A stretch of 64,000 nucleotides of DNA from a virus. Where the stretch lies: the IMG/VR virus record IMGVR_UViG_3300015261_000002, positions 1 to 64,000 of that record, one strand, 5' to 3'. This document shows, in pieces, positions 1 to 64,000 of the stretch. The notes under the pieces were generated by a model. It had not been told where the DNA came from. It saw only the letters and a program-made list of their open reading frames with translations, and did not search any database. Both the position numbers and the translations under genes were made by a program. Numbering within the stretch: position 1 is the stretch's first letter; every line of letters begins with the position of its first letter.

Positions 1-690
1 GCACGGGCTGAGTTCATCATCAACCCGAAGACGGGTATCCACTACGACGCTTTCACCAAAATGGATGACGACAAGAAAATCGTCTACATGGTCGGCGATA
101 TCCAGAACCGGTTGCGTCGGGCAATCAACGACATCAACAAAGTGTTCCACGACGTCAAGAACAAAACCGACATCGTGCGCATTGACGGTGCAAAGGTAAA
201 CCTCGGCGACGAGTTGGCGTTAAAGACGCAGACCAAAGAGATCACGCAATTCGGTCTCTACCTTGATCGCATCCTCACCGAGGAAACCTCGTTCTACAAG
301 GACGAGTTGATCAAGTATGCGGCAGACGCGTTGGAAGGTTGTCCTCGTGACAAGGTGGCGTATGTCATCCAACAGTTCCCAGCGCTCTACAACAACCCGA
401 AGAAGCCGGAGTACAAACAGTTCGCTGACGCAGTTCTTCAGCACATGTTTGAATACCTACACACCAATGGTATTAAGAAAACCAACGTGTACGACGTCTT
501 GATCAAAATGCGCGGCGCCTATGGGGCTCCTCGTAGCAAGAACGACACGGTCAAGGTTATCCGAACCCTTGGTGACGAGATCGTCAAAGAACGAACGGGC
601 GTTAAAACCCAACAAACCGTGCAACTGGTACGTACCGCGCTGTGTCTCTACATCGTGCTGCGTATCCTGAGCAAGGATTATTTTGAGTAA
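1..690 (+). CDS. Unknown phage protein, 5' end outside window
   Basis: The reading frame is already open at base 1 and runs 20 codons before the first ATG (61), so the gene probably begins upstream and this is its C-terminal 229 residues. The protein is charged and mainly alpha-helical by composition, with a hydrophobic stretch close to the C-terminus. No domain is recognised. It heads a rightward set of four genes: an 11-base gap and a TAAGGAG ribosome site lead into the next gene. Its location upstream of the terminase suggests a phage core gene, but I cannot name a function. The ATG at 61 has no clear ribosome site just upstream, which supports a more distal start. Confidence 0.75.
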   Translation, partial: ARAEFIINPKTGIHYDAFTKMDDDKKIVYMVGDIQNRLRRAINDINKVFHDVKNKTDIVRIDGAKVNLGDELALKTQTKEITQFGLYLDRILTEETSFYKDELIKYAADALEGCPRDKVAYVIQQFPALYNNPKKPEYKQFADAVLQHMFEYLHTNGIKKTNVYDVLIKMRGAYGAPRSKNDTVKVIRTLGDEIVKERTGVKTQQTVQLVRTALCLYIVLRILSKDYFE

Positions 691-701
691 GGAGTGTTTC
701 A

Positions 702-1268
702 ATGCATTACTTTAACGTGGATGGTCAGAACGAGCTGACGGTAGCCGCTGCCCTGCACCAGATCAAAGACAAGCTTACCCTCGAAGGCAAGACTGTTGCT
801 ATCTGTTCGGACGTTGGTGTGGGATCCGACGCTCTGATGCAAGACCGCGATCTCTGGATGGCCATCACCCACCCCGACAAGAGCAACGAAGAAAAGATCG
901 TCGCCCTTCTTGAGGCACGTTCAAAGTTCTACAAAGAAACCCTACTCCCCGCCCTCAGTCAATACGAAATTGTGTTGGTAAAGGGCGGGTTGATTCATGA
1001 CATGCGTTGGATGGATTACCGCTCGGACTCTTTCCAAACTGTCTTGAAAGAAAACCTGGAGATGTTACAATCCCTGGGTGGTGTCGCTTATCCAGCGGGA
1101 GTAATCCTTGTGAAAGGAGTGGATGAGATCGACTTGACTGAAGGTTACACCGAGCTATTCGAAACACGGGCTCAACGTATGGGCGACGCCATGTCTCGTT
1201 TCAAGTACGTACAGTACGAGTTTGGTAACGGGGGTCGCTCTGATGTGAGCATGCTTCTCAACTCTTAA
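702..1268 (+). CDS. Thymidylate-kinase-like protein lacking the P-loop
   Basis: 188 aa, with ribosome site AAGGAG 8 bases before the ATG. No kinase motif is intact, but the sequence aligns by eye along its length with the thymidylate kinase at 18350-19150. Residues 68-88 (ALLEAR...LLPAL) match the dTMP kinase helix ALLFNAAR...IRPAL, and the following EIVLVKGG lies where the kinase has VVLCDR. Where the kinase has GLGGSGKTT this protein has GQNELTVAA, so the ATP phosphate-binding loop is gone, as is the DR pair. I infer a catalytically dead or repurposed nucleotide-kinase fold. Alternative: an unrelated alpha/beta protein with chance resemblance. Confidence 0.55.
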   Translation: MHYFNVDGQNELTVAAALHQIKDKLTLEGKTVAICSDVGVGSDALMQDRDLWMAITHPDKSNEEKIVALLEARSKFYKETLLPALSQYEIVLVKGGLIHDMRWMDYRSDSFQTVLKENLEMLQSLGGVAYPAGVILVKGVDEIDLTEGYTELFETRAQRMGDAMSRFKYVQYEFGNGGRSDVSMLLNS

Positions 1269-1284
1269 CACACGGAGACCAGCC

Positions 1285-1716
1285 ATGGTTCTTCAACACT
1301 TCGTAGGAACGAAAATCGTTAAGTCAAAACCAATGACAAGATTGGTGTACTGCGATTACAGAGGCTGGGAACTCCCAGCCGATGAAGATGGCTCTGATGA
1401 AGGCTATTTGGTCGAATACCTGGACGGCGGGAAACCTAACCATCCGGACCACGAAGGTTATATCTCCTGGGCGCCCAAGGAACAGCATGAAAATGCTTAC
1501 CTGTGTATGGGCAACCTGGGTACGTATACCCCGGCTCAACAAAAGTTGTTTGCACAAAAAGCTCAGCTGGAATACCAAATCAAATCACTTCGCCAAGAGA
1601 TCAAGGAAGTCGACGAGGTTCTCGTGACGACCTGGGAAGTGCAGCTGATGGAAACGCAGTTGGCTTACATGGAAGCACAATTAAACGTGCTGACGGAACG
1701 GACGGAGTGGTTCTGA
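1285..1716 (+). CDS. Small phage protein with DEGYLVEY domain and C-terminal coiled coil
   Basis: 143 aa, ATG preceded by CGGAG. The N-terminal ~80 residues carry a pattern I recognise from many unrelated tailed phages: PMTR...YRGWELP...DEGYLVEY.DGG, then GYISW.PKEQ and an aromatic pair. That domain has no function known to me. Residues ~85-140 are heptad-like and charged and probably form a helical hairpin or coiled coil. It is third of four rightward genes and is followed directly by a terminator hairpin, so it closes a unit. It could be a small regulatory or virion accessory protein; the sequence does not decide. Confidence 0.8.
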   Translation: MVLQHFVGTKIVKSKPMTRLVYCDYRGWELPADEDGSDEGYLVEYLDGGKPNHPDHEGYISWAPKEQHENAYLCMGNLGTYTPAQQKLFAQKAQLEYQIKSLRQEIKEVDEVLVTTWEVQLMETQLAYMEAQLNVLTERTEWF

Positions 1717-1735
1717 TTTTATGTAACTCCTCCCC

Positions 1736-1776
1736 TAACTCCTCCCCCTAGTCTTCACGGGCTAGGGCGGGAGTTA
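1736..1776 (+). terminator. Hairpin terminator after the 1285-1716 gene
   Basis: Imperfect inverted repeat: TAACTCC...CCCTAG pairs with CTAGGG...GGAGTTA around a short loop. No long T-run follows, as for several other hairpins in this window. It separates the gene at 1285 from the gene at 1819. Confidence 0.6.
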
Positions 1777-1784
1777 AATGTCCC

Positions 1785-1796
1785 CTATTCTGATAC
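1785..1796 (+). promoter_or_regulatory. Candidate promoter element CTATTCTGATAC
   Basis: Lies just after a terminator and 22 bases before the ATG at 1819, so a new transcript must start about here. It matches 10 of 12 positions of CTATAGTGATAC at 52497-52508, which sits at the same place relative to another isolated rightward gene. Two occurrences only, so the assignment is tentative. Confidence 0.35.
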
Positions 1797-1818
1797 ACCT
1801 ACTAAACACGAGACTACT

Positions 1819-2502
1819 ATGTCTGTCGACATCAGCAACTTTCTCATTGCCACACCGCTACCGGTCTCCATCACCAATCCGGTCGCCCTTGAAATCCCAG
1901 GCCTCGAAGCCCTGGAACGCTGTCCTGAAGTGATTCGCTTACTGGAGGATGGATCTCTTCAGATGTCTGCTTTAACGCTGGGAGCATCGAGTAAGAGCGT
2001 TAAGCGTACCCGCTGTGAATGGAAAGAGTCCGAGTACTGGTCTCTGGGTAGTGCGGACCGTCATTGGAGCCGCCAAGAAATGATCCTGGAAAAGGTCAAT
2101 GCTGCCCAAAAGGTGGTCATTGGTCAGATCCATGTCAAGAACGCTAACACCCCGCCTCTGAAGGTGTTCTGGAACCGGGGCAATATCACGGTAGGCTTCC
2201 GAGCCAGCTACGATAAACCCGATATCAAAAACTTCACTGTTCATGCAGGCGTTCCTCTGGGCGCCAAGTTCAAACTGAACATCGGGGTTACCCGAGCGGG
2301 TAAAGTGCAGATCAATGGTACTTGCAACGGGGTGGCATTCGAACCGTGCAATCTGCAAATGAACTACTCCTGGCAAAGACAGCTGCTGCAATTCCACGGC
2401 GGCGTCTACAACCAGGTTGATTACTCCGATGAAACCGCAGCCGATGATGGGTCGGTGTGCGTTATCAAAGCGCTGACTGTTTCACACAGTTCCGTCGAGT
2501 AG
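1819..2502 (+). CDS. Unknown protein, beta-rich
   Basis: 227 aa, its own transcription unit between two hairpins. The middle (residues ~90-190) alternates hydrophobic and polar residues with many Gly, Val and Asn, typical of a beta-sandwich; the N-terminus is Pro-rich. No enzyme motif, signal peptide or membrane segment. It converges on the terminase gene. The fold style would suit a virion decoration or fibre-associated protein, but that is a guess. Confidence 0.75.
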   Translation: MSVDISNFLIATPLPVSITNPVALEIPGLEALERCPEVIRLLEDGSLQMSALTLGASSKSVKRTRCEWKESEYWSLGSADRHWSRQEMILEKVNAAQKVVIGQIHVKNANTPPLKVFWNRGNITVGFRASYDKPDIKNFTVHAGVPLGAKFKLNIGVTRAGKVQINGTCNGVAFEPCNLQMNYSWQRQLLQFHGGVYNQVDYSDETAADDGSVCVIKALTVSHSSVE

Positions 2503-2511
2503 CAGCCATAA

Positions 2512-2541
2512 CCCTGGAGCCTCCTTGCGGGGGCTCCAGGG
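2512..2541. terminator. Bidirectional terminator hairpin between convergent genes
   Basis: Perfect 10-bp stem CCCTGGAGCC / GGCTCCAGGG around a 10-base loop, exactly between the rightward gene ending at 2502 and the leftward terminase ending at 2551. Preceded by AGCAGCCATAA, a short string also found before the hairpins at 53357 and 57563. Confidence 0.8.
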
Positions 2542-2550
2542 TTTAGGTGT

Positions 2551-5500
2551 TTACGCGCGTTTACGTTCTCGCAACATACGTTTAGCCCTTTCGAGTTTGG
2601 CGTCCTCGATAAGACTGTCCACGGTGAGGAGTTTCGCTGTTTCTGGAGGAAGCAGTTTGCTGAGCTTGTTGATCTCAGCTTCCAGACGCATCGCCAGGAT
2701 GTTGTCGTTGGTGTTCAACAGCTCATCCGTCAACTTCTGCACACGTTTCTTGATGTTGTCCATGAACGAGATAATGCTTGGATCAACTTCAGGAGCGCTC
2801 TTCTGCTTACCGGCGTCAAGGAGGTTACGCGTCTCCGACAACTGAATCCCGGTAGGAATCCCGTACATCGGTTTGTTTTGTCCCAACTTGATAAACCAGT
2901 ACGTCAGCAACCAGGCGATAACCAAGTCATCGTGCTGTTTACTGTCGTGGTCGATACGGTCTCCTTTCGTCTTGAGGTTGATCAACTCATCAGCCAGTCG
3001 ATCGTAGTTCAGCCCATACCCCGTTACCCCCACAGCTTCCTGAATTAAACCGTACAGGACTTCACGGGATTTAGCCGTGGTGTTAAATCCAAAGAACTGT
3101 TTGTACTTCAGGTAGAAGCTCTTACTGCGGTGAGCGAACTTGGTGTGCTGAACAGCCTCGTACTCCTTCGAATGGTTGACCGGGTCCTGGAAGATCTGGT
3201 TGTAGATCTTCGTGAACGGATCCATCCCTTTTGCCGGCAACATCACGAGGAGGTTATCGATCATGTGGTGAGCGTAGTTGCGTTCAATCACCAGCAGACT
3301 GTTTTCAAAGGTGGCCAGCATGTCCACAATGATCCCGGTTACATCATCCAGGAAAGCCAACTGATAACGTCCCACCCCAATCACCTTACCGGTTCGCATA
3401 CTGCGGATAATCAGCGTACAGGCGTCCTTGTTGATAGCCGATGAGGTATCCACCCCAATGAGGAAGAAGTCGTTATGGCTCTTCTTCGCCATCTCCAGCA
3501 GTTCTTGCTGCGTGACAAAGAAGTCTACAAACAGACCACTGTCACGATACTCCTTACTCCACACCTTATCCCGCTTCACGTTGTTGATCGCTTCACGGGT
3601 GATGTCGTCGAACACACGGTTCTCACCGTCTTCAACCCACATCAACAGCAAGTCGATCTTAGCCTTAGCCAAACTGAGGTTCAGGCTGTCAATCGTTTCA
3701 CGGACCCAGGCTTTGTCCTTGCCGAGTTGCAGGTAGTTATACACCAAGGCCACAGACGGTGACGTGGTCTTCTTCGGAGACGCTTTCAGCAATCGCATCT
3801 TCAGATGGCTTTCGCTGTAGGAGTCAAAGAACTTCTCACGCCACTCGGTCGACGTCATCAGCTTCTCAAACATGAACTCACCGCTTGGGTGAAGGGTCGT
3901 GTTTGGTGTCGTGATGTAACTGATCCCGTAAGGAATACCGCTGTCACGACAAATCTCCATCTCTGTCAGAGCAGAAGGAGAGCATCCGTTGATGATCGCC
4001 TCGATCCAGTTAATGTAACCTGGCTCGTCGTAGTTCGTGGTGCCTACCGTGAGACCCCGTCCAAGGTCACCTGCGGCGTCTTCACCCATCTGGGGTACCG
4101 AGATGGTCAGGGTGTTAACGTGCTCCTCCCCAAACGCTTTATACGTCAGGTAGTTACCCGCGTCCTTGTCTTTCCAGGTTGGGTTAACAAGGTACTTCGG
4201 CAAACAGGTTCGGATCTTTTTGATCGCGTCAATGAACTGAGCCCGGTTATCCGACTTCAGTGTCACAAGGTGAGACTTGTAGCCGCGCCCCATGATGTAC
4301 GTCAGCCAGAAAGCAATCACCTGTACCGATACCGTGTTGTGGGTGACCAGGAAGTCGTCAGTGACGTAGAGGTGTTCCTCGTTGTCGACTTCAATGCAGG
4401 TGCACGGTGCTTCACCGTAGTACTCGATCCGATCTACAAACAAACGGTTGTCGAATACAAACTCATCTTCAACGGTCTTGTACTTAAACAAAGCCATCGA
4501 AGCAGGAAGCGTAACCGTGAACTTACTGCCTTCCTTCAAAGCAGTGCCACCCAGTCCACGAGCGAGATACTGTACGTGACCGCCTACAAGCCTGCTGGAG
4601 GTCTTGTAGATGACACCCTCATCGCCGACTACTCCTTGGTCCAGAAACGCCTGTAACAGCAACAGGCGATCTTCCCAGGCCCCTTCCAGGTAGTCTACAG
4701 GCACCCCAAGCTCAGGATCGATAGAGATCTTCACATTCTCATCGGTCGAATGAATCTCACGACGATTACCCTTACAGACGAGTTCCAACCCTTCAGGCAG
4801 GTTCTCAACCAAGAAAGCATCGCAAGCATCCGACACCTTTTTGATCAACAGGTAACCACCAATCTGCTGAGCCCCGATCAAGGTCCCCATGACATACGGG
4901 TTGATCTTGAAGGTCTTTGCTTCTCCCTTCTCGGTCTCAATCAGTGGGAACTCAAGTTTAACCCCATCCTTGAGTTTCGTGATCATCTCGGCAGTCGTGT
5001 AGTCATCCCAGATGGGTTCGTCGTTAACCGTACGACCGTGGTCTGCCAGAGTCCACAGGTGCTCAGGCCCTGCGCTGACATAACGACCATCACTGGCATA
5101 AACACGGTACAGCCGTTTGATACCTTGAGCGTGGATACCGATAACCGTGGACTTCTTGCCGTAGCGATCGATAACCTCATCACCGGCTTGCAGATCCCCA
5201 ATCCGTCTCCAGGTCCCATCAGCCATGCGAACCTTGTCATTGTCATCCTGGTACTTGCCCTGTTGACGAGGCATGATCATGTACTGGGTGATGTGGTTCA
5301 GGTAGTTCCAGATAAAACTGATGTTCCCCCGATTCGCAAGGAACTGTCGGTCTGCCCGCAACTTACACACCTCACGGAGGAAGTACCAGAAGTTGGTCTC
5401 GCTCTCGTGCATGATCATGACTTTCTGTTCGTTTGTCAGATCGTCAGCGTAAGGGTCTACCCCGATAAGGGCCGGGTTGTTCAGTTGCAGCAGGAAGTTA

Positions 5501-5808
5501 AAGTTCTTAATCCCCTGTTGCCGAAAGATCTCAGCGGTCCGGATGAAACTGGTGTTACGGGTGGTGGTGTCAGGAATTGCACGATAACGAGCAAAGTCCT
5601 TTAGGAATCGAACGGTCTTGATCTTTGACAAACTGTCTTCATTGAAGTGAGCCATGATCAGCTCATCTTCGGTACGCTTCTCCCAGTCGACCCGGTTCTT
5701 ACGGTCGTCAATCAATTCACGTGGAAGGTTTTGTGCCCCAAGGTAATTCATGAGGTCTTTGGCAAACTTGAGCTGGCCCTCGTCTGCCGTATTCTCGGCT
5801 GTAGTCAT
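2551..5808 (-). CDS. terL: Terminase large subunit, interrupted by an intein
   Basis: DNA-packaging motor: an ATPase that drives DNA into the prohead and a nuclease that cuts it. I start at the ATG at 5808, with GGGAA suitably upstream; a GTG at 5826 has no ribosome site. The Walker A loop PRQQGK-T is split by an intein (residues 186-491). After splicing the ATPase continues with a Walker-B-like NYDEP (~592-596). The RNase-H-type nuclease shows GVDTSS (~785-790), VIERN (~840-844) and D..SKQHDDLVIA (~953-964), all acidic residues present. The 779-aa spliced product is in the phiKZ gp25 size range. The following genes, tail sheath and tube repeat the phiKZ gp25-gp30 order. Packaging would need protein splicing, because the P-loop is broken until it occurs. 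Confidence 0.95.
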   Translation of the reverse strand: MTTAENTADEGQLKFAKDLMNYLGAQNLPRELIDDRKNRVDWEKRTEDELIMAHFNEDSLSKIKTVRFLKDFARYRAIPDTTTRNTSFIRTAEIFRQQGIKNFNFLLQLNNPALIGVDPYADDLTNEQKVMIMHESETNFWYFLREVCKLRADRQFLANRGNISFIWNYLNHITQYMIMPRQQGKYQDDNDKVRMADGTWRRIGDLQAGDEVIDRYGKKSTVIGIHAQGIKRLYRVYASDGRYVSAGPEHLWTLADHGRTVNDEPIWDDYTTAEMITKLKDGVKLEFPLIETEKGEAKTFKINPYVMGTLIGAQQIGGYLLIKKVSDACDAFLVENLPEGLELVCKGNRREIHSTDENVKISIDPELGVPVDYLEGAWEDRLLLLQAFLDQGVVGDEGVIYKTSSRLVGGHVQYLARGLGGTALKEGSKFTVTLPASMALFKYKTVEDEFVFDNRLFVDRIEYYGEAPCTCIEVDNEEHLYVTDDFLVTHNTVSVQVIAFWLTYIMGRGYKSHLVTLKSDNRAQFIDAIKKIRTCLPKYLVNPTWKDKDAGNYLTYKAFGEEHVNTLTISVPQMGEDAAGDLGRGLTVGTTNYDEPGYINWIEAIINGCSPSALTEMEICRDSGIPYGISYITTPNTTLHPSGEFMFEKLMTSTEWREKFFDSYSESHLKMRLLKASPKKTTSPSVALVYNYLQLGKDKAWVRETIDSLNLSLAKAKIDLLLMWVEDGENRVFDDITREAINNVKRDKVWSKEYRDSGLFVDFFVTQQELLEMAKKSHNDFFLIGVDTSSAINKDACTLIIRSMRTGKVIGVGRYQLAFLDDVTGIIVDMLATFENSLLVIERNYAHHMIDNLLVMLPAKGMDPFTKIYNQIFQDPVNHSKEYEAVQHTKFAHRSKSFYLKYKQFFGFNTTAKSREVLYGLIQEAVGVTGYGLNYDRLADELINLKTKGDRIDHDSKQHDDLVIAWLLTYWFIKLGQNKPMYGIPTGIQLSETRNLLDAGKQKSAPEVDPSIISFMDNIKKRVQKLTDELLNTNDNILAMRLEAEINKLSKLLPPETAKLLTVDSLIEDAKLERAKRMLRERKRA
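4336..5253 (-). mobile_element. Class 3 (WCT-type) intein in the terminase P-loop
   Basis: 306 residues inserted exactly between Lys and Thr of the Walker A motif, ending ...THN with Thr as the +1 residue. Block A reads YQDDNDKV, so the first residue is Tyr, not Cys/Ser. The class 3 signature is present: block B HLW (H65, W67), block F Cys (C286 in CIEVD) and Thr before the terminal His-Asn (T304). The centre has a degenerate LAGLIDADG endonuclease: VMGTLIGAQQIGG (121-133) and QAFLDQGVVGD (201-211), with neither catalytic acid in its usual place. I therefore infer a splicing-competent but non-homing element. Confidence 0.88.
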
Positions 5809-5859
5809 GATAGGTTCCCATTGCACATCAAAAAATAAAAGATACTCGCAAAAATAAAG

Positions 5860-5887
5860 CAGGCCCAGGGTGTTACCCCCAGGCCTG
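5860..5887 (-). terminator. Leftward terminator upstream of terminase
   Basis: Stem CAGGCC/GGCCTG with an inner CAGGG/CCCCC-type extension, followed in the leftward direction by two U-rich stretches (TTTATTTTTGC and TTTTATTTTTTG). Ends the transcript of the 5898-6128 gene; any terminase transcript not reading through must start in the ~50 bases after it. Confidence 0.7.
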
Positions 5888-5897
5888 TTGTAGCGGG

Positions 5898-6128
5898 TTA
5901 CTTCAGGATCGACGCAGGGACACCAACTTCGGGATCCACTGGTTCTGCTTCTTCTTTCAGACGCTCATGAGTCGTCACAGCGCGGTTGTCGTAGATCAGC
6001 ACTTCACGGCTTTCACCGTTTTGCAGTGTGAACTGTTCGAACAGGCTACCGTCGGTGATGTTGAACACCTGGACCAGCACTTCTTTCGTATCCGCACAAT
6101 GAGCGGCAACCTTAACTTGCGATGTCAT
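5898..6128 (-). CDS. Small unknown protein
   Basis: 76 aa with a good GGAG ribosome site. Beta-rich first half, acidic Pro-containing tail (residues ~58-76). Last gene of the leftward structural run that includes 6161-11428 and followed by a U-tract terminator. No known domain. Placed between virion genes and the terminase, it may be a minor virion or packaging accessory protein; nothing in the sequence proves it. Confidence 0.75.
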   Translation of the reverse strand: MTSQVKVAAHCADTKEVLVQVFNITDGSLFEQFTLQNGESREVLIYDNRAVTTHERLKEEAEPVDPEVGVPASILK

Positions 6129-6160
6129 ACATTTCTCCGATAGGGATTACACGTATAACA

Positions 6161-7882
6161 TTAAGGCGCCAACTCCACGGTTACACCGGTCATGCCCAGT
6201 TGCAACTCAACGCCAGAGACGTCTTTGTTGATCCAGTTGACGTACCACGTCTTGCCCTTTTGCATGGCAATGGTGATCGCATTGGTCTGGTTCCAGGCTG
6301 TAATCGGGAACCGCCATTTACGGCCATCTTCATGCATCAGGTCGAAGTGAGTCGCCACCGGCGCCTTGTCTTCGTTGAAGATGTCGTAGCTTGGGTAGAT
6401 CGACCAGTACATCACGTTCAGCCACTCGTCGATGTGATCCTGACCGTTAGCAATGGTAAACGTGGTGTTAGCCCCGTTGTTCTTCGCCACGACATTCAAC
6501 GCCGTGTAGGCTGGCTTGCCGTAGGAGTAGTTGACACTCCAACGCTTGCCTGGACCGTTTACATCTTTCAACAACACAATCTCGGTGTGCTGAATGAACG
6601 GCACACTTTCATACGTCTGAGCGACGTCTTTGAGGTTGATGTTGAAGATGAGTGCCTGCGACAGACCATACGACGACGGTTTGTAGACCGGGCTCTTGTC
6701 GTTATAGGTAACCACCGCAGTAACGTCGGTAAACGTCTTGCGATCGAGGTCGTACAGGAAGTGCTGCAAACGGTAACCGTTGAGCGACGCATCCCATTGA
6801 GGGTAGGTGAAGATCCGTGGGCTGTAAGCACCCTTGGCTGCACCGGCCTCGAAGGTGTAGGTGTGTCGGGCAAAGTTCGGGTTACCCGGCTGAGCGACGT
6901 CATGCTGCTCGTTCGGGGCCAGTTTCTTGATCAACACCACGTCAGCACTTTGACCTGGGAACTTCGGACGGTATTCGTTAACGCCATGCAGCGTGTACTC
7001 ACCACCGTTGACCGGACCAGGTTCAGAAGTCGAACCGTCAGAGTAATGCGTAACCGCTCGCAGTTCGACAGACGACAGTTGAACGTTGACCGGAATGATC
7101 AGACGATCGCGATCGCTCACATGAGTGAACCATGGCGACAGCAGTTCCACACCGGTGACGTACTTGACGCCGATGTTGTGGTCTTTCATGTACGCCGAAT
7201 GCTGAACCATCAAAGGCTGAGCAGGCGGGATGAACGTTTCGCCATCGAAGAACACCAGCCAAGCACGCGTGCCATCCGGCAGAGCGAGTTCGTTCTTCGT
7301 TACGCTGAACGCACCGGTCGTCATGATCGACTTGTTCGTGTACTCGTTGATCAAGGCCAACTTAACCGGAACGGTCTTGCTGATCATGTTCATCGATTGG
7401 TCGTACTGAGCCGAGATGATGTTACCCTCGACAGCGGCATTACCCAGGTATACGAATGCATGGGTAGCACCCGGACGCATGATCGTCGCATCCACACGCG
7501 CCACGTTAGGGCGTACGGAGTAGTCGATCGACAGCAGAGCTTCACCGGCCATTGGACCACCACGGAGACCGTAGATGTAGTCCTGGTCGGTGGTGTTACC
7601 TTCGTCAACGTTGGTCAGGCGCCAAGGCACCAGGGTCGACTTCAGGGTAGCCTGCCAGTCCACTTTGGCAACGAGGTAAATCATGCCGTTAGGAGGATCA
7701 AACACCAGCTCCCCTTCCTGGGGCACAACGTACTTGGTCAGATCACTTGGTGGATGGACGTCTGGATCATAAATGTTCCAGAGGTAGTGGAAGTTTTTGC
7801 GTTCACCGGTGTTGAGGGGATGGATGTTCGTCCCCGCAACCGCAGCAATCGCGTTAGACAACGGCGACTGGTCAAACAGCAT
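6161..7882 (-). CDS. Putative virion structural protein
   Basis: 573 aa, ribosome site GAGGTG. Its ATG lies inside the end of the upstream 890-aa gene (11-base overlap), indicating translational coupling. Composition is Asn/Thr/Tyr/Val-rich with repeated beta-strand-like segments and no membrane or enzyme motifs, as in tail or baseplate-fibre proteins. Position corresponds to phiKZ gp26 (between terminase gp25 and gp27), a positional inference only. A 606-codon antisense frame across this gene is a codon-bias artefact. Confidence 0.8.
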   Translation of the reverse strand: MLFDQSPLSNAIAAVAGTNIHPLNTGERKNFHYLWNIYDPDVHPPSDLTKYVVPQEGELVFDPPNGMIYLVAKVDWQATLKSTLVPWRLTNVDEGNTTDQDYIYGLRGGPMAGEALLSIDYSVRPNVARVDATIMRPGATHAFVYLGNAAVEGNIISAQYDQSMNMISKTVPVKLALINEYTNKSIMTTGAFSVTKNELALPDGTRAWLVFFDGETFIPPAQPLMVQHSAYMKDHNIGVKYVTGVELLSPWFTHVSDRDRLIIPVNVQLSSVELRAVTHYSDGSTSEPGPVNGGEYTLHGVNEYRPKFPGQSADVVLIKKLAPNEQHDVAQPGNPNFARHTYTFEAGAAKGAYSPRIFTYPQWDASLNGYRLQHFLYDLDRKTFTDVTAVVTYNDKSPVYKPSSYGLSQALIFNINLKDVAQTYESVPFIQHTEIVLLKDVNGPGKRWSVNYSYGKPAYTALNVVAKNNGANTTFTIANGQDHIDEWLNVMYWSIYPSYDIFNEDKAPVATHFDLMHEDGRKWRFPITAWNQTNAITIAMQKGKTWYVNWINKDVSGVELQLGMTGVTVELAP

Positions 7883-10544
7883 TGTTGTTCACCTCGAAGT
7901 AACCTTCAATCACGCAGACCGATTCCAGGTAGAGATCGTTAACCTGTTTGAAGAAGATGAGTTGTTTATCCGACACGGTGAGTTTACCGTAGTTAGCAAA
8001 CGGGGTAATAGCGAAATAACGACGGTCATACTTCAGCGTTACCGGGTCATACTTCAGCCACCAGACGTAAGACTTAAGAGCATCCTTGATGTCTTGGTTG
8101 CTGTAATAGGTATCACCGTCCGATTGGTTGGGCAAGCGGATCAAACCGTTCAGCACACCGTTTACCACCACGTTCATGAACGGGCTGTACAAACGGTATT
8201 TGTCTTGCAGGTTTGGAATCACCGCGCTACCAATGCCGGCCGGACGTTGGGGATCCCCATTTTCCCAGTGAATCTCTTCGTCATTCGTTTGAGGTTTCGG
8301 CAGGTACTTGGTCAGGTAGTCACTCACACGCTGATCGGTTTCACGGCTGCGTTGACGATAAGGCAACTCGTCATAGTCTTCCACGAAACGAATCGGACAC
8401 CAGTGGTGCTTAACCATGTACGGCTTACCGTTCAGAGGGTTACCGATGTCATCAGGAACGTCTCGCTCTGCCCGCGGTACTTCATCGGTCAGGTAAAGGG
8501 CTCCATTAATAACCGTACGAGTAACTCGATCACCGCGCAGATTATAACGATCAACGCGACCGATAACCCCACCATCCACAAATCCCAGTTCGGTGTCAGC
8601 GTTCGGCAGCACCACAGTTTTATCGAGACCCATAGCACGGACAGTAATCGTCTGAGGCCCGTCAACGAGGAATTCCTTGTTGTTGATGTAGCAGTACTGG
8701 CCTTCATAGATCCAATCCACTTTGTCAACCAACGGATGGCCGTTCAGCCAAATGTCGATCTGTGCCCAGGTCAGGCCGGTCAGGTGACCACCATCTTCGT
8801 AAATGTCCGTGATCGCAAACGCAAGGCTGTGATCCATGTGCTCGAGTTGGAACTGGTAACCGAGGATCTTCTTGTTGCTGATGAGGATCCCACGCTTGTT
8901 GACCCGGTCCAGCCCTTTCCAGATCAGCAGCCCATTCTCGATGCGATACATCGCTGGGTCACCTGTCACGTTCGTCCAGGGTCCAACGAGTTCGTTGAGG
9001 TTGATATTCCAACCTGACGTGTAAACCTGATAGTCCCAATCTTTCGAGACTTCAACGTCTTGGTTAGTAACCACCATGTCGAGGGTACGACCGGTAGAGC
9101 CCATCGTGAACTCAACCATGGCACAGGCTGGATTGTTCGGCGAGTAGTAAAGAACACCACTCATGTTCCGCCATTCCAACAGCTGACCGTTCTCGTCATG
9201 CTCCCAGGCTGTACAAGCCTCCTGGTAGGTCGCAGGGATGTCGACACCCCGGCTGCCTAGCAAGTAGGTCGCTCGAACCGGCGTCTCGCTCAGAACGCGT
9301 GTGGCGGCGTTGTAGCCTACCGACATGATGGCGTCTTCACGCTTCACATTCTTCCACTGCTTACGCAACAGCTTCATGACCGGACCTTGTTCCAATTGCT
9401 TAGCTGTCCATTCCGGCATGTTTGCCCGTGCGTCCACCATGGCTCGCATGATGTCGATGTCAGGCATCCGGTACAGGTAACGGATACGCTGATGTTCATG
9501 AGGCCACTGGAAGGTCCAGGCGGTCTTACGAATCAACACAAGGATACGGCAGTCGGCGATGTTCGACAGATCCGGGTGGTATTCGGTTGCTGCGTGCAAG
9601 ACATCGTCCGCAATGGCCACGTCCACATGGGTCAGTTGACGAATGGTCTTCTCATCATTGCGATGCAGATAAACCCCACGACGCTTACCACCCATCCAGT
9701 AGTAGTCGTTGTCGTCAAAGTAGCGAATGGTGAAATCGCCTTTGATCTTTGGTGGGTGCAGGATAACCTTGTCCTTCAGATCCATCTCGGAGTAGAAGGC
9801 CTGTAGCTGGTTGTACGCGTACAGTTCCGAGCGCAGCACCGTTGGGTCATGCCAGAACTCGATCACGTCACCCGGTGCAATCGGGTTGATCACAGAAGGC
9901 GGACCGTTGATGATCGTCCCGTTATGGAACAAGCCTGTGTAACCAGGCCGTGCCTTGACCGTTGCATAACGACCGAGGAACGTGCTGTATTCCGACGGGT
10001 TCTCGTACACACAGGTTTCAAGAATAAACGGGTTACCGGTTTCATTGGTAACGAGTCGGCTCTTGTCCACGAGGACCGAAGGCGTGTAGCAACGGAAGTG
10101 CATGTCGTCGCCATTCTTCACCGGAGTCTTGCTGAGCTTTTGAATCGCGATCAGAACAAGACCGTCGTAAGTCACCATGATCCAGCAGTGGCTACGGCTC
10201 TGCATGTAACCTTTCGTCGAATACACGTCGGTCAGCAAACCACGGGACTTGCACAACATCCCCAGGTTCACCCAACGGTCCAACGGATTGCGACGCAGCG
10301 TGTTGTTCTTGAAGTTCCAGTAACCTGGATGGAGACCACCTACCGAGAACACGTGGAAGAACGTATTCTTTTTCGGCAAGGACCGCCACTTGTTCATGTA
10401 GCTGAAGTTGGAACTGTAACCGTATTCCTCGGTAATGCGATTAAGCTTTACCTGGTACTGCTGGTTCTCTTCCGGATTAGACCAGAGATGATCGTCCGTG
10501 TATCGAACCAGCGGCGTATTGTCTTCCGGTCCACGAATACCCAT
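7872..10544 (-). CDS. Large putative virion (tail/baseplate) protein
   Basis: 890 aa. Long beta-rich, aromatic-rich chain with no catalytic signature, transmembrane segment or signal peptide. It overlaps the next gene by 11 bases and lies 5 bases after the 292-aa gene, so the three are one operon running away from the sheath gene. By position it corresponds to phiKZ gp27. The length and composition fit a baseplate or fibre component; a role in adsorption is possible but unproven. Confidence 0.82.
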   Translation of the reverse strand: MGIRGPEDNTPLVRYTDDHLWSNPEENQQYQVKLNRITEEYGYSSNFSYMNKWRSLPKKNTFFHVFSVGGLHPGYWNFKNNTLRRNPLDRWVNLGMLCKSRGLLTDVYSTKGYMQSRSHCWIMVTYDGLVLIAIQKLSKTPVKNGDDMHFRCYTPSVLVDKSRLVTNETGNPFILETCVYENPSEYSTFLGRYATVKARPGYTGLFHNGTIINGPPSVINPIAPGDVIEFWHDPTVLRSELYAYNQLQAFYSEMDLKDKVILHPPKIKGDFTIRYFDDNDYYWMGGKRRGVYLHRNDEKTIRQLTHVDVAIADDVLHAATEYHPDLSNIADCRILVLIRKTAWTFQWPHEHQRIRYLYRMPDIDIMRAMVDARANMPEWTAKQLEQGPVMKLLRKQWKNVKREDAIMSVGYNAATRVLSETPVRATYLLGSRGVDIPATYQEACTAWEHDENGQLLEWRNMSGVLYYSPNNPACAMVEFTMGSTGRTLDMVVTNQDVEVSKDWDYQVYTSGWNINLNELVGPWTNVTGDPAMYRIENGLLIWKGLDRVNKRGILISNKKILGYQFQLEHMDHSLAFAITDIYEDGGHLTGLTWAQIDIWLNGHPLVDKVDWIYEGQYCYINNKEFLVDGPQTITVRAMGLDKTVVLPNADTELGFVDGGVIGRVDRYNLRGDRVTRTVINGALYLTDEVPRAERDVPDDIGNPLNGKPYMVKHHWCPIRFVEDYDELPYRQRSRETDQRVSDYLTKYLPKPQTNDEEIHWENGDPQRPAGIGSAVIPNLQDKYRLYSPFMNVVVNGVLNGLIRLPNQSDGDTYYSNQDIKDALKSYVWWLKYDPVTLKYDRRYFAITPFANYGKLTVSDKQLIFFKQVNDLYLESVCVIEGYFEVNNNAV

Positions 10545-10549
10545 GATGT

Positions 10550-11428
10550 TTACCCGTTGAGGTCGTAGGTGTAGTCGATGTGTTTGGTGAACGACTCCAG
10601 TACACCTTTGTTGTATTTAGGATCCAACGCCATACCCAACGGGGTCTTAGCGTACAGTTTGTAACGCGCTGCACCGTAGACCAATGCAGTAAACAAGCAC
10701 GGGGCTTCAGCCGCGGCAATGATCACCTTGCTACCCAGTGCCACAAAGCTGATACCGCCCAACAGCGCCATGAAGTCTTTGAACTCCACACCCTTCAGCT
10801 GATACAGCACGGGGTTATTGCGGATGGCGTCGAACAGGTCTTGCAGGGTGGAGAGTTTAGGCAGTTCTTCCACTACCCCGAGGATGTAACCCTTCTCGCT
10901 GCCGTAGATCGAACGGATTACGTTCAAGGCCAACAGCTCGAGATCAGTGGTGACATCTTCCTGGATGCAGATCATGTAGTACGCCAATAGGACCTTCAAA
11001 GTGAGGCCTGCGTTGACGTCCAAACCGGCTCGTTTGATGAGTCGGCTACCAAAAGCTTCAGCAAAAGCCTTCGTTGCCATGAGTCGGCAGTTCTTCAAAG
11101 GCACCACATCGCCTTCGGCTACGTCGTGTTGCATGAATGCCGCCAGACGCATGATCGCGATCTCGTTGGAGTTTACGACGGCGTTACTTTTGTTGCGGAA
11201 TGGACGTTCGTCATAGACGGTGATCATTTGACGATTGAACCCTTCCATGGTGATAGGAAAGGCGAAAATAGGGATCGGAAGGTCGGTTTCGTGAGTCACC
11301 ACAAACACCCCGGGCTTCTTTGTAGGGGTCAGATTGCGGGTCACGTGAAGGGTCTTGATAGTGCTCTCAACCTTGTCAGTGACCTTGAAGGGTTTCCCGA
11401 CCGTGGTGTCATAGGCGTTGATCAGCAT
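10550..11428 (-). CDS. Putative virion protein, first gene of the leftward tail operon
   Basis: 292 aa, ribosome site AGAGGTAA. N-terminal half beta-like, C-terminal half helical with a Gly/Ala/Val-rich hydrophobic stretch near residues 215-250 that is too short and mixed to call membrane segments. It heads the operon 10550-5898 and is divergent from the tail sheath across a 118-base promoter region. By position it corresponds to phiKZ gp28. No function can be read from the sequence. Confidence 0.8.
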   Translation of the reverse strand: MLINAYDTTVGKPFKVTDKVESTIKTLHVTRNLTPTKKPGVFVVTHETDLPIPIFAFPITMEGFNRQMITVYDERPFRNKSNAVVNSNEIAIMRLAAFMQHDVAEGDVVPLKNCRLMATKAFAEAFGSRLIKRAGLDVNAGLTLKVLLAYYMICIQEDVTTDLELLALNVIRSIYGSEKGYILGVVEELPKLSTLQDLFDAIRNNPVLYQLKGVEFKDFMALLGGISFVALGSKVIIAAAEAPCLFTALVYGAARYKLYAKTPLGMALDPKYNKGVLESFTKHIDYTYDLNG

Positions 11429-11546
11429 GAGGTTACCTCTAAAAATAACATGTTATGTGCCAGTGGTATAACACACTGTACGGCCCAGAAATGGCTAGCA
11501 TACGATTGTTTTAGGACCCACAAACAGGACATCAACGAGGTTCTCC
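11429..11546. promoter_or_regulatory. Divergent promoter region of two tail operons
   Basis: 118 non-coding, AT-richer bases between the leftward structural operon and the sheath gene. Contains TTATG and GGTATAACAC strings. phiKZ late promoters are described as centred on a short TATG-type motif, so TTATG is a candidate, but a four-base match proves nothing. Both operons must start here. Confidence 0.45.
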
Positions 11547-13718
11547 ATGACTGTTCTTAACAGCATCATTCCGGGGAAAGTGAATAATCGTGGTATCAAC
11601 GACAAGTCGATCCCCGATTACACTATCTCCGACCCGACGTATCCGCTCCATCTTCCTGTGATTACCATGGTGACCCCGGTCGGTGATTTGGCGGATGACA
11701 AGGGTACCCAGTGGATCGCCACCGAGGACTTCGTTAAGAAGTTCGGTAACGTGATGGACCACAACACTCCGTTCTTCAACCCGAACGCTGCGCTGATCAG
11801 TCAGCTCATCAAAGGCGGTCAAGCTGCCATCGGTGTTCGTCGCGTATCGGCTAACAAAGAAGTTGCCCGTGTGGCAATCTCTGCGTTCGTACAACTGGTT
11901 GAATTGCCAGACTACGAACGTGACATGGCCGGTAAGTTCAAGCGCGACGCTGACGGCAAGAAGATCCCAACCGGTGAGAAATTCACCACTGCTCTGAGCA
12001 TCGAGATCAAACCTGATCCTGAAGCGAAGAAAGGTGTGGCGGTTGGTGCTCTGCAACGTCGTACCATCGCGGGCACTCCAGCCAACGGTGAAATCCCGGC
12101 CGTCCCTGACACCATCGTTTATCCGCTTTACGAAGCGGTAGCCGGTGTGGGCGACCTTTACAACCGCGGCGGTCTCGTGACCGGTGTTTCCGACAACGCT
12201 ATCAACTGGCGTCAGATTTCGGAATTCGTGATGGCAACGGGCGTGTTCCCGTTCGACCTGAAGATGTTCACCGAAAACGACAACGGTGGTCGCAGCTTCT
12301 CCAAGACGCCAAAGCGTCTGGAAACTGTTTCCTACACCCTCTTCAAAACCGAAGTCGGCGGTACCAAGTACGGCATCAAAGACGCCTTCGGCCAGTTCAC
12401 CGGCACGAACGTCAACCGCAAGGTTGTGCCTGTTCAACAGCCGTTCAACTCGGTGTACGTGTACGAAGACCACATCACTTCGCTCTGCCAGGCGATGTAT
12501 GCGGTTGAAGAACCGAACAACCCGAACCTGGTTGACGTGGGCCAGTTCCCGTACCAGCAGATGAACCCTTTCACCTGCGTGAACCACACCGGTGCTCCGT
12601 ACTACGCGCTCGTCAACACCGGCGCAGTGACCTGGGACATGACCGGTTCGGTTAAAGCCACTGGCGGCGTCTCGCCGTTCCTGGATGCCGACGGCAAGCT
12701 GCCTTCGTACGTGACCGTGCCTACTCTGGACGATCCGTTCAACGTGCTGGCCAACGCCAAGTACCCGATCACCAACGTTCAAGCTTGGGAAGTCAACAAC
12801 AAGCTGATGGCGCTGGACATGGCCGAGTACCTCGCCGGTACCGAAACCAAGAACTACACCAAGAACCGTCAATCCTTCTACTGGGACGTTGGTTTCTCCC
12901 AGGAAGTGAAAGACCTCGCGGTGCAGCTCCTGGCCAGCCGTAAAGACATCATCGTCATCCCGGATGCCACGGTGTTTGCTCCAGGCAGCACGAACAAACT
13001 GGCCGACGTGTACTCGCGCTTCACTGCGCTGTCCGCACAAGCCAAGCTGTTCCCGGAATCCCAGTACTGGGGTACCCCGACCTGCCGTTCGGCTGTGAAC
13101 CTGATCGAAGCGTACGTGATCGACGAGAAGAGCGGTGAAGCAATGTCGGGTAACCTCGACCTGGCCTACGCCTTTGCTCTGTTCGCTGGTAACGCCGCTG
13201 GCGTGATCCGTGCAGCGTTCTCGCCTGACAGCAAGAACAACCGCAACCTGCGTACCATGCACTCCCCGAACATCGAGTTCGAGGAAGATTTCGTTGCTGG
13301 TGACAACTTCACCAACGGCGGTATCACGCTGCGTCCGCGCAACACCGAAACCCTGTTCCGTCCATCGCTGGTTACCCTGTACCCGAACCCGGATTCCGTG
13401 TTGAAGGACTTGGTCACCAACTTCCTCTGCGTATGCATCGAGAAGATCGCGCAGGACGAGTGGAACAACGTCTGCGGTGACACCTCGCTGTCGGCTTCCG
13501 ACTACGTGGCGAACTTCAAAGACGGCGCGGAACGTAAGTGCCGCGATCGCCTCGGTGGCCTGTGCAAGTCCATCACGTTCGTTCCAAGCTACGACGAAAC
13601 CCAGCCGGGTGGTCGTGCGGTTCTGAACACCATCGCCCATGCTTACTTCAACAAAGGTAAGTACATGATGAACCTGGATCTCTTCGCTTACAATGAAGAA
13701 GATCTGGCCACTGCGTAA
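11547..13718 (+). CDS. Contractile tail sheath protein
   Basis: 723 aa, the outer tail tube that shortens to drive the inner tube through the envelope. Identified from the N-terminus (IPGKVNNRG.ND, then a typical VTPVGD..DD segment), the size, the immediately following tail tube gene and the order matching phiKZ gp29-gp30. Strong synonymous bias towards C-ending codons suggests very high expression; that bias also opens a 702-codon antisense frame that is not a gene. The C-terminus holds a beta-strand-rich domain ending in an acidic tail. Ribosome site CGAGGT. Confidence 0.88.
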   Translation: MTVLNSIIPGKVNNRGINDKSIPDYTISDPTYPLHLPVITMVTPVGDLADDKGTQWIATEDFVKKFGNVMDHNTPFFNPNAALISQLIKGGQAAIGVRRVSANKEVARVAISAFVQLVELPDYERDMAGKFKRDADGKKIPTGEKFTTALSIEIKPDPEAKKGVAVGALQRRTIAGTPANGEIPAVPDTIVYPLYEAVAGVGDLYNRGGLVTGVSDNAINWRQISEFVMATGVFPFDLKMFTENDNGGRSFSKTPKRLETVSYTLFKTEVGGTKYGIKDAFGQFTGTNVNRKVVPVQQPFNSVYVYEDHITSLCQAMYAVEEPNNPNLVDVGQFPYQQMNPFTCVNHTGAPYYALVNTGAVTWDMTGSVKATGGVSPFLDADGKLPSYVTVPTLDDPFNVLANAKYPITNVQAWEVNNKLMALDMAEYLAGTETKNYTKNRQSFYWDVGFSQEVKDLAVQLLASRKDIIVIPDATVFAPGSTNKLADVYSRFTALSAQAKLFPESQYWGTPTCRSAVNLIEAYVIDEKSGEAMSGNLDLAYAFALFAGNAAGVIRAAFSPDSKNNRNLRTMHSPNIEFEEDFVAGDNFTNGGITLRPRNTETLFRPSLVTLYPNPDSVLKDLVTNFLCVCIEKIAQDEWNNVCGDTSLSASDYVANFKDGAERKCRDRLGGLCKSITFVPSYDETQPGGRAVLNTIAHAYFNKGKYMMNLDLFAYNEEDLATA

Positions 13719-13731
13719 GGAGTAAGTAGTT

Positions 13732-14634
13732 ATGGCAGCTGATACTAACTACCCACACCGTACAGACACGACGTTGATGCCAACGAGTGACCCGTTTGTC
13801 GAGGCCCTTGACCTCGGTAACCGTCCAGTCATCGATGGCGACGCCGGTGGTATGTACGGTTGGGCGGGTAACGTGTTCGAGTACATGTCGGCTCAGCCAC
13901 ATGTGTCTCAACAGGGCTGGTGCATTGTTCTGAGCACCCCCAACTTCTTCTCCCGTCTGCCCGGCGGCAACAAACTCCACTCTCTCTGCAAAGCGTTCTT
14001 CGAGAACCGTTCGCAAGAGTGGAGCGGCATCCGTGACTCCACTGAAATCAACTTCGGTTCGATGGAATGGACAGGTCACAAAATGTCGGTGGCTACCGGC
14101 GCTACCCGCAGCTTGGGTAGCGTGACCCACAAGGCCTACGACGTGGAAGGTGAAGTCTTCACTCACATGTTGAAGACCTGGTCGCGTTGGGGTGTCATGG
14201 ACCCTGAAATCCTGAACGCCAAAATGGTGATTCTGGATGATCCGGGCGACATGCTGCTCGACGACACCTCGTACTCGGCGATCTACTTCGAGCCAACCCG
14301 CAACATGAAGGACGTAGCTCACGCCGCGATCCTGGTAGCGGGTCAACCGACCACGACCGTTCCGATCGAGATCAAACGCAACAAAGCCGATGAAAACCAG
14401 ATCCGCTCCATCGAGATGGAATTCACCGGTGTGATCGAAATGGACACCCTCGCGGTGAAACAGATCGCTCGCAAAATGCTCCAACTCCTGCCACTGTTCA
14501 ACCCTGATGCAGTGACCGCGCCGGCTGGCTTCCAGGAACGTACTTCGGTACTGGAAAACCTGACCAACGCAGGTACCATCGAACGTATGACCGCGGCGAA
14601 AGCCACTGTCGAAAACGCCGACTACCTGGGTTAA
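13732..14634 (+). CDS. Tail tube protein
   Basis: 300 aa, 13 bases after the sheath gene with AAGGAGTAAG ribosome site, closing a two-gene unit with a 16-bp terminator stem. Forms the inner tail tube by family position (phiKZ gp30-like) and shows the expected mix of a short helix and long beta strands plus a conserved-looking segment VEGEVFTHMLKTWSRWG. Same strong codon bias as the sheath, as expected for a co-expressed major structural protein. Confidence 0.83.
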   Translation: MAADTNYPHRTDTTLMPTSDPFVEALDLGNRPVIDGDAGGMYGWAGNVFEYMSAQPHVSQQGWCIVLSTPNFFSRLPGGNKLHSLCKAFFENRSQEWSGIRDSTEINFGSMEWTGHKMSVATGATRSLGSVTHKAYDVEGEVFTHMLKTWSRWGVMDPEILNAKMVILDDPGDMLLDDTSYSAIYFEPTRNMKDVAHAAILVAGQPTTTVPIEIKRNKADENQIRSIEMEFTGVIEMDTLAVKQIARKMLQLLPLFNPDAVTAPAGFQERTSVLENLTNAGTIERMTAAKATVENADYLG

Positions 14635-14642
14635 GCGTAAAT

Positions 14643-14680
14643 ATAACCCCTCCTGCCCCGCAAAGGGCAGGAGGGGTTAT
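14643..14680. terminator. Strong bidirectional terminator after the tail tube
   Basis: Perfect 16-bp stem ATAACCCCTCCTGCCC / complement, loop CGCAAA. Convergent genes end on both sides. Nearly identical to the hairpin at 45699-45740 with one compensatory pair change (G-C to A-T). Confidence 0.88.
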
Positions 14681-14689
14681 AGCTGCTAC

Positions 14690-15118
14690 TCAATAAAACC
14701 CTTTTCCATCGCGATTATCGAAGACAAAGATTTGACCATAGACACTGATCAACGCATTGTTGTTTCGATTTACCACCTCATTAAAGATCCAGAGGTCTTT
14801 TGAGTGAGGGGTATCCTCTGAACAGTGAGGAGCATAGGCCCTGATGTACCCACACATTTCCTTGTTGGTATAAGACACAGGGAAACGACACAGCCAGCCC
14901 AAAACGTTTCCGGAAAGCTGGGGCTCCTTCACCATTGCATCACGAATCATTGTTACCGTTCCGGCGTAGATTCCTAATCTGTACCAGAACGTCATACCGT
15001 CATCAGTCAAGGTAAGGCCGTAGAGCAATCCGCGTCTTTCCTTTCGTCTGACCACCAGTAAGACAACAACGGCAAGCCAGATCATAACCGTTATCAAATT
15101 CATGATGAGCTCTGACAT
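14690..15118 (-). CDS. Membrane-anchored unknown protein
   Basis: 142 aa with a single N-terminal hydrophobic helix (residues ~5-23: Ile/Val/Leu/Trp) followed by RRKERR, predicting an inner-membrane anchor with a cytoplasmic C-terminal domain of ~115 residues. No domain recognised. Six bases downstream of the 244-aa gene, so co-transcribed with it. Part of an AT-richer accessory cassette (14690-16402) also encoding a secreted protein; host-interaction or superinfection roles are possible but speculative. Confidence 0.75.
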   Translation of the reverse strand: MSELIMNLITVMIWLAVVVLLVVRRKERRGLLYGLTLTDDGMTFWYRLGIYAGTVTMIRDAMVKEPQLSGNVLGWLCRFPVSYTNKEMCGYIRAYAPHCSEDTPHSKDLWIFNEVVNRNNNALISVYGQIFVFDNRDGKGFY

Positions 15119-15123
15119 ACCTT

Positions 15124-15858
15124 TTACCTTCGAGCAAAAATGCGGTTATAGTTATTCTTCACAAGTCCTCCGATGTACTCAGGGTCGTCGGCTAGAGCTT
15201 GGAAGTTTCTTAACTGCTCCTGCTTGTTGTTAAGGACCATAATTGGCAGCGTTTTCCACGCCGTTCCACGTCGGCCAAAGCGTTCGGCAAAGCTACCCGC
15301 CAGCGCCAAGCACCATTCATCAGGGTCCATGGGGGCGAGATTCGGCGTAGAATTGTTTCTGACGAAATCAATGACCATCTTTGCGTGGTTCGGATAGAAG
15401 ACGTCTGTTAACAACCGCACCTCATTCGCAATGACTGAGATAGCGGTATCGACTGAGGGACGCAAGTTCATGGTAGTGGCTCGGCGACAACACTTGTAGA
15501 TGCTTTGAATTTCGTCGTCGGTAAAGAAGCCATCCGAGTGTTCATTCAAAAAGACAACCGCAAAAGCTGCTGATGCATCATTAGGGGTAGAACCATCATA
15601 GGTCCTGCCGGTCTCCATGAGCATCGTTACAGCGTACATGATGTGAAGAGCACCCGTAGGGAGGGAATGGAGATCAGACAGCTCCTTGGTAGCACACAGA
15701 GCGTTGTAGAGCCACTCATGATCGTAACCTTTAGGGTTTTTCTTCATGTGATTAAAAATCTTGAAGATAAAGTCCAAAGGTAGATGATTGCCAACGACGG
15801 TTAAGATCCCTTGAAACGTCTGAAAGTTTTTACGGTCCGCTGAACGGAAGCGGTTCAT
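15124..15858 (-). CDS. Unknown helical protein
   Basis: 244 aa, ribosome site AGGAG 8 bases before the ATG. Rich in helix-forming segments, with no enzyme motif, signal or membrane helix. The region FKIFNHMKKNPKGYDHEW and a Cys-Cys-Arg-Arg near residue 128 stand out but match nothing I know. It follows a U-tract terminator and shares a transcript with the membrane protein at 14690. Confidence 0.75.
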   Translation of the reverse strand: MNRFRSADRKNFQTFQGILTVVGNHLPLDFIFKIFNHMKKNPKGYDHEWLYNALCATKELSDLHSLPTGALHIMYAVTMLMETGRTYDGSTPNDASAAFAVVFLNEHSDGFFTDDEIQSIYKCCRRATTMNLRPSVDTAISVIANEVRLLTDVFYPNHAKMVIDFVRNNSTPNLAPMDPDEWCLALAGSFAERFGRRGTAWKTLPIMVLNNKQEQLRNFQALADDPEYIGGLVKNNYNRIFARR

Positions 15859-15903
15859 AAGCTACTCCTGTCACTTAAGGCAAAAAAATAAAAGAGTAAG
15901 AGG

Positions 15904-15924
15904 TGGGGAGGAATACCCTCCCCA
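15904..15924 (-). terminator. Leftward rho-independent-type terminator
   Basis: Stem TGGGGAGG/CCTCCCCA, extendable by GAGG/CCTC with a mismatch, followed leftward by TTTTATTTTTTT. Ends the secreted-protein gene. Confidence 0.75.
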
Positions 15925-15928
15925 TTCC

Positions 15929-16402
15929 TCAGTCTACTTCAGTCATGTTCGAAAAGTATTCAGAGAAATCAAATGCACTGCTAATACTCGCAGCAGTACA
16001 CTTATCCGAAATCAATTTCGTCACGCCCGTCTGTAAACTGTAATACGCCGAAATGACACCGCCCTTATCCATGTAGCCCACTGTAGTGAACTGTTGCCCA
16101 TCCGCCGAGTAGATCTCTCGCGTGTCGGTTGCCTCCGACGCTGAATGGTGGTAGGACGTACCCATGTCATTCCCTTGTTTCACGATCGTCTGTTCTGGTA
16201 GAACAAGGTCCTTACCGTAGAGAATCGTAAAGGTATCCGTCTTGGGGTCATGCAACACCAGGAGACTTTTGCCAGCCTCTGTATCGCAACTCAACAAGAC
16301 ATTTTCACGATGCTCTTTTGGTATTTCGTCAACAACGCCTGCCATAACAGAACTGGACTGAACGGAAACAAAGAACAGGAACAGCGCAACAAGCAAGCGC
16401 AT
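15929..16402 (-). CDS. Secreted (periplasmic) unknown protein
   Basis: 157 aa with a clear signal peptide: Met-Arg, an 18-residue hydrophobic core and VMA cleavage site after residue 21. The mature part has exactly two cysteines (C39, C135), suggesting one disulfide, and beta-like repeats. Own transcription unit between two U-tract terminators, AAGGAG ribosome site. A phage-encoded periplasmic protein might act in superinfection exclusion or envelope modification; no family recognised. Confidence 0.78.
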   Translation of the reverse strand: MRLLVALFLFFVSVQSSSVMAGVVDEIPKEHRENVLLSCDTEAGKSLLVLHDPKTDTFTILYGKDLVLPEQTIVKQGNDMGTSYHHSASEATDTREIYSADGQQFTTVGYMDKGGVISAYYSLQTGVTKLISDKCTAASISSAFDFSEYFSNMTEVD

Positions 16403-16451
16403 AACTTGACTCCTTTGATAAAGGGGAATATTCCTAATCCCCCAAAAAATA

Positions 16452-16479
16452 AAAGACAGAGGATTTCTCCTCTGTCTTT
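16452..16479 (-). terminator. Leftward terminator with U-tract
   Basis: Perfect 12-bp stem AAAGACAGAGGA/TCCTCTGTCTTT, tetraloop, then TTTTATTTTTT in the leftward direction: the classic intrinsic-terminator layout. Confidence 0.88.
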
Positions 16480-16487
16480 CGTCCTGG

Positions 16488-17378
16488 TTAGATCAGTGTT
16501 ACGTTGTTAACCGAACCACAGGAGAAGCGATTGCCCTCCATGGCTTTGTTGTACGACGCGATACCTTGCTCGAGAGTGACGTTCTGAGATTTAGGGGTGT
16601 GGATCACACCGGCCACTGCACGAGTGGAGATGTGAGGTACACCGTCTTCGTCCAGATACAGTTCGTTGAGCGAGAAGTAGTCGTCGTCGATCAGGGCGAT
16701 TGGAATGGAGATACCGTCTTTATCCAGAGTCGCCACGCCGCACAGCTTCAGTGTGCCACCGATCGAGGAACGGTGATCGTCTTTCACAACGCCTTTAACA
16801 GCCTTTACCGCTTCGACCACTTTCGCGAAGCCGTAGCCACGCGTAGTGTTGACCACTGCCAGAGCACGGTCATCGGTCGATACTTCATCGTCAGGTACCA
16901 CACGCGCCACAACGCCCTTTTCCGGCATTGTTTCGGAAGCCACGTCAACACGCTTGGCGATACGGGCTTTAACGCCTGCATCAACCAGCGCATTAACATA
17001 ACGGCTGATGTTTTCTTGCGGGTGGTAAGTGCAGACGATCAGTTCCAGCTTCTCGGCAGTCAGTGCTGGTTCGCCGATGAAAGGACGCAGTGCCTTTGGT
17101 GCGTGCCAGGTCAGGATAAACGGCTGCTGGAGGTCTGGCGAATAACGTTCGAATACCACGACGGTACCCAGCACGGTGCCGATCAGAATGATGCGACGTG
17201 CCGTTGTTGGGCAAATGGTCTTCACCACTTGACCTTCAGCTACGAAGCAGTCAACAGCATGGTCGAAGTAACCAGTACCGTTTTTCCAGTCTGCATCAAA
17301 ATCGATTGCCACTTCCAGGCGCTGAAAGAGAGCAGTGAAATTACGAGCAATCAGTGCAGCAGAGGTAGAAATAGTCAT
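16488..17378 (-). CDS. Unknown early-type protein
   Basis: 296 aa, ribosome site GGAG 11 bases upstream of the ATG. Single-gene unit driven by a TATATTAC-type promoter 49 bases upstream and closed by an intrinsic terminator. Mixed alpha/beta chain with no known motif; a run of acidic residues (residues ~160-170 and 228-245) is notable. Likely an early gene given the promoter, hence possibly involved in host takeover, but no family assignment is possible. Confidence 0.78.
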   Translation of the reverse strand: MTISTSAALIARNFTALFQRLEVAIDFDADWKNGTGYFDHAVDCFVAEGQVVKTICPTTARRIILIGTVLGTVVVFERYSPDLQQPFILTWHAPKALRPFIGEPALTAEKLELIVCTYHPQENISRYVNALVDAGVKARIAKRVDVASETMPEKGVVARVVPDDEVSTDDRALAVVNTTRGYGFAKVVEAVKAVKGVVKDDHRSSIGGTLKLCGVATLDKDGISIPIALIDDDYFSLNELYLDEDGVPHISTRAVAGVIHTPKSQNVTLEQGIASYNKAMEGNRFSCGSVNNVTLI

Positions 17379-17426
17379 GCGGTATTACTCCGGAGTATGA
17401 AAGACTTAATTGTCTTAATCACATGA

Positions 17427-17434
17427 GTAATATA
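17427..17434 (-). promoter_or_regulatory. Early promoter core TATATTAC
   Basis: On the minus strand reads CTATATTACT, 49 bases before the ATG at 17378. phiKZ early promoters have the published core TATATTAC. Same core in the same orientation sense at 23998 and 47985. Confidence 0.7.
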
Positions 17435-17459
17435 GACCCAAAAAACAATGTATCTTAAA

Positions 17460-17499
17460 TATAACCTCTCCTAGCCTGTAAGGGCTAGGAGAGGTTATA
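17460..17499. terminator. 17-bp terminator hairpin
   Basis: Perfect stem TATAACCTCTCCTAGCC / complement with a 6-base loop. Same ATAACCYCTCC design as hairpins at 14643 and 45699. Ends the leftward unit 20850-17507 in front of the early promoter. Confidence 0.85.
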
Positions 17500-17506
17500 A
17501 GTGCAG

Positions 17507-18118
17507 TCACACAACTTTCTTGCGCTGGTCTTGGCCGATCGTCAACTCATACACTTCCTTCACAGGAATGATGCCCGTGCTTGGGTACAGCATAACGTGC
17601 GGGACGTTAGCCGCATACTTGTTGTAACCCCAGTCAAAGTCAGGGCGTGCTTTCGCCGCCAGATAACCAAACTTAGTGGTGCCTCTGGATAAGGTTTTGA
17701 GGAAGGCTTTGAACTCGGCTTTACTGTGCCCGACCTCGCCGTACTTCCTTTGCATCTTAAACAATTCAGCATTCCACAAAACGAGTGTTCTTGGGTCACC
17801 ATCTTCCCAGTTATGCTCTTTGGAGAACTCGTCCAGCAGTTCAGTCTTGCGGGCGCTTTCCACCACACGGAAACTGAACTTATCTTCCAGATCATCAACA
17901 TCGATCACGTGCTCGTAGAGCTTATGTCCCTTATACCAAAAAGGATGTCCTTTATCAAAGATATCCGGCATCAGCTTAGAGGGAATGGGATCGAAGAAGA
18001 ATGAGATATGGTCGAAGTAGTCGTCTGAGACCTTTACCCCAGGAGGCCCCGGAAGCCCGGATACCCGACGACTTTGCAGCTGGACGTATTGTGCGTCGGA
18101 ATAATGATAGAGCTTCAT
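17507..18118 (-). CDS. Unknown protein with LYHYS N-terminus
   Basis: 203 aa, ribosome site AGGGA. Begins MKLYHYSD, a beta strand with His and Tyr that resembles the first catalytic strand of several ADP-ribosyltransferase-like families (Lys/Leu-Tyr-His-x-Ser/Thr). The rest (WYKGHKLYEHVID, DDGDPRTLVLW region, basic C-terminus) contains no decisive second motif. Last gene of a leftward run that begins at the PP-loop ATPase region. I list it as unknown; the transferase idea is a weak inference. Confidence 0.72.
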   Translation of the reverse strand: MKLYHYSDAQYVQLQSRRVSGLPGPPGVKVSDDYFDHISFFFDPIPSKLMPDIFDKGHPFWYKGHKLYEHVIDVDDLEDKFSFRVVESARKTELLDEFSKEHNWEDGDPRTLVLWNAELFKMQRKYGEVGHSKAEFKAFLKTLSRGTTKFGYLAAKARPDFDWGYNKYAANVPHVMLYPSTGIIPVKEVYELTIGQDQRKKVV

Positions 18119-18126
18119 GGCGATCC

Positions 18127-18315
18127 CTACTTCTTAGGCAGTTGCAGGTCCATGCCGTAACCGAATTGCTTAGGCGGGTCAGCACGCTTTACAAAGTTCG
18201 GATCTTCCTTCAGCCCTTGAGGGCTCCAGGGTTGACGCTCTGGGGGAACGGTCGAGTAGACCTTACCCAAAGAATCCAGGTGAAGCCGTTGGCGCATTTC
18301 GTCATCAGGTGTCAT
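18127..18315 (-). CDS. Small unknown protein
   Basis: 62 aa, Pro-, Gln- and Lys-rich, probably largely unstructured (PPERQPWSPQGLKEDP). Start ATG preceded by AAGG. Ends 8 bases before the 203-aa gene, so they are co-transcribed. No homologue recognised. Confidence 0.6.
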   Translation of the reverse strand: MTPDDEMRQRLHLDSLGKVYSTVPPERQPWSPQGLKEDPNFVKRADPPKQFGYGMDLQLPKK

Positions 18316-18349
18316 AGCCTTATCCTCGTGTAGACTATAGCATCAATCG

Positions 18350-19150
18350 TTATGCGTCTTCAGCGGGAGTTGGATACGGCGCTGTTGCTGTCGCAAATTC
18401 ACGACTGGAGACACGTTGAGTAGGAGTGTCCGATACAACAAGATTGCCCAAAGTCTTTTGGTGCCGTTCCAAAAGACTGTCCACAGTTGGAACTACTTCG
18501 GGAACCGGACGTTGCTTCATCTTGTCGATGACCTTCATCAACTCAGGCATGATCTGTGCATACACCTGGTCTGGGTTTACCTCGGCATTTACCAGCACGT
18601 AACGCCCGTCGTGAATCCGGAACTTGGTTAGGTTCACATAGTTCCAACGAGCCACATTCAACTTTTCCATCGCCATGGAATCAAATTGATCGCGTGCCAT
18701 TTCCTCTGGGGAGATGCGTTTCTGAAAGATAGCAGGGTCACCATCCAGCAGGAACGTAATGTCCGGAAAGAAGTCACCATGCACGGCGTGGTGAAGATCC
18801 AGGAGTTTCTTCAGCCCCGCATCATGCTGGAAAGCAAACGTCGAATCGCAGAAACGATCACACAGTACAACTTTACCTTCTTGCAATGCTGGTCTGATAA
18901 CGTCTTTGATGTTCTCTGCCCGCGCGGCATTGAACAGTAACGCTACTGTTGTCGGATCCAGTTTACCTGGATTGCCCGGAATACCTTCACGACACAGCTT
19001 ACGCAGGTACTCAGCCGCAAAGGTACCGCCTGGCTCACGAGTACGCACGTACGGCACGTTGGCTTGTTGCAGTTGCGCTTCCATACGGTCCAGCACTGTG
19101 GTCTTACCAGAGCCCCCTAGCCCTTCTACAACGATTAACTGTCCTTTCAT
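18350..19150 (-). CDS. tmk: Thymidylate kinase
   Basis: 266 aa, converts dTMP to dTDP with ATP, supporting dTTP supply for phage DNA synthesis. Motifs: P-loop GLGGSGKTT (10-18), REPGGT (38-43), ALLFNAAR helix (70-77), CDRF (97-100) with the catalytic-region DR pair. The core ends near residue 210 and is followed by a ~55-residue Pro/Ser/Thr-rich tail that ordinary bacterial enzymes (about 210 aa) lack. The ATG overlaps the stop of the preceding gene (ATGA), so translation is coupled. phiKZ also carries a thymidylate kinase. Confidence 0.95.
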   Translation of the reverse strand: MKGQLIVVEGLGGSGKTTVLDRMEAQLQQANVPYVRTREPGGTFAAEYLRKLCREGIPGNPGKLDPTTVALLFNAARAENIKDVIRPALQEGKVVLCDRFCDSTFAFQHDAGLKKLLDLHHAVHGDFFPDITFLLDGDPAIFQKRISPEEMARDQFDSMAMEKLNVARWNYVNLTKFRIHDGRYVLVNAEVNPDQVYAQIMPELMKVIDKMKQRPVPEVVPTVDSLLERHQKTLGNLVVSDTPTQRVSSREFATATAPYPTPAEDA

Positions 19151-19467
19151 TGAGTTGATGCCTTTTCAAGAGAAATAATGAGAGCCTCTACAGAATCCAT
19201 GGCATCTTTCAATAACGGTGGTTGAGCCACCCAAACAGAACCGTCTGGATAAAAGTCAACCACCTTACGAATGGGGCGGGATGGTCTGTAACGATCTCCC
19301 ACCACTTTGTCAGCTTCTTTCTGTACAGACAGGGCTCCGTTACCCCAGCTGTCATGCAGCGTGATAAGGAAACCGTTTAACTTTTGAGGACCCAATACCT
19401 TAAGCCTAGATTGAGCCTTCAGTCTAGCATACAGCCCTTTATAATCGTAAGCCGTCTTAGTCCCCAC
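19147..19467 (-). CDS. Unknown protein, GTG start
   Basis: 106 aa from a GTG at 19467. I prefer this to the ATG at 19530 because AAGGAG stands 6 bases before the GTG and overlaps the stop codon of the upstream gene, whereas the ATG lies inside that gene without a ribosome site. Basic protein with LITLHDSWGNGAL and VVDFYPDGSVWVAQPP segments; no family recognised. Coupled by ATGA to thymidylate kinase. Confidence 0.7.
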   Translation of the reverse strand: MGTKTAYDYKGLYARLKAQSRLKVLGPQKLNGFLITLHDSWGNGALSVQKEADKVVGDRYRPSRPIRKVVDFYPDGSVWVAQPPLLKDAMDSVEALIISLEKASTQ

Positions 19468-19477
19468 AGGTCGCTCC

Positions 19478-20422
19478 TTAAGCCACCGCTTCTTCCTGTT
19501 TAAAGGCGGGAAGTTTTCCCACCATTTCAATATGAGCTTTCACAAAACGCTTGAAGTCATATACCGCGTTATGGTATTCGTGTTTATCAAACGTAATGTC
19601 GTACTTCCAGCTAAACAACTTACTCATTTCACTTACCAGATCCATCGCATCGTCAGGCAGCCCGACGTCAGACGGCAACCCATATCCACACATAATGCGA
19701 ATATGAGCTGGAATGTCAGTCAGAGCCACTTCCCAATGCTCGCGCATTTCCATATCCAGCTGCCGGCCAATTTCCTTTAGCTTTGTTGGATAGGCGTTAT
19801 AGGAGGCTTTATTTTCACGGCGGTGTATCGAGGCCTTGCCGTTAACCAAGGTCAGGTCTTTTAGCTTCTGCGGCAATATCGCGTAAATTTCTTTCTTGGT
19901 CAAATCCCACAGCGGCATGCGGAAAGGTGTCTCGAGGTTGTCCGCATTACCCAGTCGTCCGATAAGTGCGGGCATTGTGGTGATCAAATCGTGATAGTCC
20001 TGTTCGGAGTGATCCCACTCTTCCAACGAACTCTCAGCAGCATCCGCACGATTCCAACCAATCCAGGTACCAGGGCACTCGTCATAATTCATACGACGGA
20101 TATCGGCCATACCCAAAACAGTGGCCAATTGTTGGACAATGGAATTGCAGACCTGGTTCTCACCATCACTGCGTTTCATCCGTGCCGGGAATGGCGAAGA
20201 GAAACGGTAGGATACGTCCGCAATACGTCCACCTCCCGGAAATTCCATTTTCTTTACTTCCTGCACGATCAGCCACATTGCATACGCTTCATACATCATG
20301 GTCTCGGGAACCCCGGACACATTGATCATGTGCAAGTTAACTGTAAACCCTCGACGGAGGGCGAGTACCAACAAAGCGGTAGAGTCGATACCTGAACTGA
20401 AAGCAATGTTGACGTGTGGCAT
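19478..20422 (-). CDS. PP-loop ATP pyrophosphatase (QueC-like fold)
   Basis: 314 aa. The N-terminus IAFSSGIDSTALL (residues 6-18) is the SGGxDS pyrophosphate-binding loop of adenylating PP-loop enzymes, with Ser for the first Gly. PLWDLTKKEIYAILP is similar to the PL..KxEI segment of QueC and related synthases. QueC's C-terminal four-Cys zinc site is absent, so a standard 7-cyano-7-deazaguanine synthase is not supported. Possible role: an adenylation step in nucleotide or tRNA modification. It is coupled to the flanking genes (one-base overlap upstream). Confidence 0.75.
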   Translation of the reverse strand: MPHVNIAFSSGIDSTALLVLALRRGFTVNLHMINVSGVPETMMYEAYAMWLIVQEVKKMEFPGGGRIADVSYRFSSPFPARMKRSDGENQVCNSIVQQLATVLGMADIRRMNYDECPGTWIGWNRADAAESSLEEWDHSEQDYHDLITTMPALIGRLGNADNLETPFRMPLWDLTKKEIYAILPQKLKDLTLVNGKASIHRRENKASYNAYPTKLKEIGRQLDMEMREHWEVALTDIPAHIRIMCGYGLPSDVGLPDDAMDLVSEMSKLFSWKYDITFDKHEYHNAVYDFKRFVKAHIEMVGKLPAFKQEEAVA

Positions 20423-20850
20423 TATTTCTTCTTCCTTGCTTTACGTTGAGGAGGTGCTATGTAATCGGGATCTGTGAAAATATGAACGTGTTCGGGACGC
20501 ACACCCAGCTCCAGTCCCTGAACCTCGGCAATACGACGTTTAATGAGATCTGGAAGAACCCGCATCTCACGGAGTACCGTTTCTTCGGAAAGGTACACGT
20601 CAGTGTGATGCCCTTTCTTAGAGTAGGGTCTTAGCACGAGAGACACGCCATCATAACCAATCTCCGCAACCGGAGAACGAAGGTTCTGGAAATCGTAGAA
20701 GTAAATGTTCGGTGACGAATGTTCACGTCTAACAATGACAATTGTTAAATCGCCAGCCCAGATACCTGATACGTTATCAGACAGCGTCCGGACTACTTCT
20801 TTGTACAACGCCTTTAGTTCTGCGTTCAGTTCTTTTGTTTTAGCGGCCAT
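20422..20850 (-). CDS. Unknown basic-tailed protein
   Basis: 142 aa from ATG 20850, which has GGGGAA 8 bases upstream; a longer frame to 20955 runs into the terminator hairpin and lacks a ribosome site. Alpha/beta composition, strongly basic C-terminus (RKARKKK) that could contact nucleic acid. Stop overlaps the PP-loop gene start by one base, suggesting joint function. No family recognised. Confidence 0.7.
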   Translation of the reverse strand: MAAKTKELNAELKALYKEVVRTLSDNVSGIWAGDLTIVIVRREHSSPNIYFYDFQNLRSPVAEIGYDGVSLVLRPYSKKGHHTDVYLSEETVLREMRVLPDLIKRRIAEVQGLELGVRPEHVHIFTDPDYIAPPQRKARKKK

Positions 20851-20881
20851 TAATAAATTCCCCATTGGACAAAAAATAAAA

Positions 20882-20905
20882 CACCACCCTCCGAAGAGGG
20901 CAGTG
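20882..20905 (-). terminator. Weak leftward terminator
   Basis: Stem CCCTC/GAGGG with tetraloop CGAA and a mismatched outer CAC/GTG extension, then TTTTATTTTTTG leftward. Separates the Nudix gene from the 142-aa gene. Confidence 0.65.
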
Positions 20906-20914
20906 CTATTGCGG

Positions 20915-21736
20915 TTAGGCGGCCGCCGCGAAGTGCGACAAGATGTAGTCTTCAACCGCGTCGATCTGCTCGACGATCATTTGCGACCACGGCTCGAACG
21001 GACAGTCAGGGTTCTTGAACAGCGAATCGTTCTTGAGTTCATCGGCGGATGCCCAGGCAACGGCGTCGTTCTGAGGCTCGGCCATGTCGAAGCGAACGGC
21101 TTCAGAAGCGTCGATGGCGTACACCACACCGTAGTGGATGTTGCCGACGTAACCCGGTTCTGGTTTGCTGTCCATGACGAAACCGATTTTGTCGAACGAC
21201 TTACCGACCGTAGCGTCCTGGGCGTCGATCATGACACCGTTGGTAACGTCGTGACCGTCTTTGTCGAACAGCTTGACTTCTTCACCACCTTCGCGTTGAA
21301 CGGAATCATCGGTGGTTTCACCCAGGTCGATGATCGGGGTTTGCGTCAGCATTTCGTTTTCGACGATCTGGTGGTAAGAAAGATCGTAGCCTTCGATGTG
21401 GCCACCGGCACCCAGGCTCAACTTGGAGGCCAGACGACCTTCGTTGTTGGTCTTATTGCGACGGTAGACCATGAAGACAACCTGAGGGCGGTCTTGCTGG
21501 AGGTTTTGGACGATGCGGTAGAACAGGATGTAACCGATGCCTTGGCGCAGCAGTTCGAACTTGCCATTCAGCGCACGTACGGAGCCCATGGTGATGGCGT
21601 CGAGTTCGCGGATTGCTTGTTGCAGCTTGTCCTGCGGCAACAGCGTGAACGCGTTGTCAGGAACGATAGCGGCCAGGGATGGGCCGTGTACGCCGTAGGT
21701 GAATTCAGCGCCTTTAGGGATAGACTTCAACAGCAT
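20915..21736 (-). CDS. Nudix (MutT-like) hydrolase family protein
   Basis: 273 aa, AGGAG ribosome site. Segment VVFMVYRRNK..EGRLASKLSLGAGGHIEG (residues 86-116) closely fits a MutT-family group with an RL..K.S.G.GGHI signature; REGGEEV (148-154) gives the R-E-x-x-E-E core of the Nudix box. The spacing between GGHIE and REGGEE (~30 residues) is longer than the usual G-x5-E-x7-RE, so an insertion interrupts the box. Likely cleaves a nucleoside diphosphate derivative; substrate not readable. C-terminus ends in a Phe-Ala-rich helix. Confidence 0.75.
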   Translation of the reverse strand: MLLKSIPKGAEFTYGVHGPSLAAIVPDNAFTLLPQDKLQQAIRELDAITMGSVRALNGKFELLRQGIGYILFYRIVQNLQQDRPQVVFMVYRRNKTNNEGRLASKLSLGAGGHIEGYDLSYHQIVENEMLTQTPIIDLGETTDDSVQREGGEEVKLFDKDGHDVTNGVMIDAQDATVGKSFDKIGFVMDSKPEPGYVGNIHYGVVYAIDASEAVRFDMAEPQNDAVAWASADELKNDSLFKNPDCPFEPWSQMIVEQIDAVEDYILSHFAAAA

Positions 21737-21763
21737 GGGTGTTACTCCTGATGGATTAAACGA

Positions 21764-22699
21764 TTAGTCGTGACCGTGTTCACGGTAGTATTCGTTACGG
21801 GCTACACCTACCTGGTGAATCTCTTCCCAGGTCTTGCCCCCGAAGTTGTAGAACATACAGATAACCCAGCCCAGTGTAAGATGACCGTTGCGTTCACGCT
21901 CGCAGTTCACAAGGCTGATACTGTTGACTGGACGCAGTGGTTCACTTTCCAGAGCGGCAATCAGCGCTTGGCGGTGCTCTTCACCCTTAGCACCGAGCGG
22001 GGTCGAATAGCGTTCAGCACGCCACACTACCCAGGGATGATCATCCACTCCTACAGCCTTCTGACCAAAAGGACTCGGTTCATCCTTCTGGGGTTTGTAG
22101 AAGAGGCCATGGAAGCGGAGTTTTTCTTCTTTCGCTAAATCAGCAACAGCTGCGGTATAGTTTTTGCTAGCCATTTTTGGGTCTGCTTTGTTGAGAGTGG
22201 CGGTCATTACGACTTCCCTGTTGTATGGATTGAGTTGATATGCCCAAGGACTGATAACGTTTACTTGCCGTGTGGTGATTGGCGCAGCCAGGGAAACGCG
22301 CGGATCTACTTCTACCGTGCGAATATGTCCCTTGAAGTCAGGGTCTAGTTCCAAAGCTGCGTCGATAAGCGCCAGGTAAGTACCCGGACCCGCCATCATG
22401 TCCACAGCCGTAGCATCGTACCACTTGACTATGGCAGCGGATAAAACCTGCCGTAGCGTAAACGTGTTCATTGTTTTGGAGAGAAAACAATGCGTCTTGA
22501 TATCGCCATAGACATAATTGTACCAAGGGACGAACCCATCAGTATAAAACAAATGGCGGACAGACACTTCTAATTTGTTCTCTTCGAACTCGGGGGCTGT
22601 AAATACCGTGACTAAATAGTCCTTAATTACAAACTTGTCTTTAGGGCCAAAGAACACACCCATTTTAACAAGTAGTTCTACTAGCTCGTAGGTATCCAT
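21764..22699 (-). CDS. Unknown protein, paralogue of its neighbour
   Basis: 311 aa. The N-terminal ~50 residues (LV.MGVFFGPKDKFV..DYLVTVF) resemble the start of the adjacent 224-aa protein (LRQLGIFEGPEEYLVTAQL), suggesting duplication of a small domain. Residues 95-130 (VDMMAGPGTYLALIDAA) look like a Gly-containing loop of an alpha/beta enzyme, but there is no complete motif. Four-base gap to the neighbour implies one transcript. Confidence 0.72.
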   Translation of the reverse strand: MDTYELVELLVKMGVFFGPKDKFVIKDYLVTVFTAPEFEENKLEVSVRHLFYTDGFVPWYNYVYGDIKTHCFLSKTMNTFTLRQVLSAAIVKWYDATAVDMMAGPGTYLALIDAALELDPDFKGHIRTVEVDPRVSLAAPITTRQVNVISPWAYQLNPYNREVVMTATLNKADPKMASKNYTAAVADLAKEEKLRFHGLFYKPQKDEPSPFGQKAVGVDDHPWVVWRAERYSTPLGAKGEEHRQALIAALESEPLRPVNSISLVNCERERNGHLTLGWVICMFYNFGGKTWEEIHQVGVARNEYYREHGHD

Positions 22700-22702
22700 G
22701 GA

Positions 22703-23377
22703 CTACACCAATAAGCCGTTGTCGGCATTCACCATCAGTCCATTGATAACGTCGTTGTAGCGATGCAACGCATCTTTAAGGGTTTGATTGAAAGATACCC
22801 GTTCCATAGACCCTGGATAAATTTCGTACTTACCGTTCTGATGGTAGTTCATGAACCACCGGGCTTCGAGGAGGCCGTGTAATTCAGGTTGTTGCAGCTG
22901 GCCCAGACGAAAGATAACGTCGGTCGGATCTGAATGGTCCATACGAACCACCAGCTGACCTACCAGGATGTCAGGCAGCTTGGCCTCGAAGATACCGCGC
23001 TTGGCCAGTACCCACATCATTGCTTCTGGCGACAGCTGGTCTGATAACTCGCTGTGTTCTTTGCTCACGACGTAACGAGGAAGAGCCAGCGACACAGTCG
23101 ACCGGAGGGTGCTCTTTGAAATCAACCGGGTCCTTACCTCAGAAAGAACTTTTTCAATCACGTCCCGCGGGTAACCATCATTTACATCAAGTCCCGCCGG
23201 AGACAGTACCGCGATAGAGTCGGCGATCTGACTCGGGGACGGTAGCGAGATGTGGATCATTTTTGAGGCTAACCGAACGTCTACCTTGAATGTCGGCGTT
23301 CTTTCTGCCAGCTGTGCCGTCACTAGGTATTCTTCCGGACCCTCAAAAATACCCAACTGTCTTAATTCATGATACAT
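22703..23377 (-). CDS. Unknown protein, paralogue of its neighbour
   Basis: 224 aa. Contains the G[IV]F-x-G/A-x-x motif twice: at the N-terminus (LGIFEGPEEYLV) and again near residue 130 (RGIFEAKLPDILV), each followed by an amphipathic beta-like stretch; the N-terminal copy also matches the next gene. This indicates an internal duplication. First gene of its unit, downstream of a terminator. Confidence 0.7.
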   Translation of the reverse strand: MYHELRQLGIFEGPEEYLVTAQLAERTPTFKVDVRLASKMIHISLPSPSQIADSIAVLSPAGLDVNDGYPRDVIEKVLSEVRTRLISKSTLRSTVSLALPRYVVSKEHSELSDQLSPEAMMWVLAKRGIFEAKLPDILVGQLVVRMDHSDPTDVIFRLGQLQQPELHGLLEARWFMNYHQNGKYEIYPGSMERVSFNQTLKDALHRYNDVINGLMVNADNGLLV

Positions 23378-23414
23378 GATCCACCCCCAGTAAAAAATGA
23401 AAATGCGTAATAGT

Positions 23415-23444
23415 GGATGACTAAGGATCTCTCCCTAGTCATCC
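23415..23444 (-). terminator. Leftward terminator
   Basis: Stem GGATGACTA/TAGTCATCC with an inner AGGA/TCC extension; leftward TTTTCATTTTTTAC follows. Confidence 0.78.
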
Positions 23445-23462
23445 TTTATCGCTGCGGGTTAC

Positions 23463-23903
23463 TTAGCCAAACAGTTTGGCTGCCAGCGAGGCTGCGCTGT
23501 CACGGTGTTCTTGCAGCCAGTCGGTTTGCTCTTCGCTGTGGTAGTAGTCGATGGCAGTGGTGGACACGCCATGGATGAAGTCGTCGCCCACTTGCTGTTG
23601 CAGGTGGTGTTGGGAGTTGACGGTGAAACCGCCGAAGTCCAGGGTGCCGTCGATGGTGGTCAGCTTGTTGTTGTCAGCGAACTGATCGCGTGCGATTTGC
23701 GAAGTAGCAACTTCGACCTGGCCGGACAGTTGGTTGATGTAGGTCACGTGGGCCTGCATGGATTCCGGGGTGATGTCTTCCGGCAGTTCCAGCTTCGAGG
23801 CATCGAACGTAGCGTGGTTGGTCGCCTTGTCGTAAGTCGAGTTTTCAACCAGTTGTTTAACGGCTTCGTTCTGTGCGGCAGCGTATTCTTTATTCAAGCT
23901 CAT
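23463..23903 (-). CDS. Unknown early-type protein
   Basis: 146 aa from ATG 23903 (CGAGGT upstream); a longer frame to 23963 adds 20 residues with no ribosome site. Acidic, Gln/Asn/His-rich, helical, ending SLAAKLFG. Codon use is strongly biased, suggesting high expression. Single-gene unit with a TATATTAC promoter about 95 bases upstream and a U-tract terminator. Function unknown. Confidence 0.75.
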   Translation of the reverse strand: MSLNKEYAAAQNEAVKQLVENSTYDKATNHATFDASKLELPEDITPESMQAHVTYINQLSGQVEVATSQIARDQFADNNKLTTIDGTLDFGGFTVNSQHHLQQQVGDDFIHGVSTTAIDYYHSEEQTDWLQEHRDSAASLAAKLFG

Positions 23904-23997
23904 TGTAAACCTCGTGAGTACAGGTGTGTGAAAAATAAGGAAGCAAGAAGAGGTGGTGTCCACGTCCCCCCAGACGGTAAGTCTGTTGCTCGGGAAA

Positions 23998-24005
23998 GTA
24001 ATATA
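23998..24005 (-). promoter_or_regulatory. Early promoter core TATATTAC
   Basis: Minus strand AAACCTATATTACT, identical over 14 bases to the site at 47985. Upstream of the 146-aa gene, downstream of the stop of the 339-aa gene's neighbourhood. Matches the phiKZ early promoter core. Confidence 0.72.
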
Positions 24006-24043
24006 GGTTTCAAATATTCTAACCCAAACAACAGACCTGGACC

Positions 24044-25063
24044 TTACTCGCTCAGTGGCTTGTCGAGAGTTTCACCGGCGAACGCCATACCTTCTTGCAC
24101 ATCAGCTTTAACTTGCTCAGCCGTGCCGTTAGCATTAACACCGACGGTCAGAGAAGATGCGCGCATCGCTTCTACCAACTGAGGAACCGACAGCTGGGAA
24201 GTCGACAAGAGTTGACGCATTTCGTCAGACAGCGGAGAAACAACCTGGACGTTATTGCCGTACAGCTCTTTCACGTGTTTGATGGTGCCTACCGGATCCT
24301 GATCATCTTTATCAATGATCACGGTCACCACACCAGCGCCGAGCATTGCAGCCACGTCACCCAGGTTATCGAACGGAGAGTCAGTGGCCAGCATGTCCAG
24401 CATGTCGAACGGGTTGTCCAGCAGGACAGTGCCTTCCGATACCGGCGAGTGATAGTAGGCGATCACCTGGCCGATGGTTTTCAGGAAGTATTCGTTGGTG
24501 AAACCGTCTTTCTCGAACATGGCTTCAAACATGTCGATCGAGCCCAGGTATTCAACCAGTGCAGTGTCGTGGTTCTCGGTGAGGTCGTAACGGGTCGCCA
24601 TGTACGACACCAGCGCCGTTGCCTTCTCACGAGGGGTAGTGGCTGCTGCCAGAGTGATCACGCCTTCATCGTAGCCCAGGAGGCGCACACCGACCATTTT
24701 GAACAGGTCGAGGTGGTCGTGGAACACATCGGCGGCGATGCGGTTGGAAATGGCAACGTTGGTGTTGTTTTCGGAAGCAACAGTCGCTTTGCTCCACGCG
24801 GTCAGATGGTTACCCACCGAACGCATGTTCTGCGCAACGATCTTGGCGATGTAGATGTGAACGGCATCGGACTTGATCGTGCTGACAGCCACACCCTTGA
24901 TCAGGTGGTTGTCGGTGTTTGCGTCTTTGGCGTTGTCCCATTCCTTCGAGGAGGTTTCCAGCAACGCCTGAACGATTTTGATACCGCCGGTGACTTCGCG
25001 CAGCGTGTTTACGAAAGACAGGGTTTCCAACAGCTGGGTAGCTGCACGCGATTGAGTATCCAT
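24044..25063 (-). CDS. Unknown protein
   Basis: 339 aa from ATG 25063, chosen because GAGG lies 8 bases before it; the frame extends to 25096 without a site. Helical, acidic, with a region VVTVIIDKDDQDPVG (~250-265) like a beta strand-loop of an alpha/beta domain. Strong C-ending codon bias indicates good expression. Own unit between terminators. No family recognised. Confidence 0.75.
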   Translation of the reverse strand: MDTQSRAATQLLETLSFVNTLREVTGGIKIVQALLETSSKEWDNAKDANTDNHLIKGVAVSTIKSDAVHIYIAKIVAQNMRSVGNHLTAWSKATVASENNTNVAISNRIAADVFHDHLDLFKMVGVRLLGYDEGVITLAAATTPREKATALVSYMATRYDLTENHDTALVEYLGSIDMFEAMFEKDGFTNEYFLKTIGQVIAYYHSPVSEGTVLLDNPFDMLDMLATDSPFDNLGDVAAMLGAGVVTVIIDKDDQDPVGTIKHVKELYGNNVQVVSPLSDEMRQLLSTSQLSVPQLVEAMRASSLTVGVNANGTAEQVKADVQEGMAFAGETLDKPLSE

Positions 25064-25132
25064 TGCTTCATCCTCTATGTTTTTAACAAAACGCACTAAT
25101 GGCTATATCTATAACCATGCCGTGAATAAATA

Positions 25133-25166
25133 TAACCCCTACCAGGTGTGAGCCTGGTAGGGGTTA
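25133..25166. terminator. 14-bp terminator hairpin
   Basis: Perfect stem TAACCCCTACCAGG / CCTGGTAGGGGTTA. Same ATAACCCC...GGGGTTA outer stem as other hairpins here. Ends the long leftward structural operon 35408-25173. Confidence 0.87.
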
Positions 25167-25172
25167 ATGGGG

Positions 25173-26033
25173 TCACTTGAAGACCGAAAGTGCACTGGAA
25201 CGAACGATCTGAATCTTCTTGTCGTGTTGACCACGAAGACGTTGTTCTACTTCACGGATCATCGAAGTAACCCGCTCGTAACTTTCAGTACCAGCAAAGC
25301 GGGCTTGCGCGGCTTCGCTGTTTACCTTTTGCTTGCACATGAACAGGAACTCGTCAACCGTTGCTTCGACTTCGGCTGGCGTTGGGTTGTAAAGCGCGGT
25401 AGAGAGGAAGTCCTCCAGACCTGCTGTGCGGTGCTTGCAGGCTTCCAACATGCCCTGCTCCATTACCACGTCATAACCCGTCCAGTATTCCACCTCACGA
25501 ACGCGGTCACCCATCTGTTGCGGCTTGGTCACCGTACGGATGGAAATCGCCGTGTTCATGTCTGGATCTTCGATGCTGTCCTGGAACACTTCCTTGAGAG
25601 GACCGAACGAACGGATCTCCACCTGGTTGTGTACCGGGTCACGATCGCTACCCGTGATGTGGAAATGGATCTTCCGGATCGACGCACAGACGTTGGGTTC
25701 CAACACGGTACGCAAACGGTGGATCCACTGGTACAGATCCGTGATAGGCGTTTGAATGATGCGACCGCCTTCACGGGTCCAGAAGTACTGCGGAGGATGC
25801 CCCAGTTCACACCAGAGCTGGTTTTCGGCGGCACGACGGTTGAGGTCGCTGTCCGGGTTCATGCACTCTTTGACATACTCGTTGAAGCGATAACCCACAC
25901 CACCTCGGTTGAGGATGTTGAAACCACCTGCGTTCATCAGGTAGTAATGACCACCGGGTTCCATGGGCTTGAGAATACCCTTCTTGCCCGTCTGTGGCAG
26001 GATGGTACTGCCAAAGGTTAACTTCTGACTCAT
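25173..26033 (-). CDS. Prohead (morphogenetic) protease, phiKZ gp175 / T4 gp21 type
   Basis: 286 aa serine protease that removes scaffold and propeptides during head maturation. Evidence: an N-terminal layout typical of the family (N.LNRGGVGYRF...), CELGHP with catalytic His79, a VHNQVEIRSFGPLKEVF strand-helix, and the active-site stretch TAISIRTV with Ser164, followed by VEYWTGYDVV with an acidic residue. Length agrees with phiKZ gp175. It is last in a long virion operon; its ATG overlaps the stop of the upstream gene (ATGA). Confidence 0.82.
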   Translation of the reverse strand: MSQKLTFGSTILPQTGKKGILKPMEPGGHYYLMNAGGFNILNRGGVGYRFNEYVKECMNPDSDLNRRAAENQLWCELGHPPQYFWTREGGRIIQTPITDLYQWIHRLRTVLEPNVCASIRKIHFHITGSDRDPVHNQVEIRSFGPLKEVFQDSIEDPDMNTAISIRTVTKPQQMGDRVREVEYWTGYDVVMEQGMLEACKHRTAGLEDFLSTALYNPTPAEVEATVDEFLFMCKQKVNSEAAQARFAGTESYERVTSMIREVEQRLRGQHDKKIQIVRSSALSVFK

Positions 26034-26755
26034 ACGGGGACCCCTTTAATAATCTTCTCCAGATCAGTAACACGGTCATCAGGGTTCACAATTGCTGCCA
26101 CCGTGTTATCACGTTGGTAACCGCCCATGATTTTCGGGAAGGTCCCGTCGATCAATAGACCACTGTTGTTAAGACCCACAATGACTGGAGGTCGTCCTTC
26201 TAACATCGCCTTACTGTACCGGTACTGCCTTTCCAGGTTGTCTGGATCGCGGAACATTAATGACATGTAGACACGCATGACCTGAGGACTGCTACCGACC
26301 GGGTCGCCACTTTGAGAAGCCGCCAAGTCAAACATCGACGACAGGGCATCTTCAACAACATACCAGGGGCGTTTGGCGTAGTAGAGGAACTCCATGTAAT
26401 ACGCGTACGGGTGATTGGGCTCTTGCAGCACGTTGGTGTTCTCGATTACCGTGTCGCCTTTGGTAAACTCCAACACCAGGTACTGCACGCCCTTGATTGC
26501 AACTTCACGAATGCTCAGCGGAACAAGGGTAATGTCCATCAGCGACATCAGGGAAGCAAAACTTTCCCCTGGTATCACCAACCCAAGCACCGCCGGCGTT
26601 GTGACTGTTTCCCCGACGACTGCCATGCCGTTGTCAACAAAGCGTTTAGGAAGATGGATCTCGAAATCGCGTTTAGCAATAACGGACCCATCTTTCTGTT
26701 CGTCGAACAAACGGTCTGCAATCTTGAGGTCGTGCTTGAGATTGCTGACGTCCAT
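26030..26755 (-). CDS. Putative virion/head protein
   Basis: 241 aa, lying between a 510-aa virion-type protein and the prohead protease with a 4-base overlap to the latter. Mixed beta/alpha chain; no enzyme motif. The neighbourhood suggests a head-assembly or tail protein. No specific family recognised. Confidence 0.72.
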   Translation of the reverse strand: MDVSNLKHDLKIADRLFDEQKDGSVIAKRDFEIHLPKRFVDNGMAVVGETVTTPAVLGLVIPGESFASLMSLMDITLVPLSIREVAIKGVQYLVLEFTKGDTVIENTNVLQEPNHPYAYYMEFLYYAKRPWYVVEDALSSMFDLAASQSGDPVGSSPQVMRVYMSLMFRDPDNLERQYRYSKAMLEGRPPVIVGLNNSGLLIDGTFPKIMGGYQRDNTVAAIVNPDDRVTDLEKIIKGVPV

Positions 26756-26758
26756 CGA

Positions 26759-28291
26759 TTAAGCCCCGAGCAGACGCTTCACGAGTTCGTTGACGACGGC
26801 CACGGTCAGGCGCTCACGCTTGTCCATGACGTTGTCTTCTTTGCTCGTGTCCACGAAGGTGGCTTCAATAACGTCGGCGGTCAAGGTAGCACCGCAGGCG
26901 CGCAGGAACGCAGGAACCAGCGAGGTTTCCAGCAGCGTGTCCAGACGTGGATCCGATTCCTCGGTAACCACGGTATCGGCCTGAACCACATCACCGCCGG
27001 TAAAACGTTCGGCGAGAATGTAGTGGGCACGCTCCAGCTCAGAAGAGAAGGTCGACTGCACCCAGCTCATCAGCATCTGGTTTTCGCCACGGGCAACGTT
27101 GACACGTTCCAGCAGCAGCGCGTTTTCGGAGATGAAGTCGTTGATCGCTTTGACGCCGCCCTTGATGAACAGGTCGCGCGATTGAGTCGACAGCTTCTCG
27201 TGGATGTGGTTGAAGTAGGCTTTCGCGAATGCACCACCCTTACCGACGTCAGCGATGAACTCGGTCACAGTCATTGGTTTGCCGGTGAGGGCAGCCCAGT
27301 GGTAACCCATCAGCGCTTCGGTAAAGCCAACGCCTGCTTCCTGGATCTTTTCCAGGATACCGTTGGTGTAGAACACCTTCAGCTTGGCTTGCATGAAACG
27401 GGTGTCGCCGTACTGCGTCTGGTTGTGAGGAGTCAGCGAAGGCTGCTTCTCGGCCGCAATCACCAGCTGACGCTGACGGTAGACTTCTACCACCTTCTTC
27501 AGATTGATGAGGTACAGGGTCATGCCGTTCCACAGCAGGCTCACGTAACGACGGTAGGTCGCCAGCTCGCCTGTTTCCAGCCACGGCGCAGGATCTTCGC
27601 AGAAATACATCTTCGTCAGCAGCACATACATCTTCAGCAGCAGAACGAAACGCACCGACTTGATCTGCGAGAAATCGAAGATACCGTCGTTGTTAACGAA
27701 CAGGCCTTGCAGATCGTTGAAGTCGCAGATGTACCAGCTGGCATTGCCGAGCGACTCGTCGTCGTCTTCGAGGATGTTCAGCAGGTCGCCGTGAGAAGCG
27801 CCGATGAAGTCGACGATCTCTTTCTGATCCGGGTAGCGCCATTTCAGCTGGTTGGCCAGCTTCAGGTCAACACCGGTGTAGGTGAGCGACTTGTCGCGGA
27901 CTTCAGTTGGATACAGCGCCGATTCGAAGAACGGGTTGTCGACGTTGATGTACTGAACTTCGACCAGCTGCTCGGTCAGGCTTTGCAGTTGCTTGCGCGA
28001 GTACAGCAGCTGGGTGTCCTTCAGGACGCGGCGAGCCATCGGTACGCCGTAGGTACGGATGTTGCCGAGCGAGTCACGGATGATCTCAGCGAGACGCTCA
28101 GCGGACGCTTCAAGGGCCTCGGTGTGCATGTTGCCTTTACTGGCTTCCATGATTTCCTGACGGAAGCTGTCAGTGAAAGCCAATGCGCCACCCGACTCGC
28201 CGTTCAGACCGGCAATGACCGGACCCGGACGGAAGTTACCGCCGCCTACGGCGATCAGTTCGCCAAGTGCAATGCTGGATTCGCGAATCAT
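26759..28291 (-). CDS. Putative virion structural protein
   Basis: 510 aa from ATG 28291 with AAGGAG at the ideal distance; the TTG at 28312 is just an open-frame extension across that ribosome site. The start codon overlaps the stop of a previously hidden 58-aa gene (ATGA). Predominantly alpha-helical with hydrophobic stretches (VRFVLLLKMYVLLTKMYF, residues ~210-227) that look buried rather than membranous. Strong codon bias suggests an abundant product. Function unknown. Confidence 0.8.
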   Translation of the reverse strand: MIRESSIALGELIAVGGGNFRPGPVIAGLNGESGGALAFTDSFRQEIMEASKGNMHTEALEASAERLAEIIRDSLGNIRTYGVPMARRVLKDTQLLYSRKQLQSLTEQLVEVQYINVDNPFFESALYPTEVRDKSLTYTGVDLKLANQLKWRYPDQKEIVDFIGASHGDLLNILEDDDESLGNASWYICDFNDLQGLFVNNDGIFDFSQIKSVRFVLLLKMYVLLTKMYFCEDPAPWLETGELATYRRYVSLLWNGMTLYLINLKKVVEVYRQRQLVIAAEKQPSLTPHNQTQYGDTRFMQAKLKVFYTNGILEKIQEAGVGFTEALMGYHWAALTGKPMTVTEFIADVGKGGAFAKAYFNHIHEKLSTQSRDLFIKGGVKAINDFISENALLLERVNVARGENQMLMSWVQSTFSSELERAHYILAERFTGGDVVQADTVVTEESDPRLDTLLETSLVPAFLRACGATLTADVIEATFVDTSKEDNVMDKRERLTVAVVNELVKRLLGA

Positions 28292-28464
28292 TTCGACGCT
28301 CCTTGAACGCAACCGGTGATGGCCTTGCTGATCTTTTCGTCCAGAACGGACTCACTCAGTGGAGCAAGGTATTGCAACCCTACTTTGGCGAGGGTCTTTT
28401 TGACCACCTCCACGGTATTGGCAACCGTGACGATGTTGGTGATGAGTTGCGCTTTATCAGTCAT
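28288..28464 (-). CDS. Small 58-aa gene coupled to the virion gene downstream
   Basis: 58 codons, below usual length cut-offs. ATG at 28464 with CAGGAGAT upstream; the TGA overlaps the ATG of the 510-aa gene. The product is an amphipathic helix-rich peptide (TNIVTVANTVEVVKKTLAKV ...) and fills an otherwise unexplained 190-base gap in a tightly packed operon. Coupling and ribosome site make it very likely to be real. Role unknown; possibly an assembly chaperone or minor head protein. Confidence 0.78.
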   Translation of the reverse strand: MTDKAQLITNIVTVANTVEVVKKTLAKVGLQYLAPLSESVLDEKISKAITGCVQGASK

Positions 28465-28484
28465 CGGACCGATCTCCTGTAGGG

Positions 28485-29411
28485 TTAAAGTGATGAAGAG
28501 CTGGAGACACGATTCTTGGTCGCCATCCCTGAGTAATACGTGTCGTAGAGACGAGTGCAGATCTCGCCGACAGTGATGTCGCCATCTTTGTTGATATCGA
28601 ACCCGCTGTTTTGCAGGTAGGACTTCGCTTCGATGGGAACCGGTGAATCTTTGCGGAACAGAACTTCGTCTGGACCTTTACCTACCGCAGCAGGATAGAA
28701 GATCGTCAGATAGAAGTCTTCGAGGCGCTTGTAGACCTTGCCGCGCTTTTGCCACATTTCGAAATACTTGAACACCAGATCGAGTTGATCCAGTTGACTC
28801 ATGCGCTTGACGTCGTCGAGGGTGATGTTCAACCCGTAGGTCTTCGACAGGTCAGTCACTGCCGCAGTGCCGAACTGGATGAGACCCCAGTAGTTACTGC
28901 CGCCGTTGTTCTGTTTATCAGGACGATAGGTACCGCCCGATTCGAAGTGCATGCACGCCATCAGTGCAGACGCTGCACCCGGGAACATGTTTTGCTTCGT
29001 GCACCAGTCCCGAACCTTTTGAGTAAAGGCCGCAGGAACCAGCTTGCTCCAACCGAGGTCGTAGAACGGAACCTGGTTACGCTTGGCGTAGCTGAACAAC
29101 ACCTGACGCAAACCACCGAGGCTACCGTTACCCGGAATGCCATCAATTGCACCGGTATAGAGACCGATCAGCTTCAGGTTACTCTGGATGTCCTTGACCG
29201 CTTGTACTGCAACTTCGTAGCCAGCTCCTGAGGCAACAGGCAGGGGCACAGAGCGCCCCCCGTTGAGGAACAGGTGGTAGTCCTGAAACAGCTTCAGGAC
29301 CCCATCCCGACTTCCATTACCCCAGACGCCGTCAATACCACCAGAGTAGACATGGCCCTCACCGAGAACCACTTGAATGTCCTTAACCCCGTTGACTGTC
29401 CGGAAGCTCAT
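28485..29411 (-). CDS. Modular lytic transglycosylase (EL188-like lysin)
   Basis: 308 aa peptidoglycan-degrading enzyme. Two N-terminal peptidoglycan-binding repeats (residues ~8-48 and ~70-110, both with VKDIQ...G.Y.G.IDG..GNGS), then an SLT-type catalytic domain: E157 in HFESGG, followed by NYWGLIQFG (173-181). This N-binding, C-catalytic order is that of phiKZ gp144 and EL gp188 endolysins. Near the C-terminus DINKDGDITVGE (272-283) is a perfect EF-hand loop, suggesting bound Ca2+. No signal peptide. It follows the RNA polymerase beta gene by 2 bases. Confidence 0.88.
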   Translation of the reverse strand: MSFRTVNGVKDIQVVLGEGHVYSGGIDGVWGNGSRDGVLKLFQDYHLFLNGGRSVPLPVASGAGYEVAVQAVKDIQSNLKLIGLYTGAIDGIPGNGSLGGLRQVLFSYAKRNQVPFYDLGWSKLVPAAFTQKVRDWCTKQNMFPGAASALMACMHFESGGTYRPDKQNNGGSNYWGLIQFGTAAVTDLSKTYGLNITLDDVKRMSQLDQLDLVFKYFEMWQKRGKVYKRLEDFYLTIFYPAAVGKGPDEVLFRKDSPVPIEAKSYLQNSGFDINKDGDITVGEICTRLYDTYYSGMATKNRVSSSSSL

Positions 29412-29413
29412 CT

Positions 29414-32400
29414 TTACTTACCTCTGTAAATGGCAATAGCCTGTTTGGTAACCCCAACCGACAATTCACTCGTACCCAGTCGATCCCGTAAGCTCAGTAC
29501 CATGCGGTTAAAGCCGCCTTTAAAGCTACACTTGACGTCTACCACACGGCCGTCCTGAGTCATCAGCGGCTTCTTCATTACACCGTTGACGGTACCTTTC
29601 ATCTGGTTGGCAATCACGTATTTGTCCGAGGTGGTCGAGCCATCCATGGATTCAACGTAGACAGTAAACAATACCTTGCCAGGCGACAGCACAGGCTTAG
29701 CAACGTTCAGGTTGTTACCCACGCTACCTGTTGGAAAACTGCCGTCGATGGAAGACATGCGCTTGCGTTCTTTGTCTGCATTCGCAATCAATTTACGCAC
29801 ACTGTCAGACATCTTCTCCGTAGGTGAGTTGTACATCACCTCGATCTTGATCACCTCGCCATGATGCTTGGAACGATACTGTTTGATGCCCAAACGGTTA
29901 ATATCACCGATCTGAGCATTGTCGTCCCCAGCCCCAGCCAGGTGGCTCTCTTCAACTTCGCATAAAATCGCGTCGTAGTCGATTTGGTCACCTTGTTTGA
30001 CCCGGAAGGTCACAACCTTATCCACATCCACAACGAAAGTGTTCTTCGTCAGGAACGGGGTAATCGATTCCTCCATGATCTCTTTCGAAACCGCAATGGA
30101 GTCTTCGTAGGTGTCTTGGTCTTCTACCAGCGCAATACGAACTTGACGACCGTTAAGCCAAACCACTTGTCCTGGGCAGAATGGGTCACGTGCAAACCAC
30201 TGCTTGTCCCAACCCAGTACTTCACCCTTTGCAAACTTGTCACCGACCTTCATGTCAGTCACGCGGGTGTGACGATGGTACTCACCACTGGCCTCACCAA
30301 TAGCCAAGCCCAACGGATACTTCTCAACCGTACCGTCGTTATAGGTGATTTCCATGTGGTCACTTTCGACTGCCGTTACCTTGCCTGGCTCTTTAGCAAC
30401 CTTGCTGTAGAGTTCGGAAGTCCGTTGGGCGATGATGTTGTCATAGCCTGTCCGGGTGATTGGCATGGTGTAGTTTTCAGCACTGACCGCTTGAGACGCT
30501 TGAGTCGAGGTAAACATACCGCGCTTGGTGTCGTCCTTGTTCATACCAAACGCCAGGTTACCAGTCACCGACAACAGCGAGGTTGGCGACGGCTTGCTCT
30601 TCGTATCAATGTTGCCGCGGTAGTCGAGCACCAACGGGTCAGACGTCGTGTAGGTTACGAAACCTACCTTACCGCTGTCCTTGTTAGCCTCGGAGACTTT
30701 ACCCCGATACGACTTCAGCTGCACACGTGCACGCTTCCGTACCGTGATCTCAGTACGACCGCCCGTACCACCAAAGGTCAGCTCCTCCTGATCCTTCAAC
30801 TGGTGAATCGGGTTTACTTCCTCTACTCGGTTAACCGAGGTGTCCTTGAGGATGGCCATGATCACAGCTTCAGGATTGATCTCCAGCTTTTGTGCGCGAC
30901 CTTTACCTTTGTTGAAGAACTGACGAGAAGCCCCAACGAGAACTTTGTAGAAGTGTCCTGCAAAGCGCTCATAGCCCACGAACCGCTGCTCTTCCAATTC
31001 CACCTCATGACGGGTGTAATCGGTTTCCAGCAGCTTAGCTGCATCGATGAGCAGATAGTGGAAGGACTCACTGTACCCCATGCGTTTCAACTGGTCTTTC
31101 GTGACCGGGTCGATAAACATTTTGTACAGCAGGTTCATTTCAAGGAACTGCGAAGGACGAACCTTCGGATCTCCCATCAACGGACCCCACACGCCTTGGT
31201 TGTTCAGATCACTTCGGCTGAAGTTACTGATGTTGTTCAACTTAGGCAGACCACCAAAGATCAAGGTGGAGAGTTTCTCACGACGGTTAAAGATCAGGTA
31301 CTCATCGTTGAACTGGATGGCGTATTCATCGTCAGCCAGCTTTGGATTCGTCCCCATCGGCACGGCACGTGTGGTCGCCTTGGTGATCTTCAACAGCTGG
31401 TCAATACCGAAGTAGTAACACAGCACCACACCCAGTGGGAACAGATAGCCGCTGATGTTGATCACGGCATGCTCGTTAGGTGCTTTTCTGAAGTTGATCC
31501 CCATTAAACCTTCAAAGGTGTTAAACTCAACACCGTCGAGGTAGAGGTTACCGTAGCTATCGATCGTGATTGGCTTCTTATCCTTGACGCCAACCAGGAA
31601 CATCTCCGGCTTTGTGAACTTCTTGTACTCGGGATACTCTTCCAACAACTTGTCGATGCGGAAGTCCAGCATGTAACCGCCGACATTGATCCACTGGAAC
31701 CGACTGGCAAGGATGCTGTAGATCCGTGGACCGTTATAGTCACGGTTACGACCCGTACCCCGGCTCAGCGTAATGGTCTTGTCAGCCCCAGCACGCAGCA
31801 GGATTTGTTTCTTCAGCCACACACCCAGGTCGTCAACAACCTTTTTACTGCGGGTCACCATCAGCTGGCGGTCGTAGTGACTGGTCAGCAGAACAGTGCT
31901 TGCATCGATCTTCCGGATCGGTAGTTCCATGCGTTGCAGTTGCAGGTGGGACTTAACCCCGTCAACGGTAAAGGAGCCATCGTCGTTGCTCACCTTCGGG
32001 AAACGAACCGGGTGAGTGGATTGCTGACCGTCCGGGTGATGAACCTGAATGGTCACAACGTCGTAGGAACCTTCTACACCGTGGATCACTTCCTGCTTGT
32101 AGTCATTCAGTGCAAAACCGGCGTTCTGAATGCCCACCGCCATGCGAGCAATGTCCTTGTGCAGGAACTTGTTCACATAACCCTGCTTCAAGACCTTGGC
32201 ACGGCTCTGGAGCATCGAATCGTCGAGGATCGTGGGAATGTTGGCTTCAATCTTGGCGTCGCTTACAAGCGTCTCCAGCGCCTCCTGTTTGACCTCCATG
32301 AATTCAGCCAGACTCTGACCGTTCTCCATTTCGATGTGATAAACCTGAGTGCCTTTACGCATAAAGAACTGTTGTTCGGAAACAGACAGCTTACCTTCAC

Positions 32401-33787
32401 GCGCCTTCTCTTCCAGCGCCGCCATTACCCCGCTCTCGAACTTCGTGAACGGGTCCTTCTTGACCGAAGTCTCAGCCGATACCTTTTCCTGTTCGAGCAG
32501 ACGGTCATCTACATGTGATGTCCACTCTTCAATGCTTTCAGGATTTGTTCCGTCTCCCTCTTGTCCGGCCCCTTCATGAACGACGCTGTCAGTTCCTTTA
32601 CCCCCACCGAAAGCATCACGGAGAGGATCAGGATGATCAACAGTTCGCCCACTGTCATTTTTGCCAGGAAGCGCTCCTTCTCCGGGTCGATTGGATGCTT
32701 TGCTTTGCCCTTTCTCAGTTCGCGCCGCTTCTGCATCCAGGCGCCCAGACGCCTTTGCTTCTTCTCCTCGTCCATCGGATTCTTCCTCTTTTACAACTTC
32801 CTCTTCCGAGACACCACCCCGGGTAAGGTTCATCAGGGCTAAGTAAACACGCTTCGATGCGTTCAGACGTTTACTGTGTTTGTCACGCTCACTCTTCGGT
32901 GAACCTTCTTTCTCGGGTTTTGCCTTTGGATCCATTTCTGCATCCAACCACCCTTTCAGCGTACCGAGGTGTAGCACCAACGCACGACTGTTGAATACAA
33001 AGATTAGGTGGAAATCTTCGATGGCTTCAGCTGACAACTTGTTCAGCAGACTGTATTCGTAATCTCCAAACAGAAACGCCATCCAGTCCATTAACCAGTA
33101 AGAGCTTTCCTGCTTAGTTGTACGCACAGTCTTGTTGCTTGCCAACGGCCTGCCATCCCGGAAGCTCTGGACGTAATGATCGTAGTCGGTCATCAGTTCA
33201 GTAAAGGACGGCATGTGCAGTGGCAGGTCGATGCGGTAGAACTGTTTACGACGTTTTGCACGTTGGGCTTCTTCGTTAACGCCATCCATCAACAGGTTGA
33301 AGTGGTTGTAATACCGCTCGAAGTTGATGAACAACGAAGCACGAGGATGCCAGAGCATATCGGCAAGACCGTAGCTCTTAACGATCAACACCTTGTCCTT
33401 GTTGTAAACGGTATTGATGTCTTTCGTCCAGTTGTACTTGTAGTGCGTGCCGCGGTAACCGAGGATGATCTTGCGGGGTTCGATCTGTACACCACGACCG
33501 TTACCAATCACCGGGGTGTACTTGGCTGGGAACTCAACAAACACTTCATCAGGGTAGTTGCTGATAAAGGCTTCAGAAACCGAAGGACCGATCTCTTGTG
33601 GGTTGCTTGGAAAGAAGTGGACCAGCGAGGCGCGAGGCAAGATGATCTCGCCAATCCCGATGAAGACAGGGGCGATCAACTCTTGACGCTTGCGCTGCAC
33701 GAAGGCGCGATAGAACTGAGGGTATAACGCTTCATCCCCCGTTACCGCGTCTAGGGGACTCAGCGTGATCGCCGATGGGTTATTCAT
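29414..33787 (-). CDS. Viral RNA polymerase beta-like subunit (phiKZ gp178 type)
   Basis: 1457 aa. Part of a multi-subunit phage RNA polymerase, probably the virion-packaged enzyme that transcribes early genes. Recognisable beta motifs: RIALVEDQDTYEDSIAVS (~1215-1234), equivalent to the bacterial WEGYNFEDAI region, and SDKYVIANQMKGTVNGVM (~1387-1404), equivalent to GDK..RHGNKG. It stops before the bacterial beta C-terminus, which is instead encoded at 49806-50486. Residues ~330-450 are a low-complexity, Glu/Gly/Ser-rich linker unusual for a polymerase; an 88-codon frame is nested exactly there. Adjacent to the beta' piece (4-base gap). Confidence 0.88.
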   Translation of the reverse strand: MNNPSAITLSPLDAVTGDEALYPQFYRAFVQRKRQELIAPVFIGIGEIILPRASLVHFFPSNPQEIGPSVSEAFISNYPDEVFVEFPAKYTPVIGNGRGVQIEPRKIILGYRGTHYKYNWTKDINTVYNKDKVLIVKSYGLADMLWHPRASLFINFERYYNHFNLLMDGVNEEAQRAKRRKQFYRIDLPLHMPSFTELMTDYDHYVQSFRDGRPLASNKTVRTTKQESSYWLMDWMAFLFGDYEYSLLNKLSAEAIEDFHLIFVFNSRALVLHLGTLKGWLDAEMDPKAKPEKEGSPKSERDKHSKRLNASKRVYLALMNLTRGGVSEEEVVKEEESDGRGEEAKASGRLDAEAARTEKGQSKASNRPGEGALPGKNDSGRTVDHPDPLRDAFGGGKGTDSVVHEGAGQEGDGTNPESIEEWTSHVDDRLLEQEKVSAETSVKKDPFTKFESGVMAALEEKAREGKLSVSEQQFFMRKGTQVYHIEMENGQSLAEFMEVKQEALETLVSDAKIEANIPTILDDSMLQSRAKVLKQGYVNKFLHKDIARMAVGIQNAGFALNDYKQEVIHGVEGSYDVVTIQVHHPDGQQSTHPVRFPKVSNDDGSFTVDGVKSHLQLQRMELPIRKIDASTVLLTSHYDRQLMVTRSKKVVDDLGVWLKKQILLRAGADKTITLSRGTGRNRDYNGPRIYSILASRFQWINVGGYMLDFRIDKLLEEYPEYKKFTKPEMFLVGVKDKKPITIDSYGNLYLDGVEFNTFEGLMGINFRKAPNEHAVINISGYLFPLGVVLCYYFGIDQLLKITKATTRAVPMGTNPKLADDEYAIQFNDEYLIFNRREKLSTLIFGGLPKLNNISNFSRSDLNNQGVWGPLMGDPKVRPSQFLEMNLLYKMFIDPVTKDQLKRMGYSESFHYLLIDAAKLLETDYTRHEVELEEQRFVGYERFAGHFYKVLVGASRQFFNKGKGRAQKLEINPEAVIMAILKDTSVNRVEEVNPIHQLKDQEELTFGGTGGRTEITVRKRARVQLKSYRGKVSEANKDSGKVGFVTYTTSDPLVLDYRGNIDTKSKPSPTSLLSVTGNLAFGMNKDDTKRGMFTSTQASQAVSAENYTMPITRTGYDNIIAQRTSELYSKVAKEPGKVTAVESDHMEITYNDGTVEKYPLGLAIGEASGEYHRHTRVTDMKVGDKFAKGEVLGWDKQWFARDPFCPGQVVWLNGRQVRIALVEDQDTYEDSIAVSKEIMEESITPFLTKNTFVVDVDKVVTFRVKQGDQIDYDAILCEVEESHLAGAGDDNAQIGDINRLGIKQYRSKHHGEVIKIEVMYNSPTEKMSDSVRKLIANADKERKRMSSIDGSFPTGSVGNNLNVAKPVLSPGKVLFTVYVESMDGSTTSDKYVIANQMKGTVNGVMKKPLMTQDGRVVDVKCSFKGGFNRMVLSLRDRLGTSELSVGVTKQAIAIYRGK
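32509..32775 (-). CDS. Nested membrane-protein ORF inside the RNA polymerase gene
   Basis: 88 codons in a different frame of the same strand. The predicted product is a coherent membrane protein: a strongly charged, basic N-terminal ~38 residues, one hydrophobic helix (residues ~42-59: GELLIILILSVMLSVG) and a charged 28-residue tail. GAGGAAG lies 6 bases before its ATG. The overlying polymerase frame is low-complexity linker, as expected if it is constrained by overprinting. One-TM small proteins next to a lysin gene may be holin- or spanin-like; this is inference. Confidence 0.55.
   Translation of the reverse strand: MDEEKKQRRLGAWMQKRRELRKGKAKHPIDPEKERFLAKMTVGELLIILILSVMLSVGVKELTASFMKGPDKRETEQILKALKSGHHM
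32782..32788 (-). promoter_or_regulatory. Ribosome site for the nested ORF
   Basis: GAGGAAG, 6 bases before the ATG at 32775, inside the polymerase coding sequence. Purine-rich Glu codons in the linker could create it by chance, so it is supportive rather than decisive. Confidence 0.45.
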
Positions 33788-33791
33788 ACCT

Positions 33792-35408
33792 TTATTTCTC
33801 CATACCGCTGGTGGCGGCTTTGAGCATAAACAAGATGGGTTCGTTTACAGGGTCATAAAGGAATCGACCGCTGCCGCTGATGTAGTACTCGCGTTTACCG
33901 AACAGGTCGTTCACTTGAGCCTTACTGTCTTCAGCGCACACACTGTTGCTGTTGAGCATGTCACCGTCGTGGTCGGAATCGAGGCCGGCCTCACGTGTTG
34001 GATCCACAGACATGGCGTCGAAGTAATCCGGACGCTCGCTGTTGTGAGGATAACGCAGGCACTCTTCGATTACTTCCCACTCGGTATTACGAATGGTCCG
34101 CGGTTTAGCCCCTTCAATGCTCAAGAGGTTAACCTTTGCAGGGAAGATAGAACCGATACCAATTACGGGGTAACGGGTCTGCTGAGAAACCTGTTCGCCG
34201 ATCACTTTGTGACAGGACAGGTAGTAGAGCTGCATGTAGGTGATCGGAGTCACCAGCTTGCGATCTTTACCCTCTGGCAGATCGTTGATGTCACTCAGGA
34301 CACAAACATCATGACCGTCGTCGTACACCAGCGCCAGATAGTGGCCAGAAAGGATGATGGGCTTGGAGCGGAGTCGTGCGTTACCAAATCCGTTAAAGAG
34401 TTTGGAGATGCCTGTGGCGGTTGACCACTTTTCGACAACGGCTGCTGAGACCTCAACATATTCATACTCCAGTGACTTACTGTTAACTAACTTGACATTT
34501 TGGGACCCTGGTTGAAAGATGTCACCCAGGTACTTGGTGAGCAGTGCGTGAATGCAGACGTACTGGAAGTTCAGCAACGCCTGATAGAGGCCCATGTCCA
34601 CCGAGTTCGGGTTAACCCCGTTCCCTTTGTGCAAGTGCTCTCTGGAGACCTTACGGGCGGTAATAACGTTACGGGTACCCGACACCACACCTCGGGTAGA
34701 GACCCGACGCTGGAAGAGACCCGACTTGCCGTCCATCAAGTCAAAGATGTACTGGTCGATGTCGTTGTAGGAACTCTGAAGCCCCCAACGAACTGTGTCA
34801 TACAGTGGGTTGTCCCCATCTTCCTTACTCGCGATCGATACAACCCGTGTGCGGAACAACAGCTTCCGATACAGATCGGTGATCTCAGGTTCAACCGTGG
34901 AACCGTCGGGTTGGAATTCGATGTCGCGCAAACCGGCAGGAGGGACCAACACCTTTGGAGCCAGTGCAATAGGCTTAAAGCGTTGGACCAGCTCAACCTT
35001 TTGTTTACGTTTGTAACTGTCGCTGAGAGTCGGATTCAATTCTCTGAAGTGTTTGATGAAGAAACTGAAACCGGTCTCCCCTTCGAGGAGGTTGGATTTT
35101 ATGAAATCTTTGGCCTGCGGGTCCCAGACGGCGTATTCCGTGCCTTTGACAATTCCGAGGTAAAGCGACTTTGTTTGAATCATCGCTTTAAAGTAAGTTG
35201 GGTTGAATATTTCTAATTTGGTATCAATGTACGCTTCGGTTTCGTCGCGCTGCTTGCTGCCCAATTTGCCAAAGATTTCAGGAGAATACAGACCCTCTTC
35301 GTTCAGGTTTTGGGTCATGCCTTCAAACGCGTCAGTGGACGTCACCGGTTGAAACACAGGCGGTGCGATTTTGTTAAAGTCCAGCAACGTAAGGTTTGTG
35401 GGTTTCAT
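33792..35408 (-). CDS. Viral RNA polymerase beta' N-terminal subunit (phiKZ gp180 type)
   Basis: 538 aa catalytic piece of the multi-subunit phage RNA polymerase. The metal-binding loop is DSDHDGDMLNSN with D479, D481 and D483, equivalent to bacterial NADFDGDQM. Upstream, PKVLVPPAGLRDIE...DLYRKLLFRTRV matches the beta' PPxLRP...NDLYRRVI region. It ends soon after the catalytic loop, so the rest of beta' must be on another gene; I do not see it in this window. The gene is divergent from the giant tail protein across only 27 bases. Confidence 0.9.
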   Translation of the reverse strand: MKPTNLTLLDFNKIAPPVFQPVTSTDAFEGMTQNLNEEGLYSPEIFGKLGSKQRDETEAYIDTKLEIFNPTYFKAMIQTKSLYLGIVKGTEYAVWDPQAKDFIKSNLLEGETGFSFFIKHFRELNPTLSDSYKRKQKVELVQRFKPIALAPKVLVPPAGLRDIEFQPDGSTVEPEITDLYRKLLFRTRVVSIASKEDGDNPLYDTVRWGLQSSYNDIDQYIFDLMDGKSGLFQRRVSTRGVVSGTRNVITARKVSREHLHKGNGVNPNSVDMGLYQALLNFQYVCIHALLTKYLGDIFQPGSQNVKLVNSKSLEYEYVEVSAAVVEKWSTATGISKLFNGFGNARLRSKPIILSGHYLALVYDDGHDVCVLSDINDLPEGKDRKLVTPITYMQLYYLSCHKVIGEQVSQQTRYPVIGIGSIFPAKVNLLSIEGAKPRTIRNTEWEVIEECLRYPHNSERPDYFDAMSVDPTREAGLDSDHDGDMLNSNSVCAEDSKAQVNDLFGKREYYISGSGRFLYDPVNEPILFMLKAATSGMEK

Positions 35409-35435
35409 TTAAAAATTATCCCTTAGGAGTTAAAG
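35409..35435. promoter_or_regulatory. 27-base divergent intergenic region
   Basis: AT-rich spacer with AGGAG for the rightward gene and TTAAAAATTAT in the middle. Both very large genes must be transcribed from promoters here or inside each other's 5' ends. Confidence 0.35.
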
Positions 35436-38400
35436 ATGGCCGATGATTTCGATTCATGGGACGACGATCCCTTCGGTGGCGATCTAGACTTTGACGACGA
35501 TTTTGATAAACCCAAGGCAGGTTTTATCAGAAGCTTTGCTACGGGCTTTCTTTCGGGTGTCGTCGGTAAGACTGTGGGTGACACCGATGCCAGGGTCAAT
35601 ACCCTCAAAATGGTTTTGCCCAATACCTGGCTCGGGGCATTCAGTAACGTTGCTCAACTGAACCAGCGTCGCCGTGAGGTGATGGAGGAAATAAAGGGAG
35701 ATAGTTACCAAACGGTACAGGATCTCCAGTATCTCGCAAAAAGGGCCGGATCCAAACTGGGTAAAGGGGGTCCTAATAAAATCTCCGATCAACTGATGAA
35801 GTTCAGTGGTCACGATTTTTCGGACTGGGAAAAGACCGACTTTACTGACGGCGACAGCGCCCCTCGCATGGAGGGAACGTCAGACAGTGAGATCAAAACG
35901 GTACTCGAAGCAAGCGAAGCAAATTCGCTGCTAGAACGAGAAACCATGGAAACCATTGCAGACCGTACGATGAGTATGATGTCTGAAGTGGGTGGTCGAA
36001 CCATTGGTGGTATCAACACACTTAACCGTGCGATGGTACGTAACAACCAGCTCATGGAACAGTTGGTCGACTATCAGCGTCGTGTGCAGGCTCGTCATGA
36101 TGCCATGCAGCTGAACGTCATGACCCGGATGTACCTGACAAACGCGAAGTACTACAAGTTCCAGGAAGCCGCCCAACACCGCGTTATCAGTGAACTGAAA
36201 AGCATCCGTGAATTCTCGAAAATGTCGGACTATGAGAAAACCTCTCACAGCCAGGCAATTCGTAAAGAGATCCGGTCGCAGTTCTTCAGTACCGTCCGTA
36301 GCAAGTTTGGCGGTATCTCTGAGTTCATTAACGACAAGTTCGGTAAGGATGCACGGGGCGAGACGATCGGGGCTGTCAGCGACGTTGTAGGCTCTGTACG
36401 GATGGCTGCTGAAATGACTGAGGGGATGACCCTCAATCTCGGCGACATCGCAGGTAATGCGGCAGCAGGTCTGTTTATCAGTCAGCTGCCTCGGTTGCTG
36501 AAAAGCGGTCGTGCTCGTGAGTACCTGGCCAAGTTCAAAAAGAACTATCCGAAACAAGCGAAGTGGGCAGAAGACGCCTATAAGCGAATGGAGGATCTCG
36601 GTAACGTTGCGACCTACACCACTGGCAATGCCACTGGGTTGGTTAACGCCATGCAGCGTCACTACAGCGGTGGCATGGATATCGAGGGTCATGAGGACTA
36701 CGAAGAGTACCTGGCGTCTCTGCCACCGGGTGCTAAGCCTACCCCGAAACTGGAGTGGGAAGTTCTCAACACACTGAAGAAGACGGCGAACAAAGGCCTG
36801 GGTGCGCTGTACAGCAACTCCTGGTCGAGCAGCGGTAGTCGTTACTCACTGACTAACCGTACGCTGGCTGACAGCTACGAGCAGTCTCAGTGGACCCGTC
36901 GCAGTGACCGTACCCTGAACGAAATCATTCCGCAGTGGCTCAGCCAGATTCACCTGTCGTTGGAAAAACAACGTACCGGTGATGACCGCATGAAGGCCAT
37001 GTCGTATGACTACGTAAAGGCTCGGTTCGTTTCGCACGACCAGAAAGTCAACAACGTTGTCAACAAGGTCATTGACCGTAACAGTTTCAGTTCGGTGGCT
37101 CAATCGTCGAACAACATCACAGACACAATTGACCAGCTGGGTTTGGGTGCGCTCAGTCCAGAGGCTAAACGTGCGCTGTCGATGGAACTGATCATGGGCA
37201 GCGATAAGGAAGAGGCGTTTACGCCTTGGAACTTCCTGAAGCTGGATCAGCACGCCAACGTGCCTCCAAAGATCGCCGCAGAAATCCGTCGGGCGATGAA
37301 GGCTGCTTTCGACATCACGGATAAACACATCAACGACTTTGAAACAGGCACCGATGCTGACCGCATCAAGATGGCGAGTTACCTGCCAACTGAAAAGGCC
37401 CGTAAGAACGTCGTGGGTGTGGCAGACGCTGTTAAAAGCCTCGGTAACCTGGTTCCGGACATCGCGGCACAGTTGGACATCCATAAAGGCACCGGCAGTT
37501 ATGACGCCTTGAAGGAAGCGGGGTTGATTGTCACGGATGAGTATAACCGTGATGACATCAACATGGATATGATTAAGCAGGCCCTGGCCTCTTACATCGC
37601 TGATCCAAACCGTCGCAATACAAGCATCCCTGATCGTGCGCCTCTCCCAACGCGTCCTGGGAGCTTTGGTGGGTTCCCTTACACTGTGCCGAACTTCGGC
37701 AACAGAACGCCTGTAATCCCCACTGAGGAGTCTTCAGAGGGCATTAAGGTACAGGGGATGGACAAGCTGACTGAGTCGCTGGCCAGTATGGGCGATTTGA
37801 AGGCAGCGATGCACAACATGGGTCCGAGCAACCCTCTGGGTCAGCTGCTGGACTTGGACCCGATGAACCGTGGGATGACGTCACTGAACGAGCAGGTTAA
37901 GCGTTTGGTAGAAATGGGGGCAGAGCGTAACGACCTCCTGACGCGCATCCTCAATAACCAACCCATGCGAAGCGCCGACTTAAACAATGCTGACACCCAA
38001 CGAGACATTGCGGCTGGTAAACGGTCGATCATCGATCGCTTGAAAGCAACAAACTTGAAGGACATGTTTAACAAGGGCGTGGGTAAACTGTTGGATGCAG
38101 AACCGCTGGTCCTGGGGGGTCTGTTGGGTGGTCTTGCCACCTACGCCTTCCACGACCCTAAAGCAGCTGCCTTGATCGGCGGTGGAGCTGCGGCTGCATT
38201 GGCGTACAACAAGTTCCGCACTATGGCCATGGTCAAGGCCGCCAAGGACAACGAAGACCTCTACGAGGAAGGTAACCCGGATGTTCCTATCCTGGAAGCC
38301 TGGAAGTTGGCTCGGGGCGATTACCTCGACATGACCACCGGCTATATCCTCAGTACCTGGGAAGGTATCAAGGGTAGCGTTAAAGACATCACCAGTGGCG

Positions 38401-41400
38401 TTATCATTGGTGCTCGTCGTCTGTCGGCAAAACTCTTTACAGCTGAGAACAAGGAAGTACTGCTCAGCGGTTTGAGTCGTATGCGAGATCTTACTCTTCG
38501 TGCATTCCGTTGGGCTGATCCATTTGGCCGTGCGGTAGCGTTGAAGGACAAGGTCGTTAATCGTTTCCACCAGATGGACGTTTACAAGGAGGGCGAAAAG
38601 ACTCCGGTGTTGGTAGGCAAGCGCTTTGCTACTGGCGAGTACTGGAAACGTGGTGAGAACGGTGAAGCAGTACAGCTGACAGGCTGGCATGAGATCGACG
38701 GTCCTGTTTACGATAAGGACGGCGAGATCATCATTACCCAAGAGGAATACGACCGCGGTCTGAAAACCTCGATGGGTGTGAGCATCAACAAGCTGGGGAT
38801 GGCCGGTAAGCGTTTCGGTGCTCTGACCATGGACCTGTTCAACAAAGCACGGGCAAAAGCAGCCCCTGCCTTTGGTAAGGCCAAGGATGCCACCACAAAG
38901 GCCTTTAAAGCCGATTACAGCCCGATCGTCAACTCGGTCGACCGTATCTACCACTTGCTGCTGAAGCACTGGGGTTACGCCGAGGAGAAACCTTCCAACG
39001 AAGGATCGGTTCCAGTCGGTGATGAGGAAGTTAACGTCCCTATCACTAACGTCAAGCCTCCAAAGCTGAAGGTGAAGTTGAAGTTGAAGGCTACGGCCTA
39101 CGACAAGAAGCCTGTCGGTCCGCTTGATCGTCTGGAGATTCCAAAGGCTGCTCAGCAAGCTGAAGTGAGCCCTGAGGAACTGGCCCGTCGCGAGGAAGAA
39201 GAGCGTGGCGGTAAAGCGGGTGCGTACGGTTCTGTGGATGAGGAAATCAAGAAGCGCATTCGTGAGCAACTTGGTGAACAGCCAGAACAGGACGTACGTC
39301 TGAACTCTCGTGCTGACAAGATGGCGAAGGCTAAGGCTAAGAAGGACGAAGACGCTAAGGATGCCTTGATCAAGATGAGCAAGGGCTTTGGCTTCTTTGG
39401 TGGTGGGGACAAGAAAGACAAGAAGGAAAGCGGCGGTATCTTTGGCATGTTGAAAGACGGCTTGGGTGCAATCGCAGGTGGTATCTTCGGCTTGACTAAG
39501 TTCTTTACCGGTTCTTGGTTTAACAGCTTTAAAACGCTCGGTACGTTTGCGAGCATTGGCATCAAGACCTTGCCGTTTATTGCGACGGGTATCGCTGCAA
39601 TGGCTAAGGGTCTCTTGGCTCTGGCTCGTGGTGAAGGCCTGGCGGGTGCCGGTGGGGATGCCTTGGATCACCTCCGTGGTAAGAAGCGCACCAAGGCTGA
39701 ACGCGACAAGATCCGTGCCCGTCGTAAAGCCCCACGCGGCCGTGTTATGAACGGCGGCATGAAAGTGGGTGCAGGCCTGGCACTGGGCTTGGGTGTTGAT
39801 GCGCTTGTGAACTCTGGCTTCATCGATGAAGGTGGAGCACTGGAGCACATTGGCGATATCGCTTCTACTGCAACGACGGTAGTGGGGACGTACCAGATGG
39901 CTGCTGGTGTCGCTGCGGCGGCAGGAGTGGACATTGGTGTCGGTGCGTTGGCAGCAGGTGCAGGGACCGCGGCTTCGGCTGCTTGGGGTCTGGCTGCTCC
40001 GTTGCTCTTTAACCCTGTCACTCTCGGTGTCTTGGCAGTTGGTGCAATCGGCTACGGCATTTATCGTTACGTGAAACGCGGTTCGGGTAAGCAGTACGAA
40101 CTCCGCATGACACAATACGGTGTGTCGGATCCTGATAGCGATCTGGCGAAGAAGATTCTCCAGGTGGAAGAGAAGCTGAAGGACTTCGTGGTTATTGGTA
40201 ATGGCAAGGCATCGCTGTCTAAGGATGCGCCGTTGCAAGAAGTACTCCAGGCTTTCATTCCGAACGCCAATGACAAGACTCAAATCGGCAGCGTATTCAG
40301 CTGGTTCAACGGACGTTTCAAACCTGTCTTCATGACCTACATGGCTTGCTTGGATGTCATCAAGTTGAAGTCGCTGAAGGAATATGACGACGCAGTTAGC
40401 CAAGACGTCTACAAGGTGGCGAAGCAAGTCCACCAGACCCTCGGCTCAGTGATGCCGTTCCCGTACTCGATTGTGGCTAAGATCGATCCGGAGACACCGC
40501 TGCTGGGTGAGAAGGCAACTGTGGTCCGTTGCAACAACTTGCTCGATGAGCTGAAGCAATACATCGATCGTAAAACCGATGCACCGGCTGATACCGATGT
40601 GATCAAAACCCCTGAAAGTGTGGCGATGCTTCAGAAGGAGCAAGCAACTCTCCAGGAGAAACTGAACGGACCAATGAGTGCGTTTGGTAGTGGTAGCGAA
40701 CGCATCCAAAACGTCGACGCAGCGAAGAAGCGCCTCAATGAAGTGAATACTCAGCTGTCTCAGTTGAATACAAGCTACAAGGTGTCTGCGGTTGCGGCCC
40801 AGGTCTTTGTCAAGGACTTGTTGCCTGATAACCGTCCGGTGGATATGCTCACCGGTATTCGTCTGGCGTGCTACGGTAACGATCTGGACTTGACCTGGCG
40901 TGTGGAAGCCGTTCTGAAACTGGAACGCTACTGCGAATCCCTGATGGTGGTTTCTGAAGGGGGTGCTCAGTTCAAAGGTCAAGTGGGTGACATGTTTGGC
41001 ATCTTTAAGGAAGCCTTCCGTCTTGACGCAGGGGATGCAGACAACTGGTGCCGGTGGTTCAAGGACCGCTTTATGCCGGTGCTCATCAACTACTTCAACC
41101 TCATGCAGAATTACCGTCGTGGTAATCCAGGCGTGGTGTGGAGGAGCCTGTCGGTTACCGCACGTTACGAGATTGCCCGAGGGCTGGTAGAGACAAAGGT
41201 AGAACCGGGACGTGGTCTGTTGGTACCGATCTGGGTCGTCAGGGCTTCGCCGTTTAAGGACTCGGTATCTCCGGGTAAACCAGACCGGGTTGACCGGATG
41301 CTGGATATCTTGGGGCAAGCCAGTACAACGGCTAAGCTGCGGGATCCTGAAAAGGAAGCCGGTAAAACGAGTACAAGTGCCTGGGCTAAAGAAATCTCCC

Positions 41401-43445
41401 CTCGCAAGGTGGGTGGTGACTTTACAACGAAGCGCGCAAACATCGATGATGTGAGCACGGCTAGAAATAGTCGCGACGTTGGCTTGGGTGGGCAATACGG
41501 TACGAGCACCAGTCGTGGTTCGGGGACTGGCAACACCTTTAACCTGGGCGGTGCTTATCAGACCCCAGGTAACTCCTACGGCTACCAACCGCTTACCGGT
41601 GACAGCGATACCAGTCACTTGGATCTGAGCGGTGTTCAGGCGGCCGATGGTAAGGACAACGGTGTTAAAGTTCCTAAGCAGTTGGCAGAGCAGCTCATCA
41701 TTCGCGAGATGTTGAAACAAGGCTTCACTGACCCTCGCGCTATTGCTGAGATGTTGGCGCTCACCAACTACGAGACTGGAGGTTTTGGTCGTACCGTAGA
41801 AAACATGAACTACACCACTCCTGAAAACCTGATGAAGACCTTCCGTGAGGTCACTAGTCTGGCACAGGCGCGAGCGCTTATTGCGGCTGGCCCTGTGGCT
41901 ATTGCCAACACTGTTTACGGTGGCGGTAAAGGTCAGTCGTTGGGCAACGTTGCTCCAGGGGATGGTTGGAAGTATCGTGGTCGTGGCTTGGTGCAACTGA
42001 CGGGTCGGGCTCAGTACGCTCGCATTGGACAACAACTGGGCATTGACCTGGTGAACAATCCGGAGCTGGCGTCGAACGATCCAAACGTTATGGCGGCGAT
42101 TGCGGTTAACTTCTACAAAAACAACAAGCTCCTGCAAAGCATCACCCAGGACGGTAACTTTGGTCGTGCAGCCACCGGTTTGAATGGTGGTAATGAACTG
42201 CCGGGTATGCCGAAGCGATTCCAGCTCTACACGCAGTACCTGCAACAGCTGACCAGCGGACAGTTAAAAGCTGACGACAAGGCGGCTCAGGGTACTAACG
42301 TCTCACCTGCAATGGGTGCTGGCGGCATGTACGGCAGTAATCCAGCCCCAACCATCGGTGGTGGTAACACACCTCAGATCGGTGCGGCTCCGGGTGGTGG
42401 CTCTCGTAACGCAGCGGCTTACGCAACACCTCCAAGCCTGATGTCTCCAGGTGGCGGTGGCGGGGATTACAGCGGCAACTACGGGAATGGTGGCGGTGGC
42501 GAACCAGGCTCTCTGGTTGGTGGCGGTGCGGGTATTAACTCGAGTGGATTGCGTCTTAAGTCAGGAGAGGCCATTGCGGGCGGTAACGCTCACCCTGGTA
42601 TTGTCCGTCTGGCTCAACTGATCCAGAGTCAAGTTCCAAACTTCCGTTACTTCTCTGCGCTGAATGATGCGTACCACCAACGTGCCAAGCCTAACTCCAA
42701 GCATGCTCAGGGGTTGGCGCTGGACTTTACGTTGACGAATGGTGTAAGTGGCAGTGAACAAGGGATGTCCGTTGTTAACACCATCATGCGTCAAGCCAAC
42801 ATGGGACCGCAGGATTATCTGTTGCTGAACGAGTACAAGAAAGCCTCGGCAGGAGCCACCGGCGGACACGTACACTTTGGGTTCAAAACCAAAGAAGCAG
42901 CCGATAAGTTTGCACAAGCAGCTGGTGCTAGTCAGCCAGCCGGTCAGGATACAACAGCGGGTGGTACGGTACAAGCCAAAGATCAGCAGTACGATCCAGG
43001 TCAAATGCCGTCTACTCCGCCAGATACGACGGCCGTTCCAACTCCGGCAATGAGGAGCAACGCTCAAGCGCCTGGCGCGAGCGCTCCGGTTACTCCGGGT
43101 GCGGGTGGGGGAGCAATCCCTGGTCCGTACACCAATCTTCCGTTGCCGGGAGCTGGCGGTACTACAAGTGACCCGAACGGTCCTGTGTCTGAGCCTGGTG
43201 CACCAACCCAGGCGAGCAAACAGCCACTGCCTGAAGGTTACGGTAAACCCGCGCCTAAACAGCAAGCCAACAGTCAGCAGCCTGTACCCGCTGACCCAGG
43301 TGGCTTGATGGAGAAACTGACCACTGTTGTAGGCGAAGGCACCAGTAAGCAGGACGACACCAATAGCCTGCTGAAAGTTATCGCTGAAACCTTGGCGAAG
43401 ATCGAGTCTAACTCGAAGCCTGCTCCAAGTAGCGTTAACATTTGA
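35436..43445 (+). CDS. Giant tail-associated peptidoglycan hydrolase (phiKZ gp181 / EL gp183-like)
   Basis: 2669 aa. N-terminal ~2050 residues: long helical and Ala/Gly-rich hydrophobic stretches (~1310-1560), suited to a tape-measure or tail-tip protein. Then two lytic domains. First, a GH19 muramidase/chitinase-type domain (~2076-2273) with E2113 in NYETGGF and YRGRGLVQLTG (2180 on). Second, an M15-type D-Ala-D-Ala peptidase domain (~2376-2490) with H2423, D2430 and GGHVHFGF (H2478, H2480). Gly/Pro/Ser-rich linkers (2280-2370, 2490-2640) separate them. It presumably cuts the wall locally during DNA entry. Divergent from the beta' gene as gp181 is from gp180. Confidence 0.9.
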   Translation: MADDFDSWDDDPFGGDLDFDDDFDKPKAGFIRSFATGFLSGVVGKTVGDTDARVNTLKMVLPNTWLGAFSNVAQLNQRRREVMEEIKGDSYQTVQDLQYLAKRAGSKLGKGGPNKISDQLMKFSGHDFSDWEKTDFTDGDSAPRMEGTSDSEIKTVLEASEANSLLERETMETIADRTMSMMSEVGGRTIGGINTLNRAMVRNNQLMEQLVDYQRRVQARHDAMQLNVMTRMYLTNAKYYKFQEAAQHRVISELKSIREFSKMSDYEKTSHSQAIRKEIRSQFFSTVRSKFGGISEFINDKFGKDARGETIGAVSDVVGSVRMAAEMTEGMTLNLGDIAGNAAAGLFISQLPRLLKSGRAREYLAKFKKNYPKQAKWAEDAYKRMEDLGNVATYTTGNATGLVNAMQRHYSGGMDIEGHEDYEEYLASLPPGAKPTPKLEWEVLNTLKKTANKGLGALYSNSWSSSGSRYSLTNRTLADSYEQSQWTRRSDRTLNEIIPQWLSQIHLSLEKQRTGDDRMKAMSYDYVKARFVSHDQKVNNVVNKVIDRNSFSSVAQSSNNITDTIDQLGLGALSPEAKRALSMELIMGSDKEEAFTPWNFLKLDQHANVPPKIAAEIRRAMKAAFDITDKHINDFETGTDADRIKMASYLPTEKARKNVVGVADAVKSLGNLVPDIAAQLDIHKGTGSYDALKEAGLIVTDEYNRDDINMDMIKQALASYIADPNRRNTSIPDRAPLPTRPGSFGGFPYTVPNFGNRTPVIPTEESSEGIKVQGMDKLTESLASMGDLKAAMHNMGPSNPLGQLLDLDPMNRGMTSLNEQVKRLVEMGAERNDLLTRILNNQPMRSADLNNADTQRDIAAGKRSIIDRLKATNLKDMFNKGVGKLLDAEPLVLGGLLGGLATYAFHDPKAAALIGGGAAAALAYNKFRTMAMVKAAKDNEDLYEEGNPDVPILEAWKLARGDYLDMTTGYILSTWEGIKGSVKDITSGVIIGARRLSAKLFTAENKEVLLSGLSRMRDLTLRAFRWADPFGRAVALKDKVVNRFHQMDVYKEGEKTPVLVGKRFATGEYWKRGENGEAVQLTGWHEIDGPVYDKDGEIIITQEEYDRGLKTSMGVSINKLGMAGKRFGALTMDLFNKARAKAAPAFGKAKDATTKAFKADYSPIVNSVDRIYHLLLKHWGYAEEKPSNEGSVPVGDEEVNVPITNVKPPKLKVKLKLKATAYDKKPVGPLDRLEIPKAAQQAEVSPEELARREEEERGGKAGAYGSVDEEIKKRIREQLGEQPEQDVRLNSRADKMAKAKAKKDEDAKDALIKMSKGFGFFGGGDKKDKKESGGIFGMLKDGLGAIAGGIFGLTKFFTGSWFNSFKTLGTFASIGIKTLPFIATGIAAMAKGLLALARGEGLAGAGGDALDHLRGKKRTKAERDKIRARRKAPRGRVMNGGMKVGAGLALGLGVDALVNSGFIDEGGALEHIGDIASTATTVVGTYQMAAGVAAAAGVDIGVGALAAGAGTAASAAWGLAAPLLFNPVTLGVLAVGAIGYGIYRYVKRGSGKQYELRMTQYGVSDPDSDLAKKILQVEEKLKDFVVIGNGKASLSKDAPLQEVLQAFIPNANDKTQIGSVFSWFNGRFKPVFMTYMACLDVIKLKSLKEYDDAVSQDVYKVAKQVHQTLGSVMPFPYSIVAKIDPETPLLGEKATVVRCNNLLDELKQYIDRKTDAPADTDVIKTPESVAMLQKEQATLQEKLNGPMSAFGSGSERIQNVDAAKKRLNEVNTQLSQLNTSYKVSAVAAQVFVKDLLPDNRPVDMLTGIRLACYGNDLDLTWRVEAVLKLERYCESLMVVSEGGAQFKGQVGDMFGIFKEAFRLDAGDADNWCRWFKDRFMPVLINYFNLMQNYRRGNPGVVWRSLSVTARYEIARGLVETKVEPGRGLLVPIWVVRASPFKDSVSPGKPDRVDRMLDILGQASTTAKLRDPEKEAGKTSTSAWAKEISPRKVGGDFTTKRANIDDVSTARNSRDVGLGGQYGTSTSRGSGTGNTFNLGGAYQTPGNSYGYQPLTGDSDTSHLDLSGVQAADGKDNGVKVPKQLAEQLIIREMLKQGFTDPRAIAEMLALTNYETGGFGRTVENMNYTTPENLMKTFREVTSLAQARALIAAGPVAIANTVYGGGKGQSLGNVAPGDGWKYRGRGLVQLTGRAQYARIGQQLGIDLVNNPELASNDPNVMAAIAVNFYKNNKLLQSITQDGNFGRAATGLNGGNELPGMPKRFQLYTQYLQQLTSGQLKADDKAAQGTNVSPAMGAGGMYGSNPAPTIGGGNTPQIGAAPGGGSRNAAAYATPPSLMSPGGGGGDYSGNYGNGGGGEPGSLVGGGAGINSSGLRLKSGEAIAGGNAHPGIVRLAQLIQSQVPNFRYFSALNDAYHQRAKPNSKHAQGLALDFTLTNGVSGSEQGMSVVNTIMRQANMGPQDYLLLNEYKKASAGATGGHVHFGFKTKEAADKFAQAAGASQPAGQDTTAGGTVQAKDQQYDPGQMPSTPPDTTAVPTPAMRSNAQAPGASAPVTPGAGGGAIPGPYTNLPLPGAGGTTSDPNGPVSEPGAPTQASKQPLPEGYGKPAPKQQANSQQPVPADPGGLMEKLTTVVGEGTSKQDDTNSLLKVIAETLAKIESNSKPAPSSVNI

Positions 43446-43452
43446 CTGTATG

Positions 43453-43476
43453 GGAGGTGGGGTCACACCCACCTCC
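43453..43476 (+). terminator. Intrinsic terminator after the giant gene
   Basis: Stem GGAGGTGGG/CCCACCTCC, 6-base loop, followed by TCTTTTTTCTTTTC. Only 34 bases before the next rightward gene, so it may attenuate rather than isolate it. Confidence 0.85.
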
Positions 43477-43509
43477 TCTTTTTTCTTTTCACCCACCAGG
43501 TATTTATCA

Positions 43510-45684
43510 ATGGCCGTAACAATTCGAGACAGGGACATTATCACCAAGTCGTTCCGTCTATTGACCCGTGGCGTACAACCCAGTGACCTGCTTCAACAAA
43601 TGGACTGGGATCGTTACTTCAACGTGTTCAGTAGTGCGACGGGTGACAACCGTTACGTTAACCCGATTCCACAATGCAGTCCCGCTACCGATCCTCGCTA
43701 CAGCCGTTTCCTCAACTCCTCTGAGGGCGGCATGGGTAGCATGTACAAAGAGGTGTACGAGAATAACGTCACCCTCTTGACCCTGACACCAAGCGTCCCT
43801 CAGTTTGCAGGACTGCTCAGCTTTATCACGAACATGTTCAGCCCTACTGCTGCGATCATTGCTAACAAAGGTCGTGCCCCCGGTACAGCGTTCTACATGG
43901 GTCAGGCGGCTACCGCTATTGCCTTCTGGCCAATGCAGCTTATCAGTATCAGTATTCAGTTCTTGGCCTTCCTGACCGATGCGCCTAAGAACAACTTCTG
44001 GACCTGTAAGCCTGCAATGGGTGCTTACACCATGGCAGCGACGGGCATCATGAACGACCTCATGGTTAAGCTGGGTTACATCGACCCGGTACTGCCTAAG
44101 CGTAACCAGGAACAAACGGATACCCTTTACGGACGTCCTGCTGATTACGACAACAGCAAAGCGGTTCAAGACCTCAGCTTGTTGATGCCGGACGTGATTA
44201 ACGCCGACGGTACACTCGACCTGATGCGTCTCATCATGAAGGGTACTCGTAAACACCGGGTGATGCTGAATAAGCTCGCTGCGATGGATAACGAGGCACT
44301 GACCACTCCTGATGAGAAACTGAGCCGCGCACAACAGCTCATGGAAGAGGTCACGTTTGATGACACTGTCTGGGCAGGTGATCCTACTCAAGAGTTTATT
44401 GAGAAGGAGATGAACTCGGTTGGCAAGTACCGTGGTGACGATGAAGGCAAGTTCGTTGAGCAGGACAGTGCGTACGCAAACGAAAGTGCTTATTCGAACA
44501 TCAACAACGCTGACCAAGGTTTGGCTTCCTTCGGGGTAGACCAGTCCAGTGCAGCGAATGGCGGGGCGGGCTCAAGCGCTGGGATGGAACCTTCCAGTCA
44601 GGGTGCTCCAGGTGCTACACCAGGTATTAACCCTAACCAACAATCCAATCGTCCTCAACCGGCTTCTTTGCAGACAGGTGGTAGCGCAGCGTTCGCTAAC
44701 GGGCAAACCATCTCGTACGAAGACAACCCGAATGACCGTACCTGGGCAGGCGATGTGGCCGACCTTGTACAGACGGCCTTCTCGGGTGGTCTCGATGCGA
44801 TCACGTTCCGGGTGGATGGTGCAGTAGGTCCTGTGACCGACAGCTTCTCGAACAGTCACTCTCCTTCTCCAATGGCGGAGAAGTTCAACTCGGTTGTTAA
44901 AGCTGCCAACGACTTCCGCTTTGACGTGGCGGGTGGTGCAACCGGTATCGGTATTATCGACTCTGTTGTTAACACCATCAAGGAAGGTGCTATCGGTGCG
45001 CTGTCTGGGACAGTAATCGGTAACATCCCCCTGGCGTTGGTTAACAACAGCTCTGTGAAGATTGCAGACCACTGGGACGGTTCGACAACTAACCTGCACA
45101 AGGAAAGCTACTCGATCTACTCCCACTGCAACTACGCTCACCCGTATGAACAGATCATGAAGGTCTGGGTACTGCTGTCGTTGTTCCTCCCGATGGTGGC
45201 TCCAAACAGTGCGGGTGGTTCTACTTACACCTCGCCGTTTATGTTGAAGGCTTTCTGTAAGTCGCGTTCGATCATTCGTACCGGCATGATGGAATCCCTA
45301 ACCTTTACCCTCGGCAGCGGTGATGGCGGGTGGACAATTGACCGTAAGCCGTTGAACATCAAGATCGACTTCACTATTGTTGACCTTGAGCCGTTGATCA
45401 CTGTTCCAGTTGACCGCTCCTTGAGCCTGCTGGACTTGACCAACCCATCGCAGGTAGCCAACCGTCTGTTTAACGACGACACGGCGTGGAACAACTTTGC
45501 ATCCCGTTTGACCGGTGTGGATTACCTTGACACCGTCATGAAGTACGCACGTCTCAACCGTAACCTCACAGGTATCTCCCTTGATATGAAACAGAGCATC
45601 CGGGCTGACAACATTGCAGCCAAGGTGAACGACTCGATCATCGGTGACCTGTCGCGTATCTTTGTAAGACCTGTTGCACGATAA
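43510..45684 (+). CDS. Putative tail/baseplate structural protein
   Basis: 724 aa from ATG 43510; the frame extends to 43450 but that lies in the terminator. N-terminal domain, then an Asn/Gln/Gly/Ser-rich linker (~350-410), Ala/Gly-rich helices (~480-530) and a C-terminal domain with VWVLLSLFLPM...SPFMLKAFCK...GMMESLTFTLG...IKIDFTIVDLEPL, a pattern I associate with jumbo and T4-like baseplate or tail-hub proteins. Follows the giant lysin, consistent with tail function. Exact role not assigned. Confidence 0.8.
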   Translation: MAVTIRDRDIITKSFRLLTRGVQPSDLLQQMDWDRYFNVFSSATGDNRYVNPIPQCSPATDPRYSRFLNSSEGGMGSMYKEVYENNVTLLTLTPSVPQFAGLLSFITNMFSPTAAIIANKGRAPGTAFYMGQAATAIAFWPMQLISISIQFLAFLTDAPKNNFWTCKPAMGAYTMAATGIMNDLMVKLGYIDPVLPKRNQEQTDTLYGRPADYDNSKAVQDLSLLMPDVINADGTLDLMRLIMKGTRKHRVMLNKLAAMDNEALTTPDEKLSRAQQLMEEVTFDDTVWAGDPTQEFIEKEMNSVGKYRGDDEGKFVEQDSAYANESAYSNINNADQGLASFGVDQSSAANGGAGSSAGMEPSSQGAPGATPGINPNQQSNRPQPASLQTGGSAAFANGQTISYEDNPNDRTWAGDVADLVQTAFSGGLDAITFRVDGAVGPVTDSFSNSHSPSPMAEKFNSVVKAANDFRFDVAGGATGIGIIDSVVNTIKEGAIGALSGTVIGNIPLALVNNSSVKIADHWDGSTTNLHKESYSIYSHCNYAHPYEQIMKVWVLLSLFLPMVAPNSAGGSTYTSPFMLKAFCKSRSIIRTGMMESLTFTLGSGDGGWTIDRKPLNIKIDFTIVDLEPLITVPVDRSLSLLDLTNPSQVANRLFNDDTAWNNFASRLTGVDYLDTVMKYARLNRNLTGISLDMKQSIRADNIAAKVNDSIIGDLSRIFVRPVAR

Positions 45685-45698
45685 AAACTCAGTGGTAA

Positions 45699-45740
45699 CT
45701 ATAACCCCTCCTACCCCGCAAAGGGTAGGAGGGGTTATAG
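45699..45740. terminator. 18-bp bidirectional terminator
   Basis: Perfect stem CTATAACCCCTCCTACCC / complement, loop CGCAAA. Convergent genes on both sides. Differs from the 14643 hairpin by a compensatory G-C to A-T pair with the loop unchanged. Confidence 0.9.
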
Positions 45741-45744
45741 CGTT

Positions 45745-46848
45745 TTAGAAGGCGTACTTTGCGGCACCAGGGAATTGACCCCTGAGTTGTACCAGCGCAG
45801 ACTGGTCATGGAACATACCAGCGGTGCACAACAGTGGAACCAGATCGTCCACAGGTTGCAGCAACTTCTTCAGGTCAGGACTCGCAGCATTCATCAACCC
45901 CAGGTCCAGCACTTTACCGAAGTATGTCTGCTTCATGTACCACTCAGGGCCGATCAAGTCCGTAAGGATAGCCAGCAGCTTAGTGCGGATTGCCGGGTAC
46001 TCTTCAGGAATAGCCGTCTTGTCAAAACGGAAGTTGCTGAACAGCACCGAAACAAAGCGTGGGTATTTGCTCAACAGCACGTTCTTTGTTTGCGTGTCAA
46101 ACAGCTTCAGCATGGCATCCATGGATTCGATGTCACCATTGGTGATCACGTTCTGCATGGCTTCCAGTGCAGCATCGCGCTTGATCAGTTCAAACCCTTT
46201 CGGGTAGGAATCCCAGATTCGACGATAGCTGTCAGACATACCAAACATCGTGGCATTCTTCAGCACACTGTTGTAGAACGCGCCCTTAACACTCGTGTCC
46301 AGCAGGTCGTCTAAACCAGCGGCTTTTCCCAGCATGTTCAGTGTCTGCTTACCGAGTTGCCCACGCCAGTTATCATTGACGCGAAACTTTGTGCCGTTCG
46401 TGGTCAAGATATTGCTGATGTTCAAGCCGGTGATCTTCTTGAACTCGTCTGCCAAGGAGGCCGACAGAGCCCGAGCCGCACCGCTTTGACCATTCACCTT
46501 GTAACCCGCAGCACCCGTAACCGCCGAGATGATTGCGTTGTCACTGAAGGTGATCCCATCGGGTCCCATCCGGATACTCTTCGTGAGATCCTTAAGGTTC
46601 AGGTGGCCACCCGACAACGAACCAATAATGCCGTTCAGTTGTTCTACCGCAGTCGAACGGTATTGGGAGATCGTGCCCAGCACACCAGTATCACGGCTGG
46701 TCTTTAACGCCACACCTTGTTTCTGGTTAGCGGTGGTAACGTCAGCAGGTGTCAGTGACGATTCCTTGACCGACTTCATTGCAGTGTTCGTGTTCGTCTG
46801 GAAACTGCTCACCGAGGGGTTGAGGTCCAGTCCGCTGAATAAGTCCAT
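45745..46848 (-). CDS. Putative virion structural protein
   Basis: 367 aa, GGAGACATTCC before the ATG. N-terminus is Thr/Ser/Asn-rich and flexible; the remainder is helical with LTKSIRMGPDGITFSDN and an Ala/Gly-rich segment. Single leftward gene between a bidirectional terminator and a U-tract terminator. Placement opposite the tail genes suggests a virion role. No family recognised. Confidence 0.75.
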   Translation of the reverse strand: MDLFSGLDLNPSVSSFQTNTNTAMKSVKESSLTPADVTTANQKQGVALKTSRDTGVLGTISQYRSTAVEQLNGIIGSLSGGHLNLKDLTKSIRMGPDGITFSDNAIISAVTGAAGYKVNGQSGAARALSASLADEFKKITGLNISNILTTNGTKFRVNDNWRGQLGKQTLNMLGKAAGLDDLLDTSVKGAFYNSVLKNATMFGMSDSYRRIWDSYPKGFELIKRDAALEAMQNVITNGDIESMDAMLKLFDTQTKNVLLSKYPRFVSVLFSNFRFDKTAIPEEYPAIRTKLLAILTDLIGPEWYMKQTYFGKVLDLGLMNAASPDLKKLLQPVDDLVPLLCTAGMFHDQSALVQLRGQFPGAAKYAF

Positions 46849-46884
46849 GGAATGTCTCCACTAAACAAAAAAATAAAGAGGTCG

Positions 46885-46906
46885 AGGTGGGGGAAGACCC
46901 CCACCT
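46885..46906 (-). terminator. Leftward intrinsic terminator
   Basis: Stem AGGTGGGGG/CCCCCACCT, 4-base loop, then CTTTATTTTTTTG leftward. Confidence 0.82.
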
Positions 46907-46918
46907 ATACCCTACCGG

Positions 46919-47359
46919 TCAAGAACTTTCAGGTTCGTCACGTACCGGAGGAATCTCTATGCGGTCTTTACCAACAATCCGCAAGGGCTCCGATATCTCG
47001 TAAACTTTGCCTTCGGTGTCTGTTACCCTCATGATAACTTCAACCTTGGCCATCCTTAAAATTGAAAGTCCTTCCAGAAACTTGCTGAATGTAAGGCCAG
47101 GCTTCTGGAAATAGGTGTCCTTGATGTTGCCGGTTCGGGTTGTCCTTTCCTCTTTTGCTTTATCAGGATCTTCGGTCGTTACCTTCCAGTCCAGGTAGTC
47201 TCGCAGATAGCTGATCCACTTACGCGGAGTCATGTCCATCTTTCGTAGCAGCTGCCTGAACAACCGCGCCGGTGTGTCCTGGAGCTGGTCGTCATCTACA
47301 TACTTGTGCGAGATACTGTCCAGCTGGTTAGCCCTTAGGTCTTTCTTTGGCTTCTCCAT
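46919..47359 (-). CDS. Unknown protein, possible nucleic-acid binder
   Basis: 146 aa. Middle region (PARLFRQLLRKMDMTPRKWISYLRDYL ... LTFSKFLEGLSILRMAKVEV) reads as two helix-turn-helix-like units with several Arg/Lys, then a beta hairpin and acidic tail. Similar small proteins occur in other jumbo phages, as far as I recall, but I cannot name a family. Start overlaps the upstream gene by 32 bases. Confidence 0.68.
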   Translation of the reverse strand: MEKPKKDLRANQLDSISHKYVDDDQLQDTPARLFRQLLRKMDMTPRKWISYLRDYLDWKVTTEDPDKAKEERTTRTGNIKDTYFQKPGLTFSKFLEGLSILRMAKVEVIMRVTDTEGKVYEISEPLRIVGKDRIEIPPVRDEPESS

Positions 47360-47954
47360 TGAGCACCCTTAGCTGTGATTGCACAATTAGCCGAGCAATG
47401 GCGATAAGATCTTCAGTCAACATTTTGAAGTGCTTGCTCGTTAAAAATGCATCGAGTGGTGGATTGAAGGAATTCTTCTTAGCCTTAGCTTGCTCAGGTG
47501 TTAACTGCGAAAGATGATTCTCACAGTACAGCCTGACCAGACTAACCCCATGCGTAAAGAAAAGTTCCGTGGTATAACCACTGCTGTACCAGTCCATGAA
47601 TGGTACCTTACTGCCCACGCCAAAACTCCGGAAAGTATCTTCTACCTTTACCGGGTTAGCGCGTATTAGCCCCTCTAAGAGCCTGTGAGCCTCTCCAGAG
47701 GTGCGTGTATAAACGCTGAGCTCTATGGTGTAGAACCAGGCGAAGTCTTCCTCAAACTCAAGCAGGGCGACCTGAGCCAGCGCATCGTATAGAAGTGTCA
47801 CAGAGTCAATAAAACGGACCTTTGCGGACCCGTAACCTCTTTGTACCTCATCGAATTGATTTAGCAGCTGATTGAAGTGTTCCAGCTGCGCCCATTTCCC
47901 AATCAAAGGAAGCTTGCCTAGTACCTGTAATACGGATCGCTTGGTGAGTATCAT
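47328..47954 (-). CDS. Unknown early-type protein
   Basis: 208 aa, AAGGGG ribosome site. Helical, rich in Leu and Phe; no membrane helix or motif. A TATATTAC promoter lies 31 bases upstream of its ATG, so this and the overlapping 146-aa gene form an early unit inside an otherwise structural neighbourhood. Function unknown. Confidence 0.75.
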   Translation of the reverse strand: MILTKRSVLQVLGKLPLIGKWAQLEHFNQLLNQFDEVQRGYGSAKVRFIDSVTLLYDALAQVALLEFEEDFAWFYTIELSVYTRTSGEAHRLLEGLIRANPVKVEDTFRSFGVGSKVPFMDWYSSGYTTELFFTHGVSLVRLYCENHLSQLTPEQAKAKKNSFNPPLDAFLTSKHFKMLTEDLIAIARLIVQSQLRVLNGEAKERPKG

Positions 47955-47984
47955 GAACTCATGCCCCTTACTGTTCTCAGACTA

Positions 47985-47992
47985 GTAATATA
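47985..47992 (-). promoter_or_regulatory. Early promoter core TATATTAC
   Basis: Minus strand AAACCTATATTACT, the same 14 bases as at 23998. It drives the gene at 47328-47954 and sits in the 50-base gap before the rightward gene at 48006. Confidence 0.75.
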
Positions 47993-48005
47993 GGTTTAAA
48001 AAATT

Positions 48006-48563
48006 ATGGACAGCACAGAAGAAGCAGTAAAACCAGTTATTCCGAAAGAGATCTCTCCGTTTGCGGACACCATGTCGGACTTGGACAAGAAGCACAAGAC
48101 CGAAGATGATGAAGCCGCTGAGGCCATGGAAACCCTGCGCAAGGCACTGGTCATTGACCTGGAAGACGAAGACCAGAACAAACTGGTAGAAGCGATCCAA
48201 CAGAACCGAGCCTTGCTGCTGAAGTACGCCATGCAGCAATACCTCTCCAAACCAACCAGCGCCTCCCTTCTGGAAGGTGTCAGTTCGTTGATCGGACACA
48301 TGGAAAAAACCGTACGGGATAACCGTAAGGAAAAAGCCAAAAAGAAAGAAGGCGAAACGAACGTACTGGCGTTCAACCAGATGCTCGAAGCCATGAAAAG
48401 CATCAGCAGTGGTGCGGTTGCCTTGCCGGTCTTTGATATGTCGAGCTTCTTGCTCGATCCTAACAAGTCGCTGCTGGACACCGCCAAAGATGTTGCTCCA
48501 ATCAAGCCAGAAGAATTGGTGCAGGGTAACTCGTTGGTCGATATAGATGGCAACCCGGTGTAA
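48006..48563 (+). CDS. Unknown acidic/helical protein
   Basis: 185 aa. N-terminal half acidic (EDDEAAEAMETL, DLEDEDQ), centre basic and helical (DNRKEKAKKKEG), C-terminus Asp/Pro/Leu. No clear ribosome site near the ATG (AGG about 11 bases away), so expression may be low or coupled. Overall size and helix-rich, charged character would suit a small terminase subunit or scaffold-type protein, but I see no diagnostic motif. Confidence 0.7.
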   Translation: MDSTEEAVKPVIPKEISPFADTMSDLDKKHKTEDDEAAEAMETLRKALVIDLEDEDQNKLVEAIQQNRALLLKYAMQQYLSKPTSASLLEGVSSLIGHMEKTVRDNRKEKAKKKEGETNVLAFNQMLEAMKSISSGAVALPVFDMSSFLLDPNKSLLDTAKDVAPIKPEELVQGNSLVDIDGNPV

Positions 48564-48584
48564 AAACATTTCACAGCATAAAGG

Positions 48585-48613
48585 CTAGAGTGGAGGCACT
48601 GCCTCCACTCTAG
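48585..48613. terminator. 13-bp bidirectional terminator
   Basis: Perfect stem CTAGAGTGGAGGC/GCCTCCACTCTAG with a 3-base loop between convergent genes. Confidence 0.85.
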
Positions 48614-48622
48614 TTAGCCCGG

Positions 48623-49360
48623 TCATTTTTCCGCGTAATCAAAGAACTGATGCTTGATCGGCACCAGGGTGATCGCCGTTCCCAACGACAAGCTCATGCT
48701 GAAGATCAGGTCAGAAACACTACCGGTAAAGGTGTCGAGTTTCTTGGCCAGGATATCCGGCACGATAAACGCTGTGTTTGGAATCGGTGTCTGGCTCAGG
48801 GTTTCGATCAACAGCTTCGAGTCCTCGCCAATCAGCGAATCATACTTGAACACGTAACGGAACTGCTTGTAGTACTGAGCAGTCATCTTCGACGGATCAG
48901 CGCTGAACGTCTTCACCGTTACTAGCCCTTTGAATGCTGCCCGGCAATGGACGACAAAATCATCGAGCATCGCTTGGTCGAATTCATAGGGGAAGGTATT
49001 AACGTTGAGGTTAACGGTCTTAATGCCCACCGGCCGTTCTTCAAGTTGCTCCAACTGCACAACAGTGCGGATGAATTCATTGTAGAAGTTGGACGGGTAG
49101 TACATCAGCCAGTCGCTCAGGCTTCGCTTCTTCCAGGCCTTCTCGTACTTCTCCCGATCGATGTTGAAGAACGGGTAGCTGAACGTGTCCATCTCGCGGG
49201 CTTTGTAGTTGTCGGCCACGTGCAGATCCCAGAGGCGATTACCTTCTGCGATTCGCTTGGTATCATCTTCAATACCCTCAGTCATCAACAGACTGAGCAG
49301 CCCACGACGAGGATCATAGATACAATCGATCTCCGTGTAGATTTCTAAGACCTTGTTCAT
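48623..49360 (-). CDS. Unknown protein of the polymerase/UvsX-side operon
   Basis: 245 aa, last gene of the leftward operon 52415-48623; ribosome site GGCGGTGAG, start overlapping the previous stop (ATGA). Mixed alpha/beta, Tyr/Phe-rich, with a hydrophobic but short C-terminal stretch. No recognisable domain. Operon partners are a polymerase piece and a UvsX-like protein, which hints at DNA or transcription function. Confidence 0.75.
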   Translation of the reverse strand: MNKVLEIYTEIDCIYDPRRGLLSLLMTEGIEDDTKRIAEGNRLWDLHVADNYKAREMDTFSYPFFNIDREKYEKAWKKRSLSDWLMYYPSNFYNEFIRTVVQLEQLEERPVGIKTVNLNVNTFPYEFDQAMLDDFVVHCRAAFKGLVTVKTFSADPSKMTAQYYKQFRYVFKYDSLIGEDSKLLIETLSQTPIPNTAFIVPDILAKKLDTFTGSVSDLIFSMSLSLGTAITLVPIKHQFFDYAEK

Positions 49361-49797
49361 TTCTCACCGCCTTTATCACCGACCTTCTCACCAGCATCCG
49401 GTAACTCCAAGCGCATGGCGTCGCCGTACACACGGGTGGCCAGCAGGAGAAGGTAGGACACTGCTTTGTGGTCTGCGTGACGTGTTGCAGCCTCACCACC
49501 TGGCGTGCCAGAGATAACAGTGTTCAGCAAGTTTTCAAAATCGTCGATGAGCTTTTCACGAGAGGCGCCCAGGTCGGTCAGTACCTGCATCTGGAAATTG
49601 ATCCAGCCGTCGTAGGCATCGCCGTCTTCACCCACGGCCTTAAAGAAAGCGTCGTAGGCCTCACCGAAACGGATCAGTGGAACAAAGAAGATACCTGACA
49701 GTGGAATCTTCAGGCTAGGAAACTCTCTTGGCTGAAGATCCACCAACGCGTTGTTGATCACCACTTTAAGGTGCAACAGGTCATTCATGTCATCCAT
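49357..49797 (-). CDS. Unknown protein
   Basis: 146 aa, AAGGTG ribosome site, helical with an acidic character and a Gly/Lys/Glu-rich tail (GEKVGDKGGEK). ATGA overlap with the next gene and an 8-base gap to the polymerase piece show one polycistronic message. Function not recognised. Confidence 0.74.
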   Translation of the reverse strand: MDDMNDLLHLKVVINNALVDLQPREFPSLKIPLSGIFFVPLIRFGEAYDAFFKAVGEDGDAYDGWINFQMQVLTDLGASREKLIDDFENLLNTVISGTPGGEAATRHADHKAVSYLLLLATRVYGDAMRLELPDAGEKVGDKGGEK

Positions 49798-49805
49798 GGT
49801 GCACC

Positions 49806-50486
49806 TTAAGTCCGGGAGTTCATGTTGTTATCGATACCACGCGCTCGCAACAGATAGTGCGCAGTCTTCAACACCTTGGCGATGTCGCCACGCTCCAGGC
49901 TGGAGTTGGTGTTTGTCTTACCGGTGGTAAGGATGTCGTTCTTGTACGCACGCAGGGCCTGCTGGTCACCACCCTTGACGTTATACAGTTCGTTGGCCAT
50001 GATGGTCAGACCGAGGTTACGAAGAACGGTAATCTCAGGCTGACTGATGCCCGTTGAACGGCTGTCACCCATGACCTGCCCTGTGAGGTCGTCGATGGCT
50101 GTGTCGTCTTTGGCAGCGGAGAACTTTTTTACCCACATCTGACGTTGTTTACGCAGCACATCGGTACCCACGATAGCGGTGTACGGTGTCATCGACTTGA
50201 TGCCCGTTTCCTCATCGTAGATCACCAGCCGTTGTTCCAAGGACACGTTGTATTCCTTGGCCAGCTTCTTCAGGTTTTCCCAGTCAATCATCTCATCCGG
50301 GTTATGGTTGCTTCCCCAGATGGCCAGTACACCGATTTCTTCCAGCTTGACCATGAACTCGTCAAACTGTTTGTCGTTTAAGGCTTTGAACAACCGCTCG
50401 TAGATAACACGGTTGCCACCGCCCTTGGTGACTTTACCCATAAACGTCAGGATAAAGTCTTCAAATCCCTTACGGTTCTTTGCCAT
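49806..50486 (-). CDS. Viral RNA polymerase beta C-terminal subunit (phiKZ gp149 type)
   Basis: 226 aa. Segment TAIVGTDVLRKQRQMWVKKF...GDSRSTGISQPEITVLRNLGLTIMANEL...ALRAYKNDI follows the bacterial beta C-terminal pattern VGYIYxLKLxHxVDDK...GGQRxGExExWALxAyGAAxxLxEmL...R...Y..I. This is the clamp region missing from the 1457-aa beta-like protein at 29414. phiKZ-type virion polymerases have beta split in two (gp178 and gp149), so this is the expected partner. It sits in an operon with the UvsX-like gene. Identification is from pattern, not a computed alignment. Confidence 0.72.
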   Translation of the reverse strand: MAKNRKGFEDFILTFMGKVTKGGGNRVIYERLFKALNDKQFDEFMVKLEEIGVLAIWGSNHNPDEMIDWENLKKLAKEYNVSLEQRLVIYDEETGIKSMTPYTAIVGTDVLRKQRQMWVKKFSAAKDDTAIDDLTGQVMGDSRSTGISQPEITVLRNLGLTIMANELYNVKGGDQQALRAYKNDILTTGKTNTNSSLERGDIAKVLKTAHYLLRARGIDNNMNSRT

Positions 50487-50489
50487 GGT

Positions 50490-50861
50490 TTACTTCCTCA
50501 GGTACCCGTACTTGGTGTAAGGCTTGTTGGCGTTGGTCACCACCTCACAGGCCATCGAGAGGAAGGGATCGTTTTGTGCGATCGTGATGGTTACCAGGCG
50601 GTCGAACAGCATGGTGACGTTTTCCAACGTTTGACCAAACACGGTTTTGTTCTTGTCGTCGACCGGAATCACTTGGATGGATTCGTCAACGTTACCCAGC
50701 CCGTACTTACCAGAAACAGTGAACATGGTAATGCCTTCGGCTGAGCGTTCGGCCAACTTAGCTTTCAAGTTCGCCATGTAAGTGAAAGGATCTGCACACA
50801 GGTTGATAAAATTACTGTCGGCAACCACCAACACGACATTTCCACATTGTTCGGTATCCAT
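50490..50861 (-). CDS. Unknown protein
   Basis: 123 aa from ATG 50861 (GGGGAAA at optimal spacing; a GTG two codons earlier overlaps that site). Alpha/beta: a hydrophobic strand VVLVVADSNFI at the N-terminus and a GITMFTVSGKYG segment. No family recognised. Located between the polymerase C-terminal piece and the UvsX-like gene. Confidence 0.72.
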   Translation of the reverse strand: MDTEQCGNVVLVVADSNFINLCADPFTYMANLKAKLAERSAEGITMFTVSGKYGLGNVDESIQVIPVDDKNKTVFGQTLENVTMLFDRLVTITIAQNDPFLSMACEVVTNANKPYTKYGYLRK

Positions 50862-50884
50862 GCTCACTTTCCCCTAAATAAGAA

Positions 50885-50912
50885 TAGGGACTCGATGAAT
50901 TGAGTCCCCCTA
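50885..50912 (-). terminator. Leftward hairpin below the UvsX-like gene
   Basis: Stem TAGGGACTC/GAGTCCC..TA with two bulged C, A-rich (leftward T-containing) flank. Partial terminator inside the operon. Confidence 0.6.
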
Positions 50913-50924
50913 TACATTGCCGCA

Positions 50925-52415
50925 TTACTTAGCGACTTTCTTTTCCAGCCAGTACGGCTTACGTTCGCCAATGGCGATTTTCAACAGCTCCATAGTTGAG
51001 ACGGTGTGCTTCTTGATCTCTGGGTTCGTGTGCCAATAGTACACGGTGTTTTCCAGAATGTCGTCCCAGCTATACCCCTGCTCTTTGATTTTTTGGTAGA
51101 GTTCTTGGGGTGTGATGCGGTAACGCTTTGGTGTATCGAGCCAGAAGGCTTGCATGTGCAGCATCTGGTAGCAGATCGTCAGTGCACGTTCCAGCTTAGG
51201 ATCGGACAGTGTCTTCTCCCAGATGGTAGTACGGCCGAGTTTCAGCTCAGGGTACAGAACACAGGCGTGGCTGATCGCCGAGCCTTCCAGACCAAACATG
51301 CCATTCGTTTTCATAGCATGATACATGGTCAGACCTTCCTGGATCCCTAGACTTTGGGAACCAATAAAGAAGAAACTGCCACCACTGCTGCCACTCTTGT
51401 TACGATAAGCAGTGAATGGGTAAAACAGTAGATCAGGGTTTTCTTTAGCATCTGCATCGAGGACAATGTCTTTACCGAACGGGTTAGGGTACAGCCATTC
51501 CTGGCCGCTTTTCAATGCGGAACCCTTGATGATCTCCCAGCCTACTTGTGGGACACGCATCATCGACTTCGGCCCTTTAAGCTTCTTGCCAGGACGAATG
51601 AAGACGGATTCCTTTTCTTGTGGGCGACCGGTCATGTTGATCGTGTCAACAACCTGGGCCGTCCAGAACTGCACGCAGCCGATTTCACCGCCCAGTACGT
51701 CGGCGTCTTCGTAAACGATACGCTTCATGTTACCGATGGCCATGTCACGGGTACGCTTCTCGCCGCCTTCGTCGACGTCGCCGTCTTGGAAGTGAGCAGA
51801 GACCTTGTGGAAGTGCATCTCGGAGATCGAGTCCACAAAGGTAATGATCGGAGTGATCAGCTTGATTGGCAAACCATCGTTACCCAGGTACGGGGTTTCG
51901 ATGTAGATATCTTTCTTCGCCTTGATATCTTCTTTAACTTTGGCGTTGAGGTCCTTGAAGAAGTTGTGGACCCAGGTACCGTCAACACCGGCGATCTCAG
52001 CCTTTGGATCATGACGACCAAATGGATTGGCCTTGTGATCGTTACGGTTGAAATAGAAGAAACGTTTGTTAAGAACGTGTTCGTTGAAATAACCGGGAAT
52101 GCCACACTCACGGTCATACATGTCGGCCATACGCTTCACCGACAACGTGGCCTCGATATCCATGACGAAAGCAATCGACGTTGGAATGCGAAACAACAGG
52201 CGCACGATTTGCAGTGCGGTCTCACCAGTCTTCTGCGTGTTGTTACCGCCGGTCACTGCGTTGTTACGGCACGCGCCACCGTTGAGGTAGGTGATACCGT
52301 TTGGACCGATTACGTGTTCGCCGTTAACCATGTCGTTGATCGGTGACACGTTGTACGCGGGAATCAATGCGTCAGATGATTTAATGTCTTCAACAAAAGA
52401 AAACGGACTCGCCAT
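50925..52415 (-). CDS. uvsX: UvsX/RecA-like recombinase
   Basis: 496 aa. RecA-fold ATPase expected to form filaments on single-stranded DNA for recombination-dependent replication or repair. P-loop GGNNTQKT (56-63) has Gln where RecA has Gly, a deviation also seen in T4 UvsX (Phe). FVMDIEATLSVKRM (83-96) matches the RecA FIDAEHALD strand, and IITFVDSISEM (190-200) is the Walker B. Longer than T4 UvsX (391 aa) because of insertions around residues 100-175 and 225-330. phiKZ carries a RecA/UvsX-like gp152 at a similar place. Confidence 0.83.
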   Translation of the reverse strand: MASPFSFVEDIKSSDALIPAYNVSPINDMVNGEHVIGPNGITYLNGGACRNNAVTGGNNTQKTGETALQIVRLLFRIPTSIAFVMDIEATLSVKRMADMYDRECGIPGYFNEHVLNKRFFYFNRNDHKANPFGRHDPKAEIAGVDGTWVHNFFKDLNAKVKEDIKAKKDIYIETPYLGNDGLPIKLITPIITFVDSISEMHFHKVSAHFQDGDVDEGGEKRTRDMAIGNMKRIVYEDADVLGGEIGCVQFWTAQVVDTINMTGRPQEKESVFIRPGKKLKGPKSMMRVPQVGWEIIKGSALKSGQEWLYPNPFGKDIVLDADAKENPDLLFYPFTAYRNKSGSSGGSFFFIGSQSLGIQEGLTMYHAMKTNGMFGLEGSAISHACVLYPELKLGRTTIWEKTLSDPKLERALTICYQMLHMQAFWLDTPKRYRITPQELYQKIKEQGYSWDDILENTVYYWHTNPEIKKHTVSTMELLKIAIGERKPYWLEKKVAK

Positions 52416-52496
52416 TGCAGTCTTCCTGATAATGTTATGAATTCAATCCAGGGGCCATCCGCCCAATCATTATTGGGCAAACTGCCCTCCCCCAAA

Positions 52497-52508
52497 CTAT
52501 AGTGATAC
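52497..52508 (+). promoter_or_regulatory. Candidate promoter element CTATAGTGATAC
   Basis: Twelve bases upstream of the ATG at 52520 after a divergent gene; agrees at 10 of 12 positions with 1785-1796. Tentative. Confidence 0.35.
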
Positions 52509-52519
52509 AGAGGTCAGTA

Positions 52520-53341
52520 ATGGAACAATCCACTGAAACCCCGAACTACCTGGCACTGGTACAGAAACCAGAACCCTTTACTGTTCAAGGCTTTGAAGCC
52601 CTGGGCCTGGGTGAAAACTTTAAGCTGTTCTTTAAAGAGTTCACATCTTCGATCGACAACCGCATGGCAACGCTGAGCAAGTCTATCCACAAGGTAGATG
52701 CCTCCGCTGCCCTTCTCAACATCGAGCGCAATAAAGTGCTCTATGTGAAGAACACCGGTGTTGAAATCCTGACCCCCGAAGGTTTCTCCGCGGGCATGGG
52801 TAACATGATGGCACATACCAAAGCGGTAACCGCCGGTATCTACATCGTGTGCAGTTTGAAAACCGAAGCATCGAGACTATATGATTGGCTGAAACAAGTC
52901 ATTCGTACCGGTCGCATCGATCGCAGCTTCGGCTGGACCATTCGTGACTTCGACACGGCCCTGAGCAAGACCGAAAACTTCGTACGTCAACTGCCTACCG
53001 GTAGCCGTAAACTGAAGTTCAACCTCGGTCAGGTCTACTTCAACTTCGACGAGTTCTTTGACTGTGTCAATACCTTCAACGACACGGTACAGACCCTCGG
53101 CGCTCGTGATGTGGAAATGCTCGCCAAGGAACTGTCGAACGTCTACGAACTCGGTGAATTGCTCGTACACAAGATCAAGACGAGCGAACTGGTGATCAAT
53201 GAACAAGGCATCGACGACATCGAAACCGTCGTAAACAAGTTCGTTGCCCTCACCAACCTGTCGGGTGCCGTCCTGGTGCTCCTGAATGACCTCACAGCGG
53301 TCTTCAACGAACAGGTCAAGACCATCGCAGCCCTTCGTTAA
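52520..53341 (+). CDS. Unknown helical protein
   Basis: 273 aa from ATG 52520 (AGAGGT 6 bases upstream), in preference to GTG 52502 which overlaps the promoter-like element. Long amphipathic helices with no enzyme motif or membrane segment; strong C-ending codon bias suggests abundance. Single-gene unit with a 15-bp terminator. Probably a virion or assembly protein; not identified. Confidence 0.76.
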   Translation: MEQSTETPNYLALVQKPEPFTVQGFEALGLGENFKLFFKEFTSSIDNRMATLSKSIHKVDASAALLNIERNKVLYVKNTGVEILTPEGFSAGMGNMMAHTKAVTAGIYIVCSLKTEASRLYDWLKQVIRTGRIDRSFGWTIRDFDTALSKTENFVRQLPTGSRKLKFNLGQVYFNFDEFFDCVNTFNDTVQTLGARDVEMLAKELSNVYELGELLVHKIKTSELVINEQGIDDIETVVNKFVALTNLSGAVLVLLNDLTAVFNEQVKTIAALR

Positions 53342-53356
53342 CAAGCAGCCATAAAC

Positions 53357-53392
53357 CTAACTACAGGAGCCCACACAGGCTCCTGTAGTTAG
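53357..53392. terminator. 15-bp bidirectional terminator
   Basis: Perfect stem CTAACTACAGGAGCC / GGCTCCTGTAGTTAG, 6-base loop, between convergent genes; preceded by AGCAGCCATAA. Confidence 0.86.
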
Positions 53393-53400
53393 TAAGCGTT

Positions 53401-54918
53401 TTATGAATTTCTTCCCAGCTCAGCTTCTGACAGTACACGAAGATTTGCTCCTGCACTGGTGTGCACGTAGATAAAGTCGTTTGTCTTTACCAGCGTACAG
53501 AAACGCATGCCTTGTGCGTTCCGGGAATCAACAGCTACCCACACCTCTACATCAGGATCTTCTACCGAGTTAAACGCGTTACGCTCTGGAATGTCGTAAC
53601 CCACAGACAACGTGATCGGAACTGGCTTAACCGCATTGCGATGTTCGACCGGAACCTTAAAGGTTGTCTTGAGCTGGTTGAAGTCAGGATGCAACTTCAA
53701 CTTAGTGACGCCCTTGCCATTGACTTCCTTGACGTAGATCAGATCCGTGATGTTGTAGAACTTGGTATCACCAAAGACGTTCTTCTCATCCTTCTTGAGG
53801 AAAGACTCGAGTACTATGTCCATGGTGTCCAAGAACTCACGGATACGGTACGACATCAGGACCGGCGAGATCAGTTCGATCAGGACCGGTTTGCCATTGC
53901 CTTTAGTAACAGGCGAGACAAGGTTGTTGTCTTCCTTAACAGCAGGAATACTGTCCAGCATGCGCGCAACGTCTTTGCTCGTGAGGTTGTTGAGCGTTCC
54001 TGCCGACAGGTACCCATCAGGGTTCGCAATCTTCTTGGCAGTAAACTCATACATCTTGTCCAACAACTTGATTGGAGTCAAGGTGTACAACTTCGAATAC
54101 GTCACGTCCGGGGTGATTTTCCCGTAATAGTTTTTGTCGGGTTCCACTTTACCGAAACTGTAGACTCGGTACCCGTTAAAGAGATCGTAAAACTTTTCGT
54201 ACTGACCGGTTTCGAAGTACCAACGACTGGCGCTGACTATCTTGTTAAAATCCGTCTCTGGGTTCTCGTATTCCTTACGAGACATTACCGAAATATCCGG
54301 CTTCTGCTCATGACCCCATACGCTGGATATCTCAGCGATTTCCATTTGCTTGTGAGCGAGACGGTTACCCAACCCACCCTCAGCAGATCCTGGAAGATCG
54401 AAAAACAACTTACGTTCCTTGTTGTTCCTCAGAATCTCCAGTTGTTCGCACAGTTCGATACCGGTTTTGATTTCTTCCGGAGTCAGGACATGCTTACCCA
54501 CCTTCACGTCCTGGCCGGATACCACTTTCCAAGCAGGTTCCTGCATGCGGCTAATGAGTTCGAGTTCCTTGTGAGGCGTTACAATCCATAGGTTCTTTTG
54601 CCCACGCTCGTTAGCGACTTTCAGAACTTCCAAGAATCCTTTCATCAAGCTGTCAATCAAACTGCTTGCATTAGGCACAATCAGATTGACGATGTCCTGG
54701 ACTACTACAACGGTGTTCGGTTTTTGCTTGTTGCCAGTGTAGTACCCTGTCGAGGTCGCTACATCTTTGGCCAACTTTTTCTTGCCCTCTTCTTTAACAT
54801 CATAGGTATAACCATGGCCACCCATGTAGTAATGATGTTTCCGACGACCTTCCTTGGGCTCTAAGGCATTTGCAATGAGATAAACGACCATGTTTATCGT
54901 TGGAATATTTTCGTCCAT
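53401..54918 (-). CDS. Unknown protein, possible RNase-H-like N-terminal domain
   Basis: 505 aa, AAGGGC ribosome site. The N-terminal quarter contains NASSLIDSLMKGFLEVLKVA followed by a strand KNLWIVTP, faintly like the helix-strand of RNase HI (NN..EL.A...AL......I.TDS). phiKZ annotations include an RNase H-like protein in the corresponding UvsX neighbourhood, but the acidic triad cannot be identified here. The rest is alpha/beta without motif. Treat as unknown. Confidence 0.7.
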   Translation of the reverse strand: MDENIPTINMVVYLIANALEPKEGRRKHHYYMGGHGYTYDVKEEGKKKLAKDVATSTGYYTGNKQKPNTVVVVQDIVNLIVPNASSLIDSLMKGFLEVLKVANERGQKNLWIVTPHKELELISRMQEPAWKVVSGQDVKVGKHVLTPEEIKTGIELCEQLEILRNNKERKLFFDLPGSAEGGLGNRLAHKQMEIAEISSVWGHEQKPDISVMSRKEYENPETDFNKIVSASRWYFETGQYEKFYDLFNGYRVYSFGKVEPDKNYYGKITPDVTYSKLYTLTPIKLLDKMYEFTAKKIANPDGYLSAGTLNNLTSKDVARMLDSIPAVKEDNNLVSPVTKGNGKPVLIELISPVLMSYRIREFLDTMDIVLESFLKKDEKNVFGDTKFYNITDLIYVKEVNGKGVTKLKLHPDFNQLKTTFKVPVEHRNAVKPVPITLSVGYDIPERNAFNSVEDPDVEVWVAVDSRNAQGMRFCTLVKTNDFIYVHTSAGANLRVLSEAELGRNS

Positions 54919-54977
54919 TCGATGTGCCCTTAAGAGGTGTAGTTACACATTAATGAGCTCCCGGGTGAAGATTCACA

Positions 54978-55430
54978 TCAAGGACGTCGAAGAGCTTTAT
55001 CGAGCAGCACTTTGTTGTTTTTCCGCAAGAGGTCGTTCTCGTCCAGAGTCTGGATAAGCTGTAAACGCAACCAGTGGTTTTGTTCAAACAGTCGAGCGTT
55101 CGTCTTGAGGAACAGGATATTTTCTTGCTTTAAGGTCGCGTTCTGACCGGCAAGCATGTCGTTGATGCGAATGAACCCTTTGATAGGTCCACCGTTGTCC
55201 CCATCGAACAAAAGGTTTACTTTAGAAATACCCTCCTCCATGTCCGAGAGTTCAGTACGCATATTGACGTTTGCAATCAAAAGACTGGTCACGAGAAACA
55301 TGAGTACCGTCACCAAGAAGATCGAGGTCTTCAGCGCCGATGTTAATTGCTCTTCAAGTGTTTCACCCTTTGTCAACGAGAGGACAAATTCTATAGATCT
55401 GTTGGTTAGCTCTCTAAAGACCGCTAACAT
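54978..55430 (-). CDS. Single-pass membrane protein with long coiled coil
   Basis: 150 aa. Cytoplasmic-looking 32-residue N-terminus, one transmembrane helix (~36-53), then a ~90-residue heptad-rich helix (NMRTELSDMEEGI ... QNATLKQENILFLKTNARLFEQN) and a basic end. This layout resembles i-spanins (Rz-type) or envelope-anchored phage proteins. No lipoprotein partner (o-spanin) ORF is evident next to it. Divergent from the virion gene at 55463 with a 32-base gap. Confidence 0.72.
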   Translation of the reverse strand: MLAVFRELTNRSIEFVLSLTKGETLEEQLTSALKTSIFLVTVLMFLVTSLLIANVNMRTELSDMEEGISKVNLLFDGDNGGPIKGFIRINDMLAGQNATLKQENILFLKTNARLFEQNHWLRLQLIQTLDENDLLRKNNKVLLDKALRRP

Positions 55431-55462
55431 GGGACCATTCCTTACTGAAGAGGTGAGAGTTT

Positions 55463-56806
55463 ATGAGCGTTACAATGTTTTTGTCTTTCGGCAGTATTTC
55501 ACCACTTTATAACAACAATCCCGAGAATGCCGCCCCACTGGGAGAGCTCTCTAACAAATCCAGGAGCTATCAGAAAGATCCTGGTACCTTTACCCGTACT
55601 GATGTTGCTACGGTTACTGAACTGGTTAACTTCCTCAGCATTACCGATGAAGTTGAAGTCAAGATGCCTACCAGCATTGCGCTGGTACAGATCGGTATCA
55701 GTGACTGGTTGTACGCACAGGCGAAGTTGGGCAACATTACCAGCAGTCGTCCAAACACGCTAGCTCTTTTGAAGGCAAACTTTTCCAACAACATCGATAT
55801 TACTGATGTTGGTGAAATGGTTACCGACAATGCCATCTGGATGCCAAGTTTCGTACAAGGCGCCCATCTGGTAAACGGCGAGCGTCAAGAGTTCTACCTG
55901 TGGTTTGCTGACGCTTACTTCCAGGATCAATTCCCCCGGGTTAAGTTCACCGCAGTGCATCCGCTTCCTCTTGAGGAAATGGACTTCCTGATGAACGCCA
56001 ACTACAAGCAGATTGAAGCCCGCTTGTTGATGGAAACCCCAAAGGTTATCGAAGACCGCCTGAAGACCCTGAACAGCGACAGTGCATGGCCCTATACCGA
56101 CCGGGATGTGTTGGAGTTCCAGATCATGGACCTCATTAACACCCCAAGCTTCAACGTCGGTAGCTGGACCTACATCTGGTGGGGTAACGGCAAAGACGCC
56201 GAAGATCAACTCTTCGATCAACTCCAAAAGGAGATTCTCGACAATTCCGAGTACCCACGTTCGCGTTGGGAAGAGAAGATCCCGGATCTGTTCAACCCGC
56301 TCGAGTTCTACGTCATCCCAAGCTTCGACCGCTATGGTCTGTTGAACAAGGCCAACGGTGCTAAGCAGTTCTCCCCTATCACCGATCGTGAAACCATGAT
56401 GGTGTTGGTGGACAAGTACCTGACGCCGAACATGACGAGTGACCACGTCATAAAATCCATGCAGATGGTTCCGTTCATGTACAAGTCGCTCAACTGTGCC
56501 TTTGTGGCGAAGTTGAATAACCGTGCAGGCATGGAAAAGATCACAGCGCTGTTCCCGGATTACTCGCTGATTTCTCCACTCGATCCAGACTTCGGTCTGA
56601 TCTCCGATGTAACGATGGACTTCATTCGTCGTATGGAAGATCTGCTGGCTGCTGCTGAAACGGTTACCCCGATCAGTCTGCCGCCTCAGGGTATCACCCG
56701 AGTAGAACGGTTCGGCAAGGTTTACGTGGCTCGTCGTATTGGCAAGGTGAAGATCCTGGTCTTGACGCGTTATCAAATGCTGCAAGACGGTGTAGTGAGT
56801 AACTAA
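55463..56806 (+). CDS. Putative virion structural protein
   Basis: 447 aa, GAGGTGAGAG before the ATG. Mixed alpha/beta with many Asn, Asp and aromatic residues and no enzyme motif. Two bases before the next gene, so they are coupled. Composition and arrangement resemble baseplate or tail-fibre-attachment proteins; no specific match. Confidence 0.75.
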   Translation: MSVTMFLSFGSISPLYNNNPENAAPLGELSNKSRSYQKDPGTFTRTDVATVTELVNFLSITDEVEVKMPTSIALVQIGISDWLYAQAKLGNITSSRPNTLALLKANFSNNIDITDVGEMVTDNAIWMPSFVQGAHLVNGERQEFYLWFADAYFQDQFPRVKFTAVHPLPLEEMDFLMNANYKQIEARLLMETPKVIEDRLKTLNSDSAWPYTDRDVLEFQIMDLINTPSFNVGSWTYIWWGNGKDAEDQLFDQLQKEILDNSEYPRSRWEEKIPDLFNPLEFYVIPSFDRYGLLNKANGAKQFSPITDRETMMVLVDKYLTPNMTSDHVIKSMQMVPFMYKSLNCAFVAKLNNRAGMEKITALFPDYSLISPLDPDFGLISDVTMDFIRRMEDLLAAAETVTPISLPPQGITRVERFGKVYVARRIGKVKILVLTRYQMLQDGVVSN

Positions 56807-56808
56807 CC

Positions 56809-57549
56809 ATGGCAGATCAAAACCTGATCCCGGCTATTAATGCCGCGGGTCGCTTCGAAGCGGCAGCGCCTTTCAATGCTGTCGTTAACCAGGATGTCTA
56901 CTACACAGTAGAGGCCACCCGAACCATCCACGAGATGGAAGGTGCCAAGCTGGATATGTACAGCCTGGTCTTTCAACCGGTGGGGGTTTCACCCGAAGAC
57001 TTCCCAGTTGTGCTGAAACGAGCCAAAGATGCCGGAGCTATTATCTGCGCGTTGCTGGACCGTAACGGTACTCCGGTTTATGTACCCTCCACCTACCTGA
57101 CGTCGTTCCCGATGGTAGATGGTGTGTCGTATGAGCGTATGTGCATGATCGCTGATCTGGGTCCTGTGCCGCCGTCCATGCGTGAAGCAATGCAACAGGT
57201 ACTGGATCACACCAACCAGTACATCGCTGCCACCATGGGTATCACCTCTACCGTAAGACTGGGGACGATTCCAACGGTCGGGTATGTCAGTCAGAACCAA
57301 GCCGATGCTTACGAGAACACGCGTAAGGAAAACATCACCGACAGCAGTAATGATGTCGCCAAGGTAAGAGCACTGACTCAACAGGCCGCTTCGAAGGATG
57401 CATACATTTCGAAACTGGAGGCCGACCTGATCGGTACGAAGAACACCTTGACCACCACCCAGGCAAAACTTACCGCCACGCAAGCAGCTTTGGCCAGTGC
57501 AAACGAGGCGTTGGTAGCGGCTGGGTTACCCGCGATACCAGTACCCTGA
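56809..57549 (+). CDS. Putative virion protein with C-terminal coiled coil
   Basis: 246 aa. N-terminal globular domain (~1-150) followed by TTTQAKLTATQAALASANEAL-type heptads (~180-240), a trimeric or dimeric coiled coil typical of fibre/attachment proteins. Starts 2 bases after the upstream stop without a strong ribosome site of its own, so translation is coupled. Closed by a 13-bp terminator. Confidence 0.74.
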   Translation: MADQNLIPAINAAGRFEAAAPFNAVVNQDVYYTVEATRTIHEMEGAKLDMYSLVFQPVGVSPEDFPVVLKRAKDAGAIICALLDRNGTPVYVPSTYLTSFPMVDGVSYERMCMIADLGPVPPSMREAMQQVLDHTNQYIAATMGITSTVRLGTIPTVGYVSQNQADAYENTRKENITDSSNDVAKVRALTQQAASKDAYISKLEADLIGTKNTLTTTQAKLTATQAALASANEALVAAGLPAIPVP

Positions 57550-57562
57550 AGCAGCCATAACG

Positions 57563-57594
57563 CCTCTAACAGCCCTTGTGGGGGCTGTTAGAGG
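57563..57594. terminator. 13-bp bidirectional terminator
   Basis: Perfect stem CCTCTAACAGCCC/GGGCTGTTAGAGG, between convergent genes; AGCAGCCATAA precedes it. Confidence 0.85.
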
Positions 57595-57604
57595 TAGTCG
57601 TGGT

Positions 57605-59332
57605 TTACACCTGACGAATCGATCCAACTTCAATGCCGTCATCGCCTTCAACTACCTGACGGTAGGTGTACGGTTTGATGTACGGGCACTGAACGTCGAG
57701 CAGATAGCCATAGACCGCATCGACAAAGCTTTGCGTGTAGCTGTTCAGGATCTGCTTCTTGAAGTCCAGCTCTTCGTTTTCGATCGGAGTCGGGCGACCT
57801 TCTTCGTGATACTCGTAAACGACCCACTCGTTCAGATCGAGACCGATGTTGCCGCCGTGAGCGGTCAGCTTCGTGATCACTTCGTTCGCCACTTCTTCCA
57901 TGTACTTGACGCCGTACGCTGGAGAGAAACCGTAGACACGGTTCAGGAAGTGACTCGACGCCATCAGTTGTTCTTTGAGGTTGGTGTCAAAGATCTCCTG
58001 AATCATCGGATGCGGGTTGATCATGTCGCGGTGCTTCTGGAACATGCGATTGATCTGGCGCGTGCCGTGGCTGATGCGCTTGACGTTGACCTGAACGGAC
58101 TTGCTGTACGAAGACCACTCGAAGATGTTGATCGGTTCATCACCGAGAACGATCTCCCCGGATTCAGGCAGACGAGGGTAAACGCGATCCAGCGCAACGT
58201 TCATCTCTTTCAGACCATTGACACCCTTGAAGCTCAGGTAGAGGTCGTGGTCTTTTTCCTTGACGAGGTCGGCCAGTTTCAGAGCGATACGGTTGAGTTC
58301 AGACAGACGACCACGGAGGTCTTCGTTCATGCGCTCGCAGACTTCTTTGACGAGGGTAAAGTCGCCATCTACGAGTTCATCGATCGGCTCTTTGCTGAAC
58401 GAGAGCGGGAAGAAGGACAGCGGCAACTCTATAGGCGCCTGGGTTACATTGAGGTTGAAACCCCGCTCGGAGTGACGACGTTGGTGGGTCCACTTCATCG
58501 GGTCTTCGCCTTCCATCTCGTAGAAGAAGACCGGAATGTCCTTGCTCCGAACAACAAACGAGCGCGACACTTCATCCACCTGGAAACGGAACCAGGTCAC
58601 TTCCTGATCGCCATCCATGCCGAGGTAACGGAAGATACGCAGATAGACAGGATACGTCAGGTCGATGCGGGGGTCGTGTGCCACTACGCTGAACGGCACA
58701 TCGGTAACCGCCATCATGAAGAAACGGATCAACGCGGCGGTAGTCTTTGGAAGACTGTCGTCACGGTTCGGGAAGATCTGCGGCAGCGAGTGCATTGCGT
58801 TGGCGAGCATGCCGGCGATGTTGGCTTCCTTGGTGCTACTGGCAAAGCTTTCCACCGGACCAACTTTAATCGTGGCGTCATCGGTACCTTCTTTTGGTGT
58901 GGTCATGTCCTTCAGAAGCTCACCGAAGCTTTCAGGGGAGTGCGTTTCAACAAGAACAGCATCACCCGCTTGATGCAGTACCTGAGCCTCGCCGTCGGCA
59001 ATAACGAGTTCACCTTTTTCATCACGTTCGTGAACTGGCTGTTCGTACGCCAATGGAACACGATCACCGGCTTCGTTGGTGGTCTCAACAGGCAGCTCCA
59101 TAACTTCTGCCAGTTTGTCCATGTGATTGTTCCAGTCGGTCAGCTGTACCGGGATACCTTCTGGCATCTTTTCGATGTAACCTTCTTTGGGAGCGTTAGC
59201 CCGAGTCTCTTCGACCAGCGTATGCCATTCTTCGTCAGTCCCAACAAAACCTTTTGCCACCGCATTTTCGTAGGAAGCGTCAGGGTGGACGTAACCAATG
59301 TCACCGCCTACATCTTTCTTTTCATCGCTCAT
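57605..59332 (-). CDS. Unknown large protein
   Basis: 575 aa, GAGGGA ribosome site. Acidic N-terminal ~150 residues, then a folded region with many aromatic residues (IPVFFYEMEGEDPMKW, FHLNRVYGFSPAYGVKYMEE). No transmembrane helix, Walker motif or known domain. Strong codon bias like the sheath gene points to high expression, so a major virion or phage-nucleus-type protein is conceivable. I do not assign one. Confidence 0.75.
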   Translation of the reverse strand: MSDEKKDVGGDIGYVHPDASYENAVAKGFVGTDEEWHTLVEETRANAPKEGYIEKMPEGIPVQLTDWNNHMDKLAEVMELPVETTNEAGDRVPLAYEQPVHERDEKGELVIADGEAQVLHQAGDAVLVETHSPESFGELLKDMTTPKEGTDDATIKVGPVESFASSTKEANIAGMLANAMHSLPQIFPNRDDSLPKTTAALIRFFMMAVTDVPFSVVAHDPRIDLTYPVYLRIFRYLGMDGDQEVTWFRFQVDEVSRSFVVRSKDIPVFFYEMEGEDPMKWTHQRRHSERGFNLNVTQAPIELPLSFFPLSFSKEPIDELVDGDFTLVKEVCERMNEDLRGRLSELNRIALKLADLVKEKDHDLYLSFKGVNGLKEMNVALDRVYPRLPESGEIVLGDEPINIFEWSSYSKSVQVNVKRISHGTRQINRMFQKHRDMINPHPMIQEIFDTNLKEQLMASSHFLNRVYGFSPAYGVKYMEEVANEVITKLTAHGGNIGLDLNEWVVYEYHEEGRPTPIENEELDFKKQILNSYTQSFVDAVYGYLLDVQCPYIKPYTYRQVVEGDDGIEVGSIRQV

Positions 59333-59373
59333 CTTTTTCCCTCTTTTTAAATGGGTGCCATCGGAGGCAGTTC

Positions 59374-62217
59374 ATGCTTAACTTATTTTCAGTTGCTGTA
59401 AGGCAAACTGGGGTCTTTGTACATATCACAGGAGTTTCATACGGCGCCCTGTCACGAGATATCGAGAAGTTCTACAGCAGTTCATTGCTCACCAAATGGC
59501 AGATCCGCCGAGAGACCTGGGATTCCATCAAGGTTCATAACTTCTTTCTGGTAGAGCTGCACATCATCCTGGGTGAACTGCTAAAGGTTCGTAACCTCCG
59601 TAGTCGTCGTAGAGAGTTGGCAGAATTAAAACACCTGCTTGAAACGGAAACCTGGATCAAAGATACTGTCAATCCTGCTGGTAAGCGGTTCGACTTCAAA
59701 AAGCTGGATCGCTTCAACGTGGTTCCTTTCCCGAAACAGCGTGAGTTTCTGGAACAGTACCCCATCATCAAACAGAGCTATCACCTTAAAGGATTGTTGC
59801 TCGATGCCGCAGTGGGTAGCGGTAAGGCGATGCCACTGAACACGCAAGTCAAGGTGCCGGGTGGCTGGAAGCGTCTTGGCGACCTTAAGATAGGTGACCA
59901 GGTGATAGGACCCAAGGGTAACGTCGCTAACGTCACAGGTTACTTCCCTCAAGGTGTAACCGAGAGTTTCCGTTTTACCTTTGAAGACGGACGTACTGCT
60001 GACTCTCACCCATTGCATTTGTGGGAAGTGGCGGAGTCAGGATTTGACGGCAGTGGTAATGCGGTGGGTCAGACCCATGTGACCACGACAAAGGATATCG
60101 TGAATCACTTCGACCAGTTCAGTTACCACATCCCATTGGTAGGTGATGTCGGTGACAGTATTGAACCGTCAGCACTCGACCTGGAGCAGATCGCCACCGG
60201 GCTGCTGACTGCTGGTATACATATGGCCGACCCAGTGACAGAACTTTCCTACGTGGATCGTCGTCAGATCGCCAAGCACATGATCGAAAAGTCGGGCTGT
60301 CATTTGTCTGAGGTTGGGGTGTCAGTAATCACCGATAATGCCTACGGCGCCACAAACTTCCAGAAGCTCATGTGGAGCCTTGGGGGCGTCGCTAACCTCG
60401 AAACCTTTGGTGACCTGTTCAAGGTTAGCTTTAAGCACCGAGACATCGCCTGGCTCGTCGACAGCCTTGTATTGGAGTCCCTCGGTAACATCCTCGACGT
60501 TACCCAGTACATGAACCTGAAGTTGAAGCTGGTCGCCATCCAGCAGCAGCCGCAGATCGAAACCGCCTGCATCAGTATTGACAGTGAAGACTGCCTTTAC
60601 ATCGTTGACAACTGGATCGTCACGCACAACACCGTAACCTCGTTGATGTGGTCGATGCTTGTCAGTGATAACAAATGCATCATCGTCTGCCCTCTGAACA
60701 TCGTTGAAGAAGTTTGGCTGGGCAACATGAGGAAGCGCCTCAAAGAGATGCCGCGGGTATGGACGTCTACGTCAGGTCGTTTGTTAACGGACGATTACGA
60801 CTACTACATCATCCACTACGAATTCCTCCAGGGGAATCACTACGACCACATGCGTAAATGGTTTAACGAAGCCATGAAGCGCAACAAGAAGAAGTTCAGC
60901 TTGATCGTCGATGAGTCTCACAACTTTAACGACATCAAGTCTAAGCAGACTCGCCGGTTAGTAGAGTTGGCGGACGATGGGTTGTTCGAAGACTCCCTAC
61001 CGATGTCTGGGACACCGCTGAAGGCACTTGGGAGTGAGATCTACCCCATCACCTGCCTTATCGACAAACACTTCGACAAGCCGGCCAGAGAGTTCTTCAT
61101 GGCGAGCTATGGACGTAACCGTCCCGCGCTAATCTCGTTGTTGGCCAACCGTATCGGGCGTGGGAAGTTCTCCATTCCTGAACTGGCTGGTATGGGCGAT
61201 CCTCCTCCGTTTGAGATCATCAAGGTTAAAATCCCCGACGGGGATAAGTACACCCTGGAATCCATTCGCCTGGAGATGCAGAACTACATTGTGGAACGGT
61301 TCGCGTTCTACAGTAAGCACATGGCGCAGTTCATCGTGTTCTATAACGATGTAATTCAGCGCTATGAGTATTCGATCGCTAAACAACCCAAAGAACTTGC
61401 TGACCTGAAACGCTACAAGGCTATCGTTAACCGCTTCCGTACCCAGGGGTATAACAACTTCACGGACTCGGTCGACAGCGCCTTCTGCAAGGCTGTAGAG
61501 GAGGATATTGAACGTGGTCTAAAAGGTCCTGAGCTGGCTGAGTTCCGTAATGTGAAATCGGCCGTTAAGTACCTGGCGTTGAAGATCCGTGGTGAGGCGT
61601 TGGGTAATGTCTTGAGTCGTGCTCGTATCAATGCGATTAAAGACTTGATCGCGCACGCTGAACTGCCTAAGTACATCAACGACGTAGAGAAGAAAACCTT
61701 GATTTTTACCTCTTACGTCGAAGCCTTGAAACTCTCGGTAGACTACTTGGCTGCCCAGGGCTTTAAGCCTGTATCGGTGTACGGTGAGAACAGCAGTGAA
61801 CGTGACGCCACCGTCAAGCTGTTTGCCGAAGATCCAAAGATCAACCCGCTGACAGCCACGTACAACAGTCTGAAAGAAGGTTACCCGATGTTGATGGCTA
61901 ACCAGATCATTGGACTGGACTCCCCATTCAGGGAACATGAACTGCGACAAGTAAAAGGAAGGATCTGGCGCACCGGTCAGGATGCCGCCCAGTGTTTCTT
62001 CCGTATGCTGGATATGGATACCGGAGATAAGCTCAACATCACCACGCGCAGTCTGGACATCCTGGCCTGGAGTAAAGAACAGGTAGATGCCTTGATGGGT
62101 CGCATGGAAGGTCACGTGGCGTTTGCTAACGTAACCGGTGAGGAGTGTCTCGATATCAGCGAAGAATTAATCGGTCGTCCGTTGAAGATGACTAACAGTG
62201 TTCTCTCACTCTTTTAA
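59374..62217 (+). CDS. SNF2-family helicase, interrupted by an intein
   Basis: 947 aa from ATG 59374, with GGAGG 7 bases upstream; upstream frame to 59254 overlaps the divergent gene. SF2/SNF2 ATPase motifs: motif I LLDAAVGSGK-T split by the intein (residues 152-419), DESH (513-516), SGTPL (545-549) and motif VI QVKGRIWRTGQ (859-869) with both Arg. The spliced protein is 679 aa. Probably a DNA translocase used in replication, repair or transcription. Followed by the gene at 62231 after 13 bases. Ends MTNSVLSLF. Confidence 0.92.
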   Translation: MLNLFSVAVRQTGVFVHITGVSYGALSRDIEKFYSSSLLTKWQIRRETWDSIKVHNFFLVELHIILGELLKVRNLRSRRRELAELKHLLETETWIKDTVNPAGKRFDFKKLDRFNVVPFPKQREFLEQYPIIKQSYHLKGLLLDAAVGSGKAMPLNTQVKVPGGWKRLGDLKIGDQVIGPKGNVANVTGYFPQGVTESFRFTFEDGRTADSHPLHLWEVAESGFDGSGNAVGQTHVTTTKDIVNHFDQFSYHIPLVGDVGDSIEPSALDLEQIATGLLTAGIHMADPVTELSYVDRRQIAKHMIEKSGCHLSEVGVSVITDNAYGATNFQKLMWSLGGVANLETFGDLFKVSFKHRDIAWLVDSLVLESLGNILDVTQYMNLKLKLVAIQQQPQIETACISIDSEDCLYIVDNWIVTHNTVTSLMWSMLVSDNKCIIVCPLNIVEEVWLGNMRKRLKEMPRVWTSTSGRLLTDDYDYYIIHYEFLQGNHYDHMRKWFNEAMKRNKKKFSLIVDESHNFNDIKSKQTRRLVELADDGLFEDSLPMSGTPLKALGSEIYPITCLIDKHFDKPAREFFMASYGRNRPALISLLANRIGRGKFSIPELAGMGDPPPFEIIKVKIPDGDKYTLESIRLEMQNYIVERFAFYSKHMAQFIVFYNDVIQRYEYSIAKQPKELADLKRYKAIVNRFRTQGYNNFTDSVDSAFCKAVEEDIERGLKGPELAEFRNVKSAVKYLALKIRGEALGNVLSRARINAIKDLIAHAELPKYINDVEKKTLIFTSYVEALKLSVDYLAAQGFKPVSVYGENSSERDATVKLFAEDPKINPLTATYNSLKEGYPMLMANQIIGLDSPFREHELRQVKGRIWRTGQDAAQCFFRMLDMDTGDKLNITTRSLDILAWSKEQVDALMGRMEGHVAFANVTGEECLDISEELIGRPLKMTNSVLSLF
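59827..60630 (+). mobile_element. Class 3 (WCT-type) intein in the SNF2 helicase P-loop
   Basis: 268 residues between Lys and Thr of GSGK-T. Block A is AMPLNTQV, so residue 1 is Ala. Class 3 signature: HLW (H64, W66), Cys248 in ACISID and Thr266 before terminal His-Asn. The C-terminal 21 residues match those of the terminase intein closely. The middle has an unrecognisable, shrunken endonuclease relic (LMWSLGGVANLE resembles the tail of a LAGLIDADG half). Confidence 0.88.
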
Positions 62218-62230
62218 GGGAAGATCCGTT

Positions 62231-63229
62231 ATGTATGAAGAAGTTCCAGAAGTAAGTCACGTTGAAGCTGTCATGGACGGCATGCTGGACAGCCTGAGCG
62301 GTAATGAGAGCCTCGATCTCACTCAGGCCCAGCGTTACCTTGCCGGTGTGCTTGAATCGGCTGACATGGTGCGTTGGAGCGTTCAGGGTACTGAAGGTTT
62401 CTTCAGTTCGATTGGCGATGGTCTCAAAGCTGCATGGGACTACGTCATGAAGATGTTCAAATCCGTCTACGACTTCTTCTTTGGCAAGAAGAACAAGGAA
62501 GACTCTGATGCAGCCAAGTCAAGCGTGAAAGACGCCAGCTCGGCTATCAAGGAGGTTGAGTCTCCTGAGGTGACCGAACAGAACGCACAGGCTGTCCTCA
62601 AACAAGTCGAAAAGAAAATCGACAAACTTCCAGAGTCCGCAAAGAAAAAGGAACTCAAGAAGAAGGTTGAAAATGCGAAGGCTGATCCAGCCAAAGCAAA
62701 AGCAGCTGCGCCTGGCCTGATCAAGGAAGTCTACGACGAGAGCATGATTGACCTGCCGCGGATGAACGCTGTGGCTAAAAAGTTCAACCAGCTCTATACC
62801 GACCTCCTGAAACGTAAAGACGAATACAAGGCCCATGTCGGTGCTGGTGACCGTCAAGTGTTAGGCCACGCCCTCGAGCAATTCCTGAACGGGTTTACCG
62901 GTCTCAAGGAACCGCGTAAAGGTCTGGCTGAATCGAAGGCGTGGCTCACCTGGGCTGGTCGTTGCCTGGAAGCCACCGATAACAGCCTGCTGACCATCAA
63001 GGCCATGAAGTCCGAGCACGAACATGCCATCAAGGATGTTCAAGCGAAGATCGACGGGCTTCAGAAGAGCCAACATACCAAGCAGGAGCTGGTGGCAGAA
63101 ATTGCTGACCTCAAGCGTGTGATGGCCACCATCGTGACGGTTATCAAGATCGCAGATGAAACGCGGGATTGCATCCGTCTGATGGCGAAGGATATCGAAT
63201 CCTGCTGCGTGAAAACGAAAGAAAATTAA
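62231..63229 (+). CDS. Helical protein, possible internal head protein
   Basis: 332 aa from ATG 62231 (GGGAAG upstream; earlier in-frame Met lies inside the helicase gene). N-terminal ~65 residues acidic, then GLKAAWDYVMKMFKSVYDFF, a hydrophobic amphipathic helix, then a Lys/Glu/Ala-rich coiled-coil region and a helical C-terminal half. Such an acidic leader followed by hydrophobic helix resembles propeptide-bearing inner-head proteins of T4-like and phiKZ-like phages, which a prohead protease trims. No cleavage site can be confirmed. Confidence 0.65.
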   Translation: MYEEVPEVSHVEAVMDGMLDSLSGNESLDLTQAQRYLAGVLESADMVRWSVQGTEGFFSSIGDGLKAAWDYVMKMFKSVYDFFFGKKNKEDSDAAKSSVKDASSAIKEVESPEVTEQNAQAVLKQVEKKIDKLPESAKKKELKKKVENAKADPAKAKAAAPGLIKEVYDESMIDLPRMNAVAKKFNQLYTDLLKRKDEYKAHVGAGDRQVLGHALEQFLNGFTGLKEPRKGLAESKAWLTWAGRCLEATDNSLLTIKAMKSEHEHAIKDVQAKIDGLQKSQHTKQELVAEIADLKRVMATIVTVIKIADETRDCIRLMAKDIESCCVKTKEN

Positions 63230-63238
63230 AAGCCATAG

Positions 63239-63272
63239 TACCCTACCTAACCCACATGGGTTAGGTAGGGTA
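63239..63272. terminator. 15-bp bidirectional terminator
   Basis: Perfect stem TACCCTACCTAACCC / complement with 4-base loop, between convergent genes. Confidence 0.86.
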
Positions 63273-63279
63273 TAACGGT

Positions 63280-63546
63280 TCACCAATTATCGATCGGACC
63301 GTAAAAGCCAACGTAGATTGCAACAGCTTTATCGATGTCTCGTTGTGTTTCTGCTGCCATCTGCCGAGCTGTGAAAGAATCCGCTGGATTCTCCAACTGA
63401 TGGACAAGATCCGCAAAACACTTTTTAGTGAACTCAAGTTGCTCAATGTGCTTGAGCATTCTGAGCTTCCTCTCCAGGTCTACGGCTCTTTGCTTACGGC
63501 AGTTAATCGCAGACGTGTTTCGGAATAACGGAAGAACTTGTCCCAT
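63280..63546 (-). CDS. Small helical unknown protein
   Basis: 88 aa, CGAGGT ribosome site. Arg/Lys-rich helices (DLERKLRMLKHIEQLEF) followed by an Ala-rich helix. No motif. Ends a leftward run of small genes that continues to the right edge. Confidence 0.68.
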   Translation of the reverse strand: MGQVLPLFRNTSAINCRKQRAVDLERKLRMLKHIEQLEFTKKCFADLVHQLENPADSFTARQMAAETQRDIDKAVAIYVGFYGPIDNW

Positions 63547-63573
63547 GTCGCACCTCGGTTAGTTAGCGGTTAA

Positions 63574-63879
63574 TTATTCATCCTTCTCGTAGTGGTATTC
63601 AAACCAATAATCCGGGAAGGCACCATCAGGAAGAATATGCACTTCGGTTTCCCCCAGATAACCAATCAGGCCCATTGCGCAGGTATCCGGATCGGCCTTC
63701 TTTTTCTTCTCTGGATAAAGGGTTACCCCACTCGCCAAAGTGAACTGACGTTTGAACTCACGGTCTTGCTGAATACGATCATTCAGAGATTTTGTCCCGT
63801 AAATTGCCGACGACTTCAAGTGCAACGCCAAGCGCAGATAGTGGGTGCTTGTCGGTTTACTGTCTTTGATCACAGCCAT
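63574..63879 (-). CDS. Small unknown protein
   Basis: 101 aa, GAGGT 9 bases before the ATG. Alternating polar/hydrophobic (beta-like) with a basic middle (PEKKKKAD) and acidic end; no motif. Twenty-seven bases from the next gene of the same strand. Function unknown. Confidence 0.7.
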   Translation of the reverse strand: MAVIKDSKPTSTHYLRLALHLKSSAIYGTKSLNDRIQQDREFKRQFTLASGVTLYPEKKKKADPDTCAMGLIGYLGETEVHILPDGAFPDYWFEYHYEKDE

Positions 63880-63890
63880 GGACTACGACC

Positions 63891-64000
63891 TCAATGTAAT
63901 GAACGTGTTGGATTGGCGGTGGCTTTCTTCATTGCCGCCGTAACCAAACTGTTCGTGTAGTTCTGATCTTCGTTCATGAGTTTGAGCAGAGAAGGACTGG
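63891..64000 (-). CDS. Unknown protein, runs off the right edge
   Basis: Open frame on the minus strand from the window edge to a TGA at 63891-63893; the visible 35 codons contain LLKLMNEDQNYTNSLVTAAM. An internal ATG would give only 28 codons, so the start may lie outside. It is 11 bases upstream of the 101-aa gene. Low confidence because so little is seen. Confidence 0.45.
   Translation of the reverse strand, partial: SPSLLKLMNEDQNYTNSLVTAAMKKATANPTRSLH

Follow-up and report, generated by a model that had tools for sequence, protein, structure and literature searches.

The large terminase subunit gene of a phage-EL-like jumbo phage is interrupted inside its Walker A motif, between Lys191 and Thr498 of the precursor (numbered from the GTG start of the reading frame), by an insert that is, judging from its residues and their conservation, very probably a splicing-competent class 3 intein. 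The gene is located in the stretch of DNA analysed here, the first 64,000 nucleotides (“the window”) of the virus record IMGVR_UViG_3300015261_000002, which totals 224,747 bp. By the rules for class 1 inteins the insert looks defective, yet it appears to be an ordinary class 3 intein under selection.

The terminase reading frame comprises 1091 codons counted from GTG. Its product is 63% identical over the full length to gp11 of Pseudomonas phage EL, which is annotated as terminase large subunit, and it matches the PHROG family phrog_2 (terminase large subunit) with an E value of 3e-38. Translation likely starts at an ATG at residue 7 of the frame, giving 1085 codons; this start fits, by arithmetic, the annotated start of the EL protein. 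The insert spans precursor residues 192-497 and thus 306 amino acids. It is placed between the Lys and the Thr of the Walker A motif (GK^T), because uninterrupted homologs from Vibrio phages VP4B and pTD1, Serratia phage Sureiya and Kosakonia phage Kc263 read straight through this point as PRQ(Q/S)GK-TV. Six viral contigs, pTD1 again among them, also lack the insert at the junction. The uninterrupted homologs rule out a shifted boundary, and the position that an earlier note on this DNA had given for the intein is exact at both ends (Table 1). The Pfam model Intein_splicing has no match in the record, and the terminase intein scores below the cut-off of Hom_end_hint; general models therefore miss this intein, and homolog alignments are needed to find it.

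Table 1. Features of the interrupted terminase gene and of a second intein in the window (positions are those of the window)
Feature	Position	Strand	Basis
Terminase large subunit precursor gene, EL gp11 homolog	2551-5826	-	ORF; identity to EL gp11; phrog_2
N-extein from the likely ATG, ending ...IMPRQQGK (first part of Walker A)	5254-5808	-	translation; homolog alignment
Class 3 intein (very probable), 306 aa	4336-5253	-	uninterrupted homologs; signature; fold
Tyr1 codon (A:1), position variable among homologs	5251-5253	-	sequence and alignment
His65 (block B:10), invariant	5059-5061	-	sequence and alignment
Trp67 (block B:12, W of WCT), invariant	5053-5055	-	sequence and alignment
Degenerate LAGLIDADG homing endonuclease domain, intein residues ~103-265	4459-4947	-	AlphaFold and Foldseek; catalytic acids lost
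LAGLIDADG motif 1 remnant, GTLIGAQQIG (active-looking relatives: GVLLGDG)	4858-4887	-	alignment
LAGLIDADG motif 2 remnant, LQAFLDQGVV (active-looking relatives: LQGLLDTDG)	4627-4656	-	alignment
Cys286 (block F:4), predicted initiating nucleophile and branch point, invariant	4396-4398	-	sequence and alignment
Thr304-His305-Asn306 (block G:5-7), invariant	4336-4344	-	sequence and alignment
+1 Thr, C-extein residue 1 and Walker A Thr	4333-4335	-	homolog alignment
C-extein, TVSVQ... to the C terminus: remaining ATPase domain and nuclease domain	2554-4335	-	
Class 3 intein of an SNF2-like helicase (gene 59254-62217), 268 aa with Ala1, at Walker A GSGK^T	59827-60630	+	

Class 3 inteins are assigned by a position 1 other than Cys, Ser or Thr, by Trp at B:12, Cys at F:4 and Thr at G:5, and by Ser or Thr, rarely Cys, as the +1 residue (PMC5222942, PMC7891396). 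The terminase intein shows all of these sequence features: Tyr1, His65, Trp67, Cys286 (in the context CIEV), Thr304-His305-Asn306 and a +1 Thr. Their conservation was assessed in 41 distinct inteins at the terminase site, which diverge to a pairwise identity of 19% (median 35%), and in 33 sampled relatives from other genes, which constitute weaker evidence, as they were chosen by a pattern already requiring the C-terminal motif. His65, Trp67, Cys286, Thr304, His305 and Asn306 are invariant in 74 of 74 sequences, and the +1 Thr, tallied for the terminase set only, is constant there. Among the terminase inteins merely 17 of the 306 positions are invariant, including all six catalytic ones; the probability of these named positions all falling among the 17 is about 1e-8, which rules out a chance motif. 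As read from the alignments, this pattern is a class 3 signature under selection. The Tyr in place of Cys or Ser at position 1 and the triad of Trp67 (two residues after His65), Cys286 and Thr304 before the terminal His-Asn, as described in the earlier note, are thus present, and its class 3 reading gains support from the invariance of these residues across a divergent family. A class 1 reading is ruled out by the lack of Cys, Ser or Thr at position 1 and by Cys rather than Asp at F:4. Two further features of these blocks deserve mention. At B:7 (intein residue 62), 34 of the 41 terminase inteins have Gly; the resulting GxxH departs from the DxxH reported for mycobacterial class 3 inteins such as DnaBi1 (PMC6195587) and counts against the assignment, although this motif is no strict class definition. 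The CxC formed by C284 and C286 was considered as a redox pair and rejected for the family as a whole, as just 24 of the 41 terminase inteins have Cys at 284.

Position 1 itself is occupied by 11 kinds of residues in the 41 terminase inteins (Tyr 11, Met 6, Ala 6, Phe 4, Leu 4, Glu 4, Pro 2, and Gln, Asn, Asp and Gly once each) and never by Cys, Ser or Thr; of the 33 class 3 inteins sampled from other genes, 32 have Ala there. Since the position varies freely across the terminase lineage, Tyr1 alone is unremarkable. In the literature covered on class 3 inteins, of which 1701 are published, we found no test of bulky position 1 residues such as Tyr in a native class 3 intein. The 11 natural variants of a single lineage represent a ready panel for testing the indifference of class 3 splicing to residue 1.

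An AlphaFold model of the intein, built with 22 aligned homologs (pLDDT 89.7), shows an intein with a LAGLIDADG domain. In Foldseek searches the whole model matches PI-SceI and the TliVMA intein, both of which pair a LAGLIDADG domain with a splicing domain. Its splicing part matches the class 3 inteins MchDnaB-1 and Msm DnaB (6rix/6riy/6bs8), although some class 1 inteins score comparably, so that the class cannot be told from the fold by itself. The family profile, run against the PDB, retrieves class 3 chains 6rix and 6bs8 together with the WCT-engineered gp41-1 (6riz) at E values of 1e-7 to 1e-9, whereas the native, class 1 form of gp41-1 is hit less well (1.6e-5).

Both LAGLIDADG motifs of the endonuclease domain lack the catalytic acid (GTLIGAQQ and LQAFLDQG, versus GVLLGDG and LQGLLDTDG in Klebsiella phage Miami). 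This loss is common to the whole EL-like clade, while both acids are still present in the terminase inteins of phages Miami, N1M2, AerS_266 and CF8. The endonuclease is therefore predicted to be catalytically dead, with its fold retained in the model. In comparisons with close relatives, its dN/dS values of about 0.04-0.34 indicate purifying selection, weaker than on the exteins, where dN/dS is mostly 0.03-0.10 and selection is strong; both splice blocks behave like the exteins. According to the published homing cycle, the endonuclease decays after fixation and the splicing domain may come to need its scaffold (PMC8966425), and a dead but folded and selected domain fits this scheme. An endonuclease that is dead while its fold is kept implies that the intein is now vertically inherited. 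Its retention is probably due to the need for a base-exact loss in an essential gene, and perhaps also to a splicing fold that leans on the endonuclease scaffold. The domain furthermore is a mosaic at intein residues ~121-200, where the loci L026 and L016, 97% alike in both exteins, share 57%, and L026 shares 88-95% with L006 and L016 80-95% with L007. The terminase intein of another record (L025 in G008), which measures just 272 aa and has a deletion within its endonuclease domain, may be on the way to a mini-intein.

Based on these residues and boundaries, we infer the following course of splicing. Cys286 (F:4), aided by His65 and Thr304, would attack the Lys191-Tyr1 peptide bond, and the transfer of the N-extein to Cys286 would generate a branched thioester at block F. 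The acyl group would then be taken over by the +1 Walker A Thr, the cyclisation of Asn306, assisted by His305, would release the intein, and an O-N acyl shift would join GK to T, thus restoring ...PRQQGKTVSVQ... in a terminase of 779-785 aa (779 aa assuming the ATG at residue 7, 785 aa with GTG). Tyr1 would be a mere spectator, which would explain why position 1 drifts. Since the +1 Thr doubles as the Walker A Thr, the precursor should bind ATP poorly or not at all. In P. horikoshii RadA, a P-loop intein disrupts ATPase function, and Msm DnaBi1 provides a direct precedent for insertion at the P-loop (PMC6195587). Given an insertion inside Walker A, and with no second terminase found in the 224,747-bp record, splicing should be required for packaging, in agreement with what the earlier note had suggested for the packaging ATPase. 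Our literature search found no splicing data for terminase inteins of this lineage.

Scanning viral contigs with the C-extein alone yielded 46 loci. All loci with a C-extein at least about 62% identical to that of the window carry an intein at GK^T, and all uninterrupted loci show at most 53% identity; judging from this sample, the EL-like clade appears to be fixed for the intein. In a tree of the splicing domain (141 columns, many forks open) the sequences cluster for the most part according to the gene they interrupt, and the terminase inteins of the EL-like phages fall into a single supported set, a pattern that vertical descent would produce. Several intein-bearing terminases and one helicase (L036, L045 and L052, and in other phage records) are annotated as “DarB-like antirestriction”, and an intein-bearing protein of Aeromonas phage ZPAH34 is labelled gyrA; both labels apparently are misannotations.

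The terminase is not the only gene of this phage with a class 3 intein. The intein of the SNF2-like helicase (Table 1) is related to the terminase intein and not part of it, and a third one, also starting with Ala1, resides in a 778-aa helicase near 193 kb of the record (L047). Both helicase inteins harbour the same signature, sit at Walker A GK^T and contain degenerate endonucleases. Intein-free orthologs of the second helicase measure 511-523 aa, and all three junctions read show an empty G-x-GK-T site. Phage EL contains four inteins, every one directly after Gly-Lys. In Shewanella phage FishSpeaker the inteins of two helicases (L173, L174) are 67% identical to each other and 32-34% identical to the intein of its terminase; as the helicase inteins also keep intact-looking endonucleases, their sequences suggest that an intein has recently moved from the Walker A site of one gene to that of another. 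The SNF2-helicase intein also occurs as free-standing relics, with no helicase exteins, in the records G008 (L175/L190; positions 549-1439 of L175) and G006 (L176, near the start), neither of which contains a helicase elsewhere. The G006 relic retains WCT and THN and extends about 4 residues beyond THN, and the G008 relic ends with VTR instead of VTHN. It is conceivable, albeit improbable, that the up to four class 3 inteins at Walker A GK^T/S sites of EL-like jumbo phages (terminase, SNF2-like helicase, second helicase), their endonucleases mostly dead, are kept as shared post-translational switches, which would block the ATPases of packaging and replication until the catalytic cysteine can act, e.g., under redox control.

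Three other accounts of the terminase insert have to be weighed against class 3 splicing. The insert might be a decayed intein that no longer splices and leaves a broken terminase pseudogene. A class 3 pseudo-intein of this kind is documented in Arthrobacter (Arth_1007; PMC3196547), the G006 and G008 relics resemble this orphan, and the endonuclease of the terminase intein is itself predicted to be dead. Yet, Arth_1007 lost Cys F:4 and His B:10, which are both invariant in the terminase inteins, and the strong purifying selection on exteins and splice blocks, along with the essential role of the terminase in packaging and the lack of a detectable second copy in the record, renders decay very unlikely.

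Equally unlikely is a class 2 route, where the +1 residue attacks directly and Cys286 plays only a structural role. Class 2 inteins likewise lack a position 1 nucleophile, and inteins with a class 3 signature could in principle take either route (PMC5222942); however, Cys F:4, Trp B:12 and Thr G:5 are invariant, the closest solved splicing domains belong to class 3, and the published signature-bearing inteins tested in the same study require Cys F:4. Least plausible of all is a Hint domain that cleaves one or both ends without ligation and leaves N- and C-terminal terminase pieces to act in trans, even though mostly cleaving Hint domains are known and the WCT residues grafted onto gp41-1 mainly cause C-cleavage (PMC7664689). 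Cleavage alone would not need the +1 Thr that is invariant in the terminase inteins (albeit this residue also serves as Walker A Thr), and with a cut inside Walker A a functional ATPase would be expected only from the ligated product. Class 3 splicing hence remains by far the preferred reading.

Class 3 inteins, their association with phages, insertion into P-loops and the retention of dead endonucleases are already known. Less ordinary are the freedom at position 1, the GxxH in block B, a dead endonuclease in an apparently fixed intein and the fact that a single phage has inteins at several Walker A sites. In EL-like jumbo phages, terminase annotations should denote precursors, the ATPase site of which would be assembled by splicing, and the apparently fixed intein of these proteins, with its dead endonuclease, is a useful case for studying intein persistence.

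The closest known counterpart is the intein of Pseudomonas phage EL gp11, which the InBase catalogue lists as PP-PhiEL ORF11. It shares the gene, the GK^T site, the WCT residues and the dead endonuclease with the terminase intein of the window, to which it is 44% identical, but it has Gln at position 1 and comprises 313 aa instead of 306 aa. In the literature on phage EL inteins we found nothing on the terminase intein. The terminase inteins of Klebsiella phages Miami and N1M2 and of Aeromonas phages AerS_266 and CF8 agree in site and signature; in contrast, they are 350-360 aa long and keep the acids in both LAGLIDADG motifs (GDG and DTDG), and hence they may still be mobile. M. smegmatis DnaBi1 and M. 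chimaera DnaB1 (PDB 6bs8, 6rix, 6riy) are alike in class and splicing fold, down to an identical numbering of His65 and Trp67 (PMC6195587, PMC7664689), and the M. smegmatis intein also lies in a P-loop, whose Ser serves as the +1 residue (PMC6195587). Unlike the terminase intein, these are mini-inteins without an endonuclease domain, their host protein is DnaB, and DnaBi1 has DxxH in block B where most terminase inteins have GxxH. Finally, the P. horikoshii VMA intein (PMC8966425) similarly keeps a dead LAGLIDADG domain as an intact fold after fixation, but it splices by the class 1 route (the crystallised protein is a C1A mutant) and occupies a different site in an archaeal ATPase.
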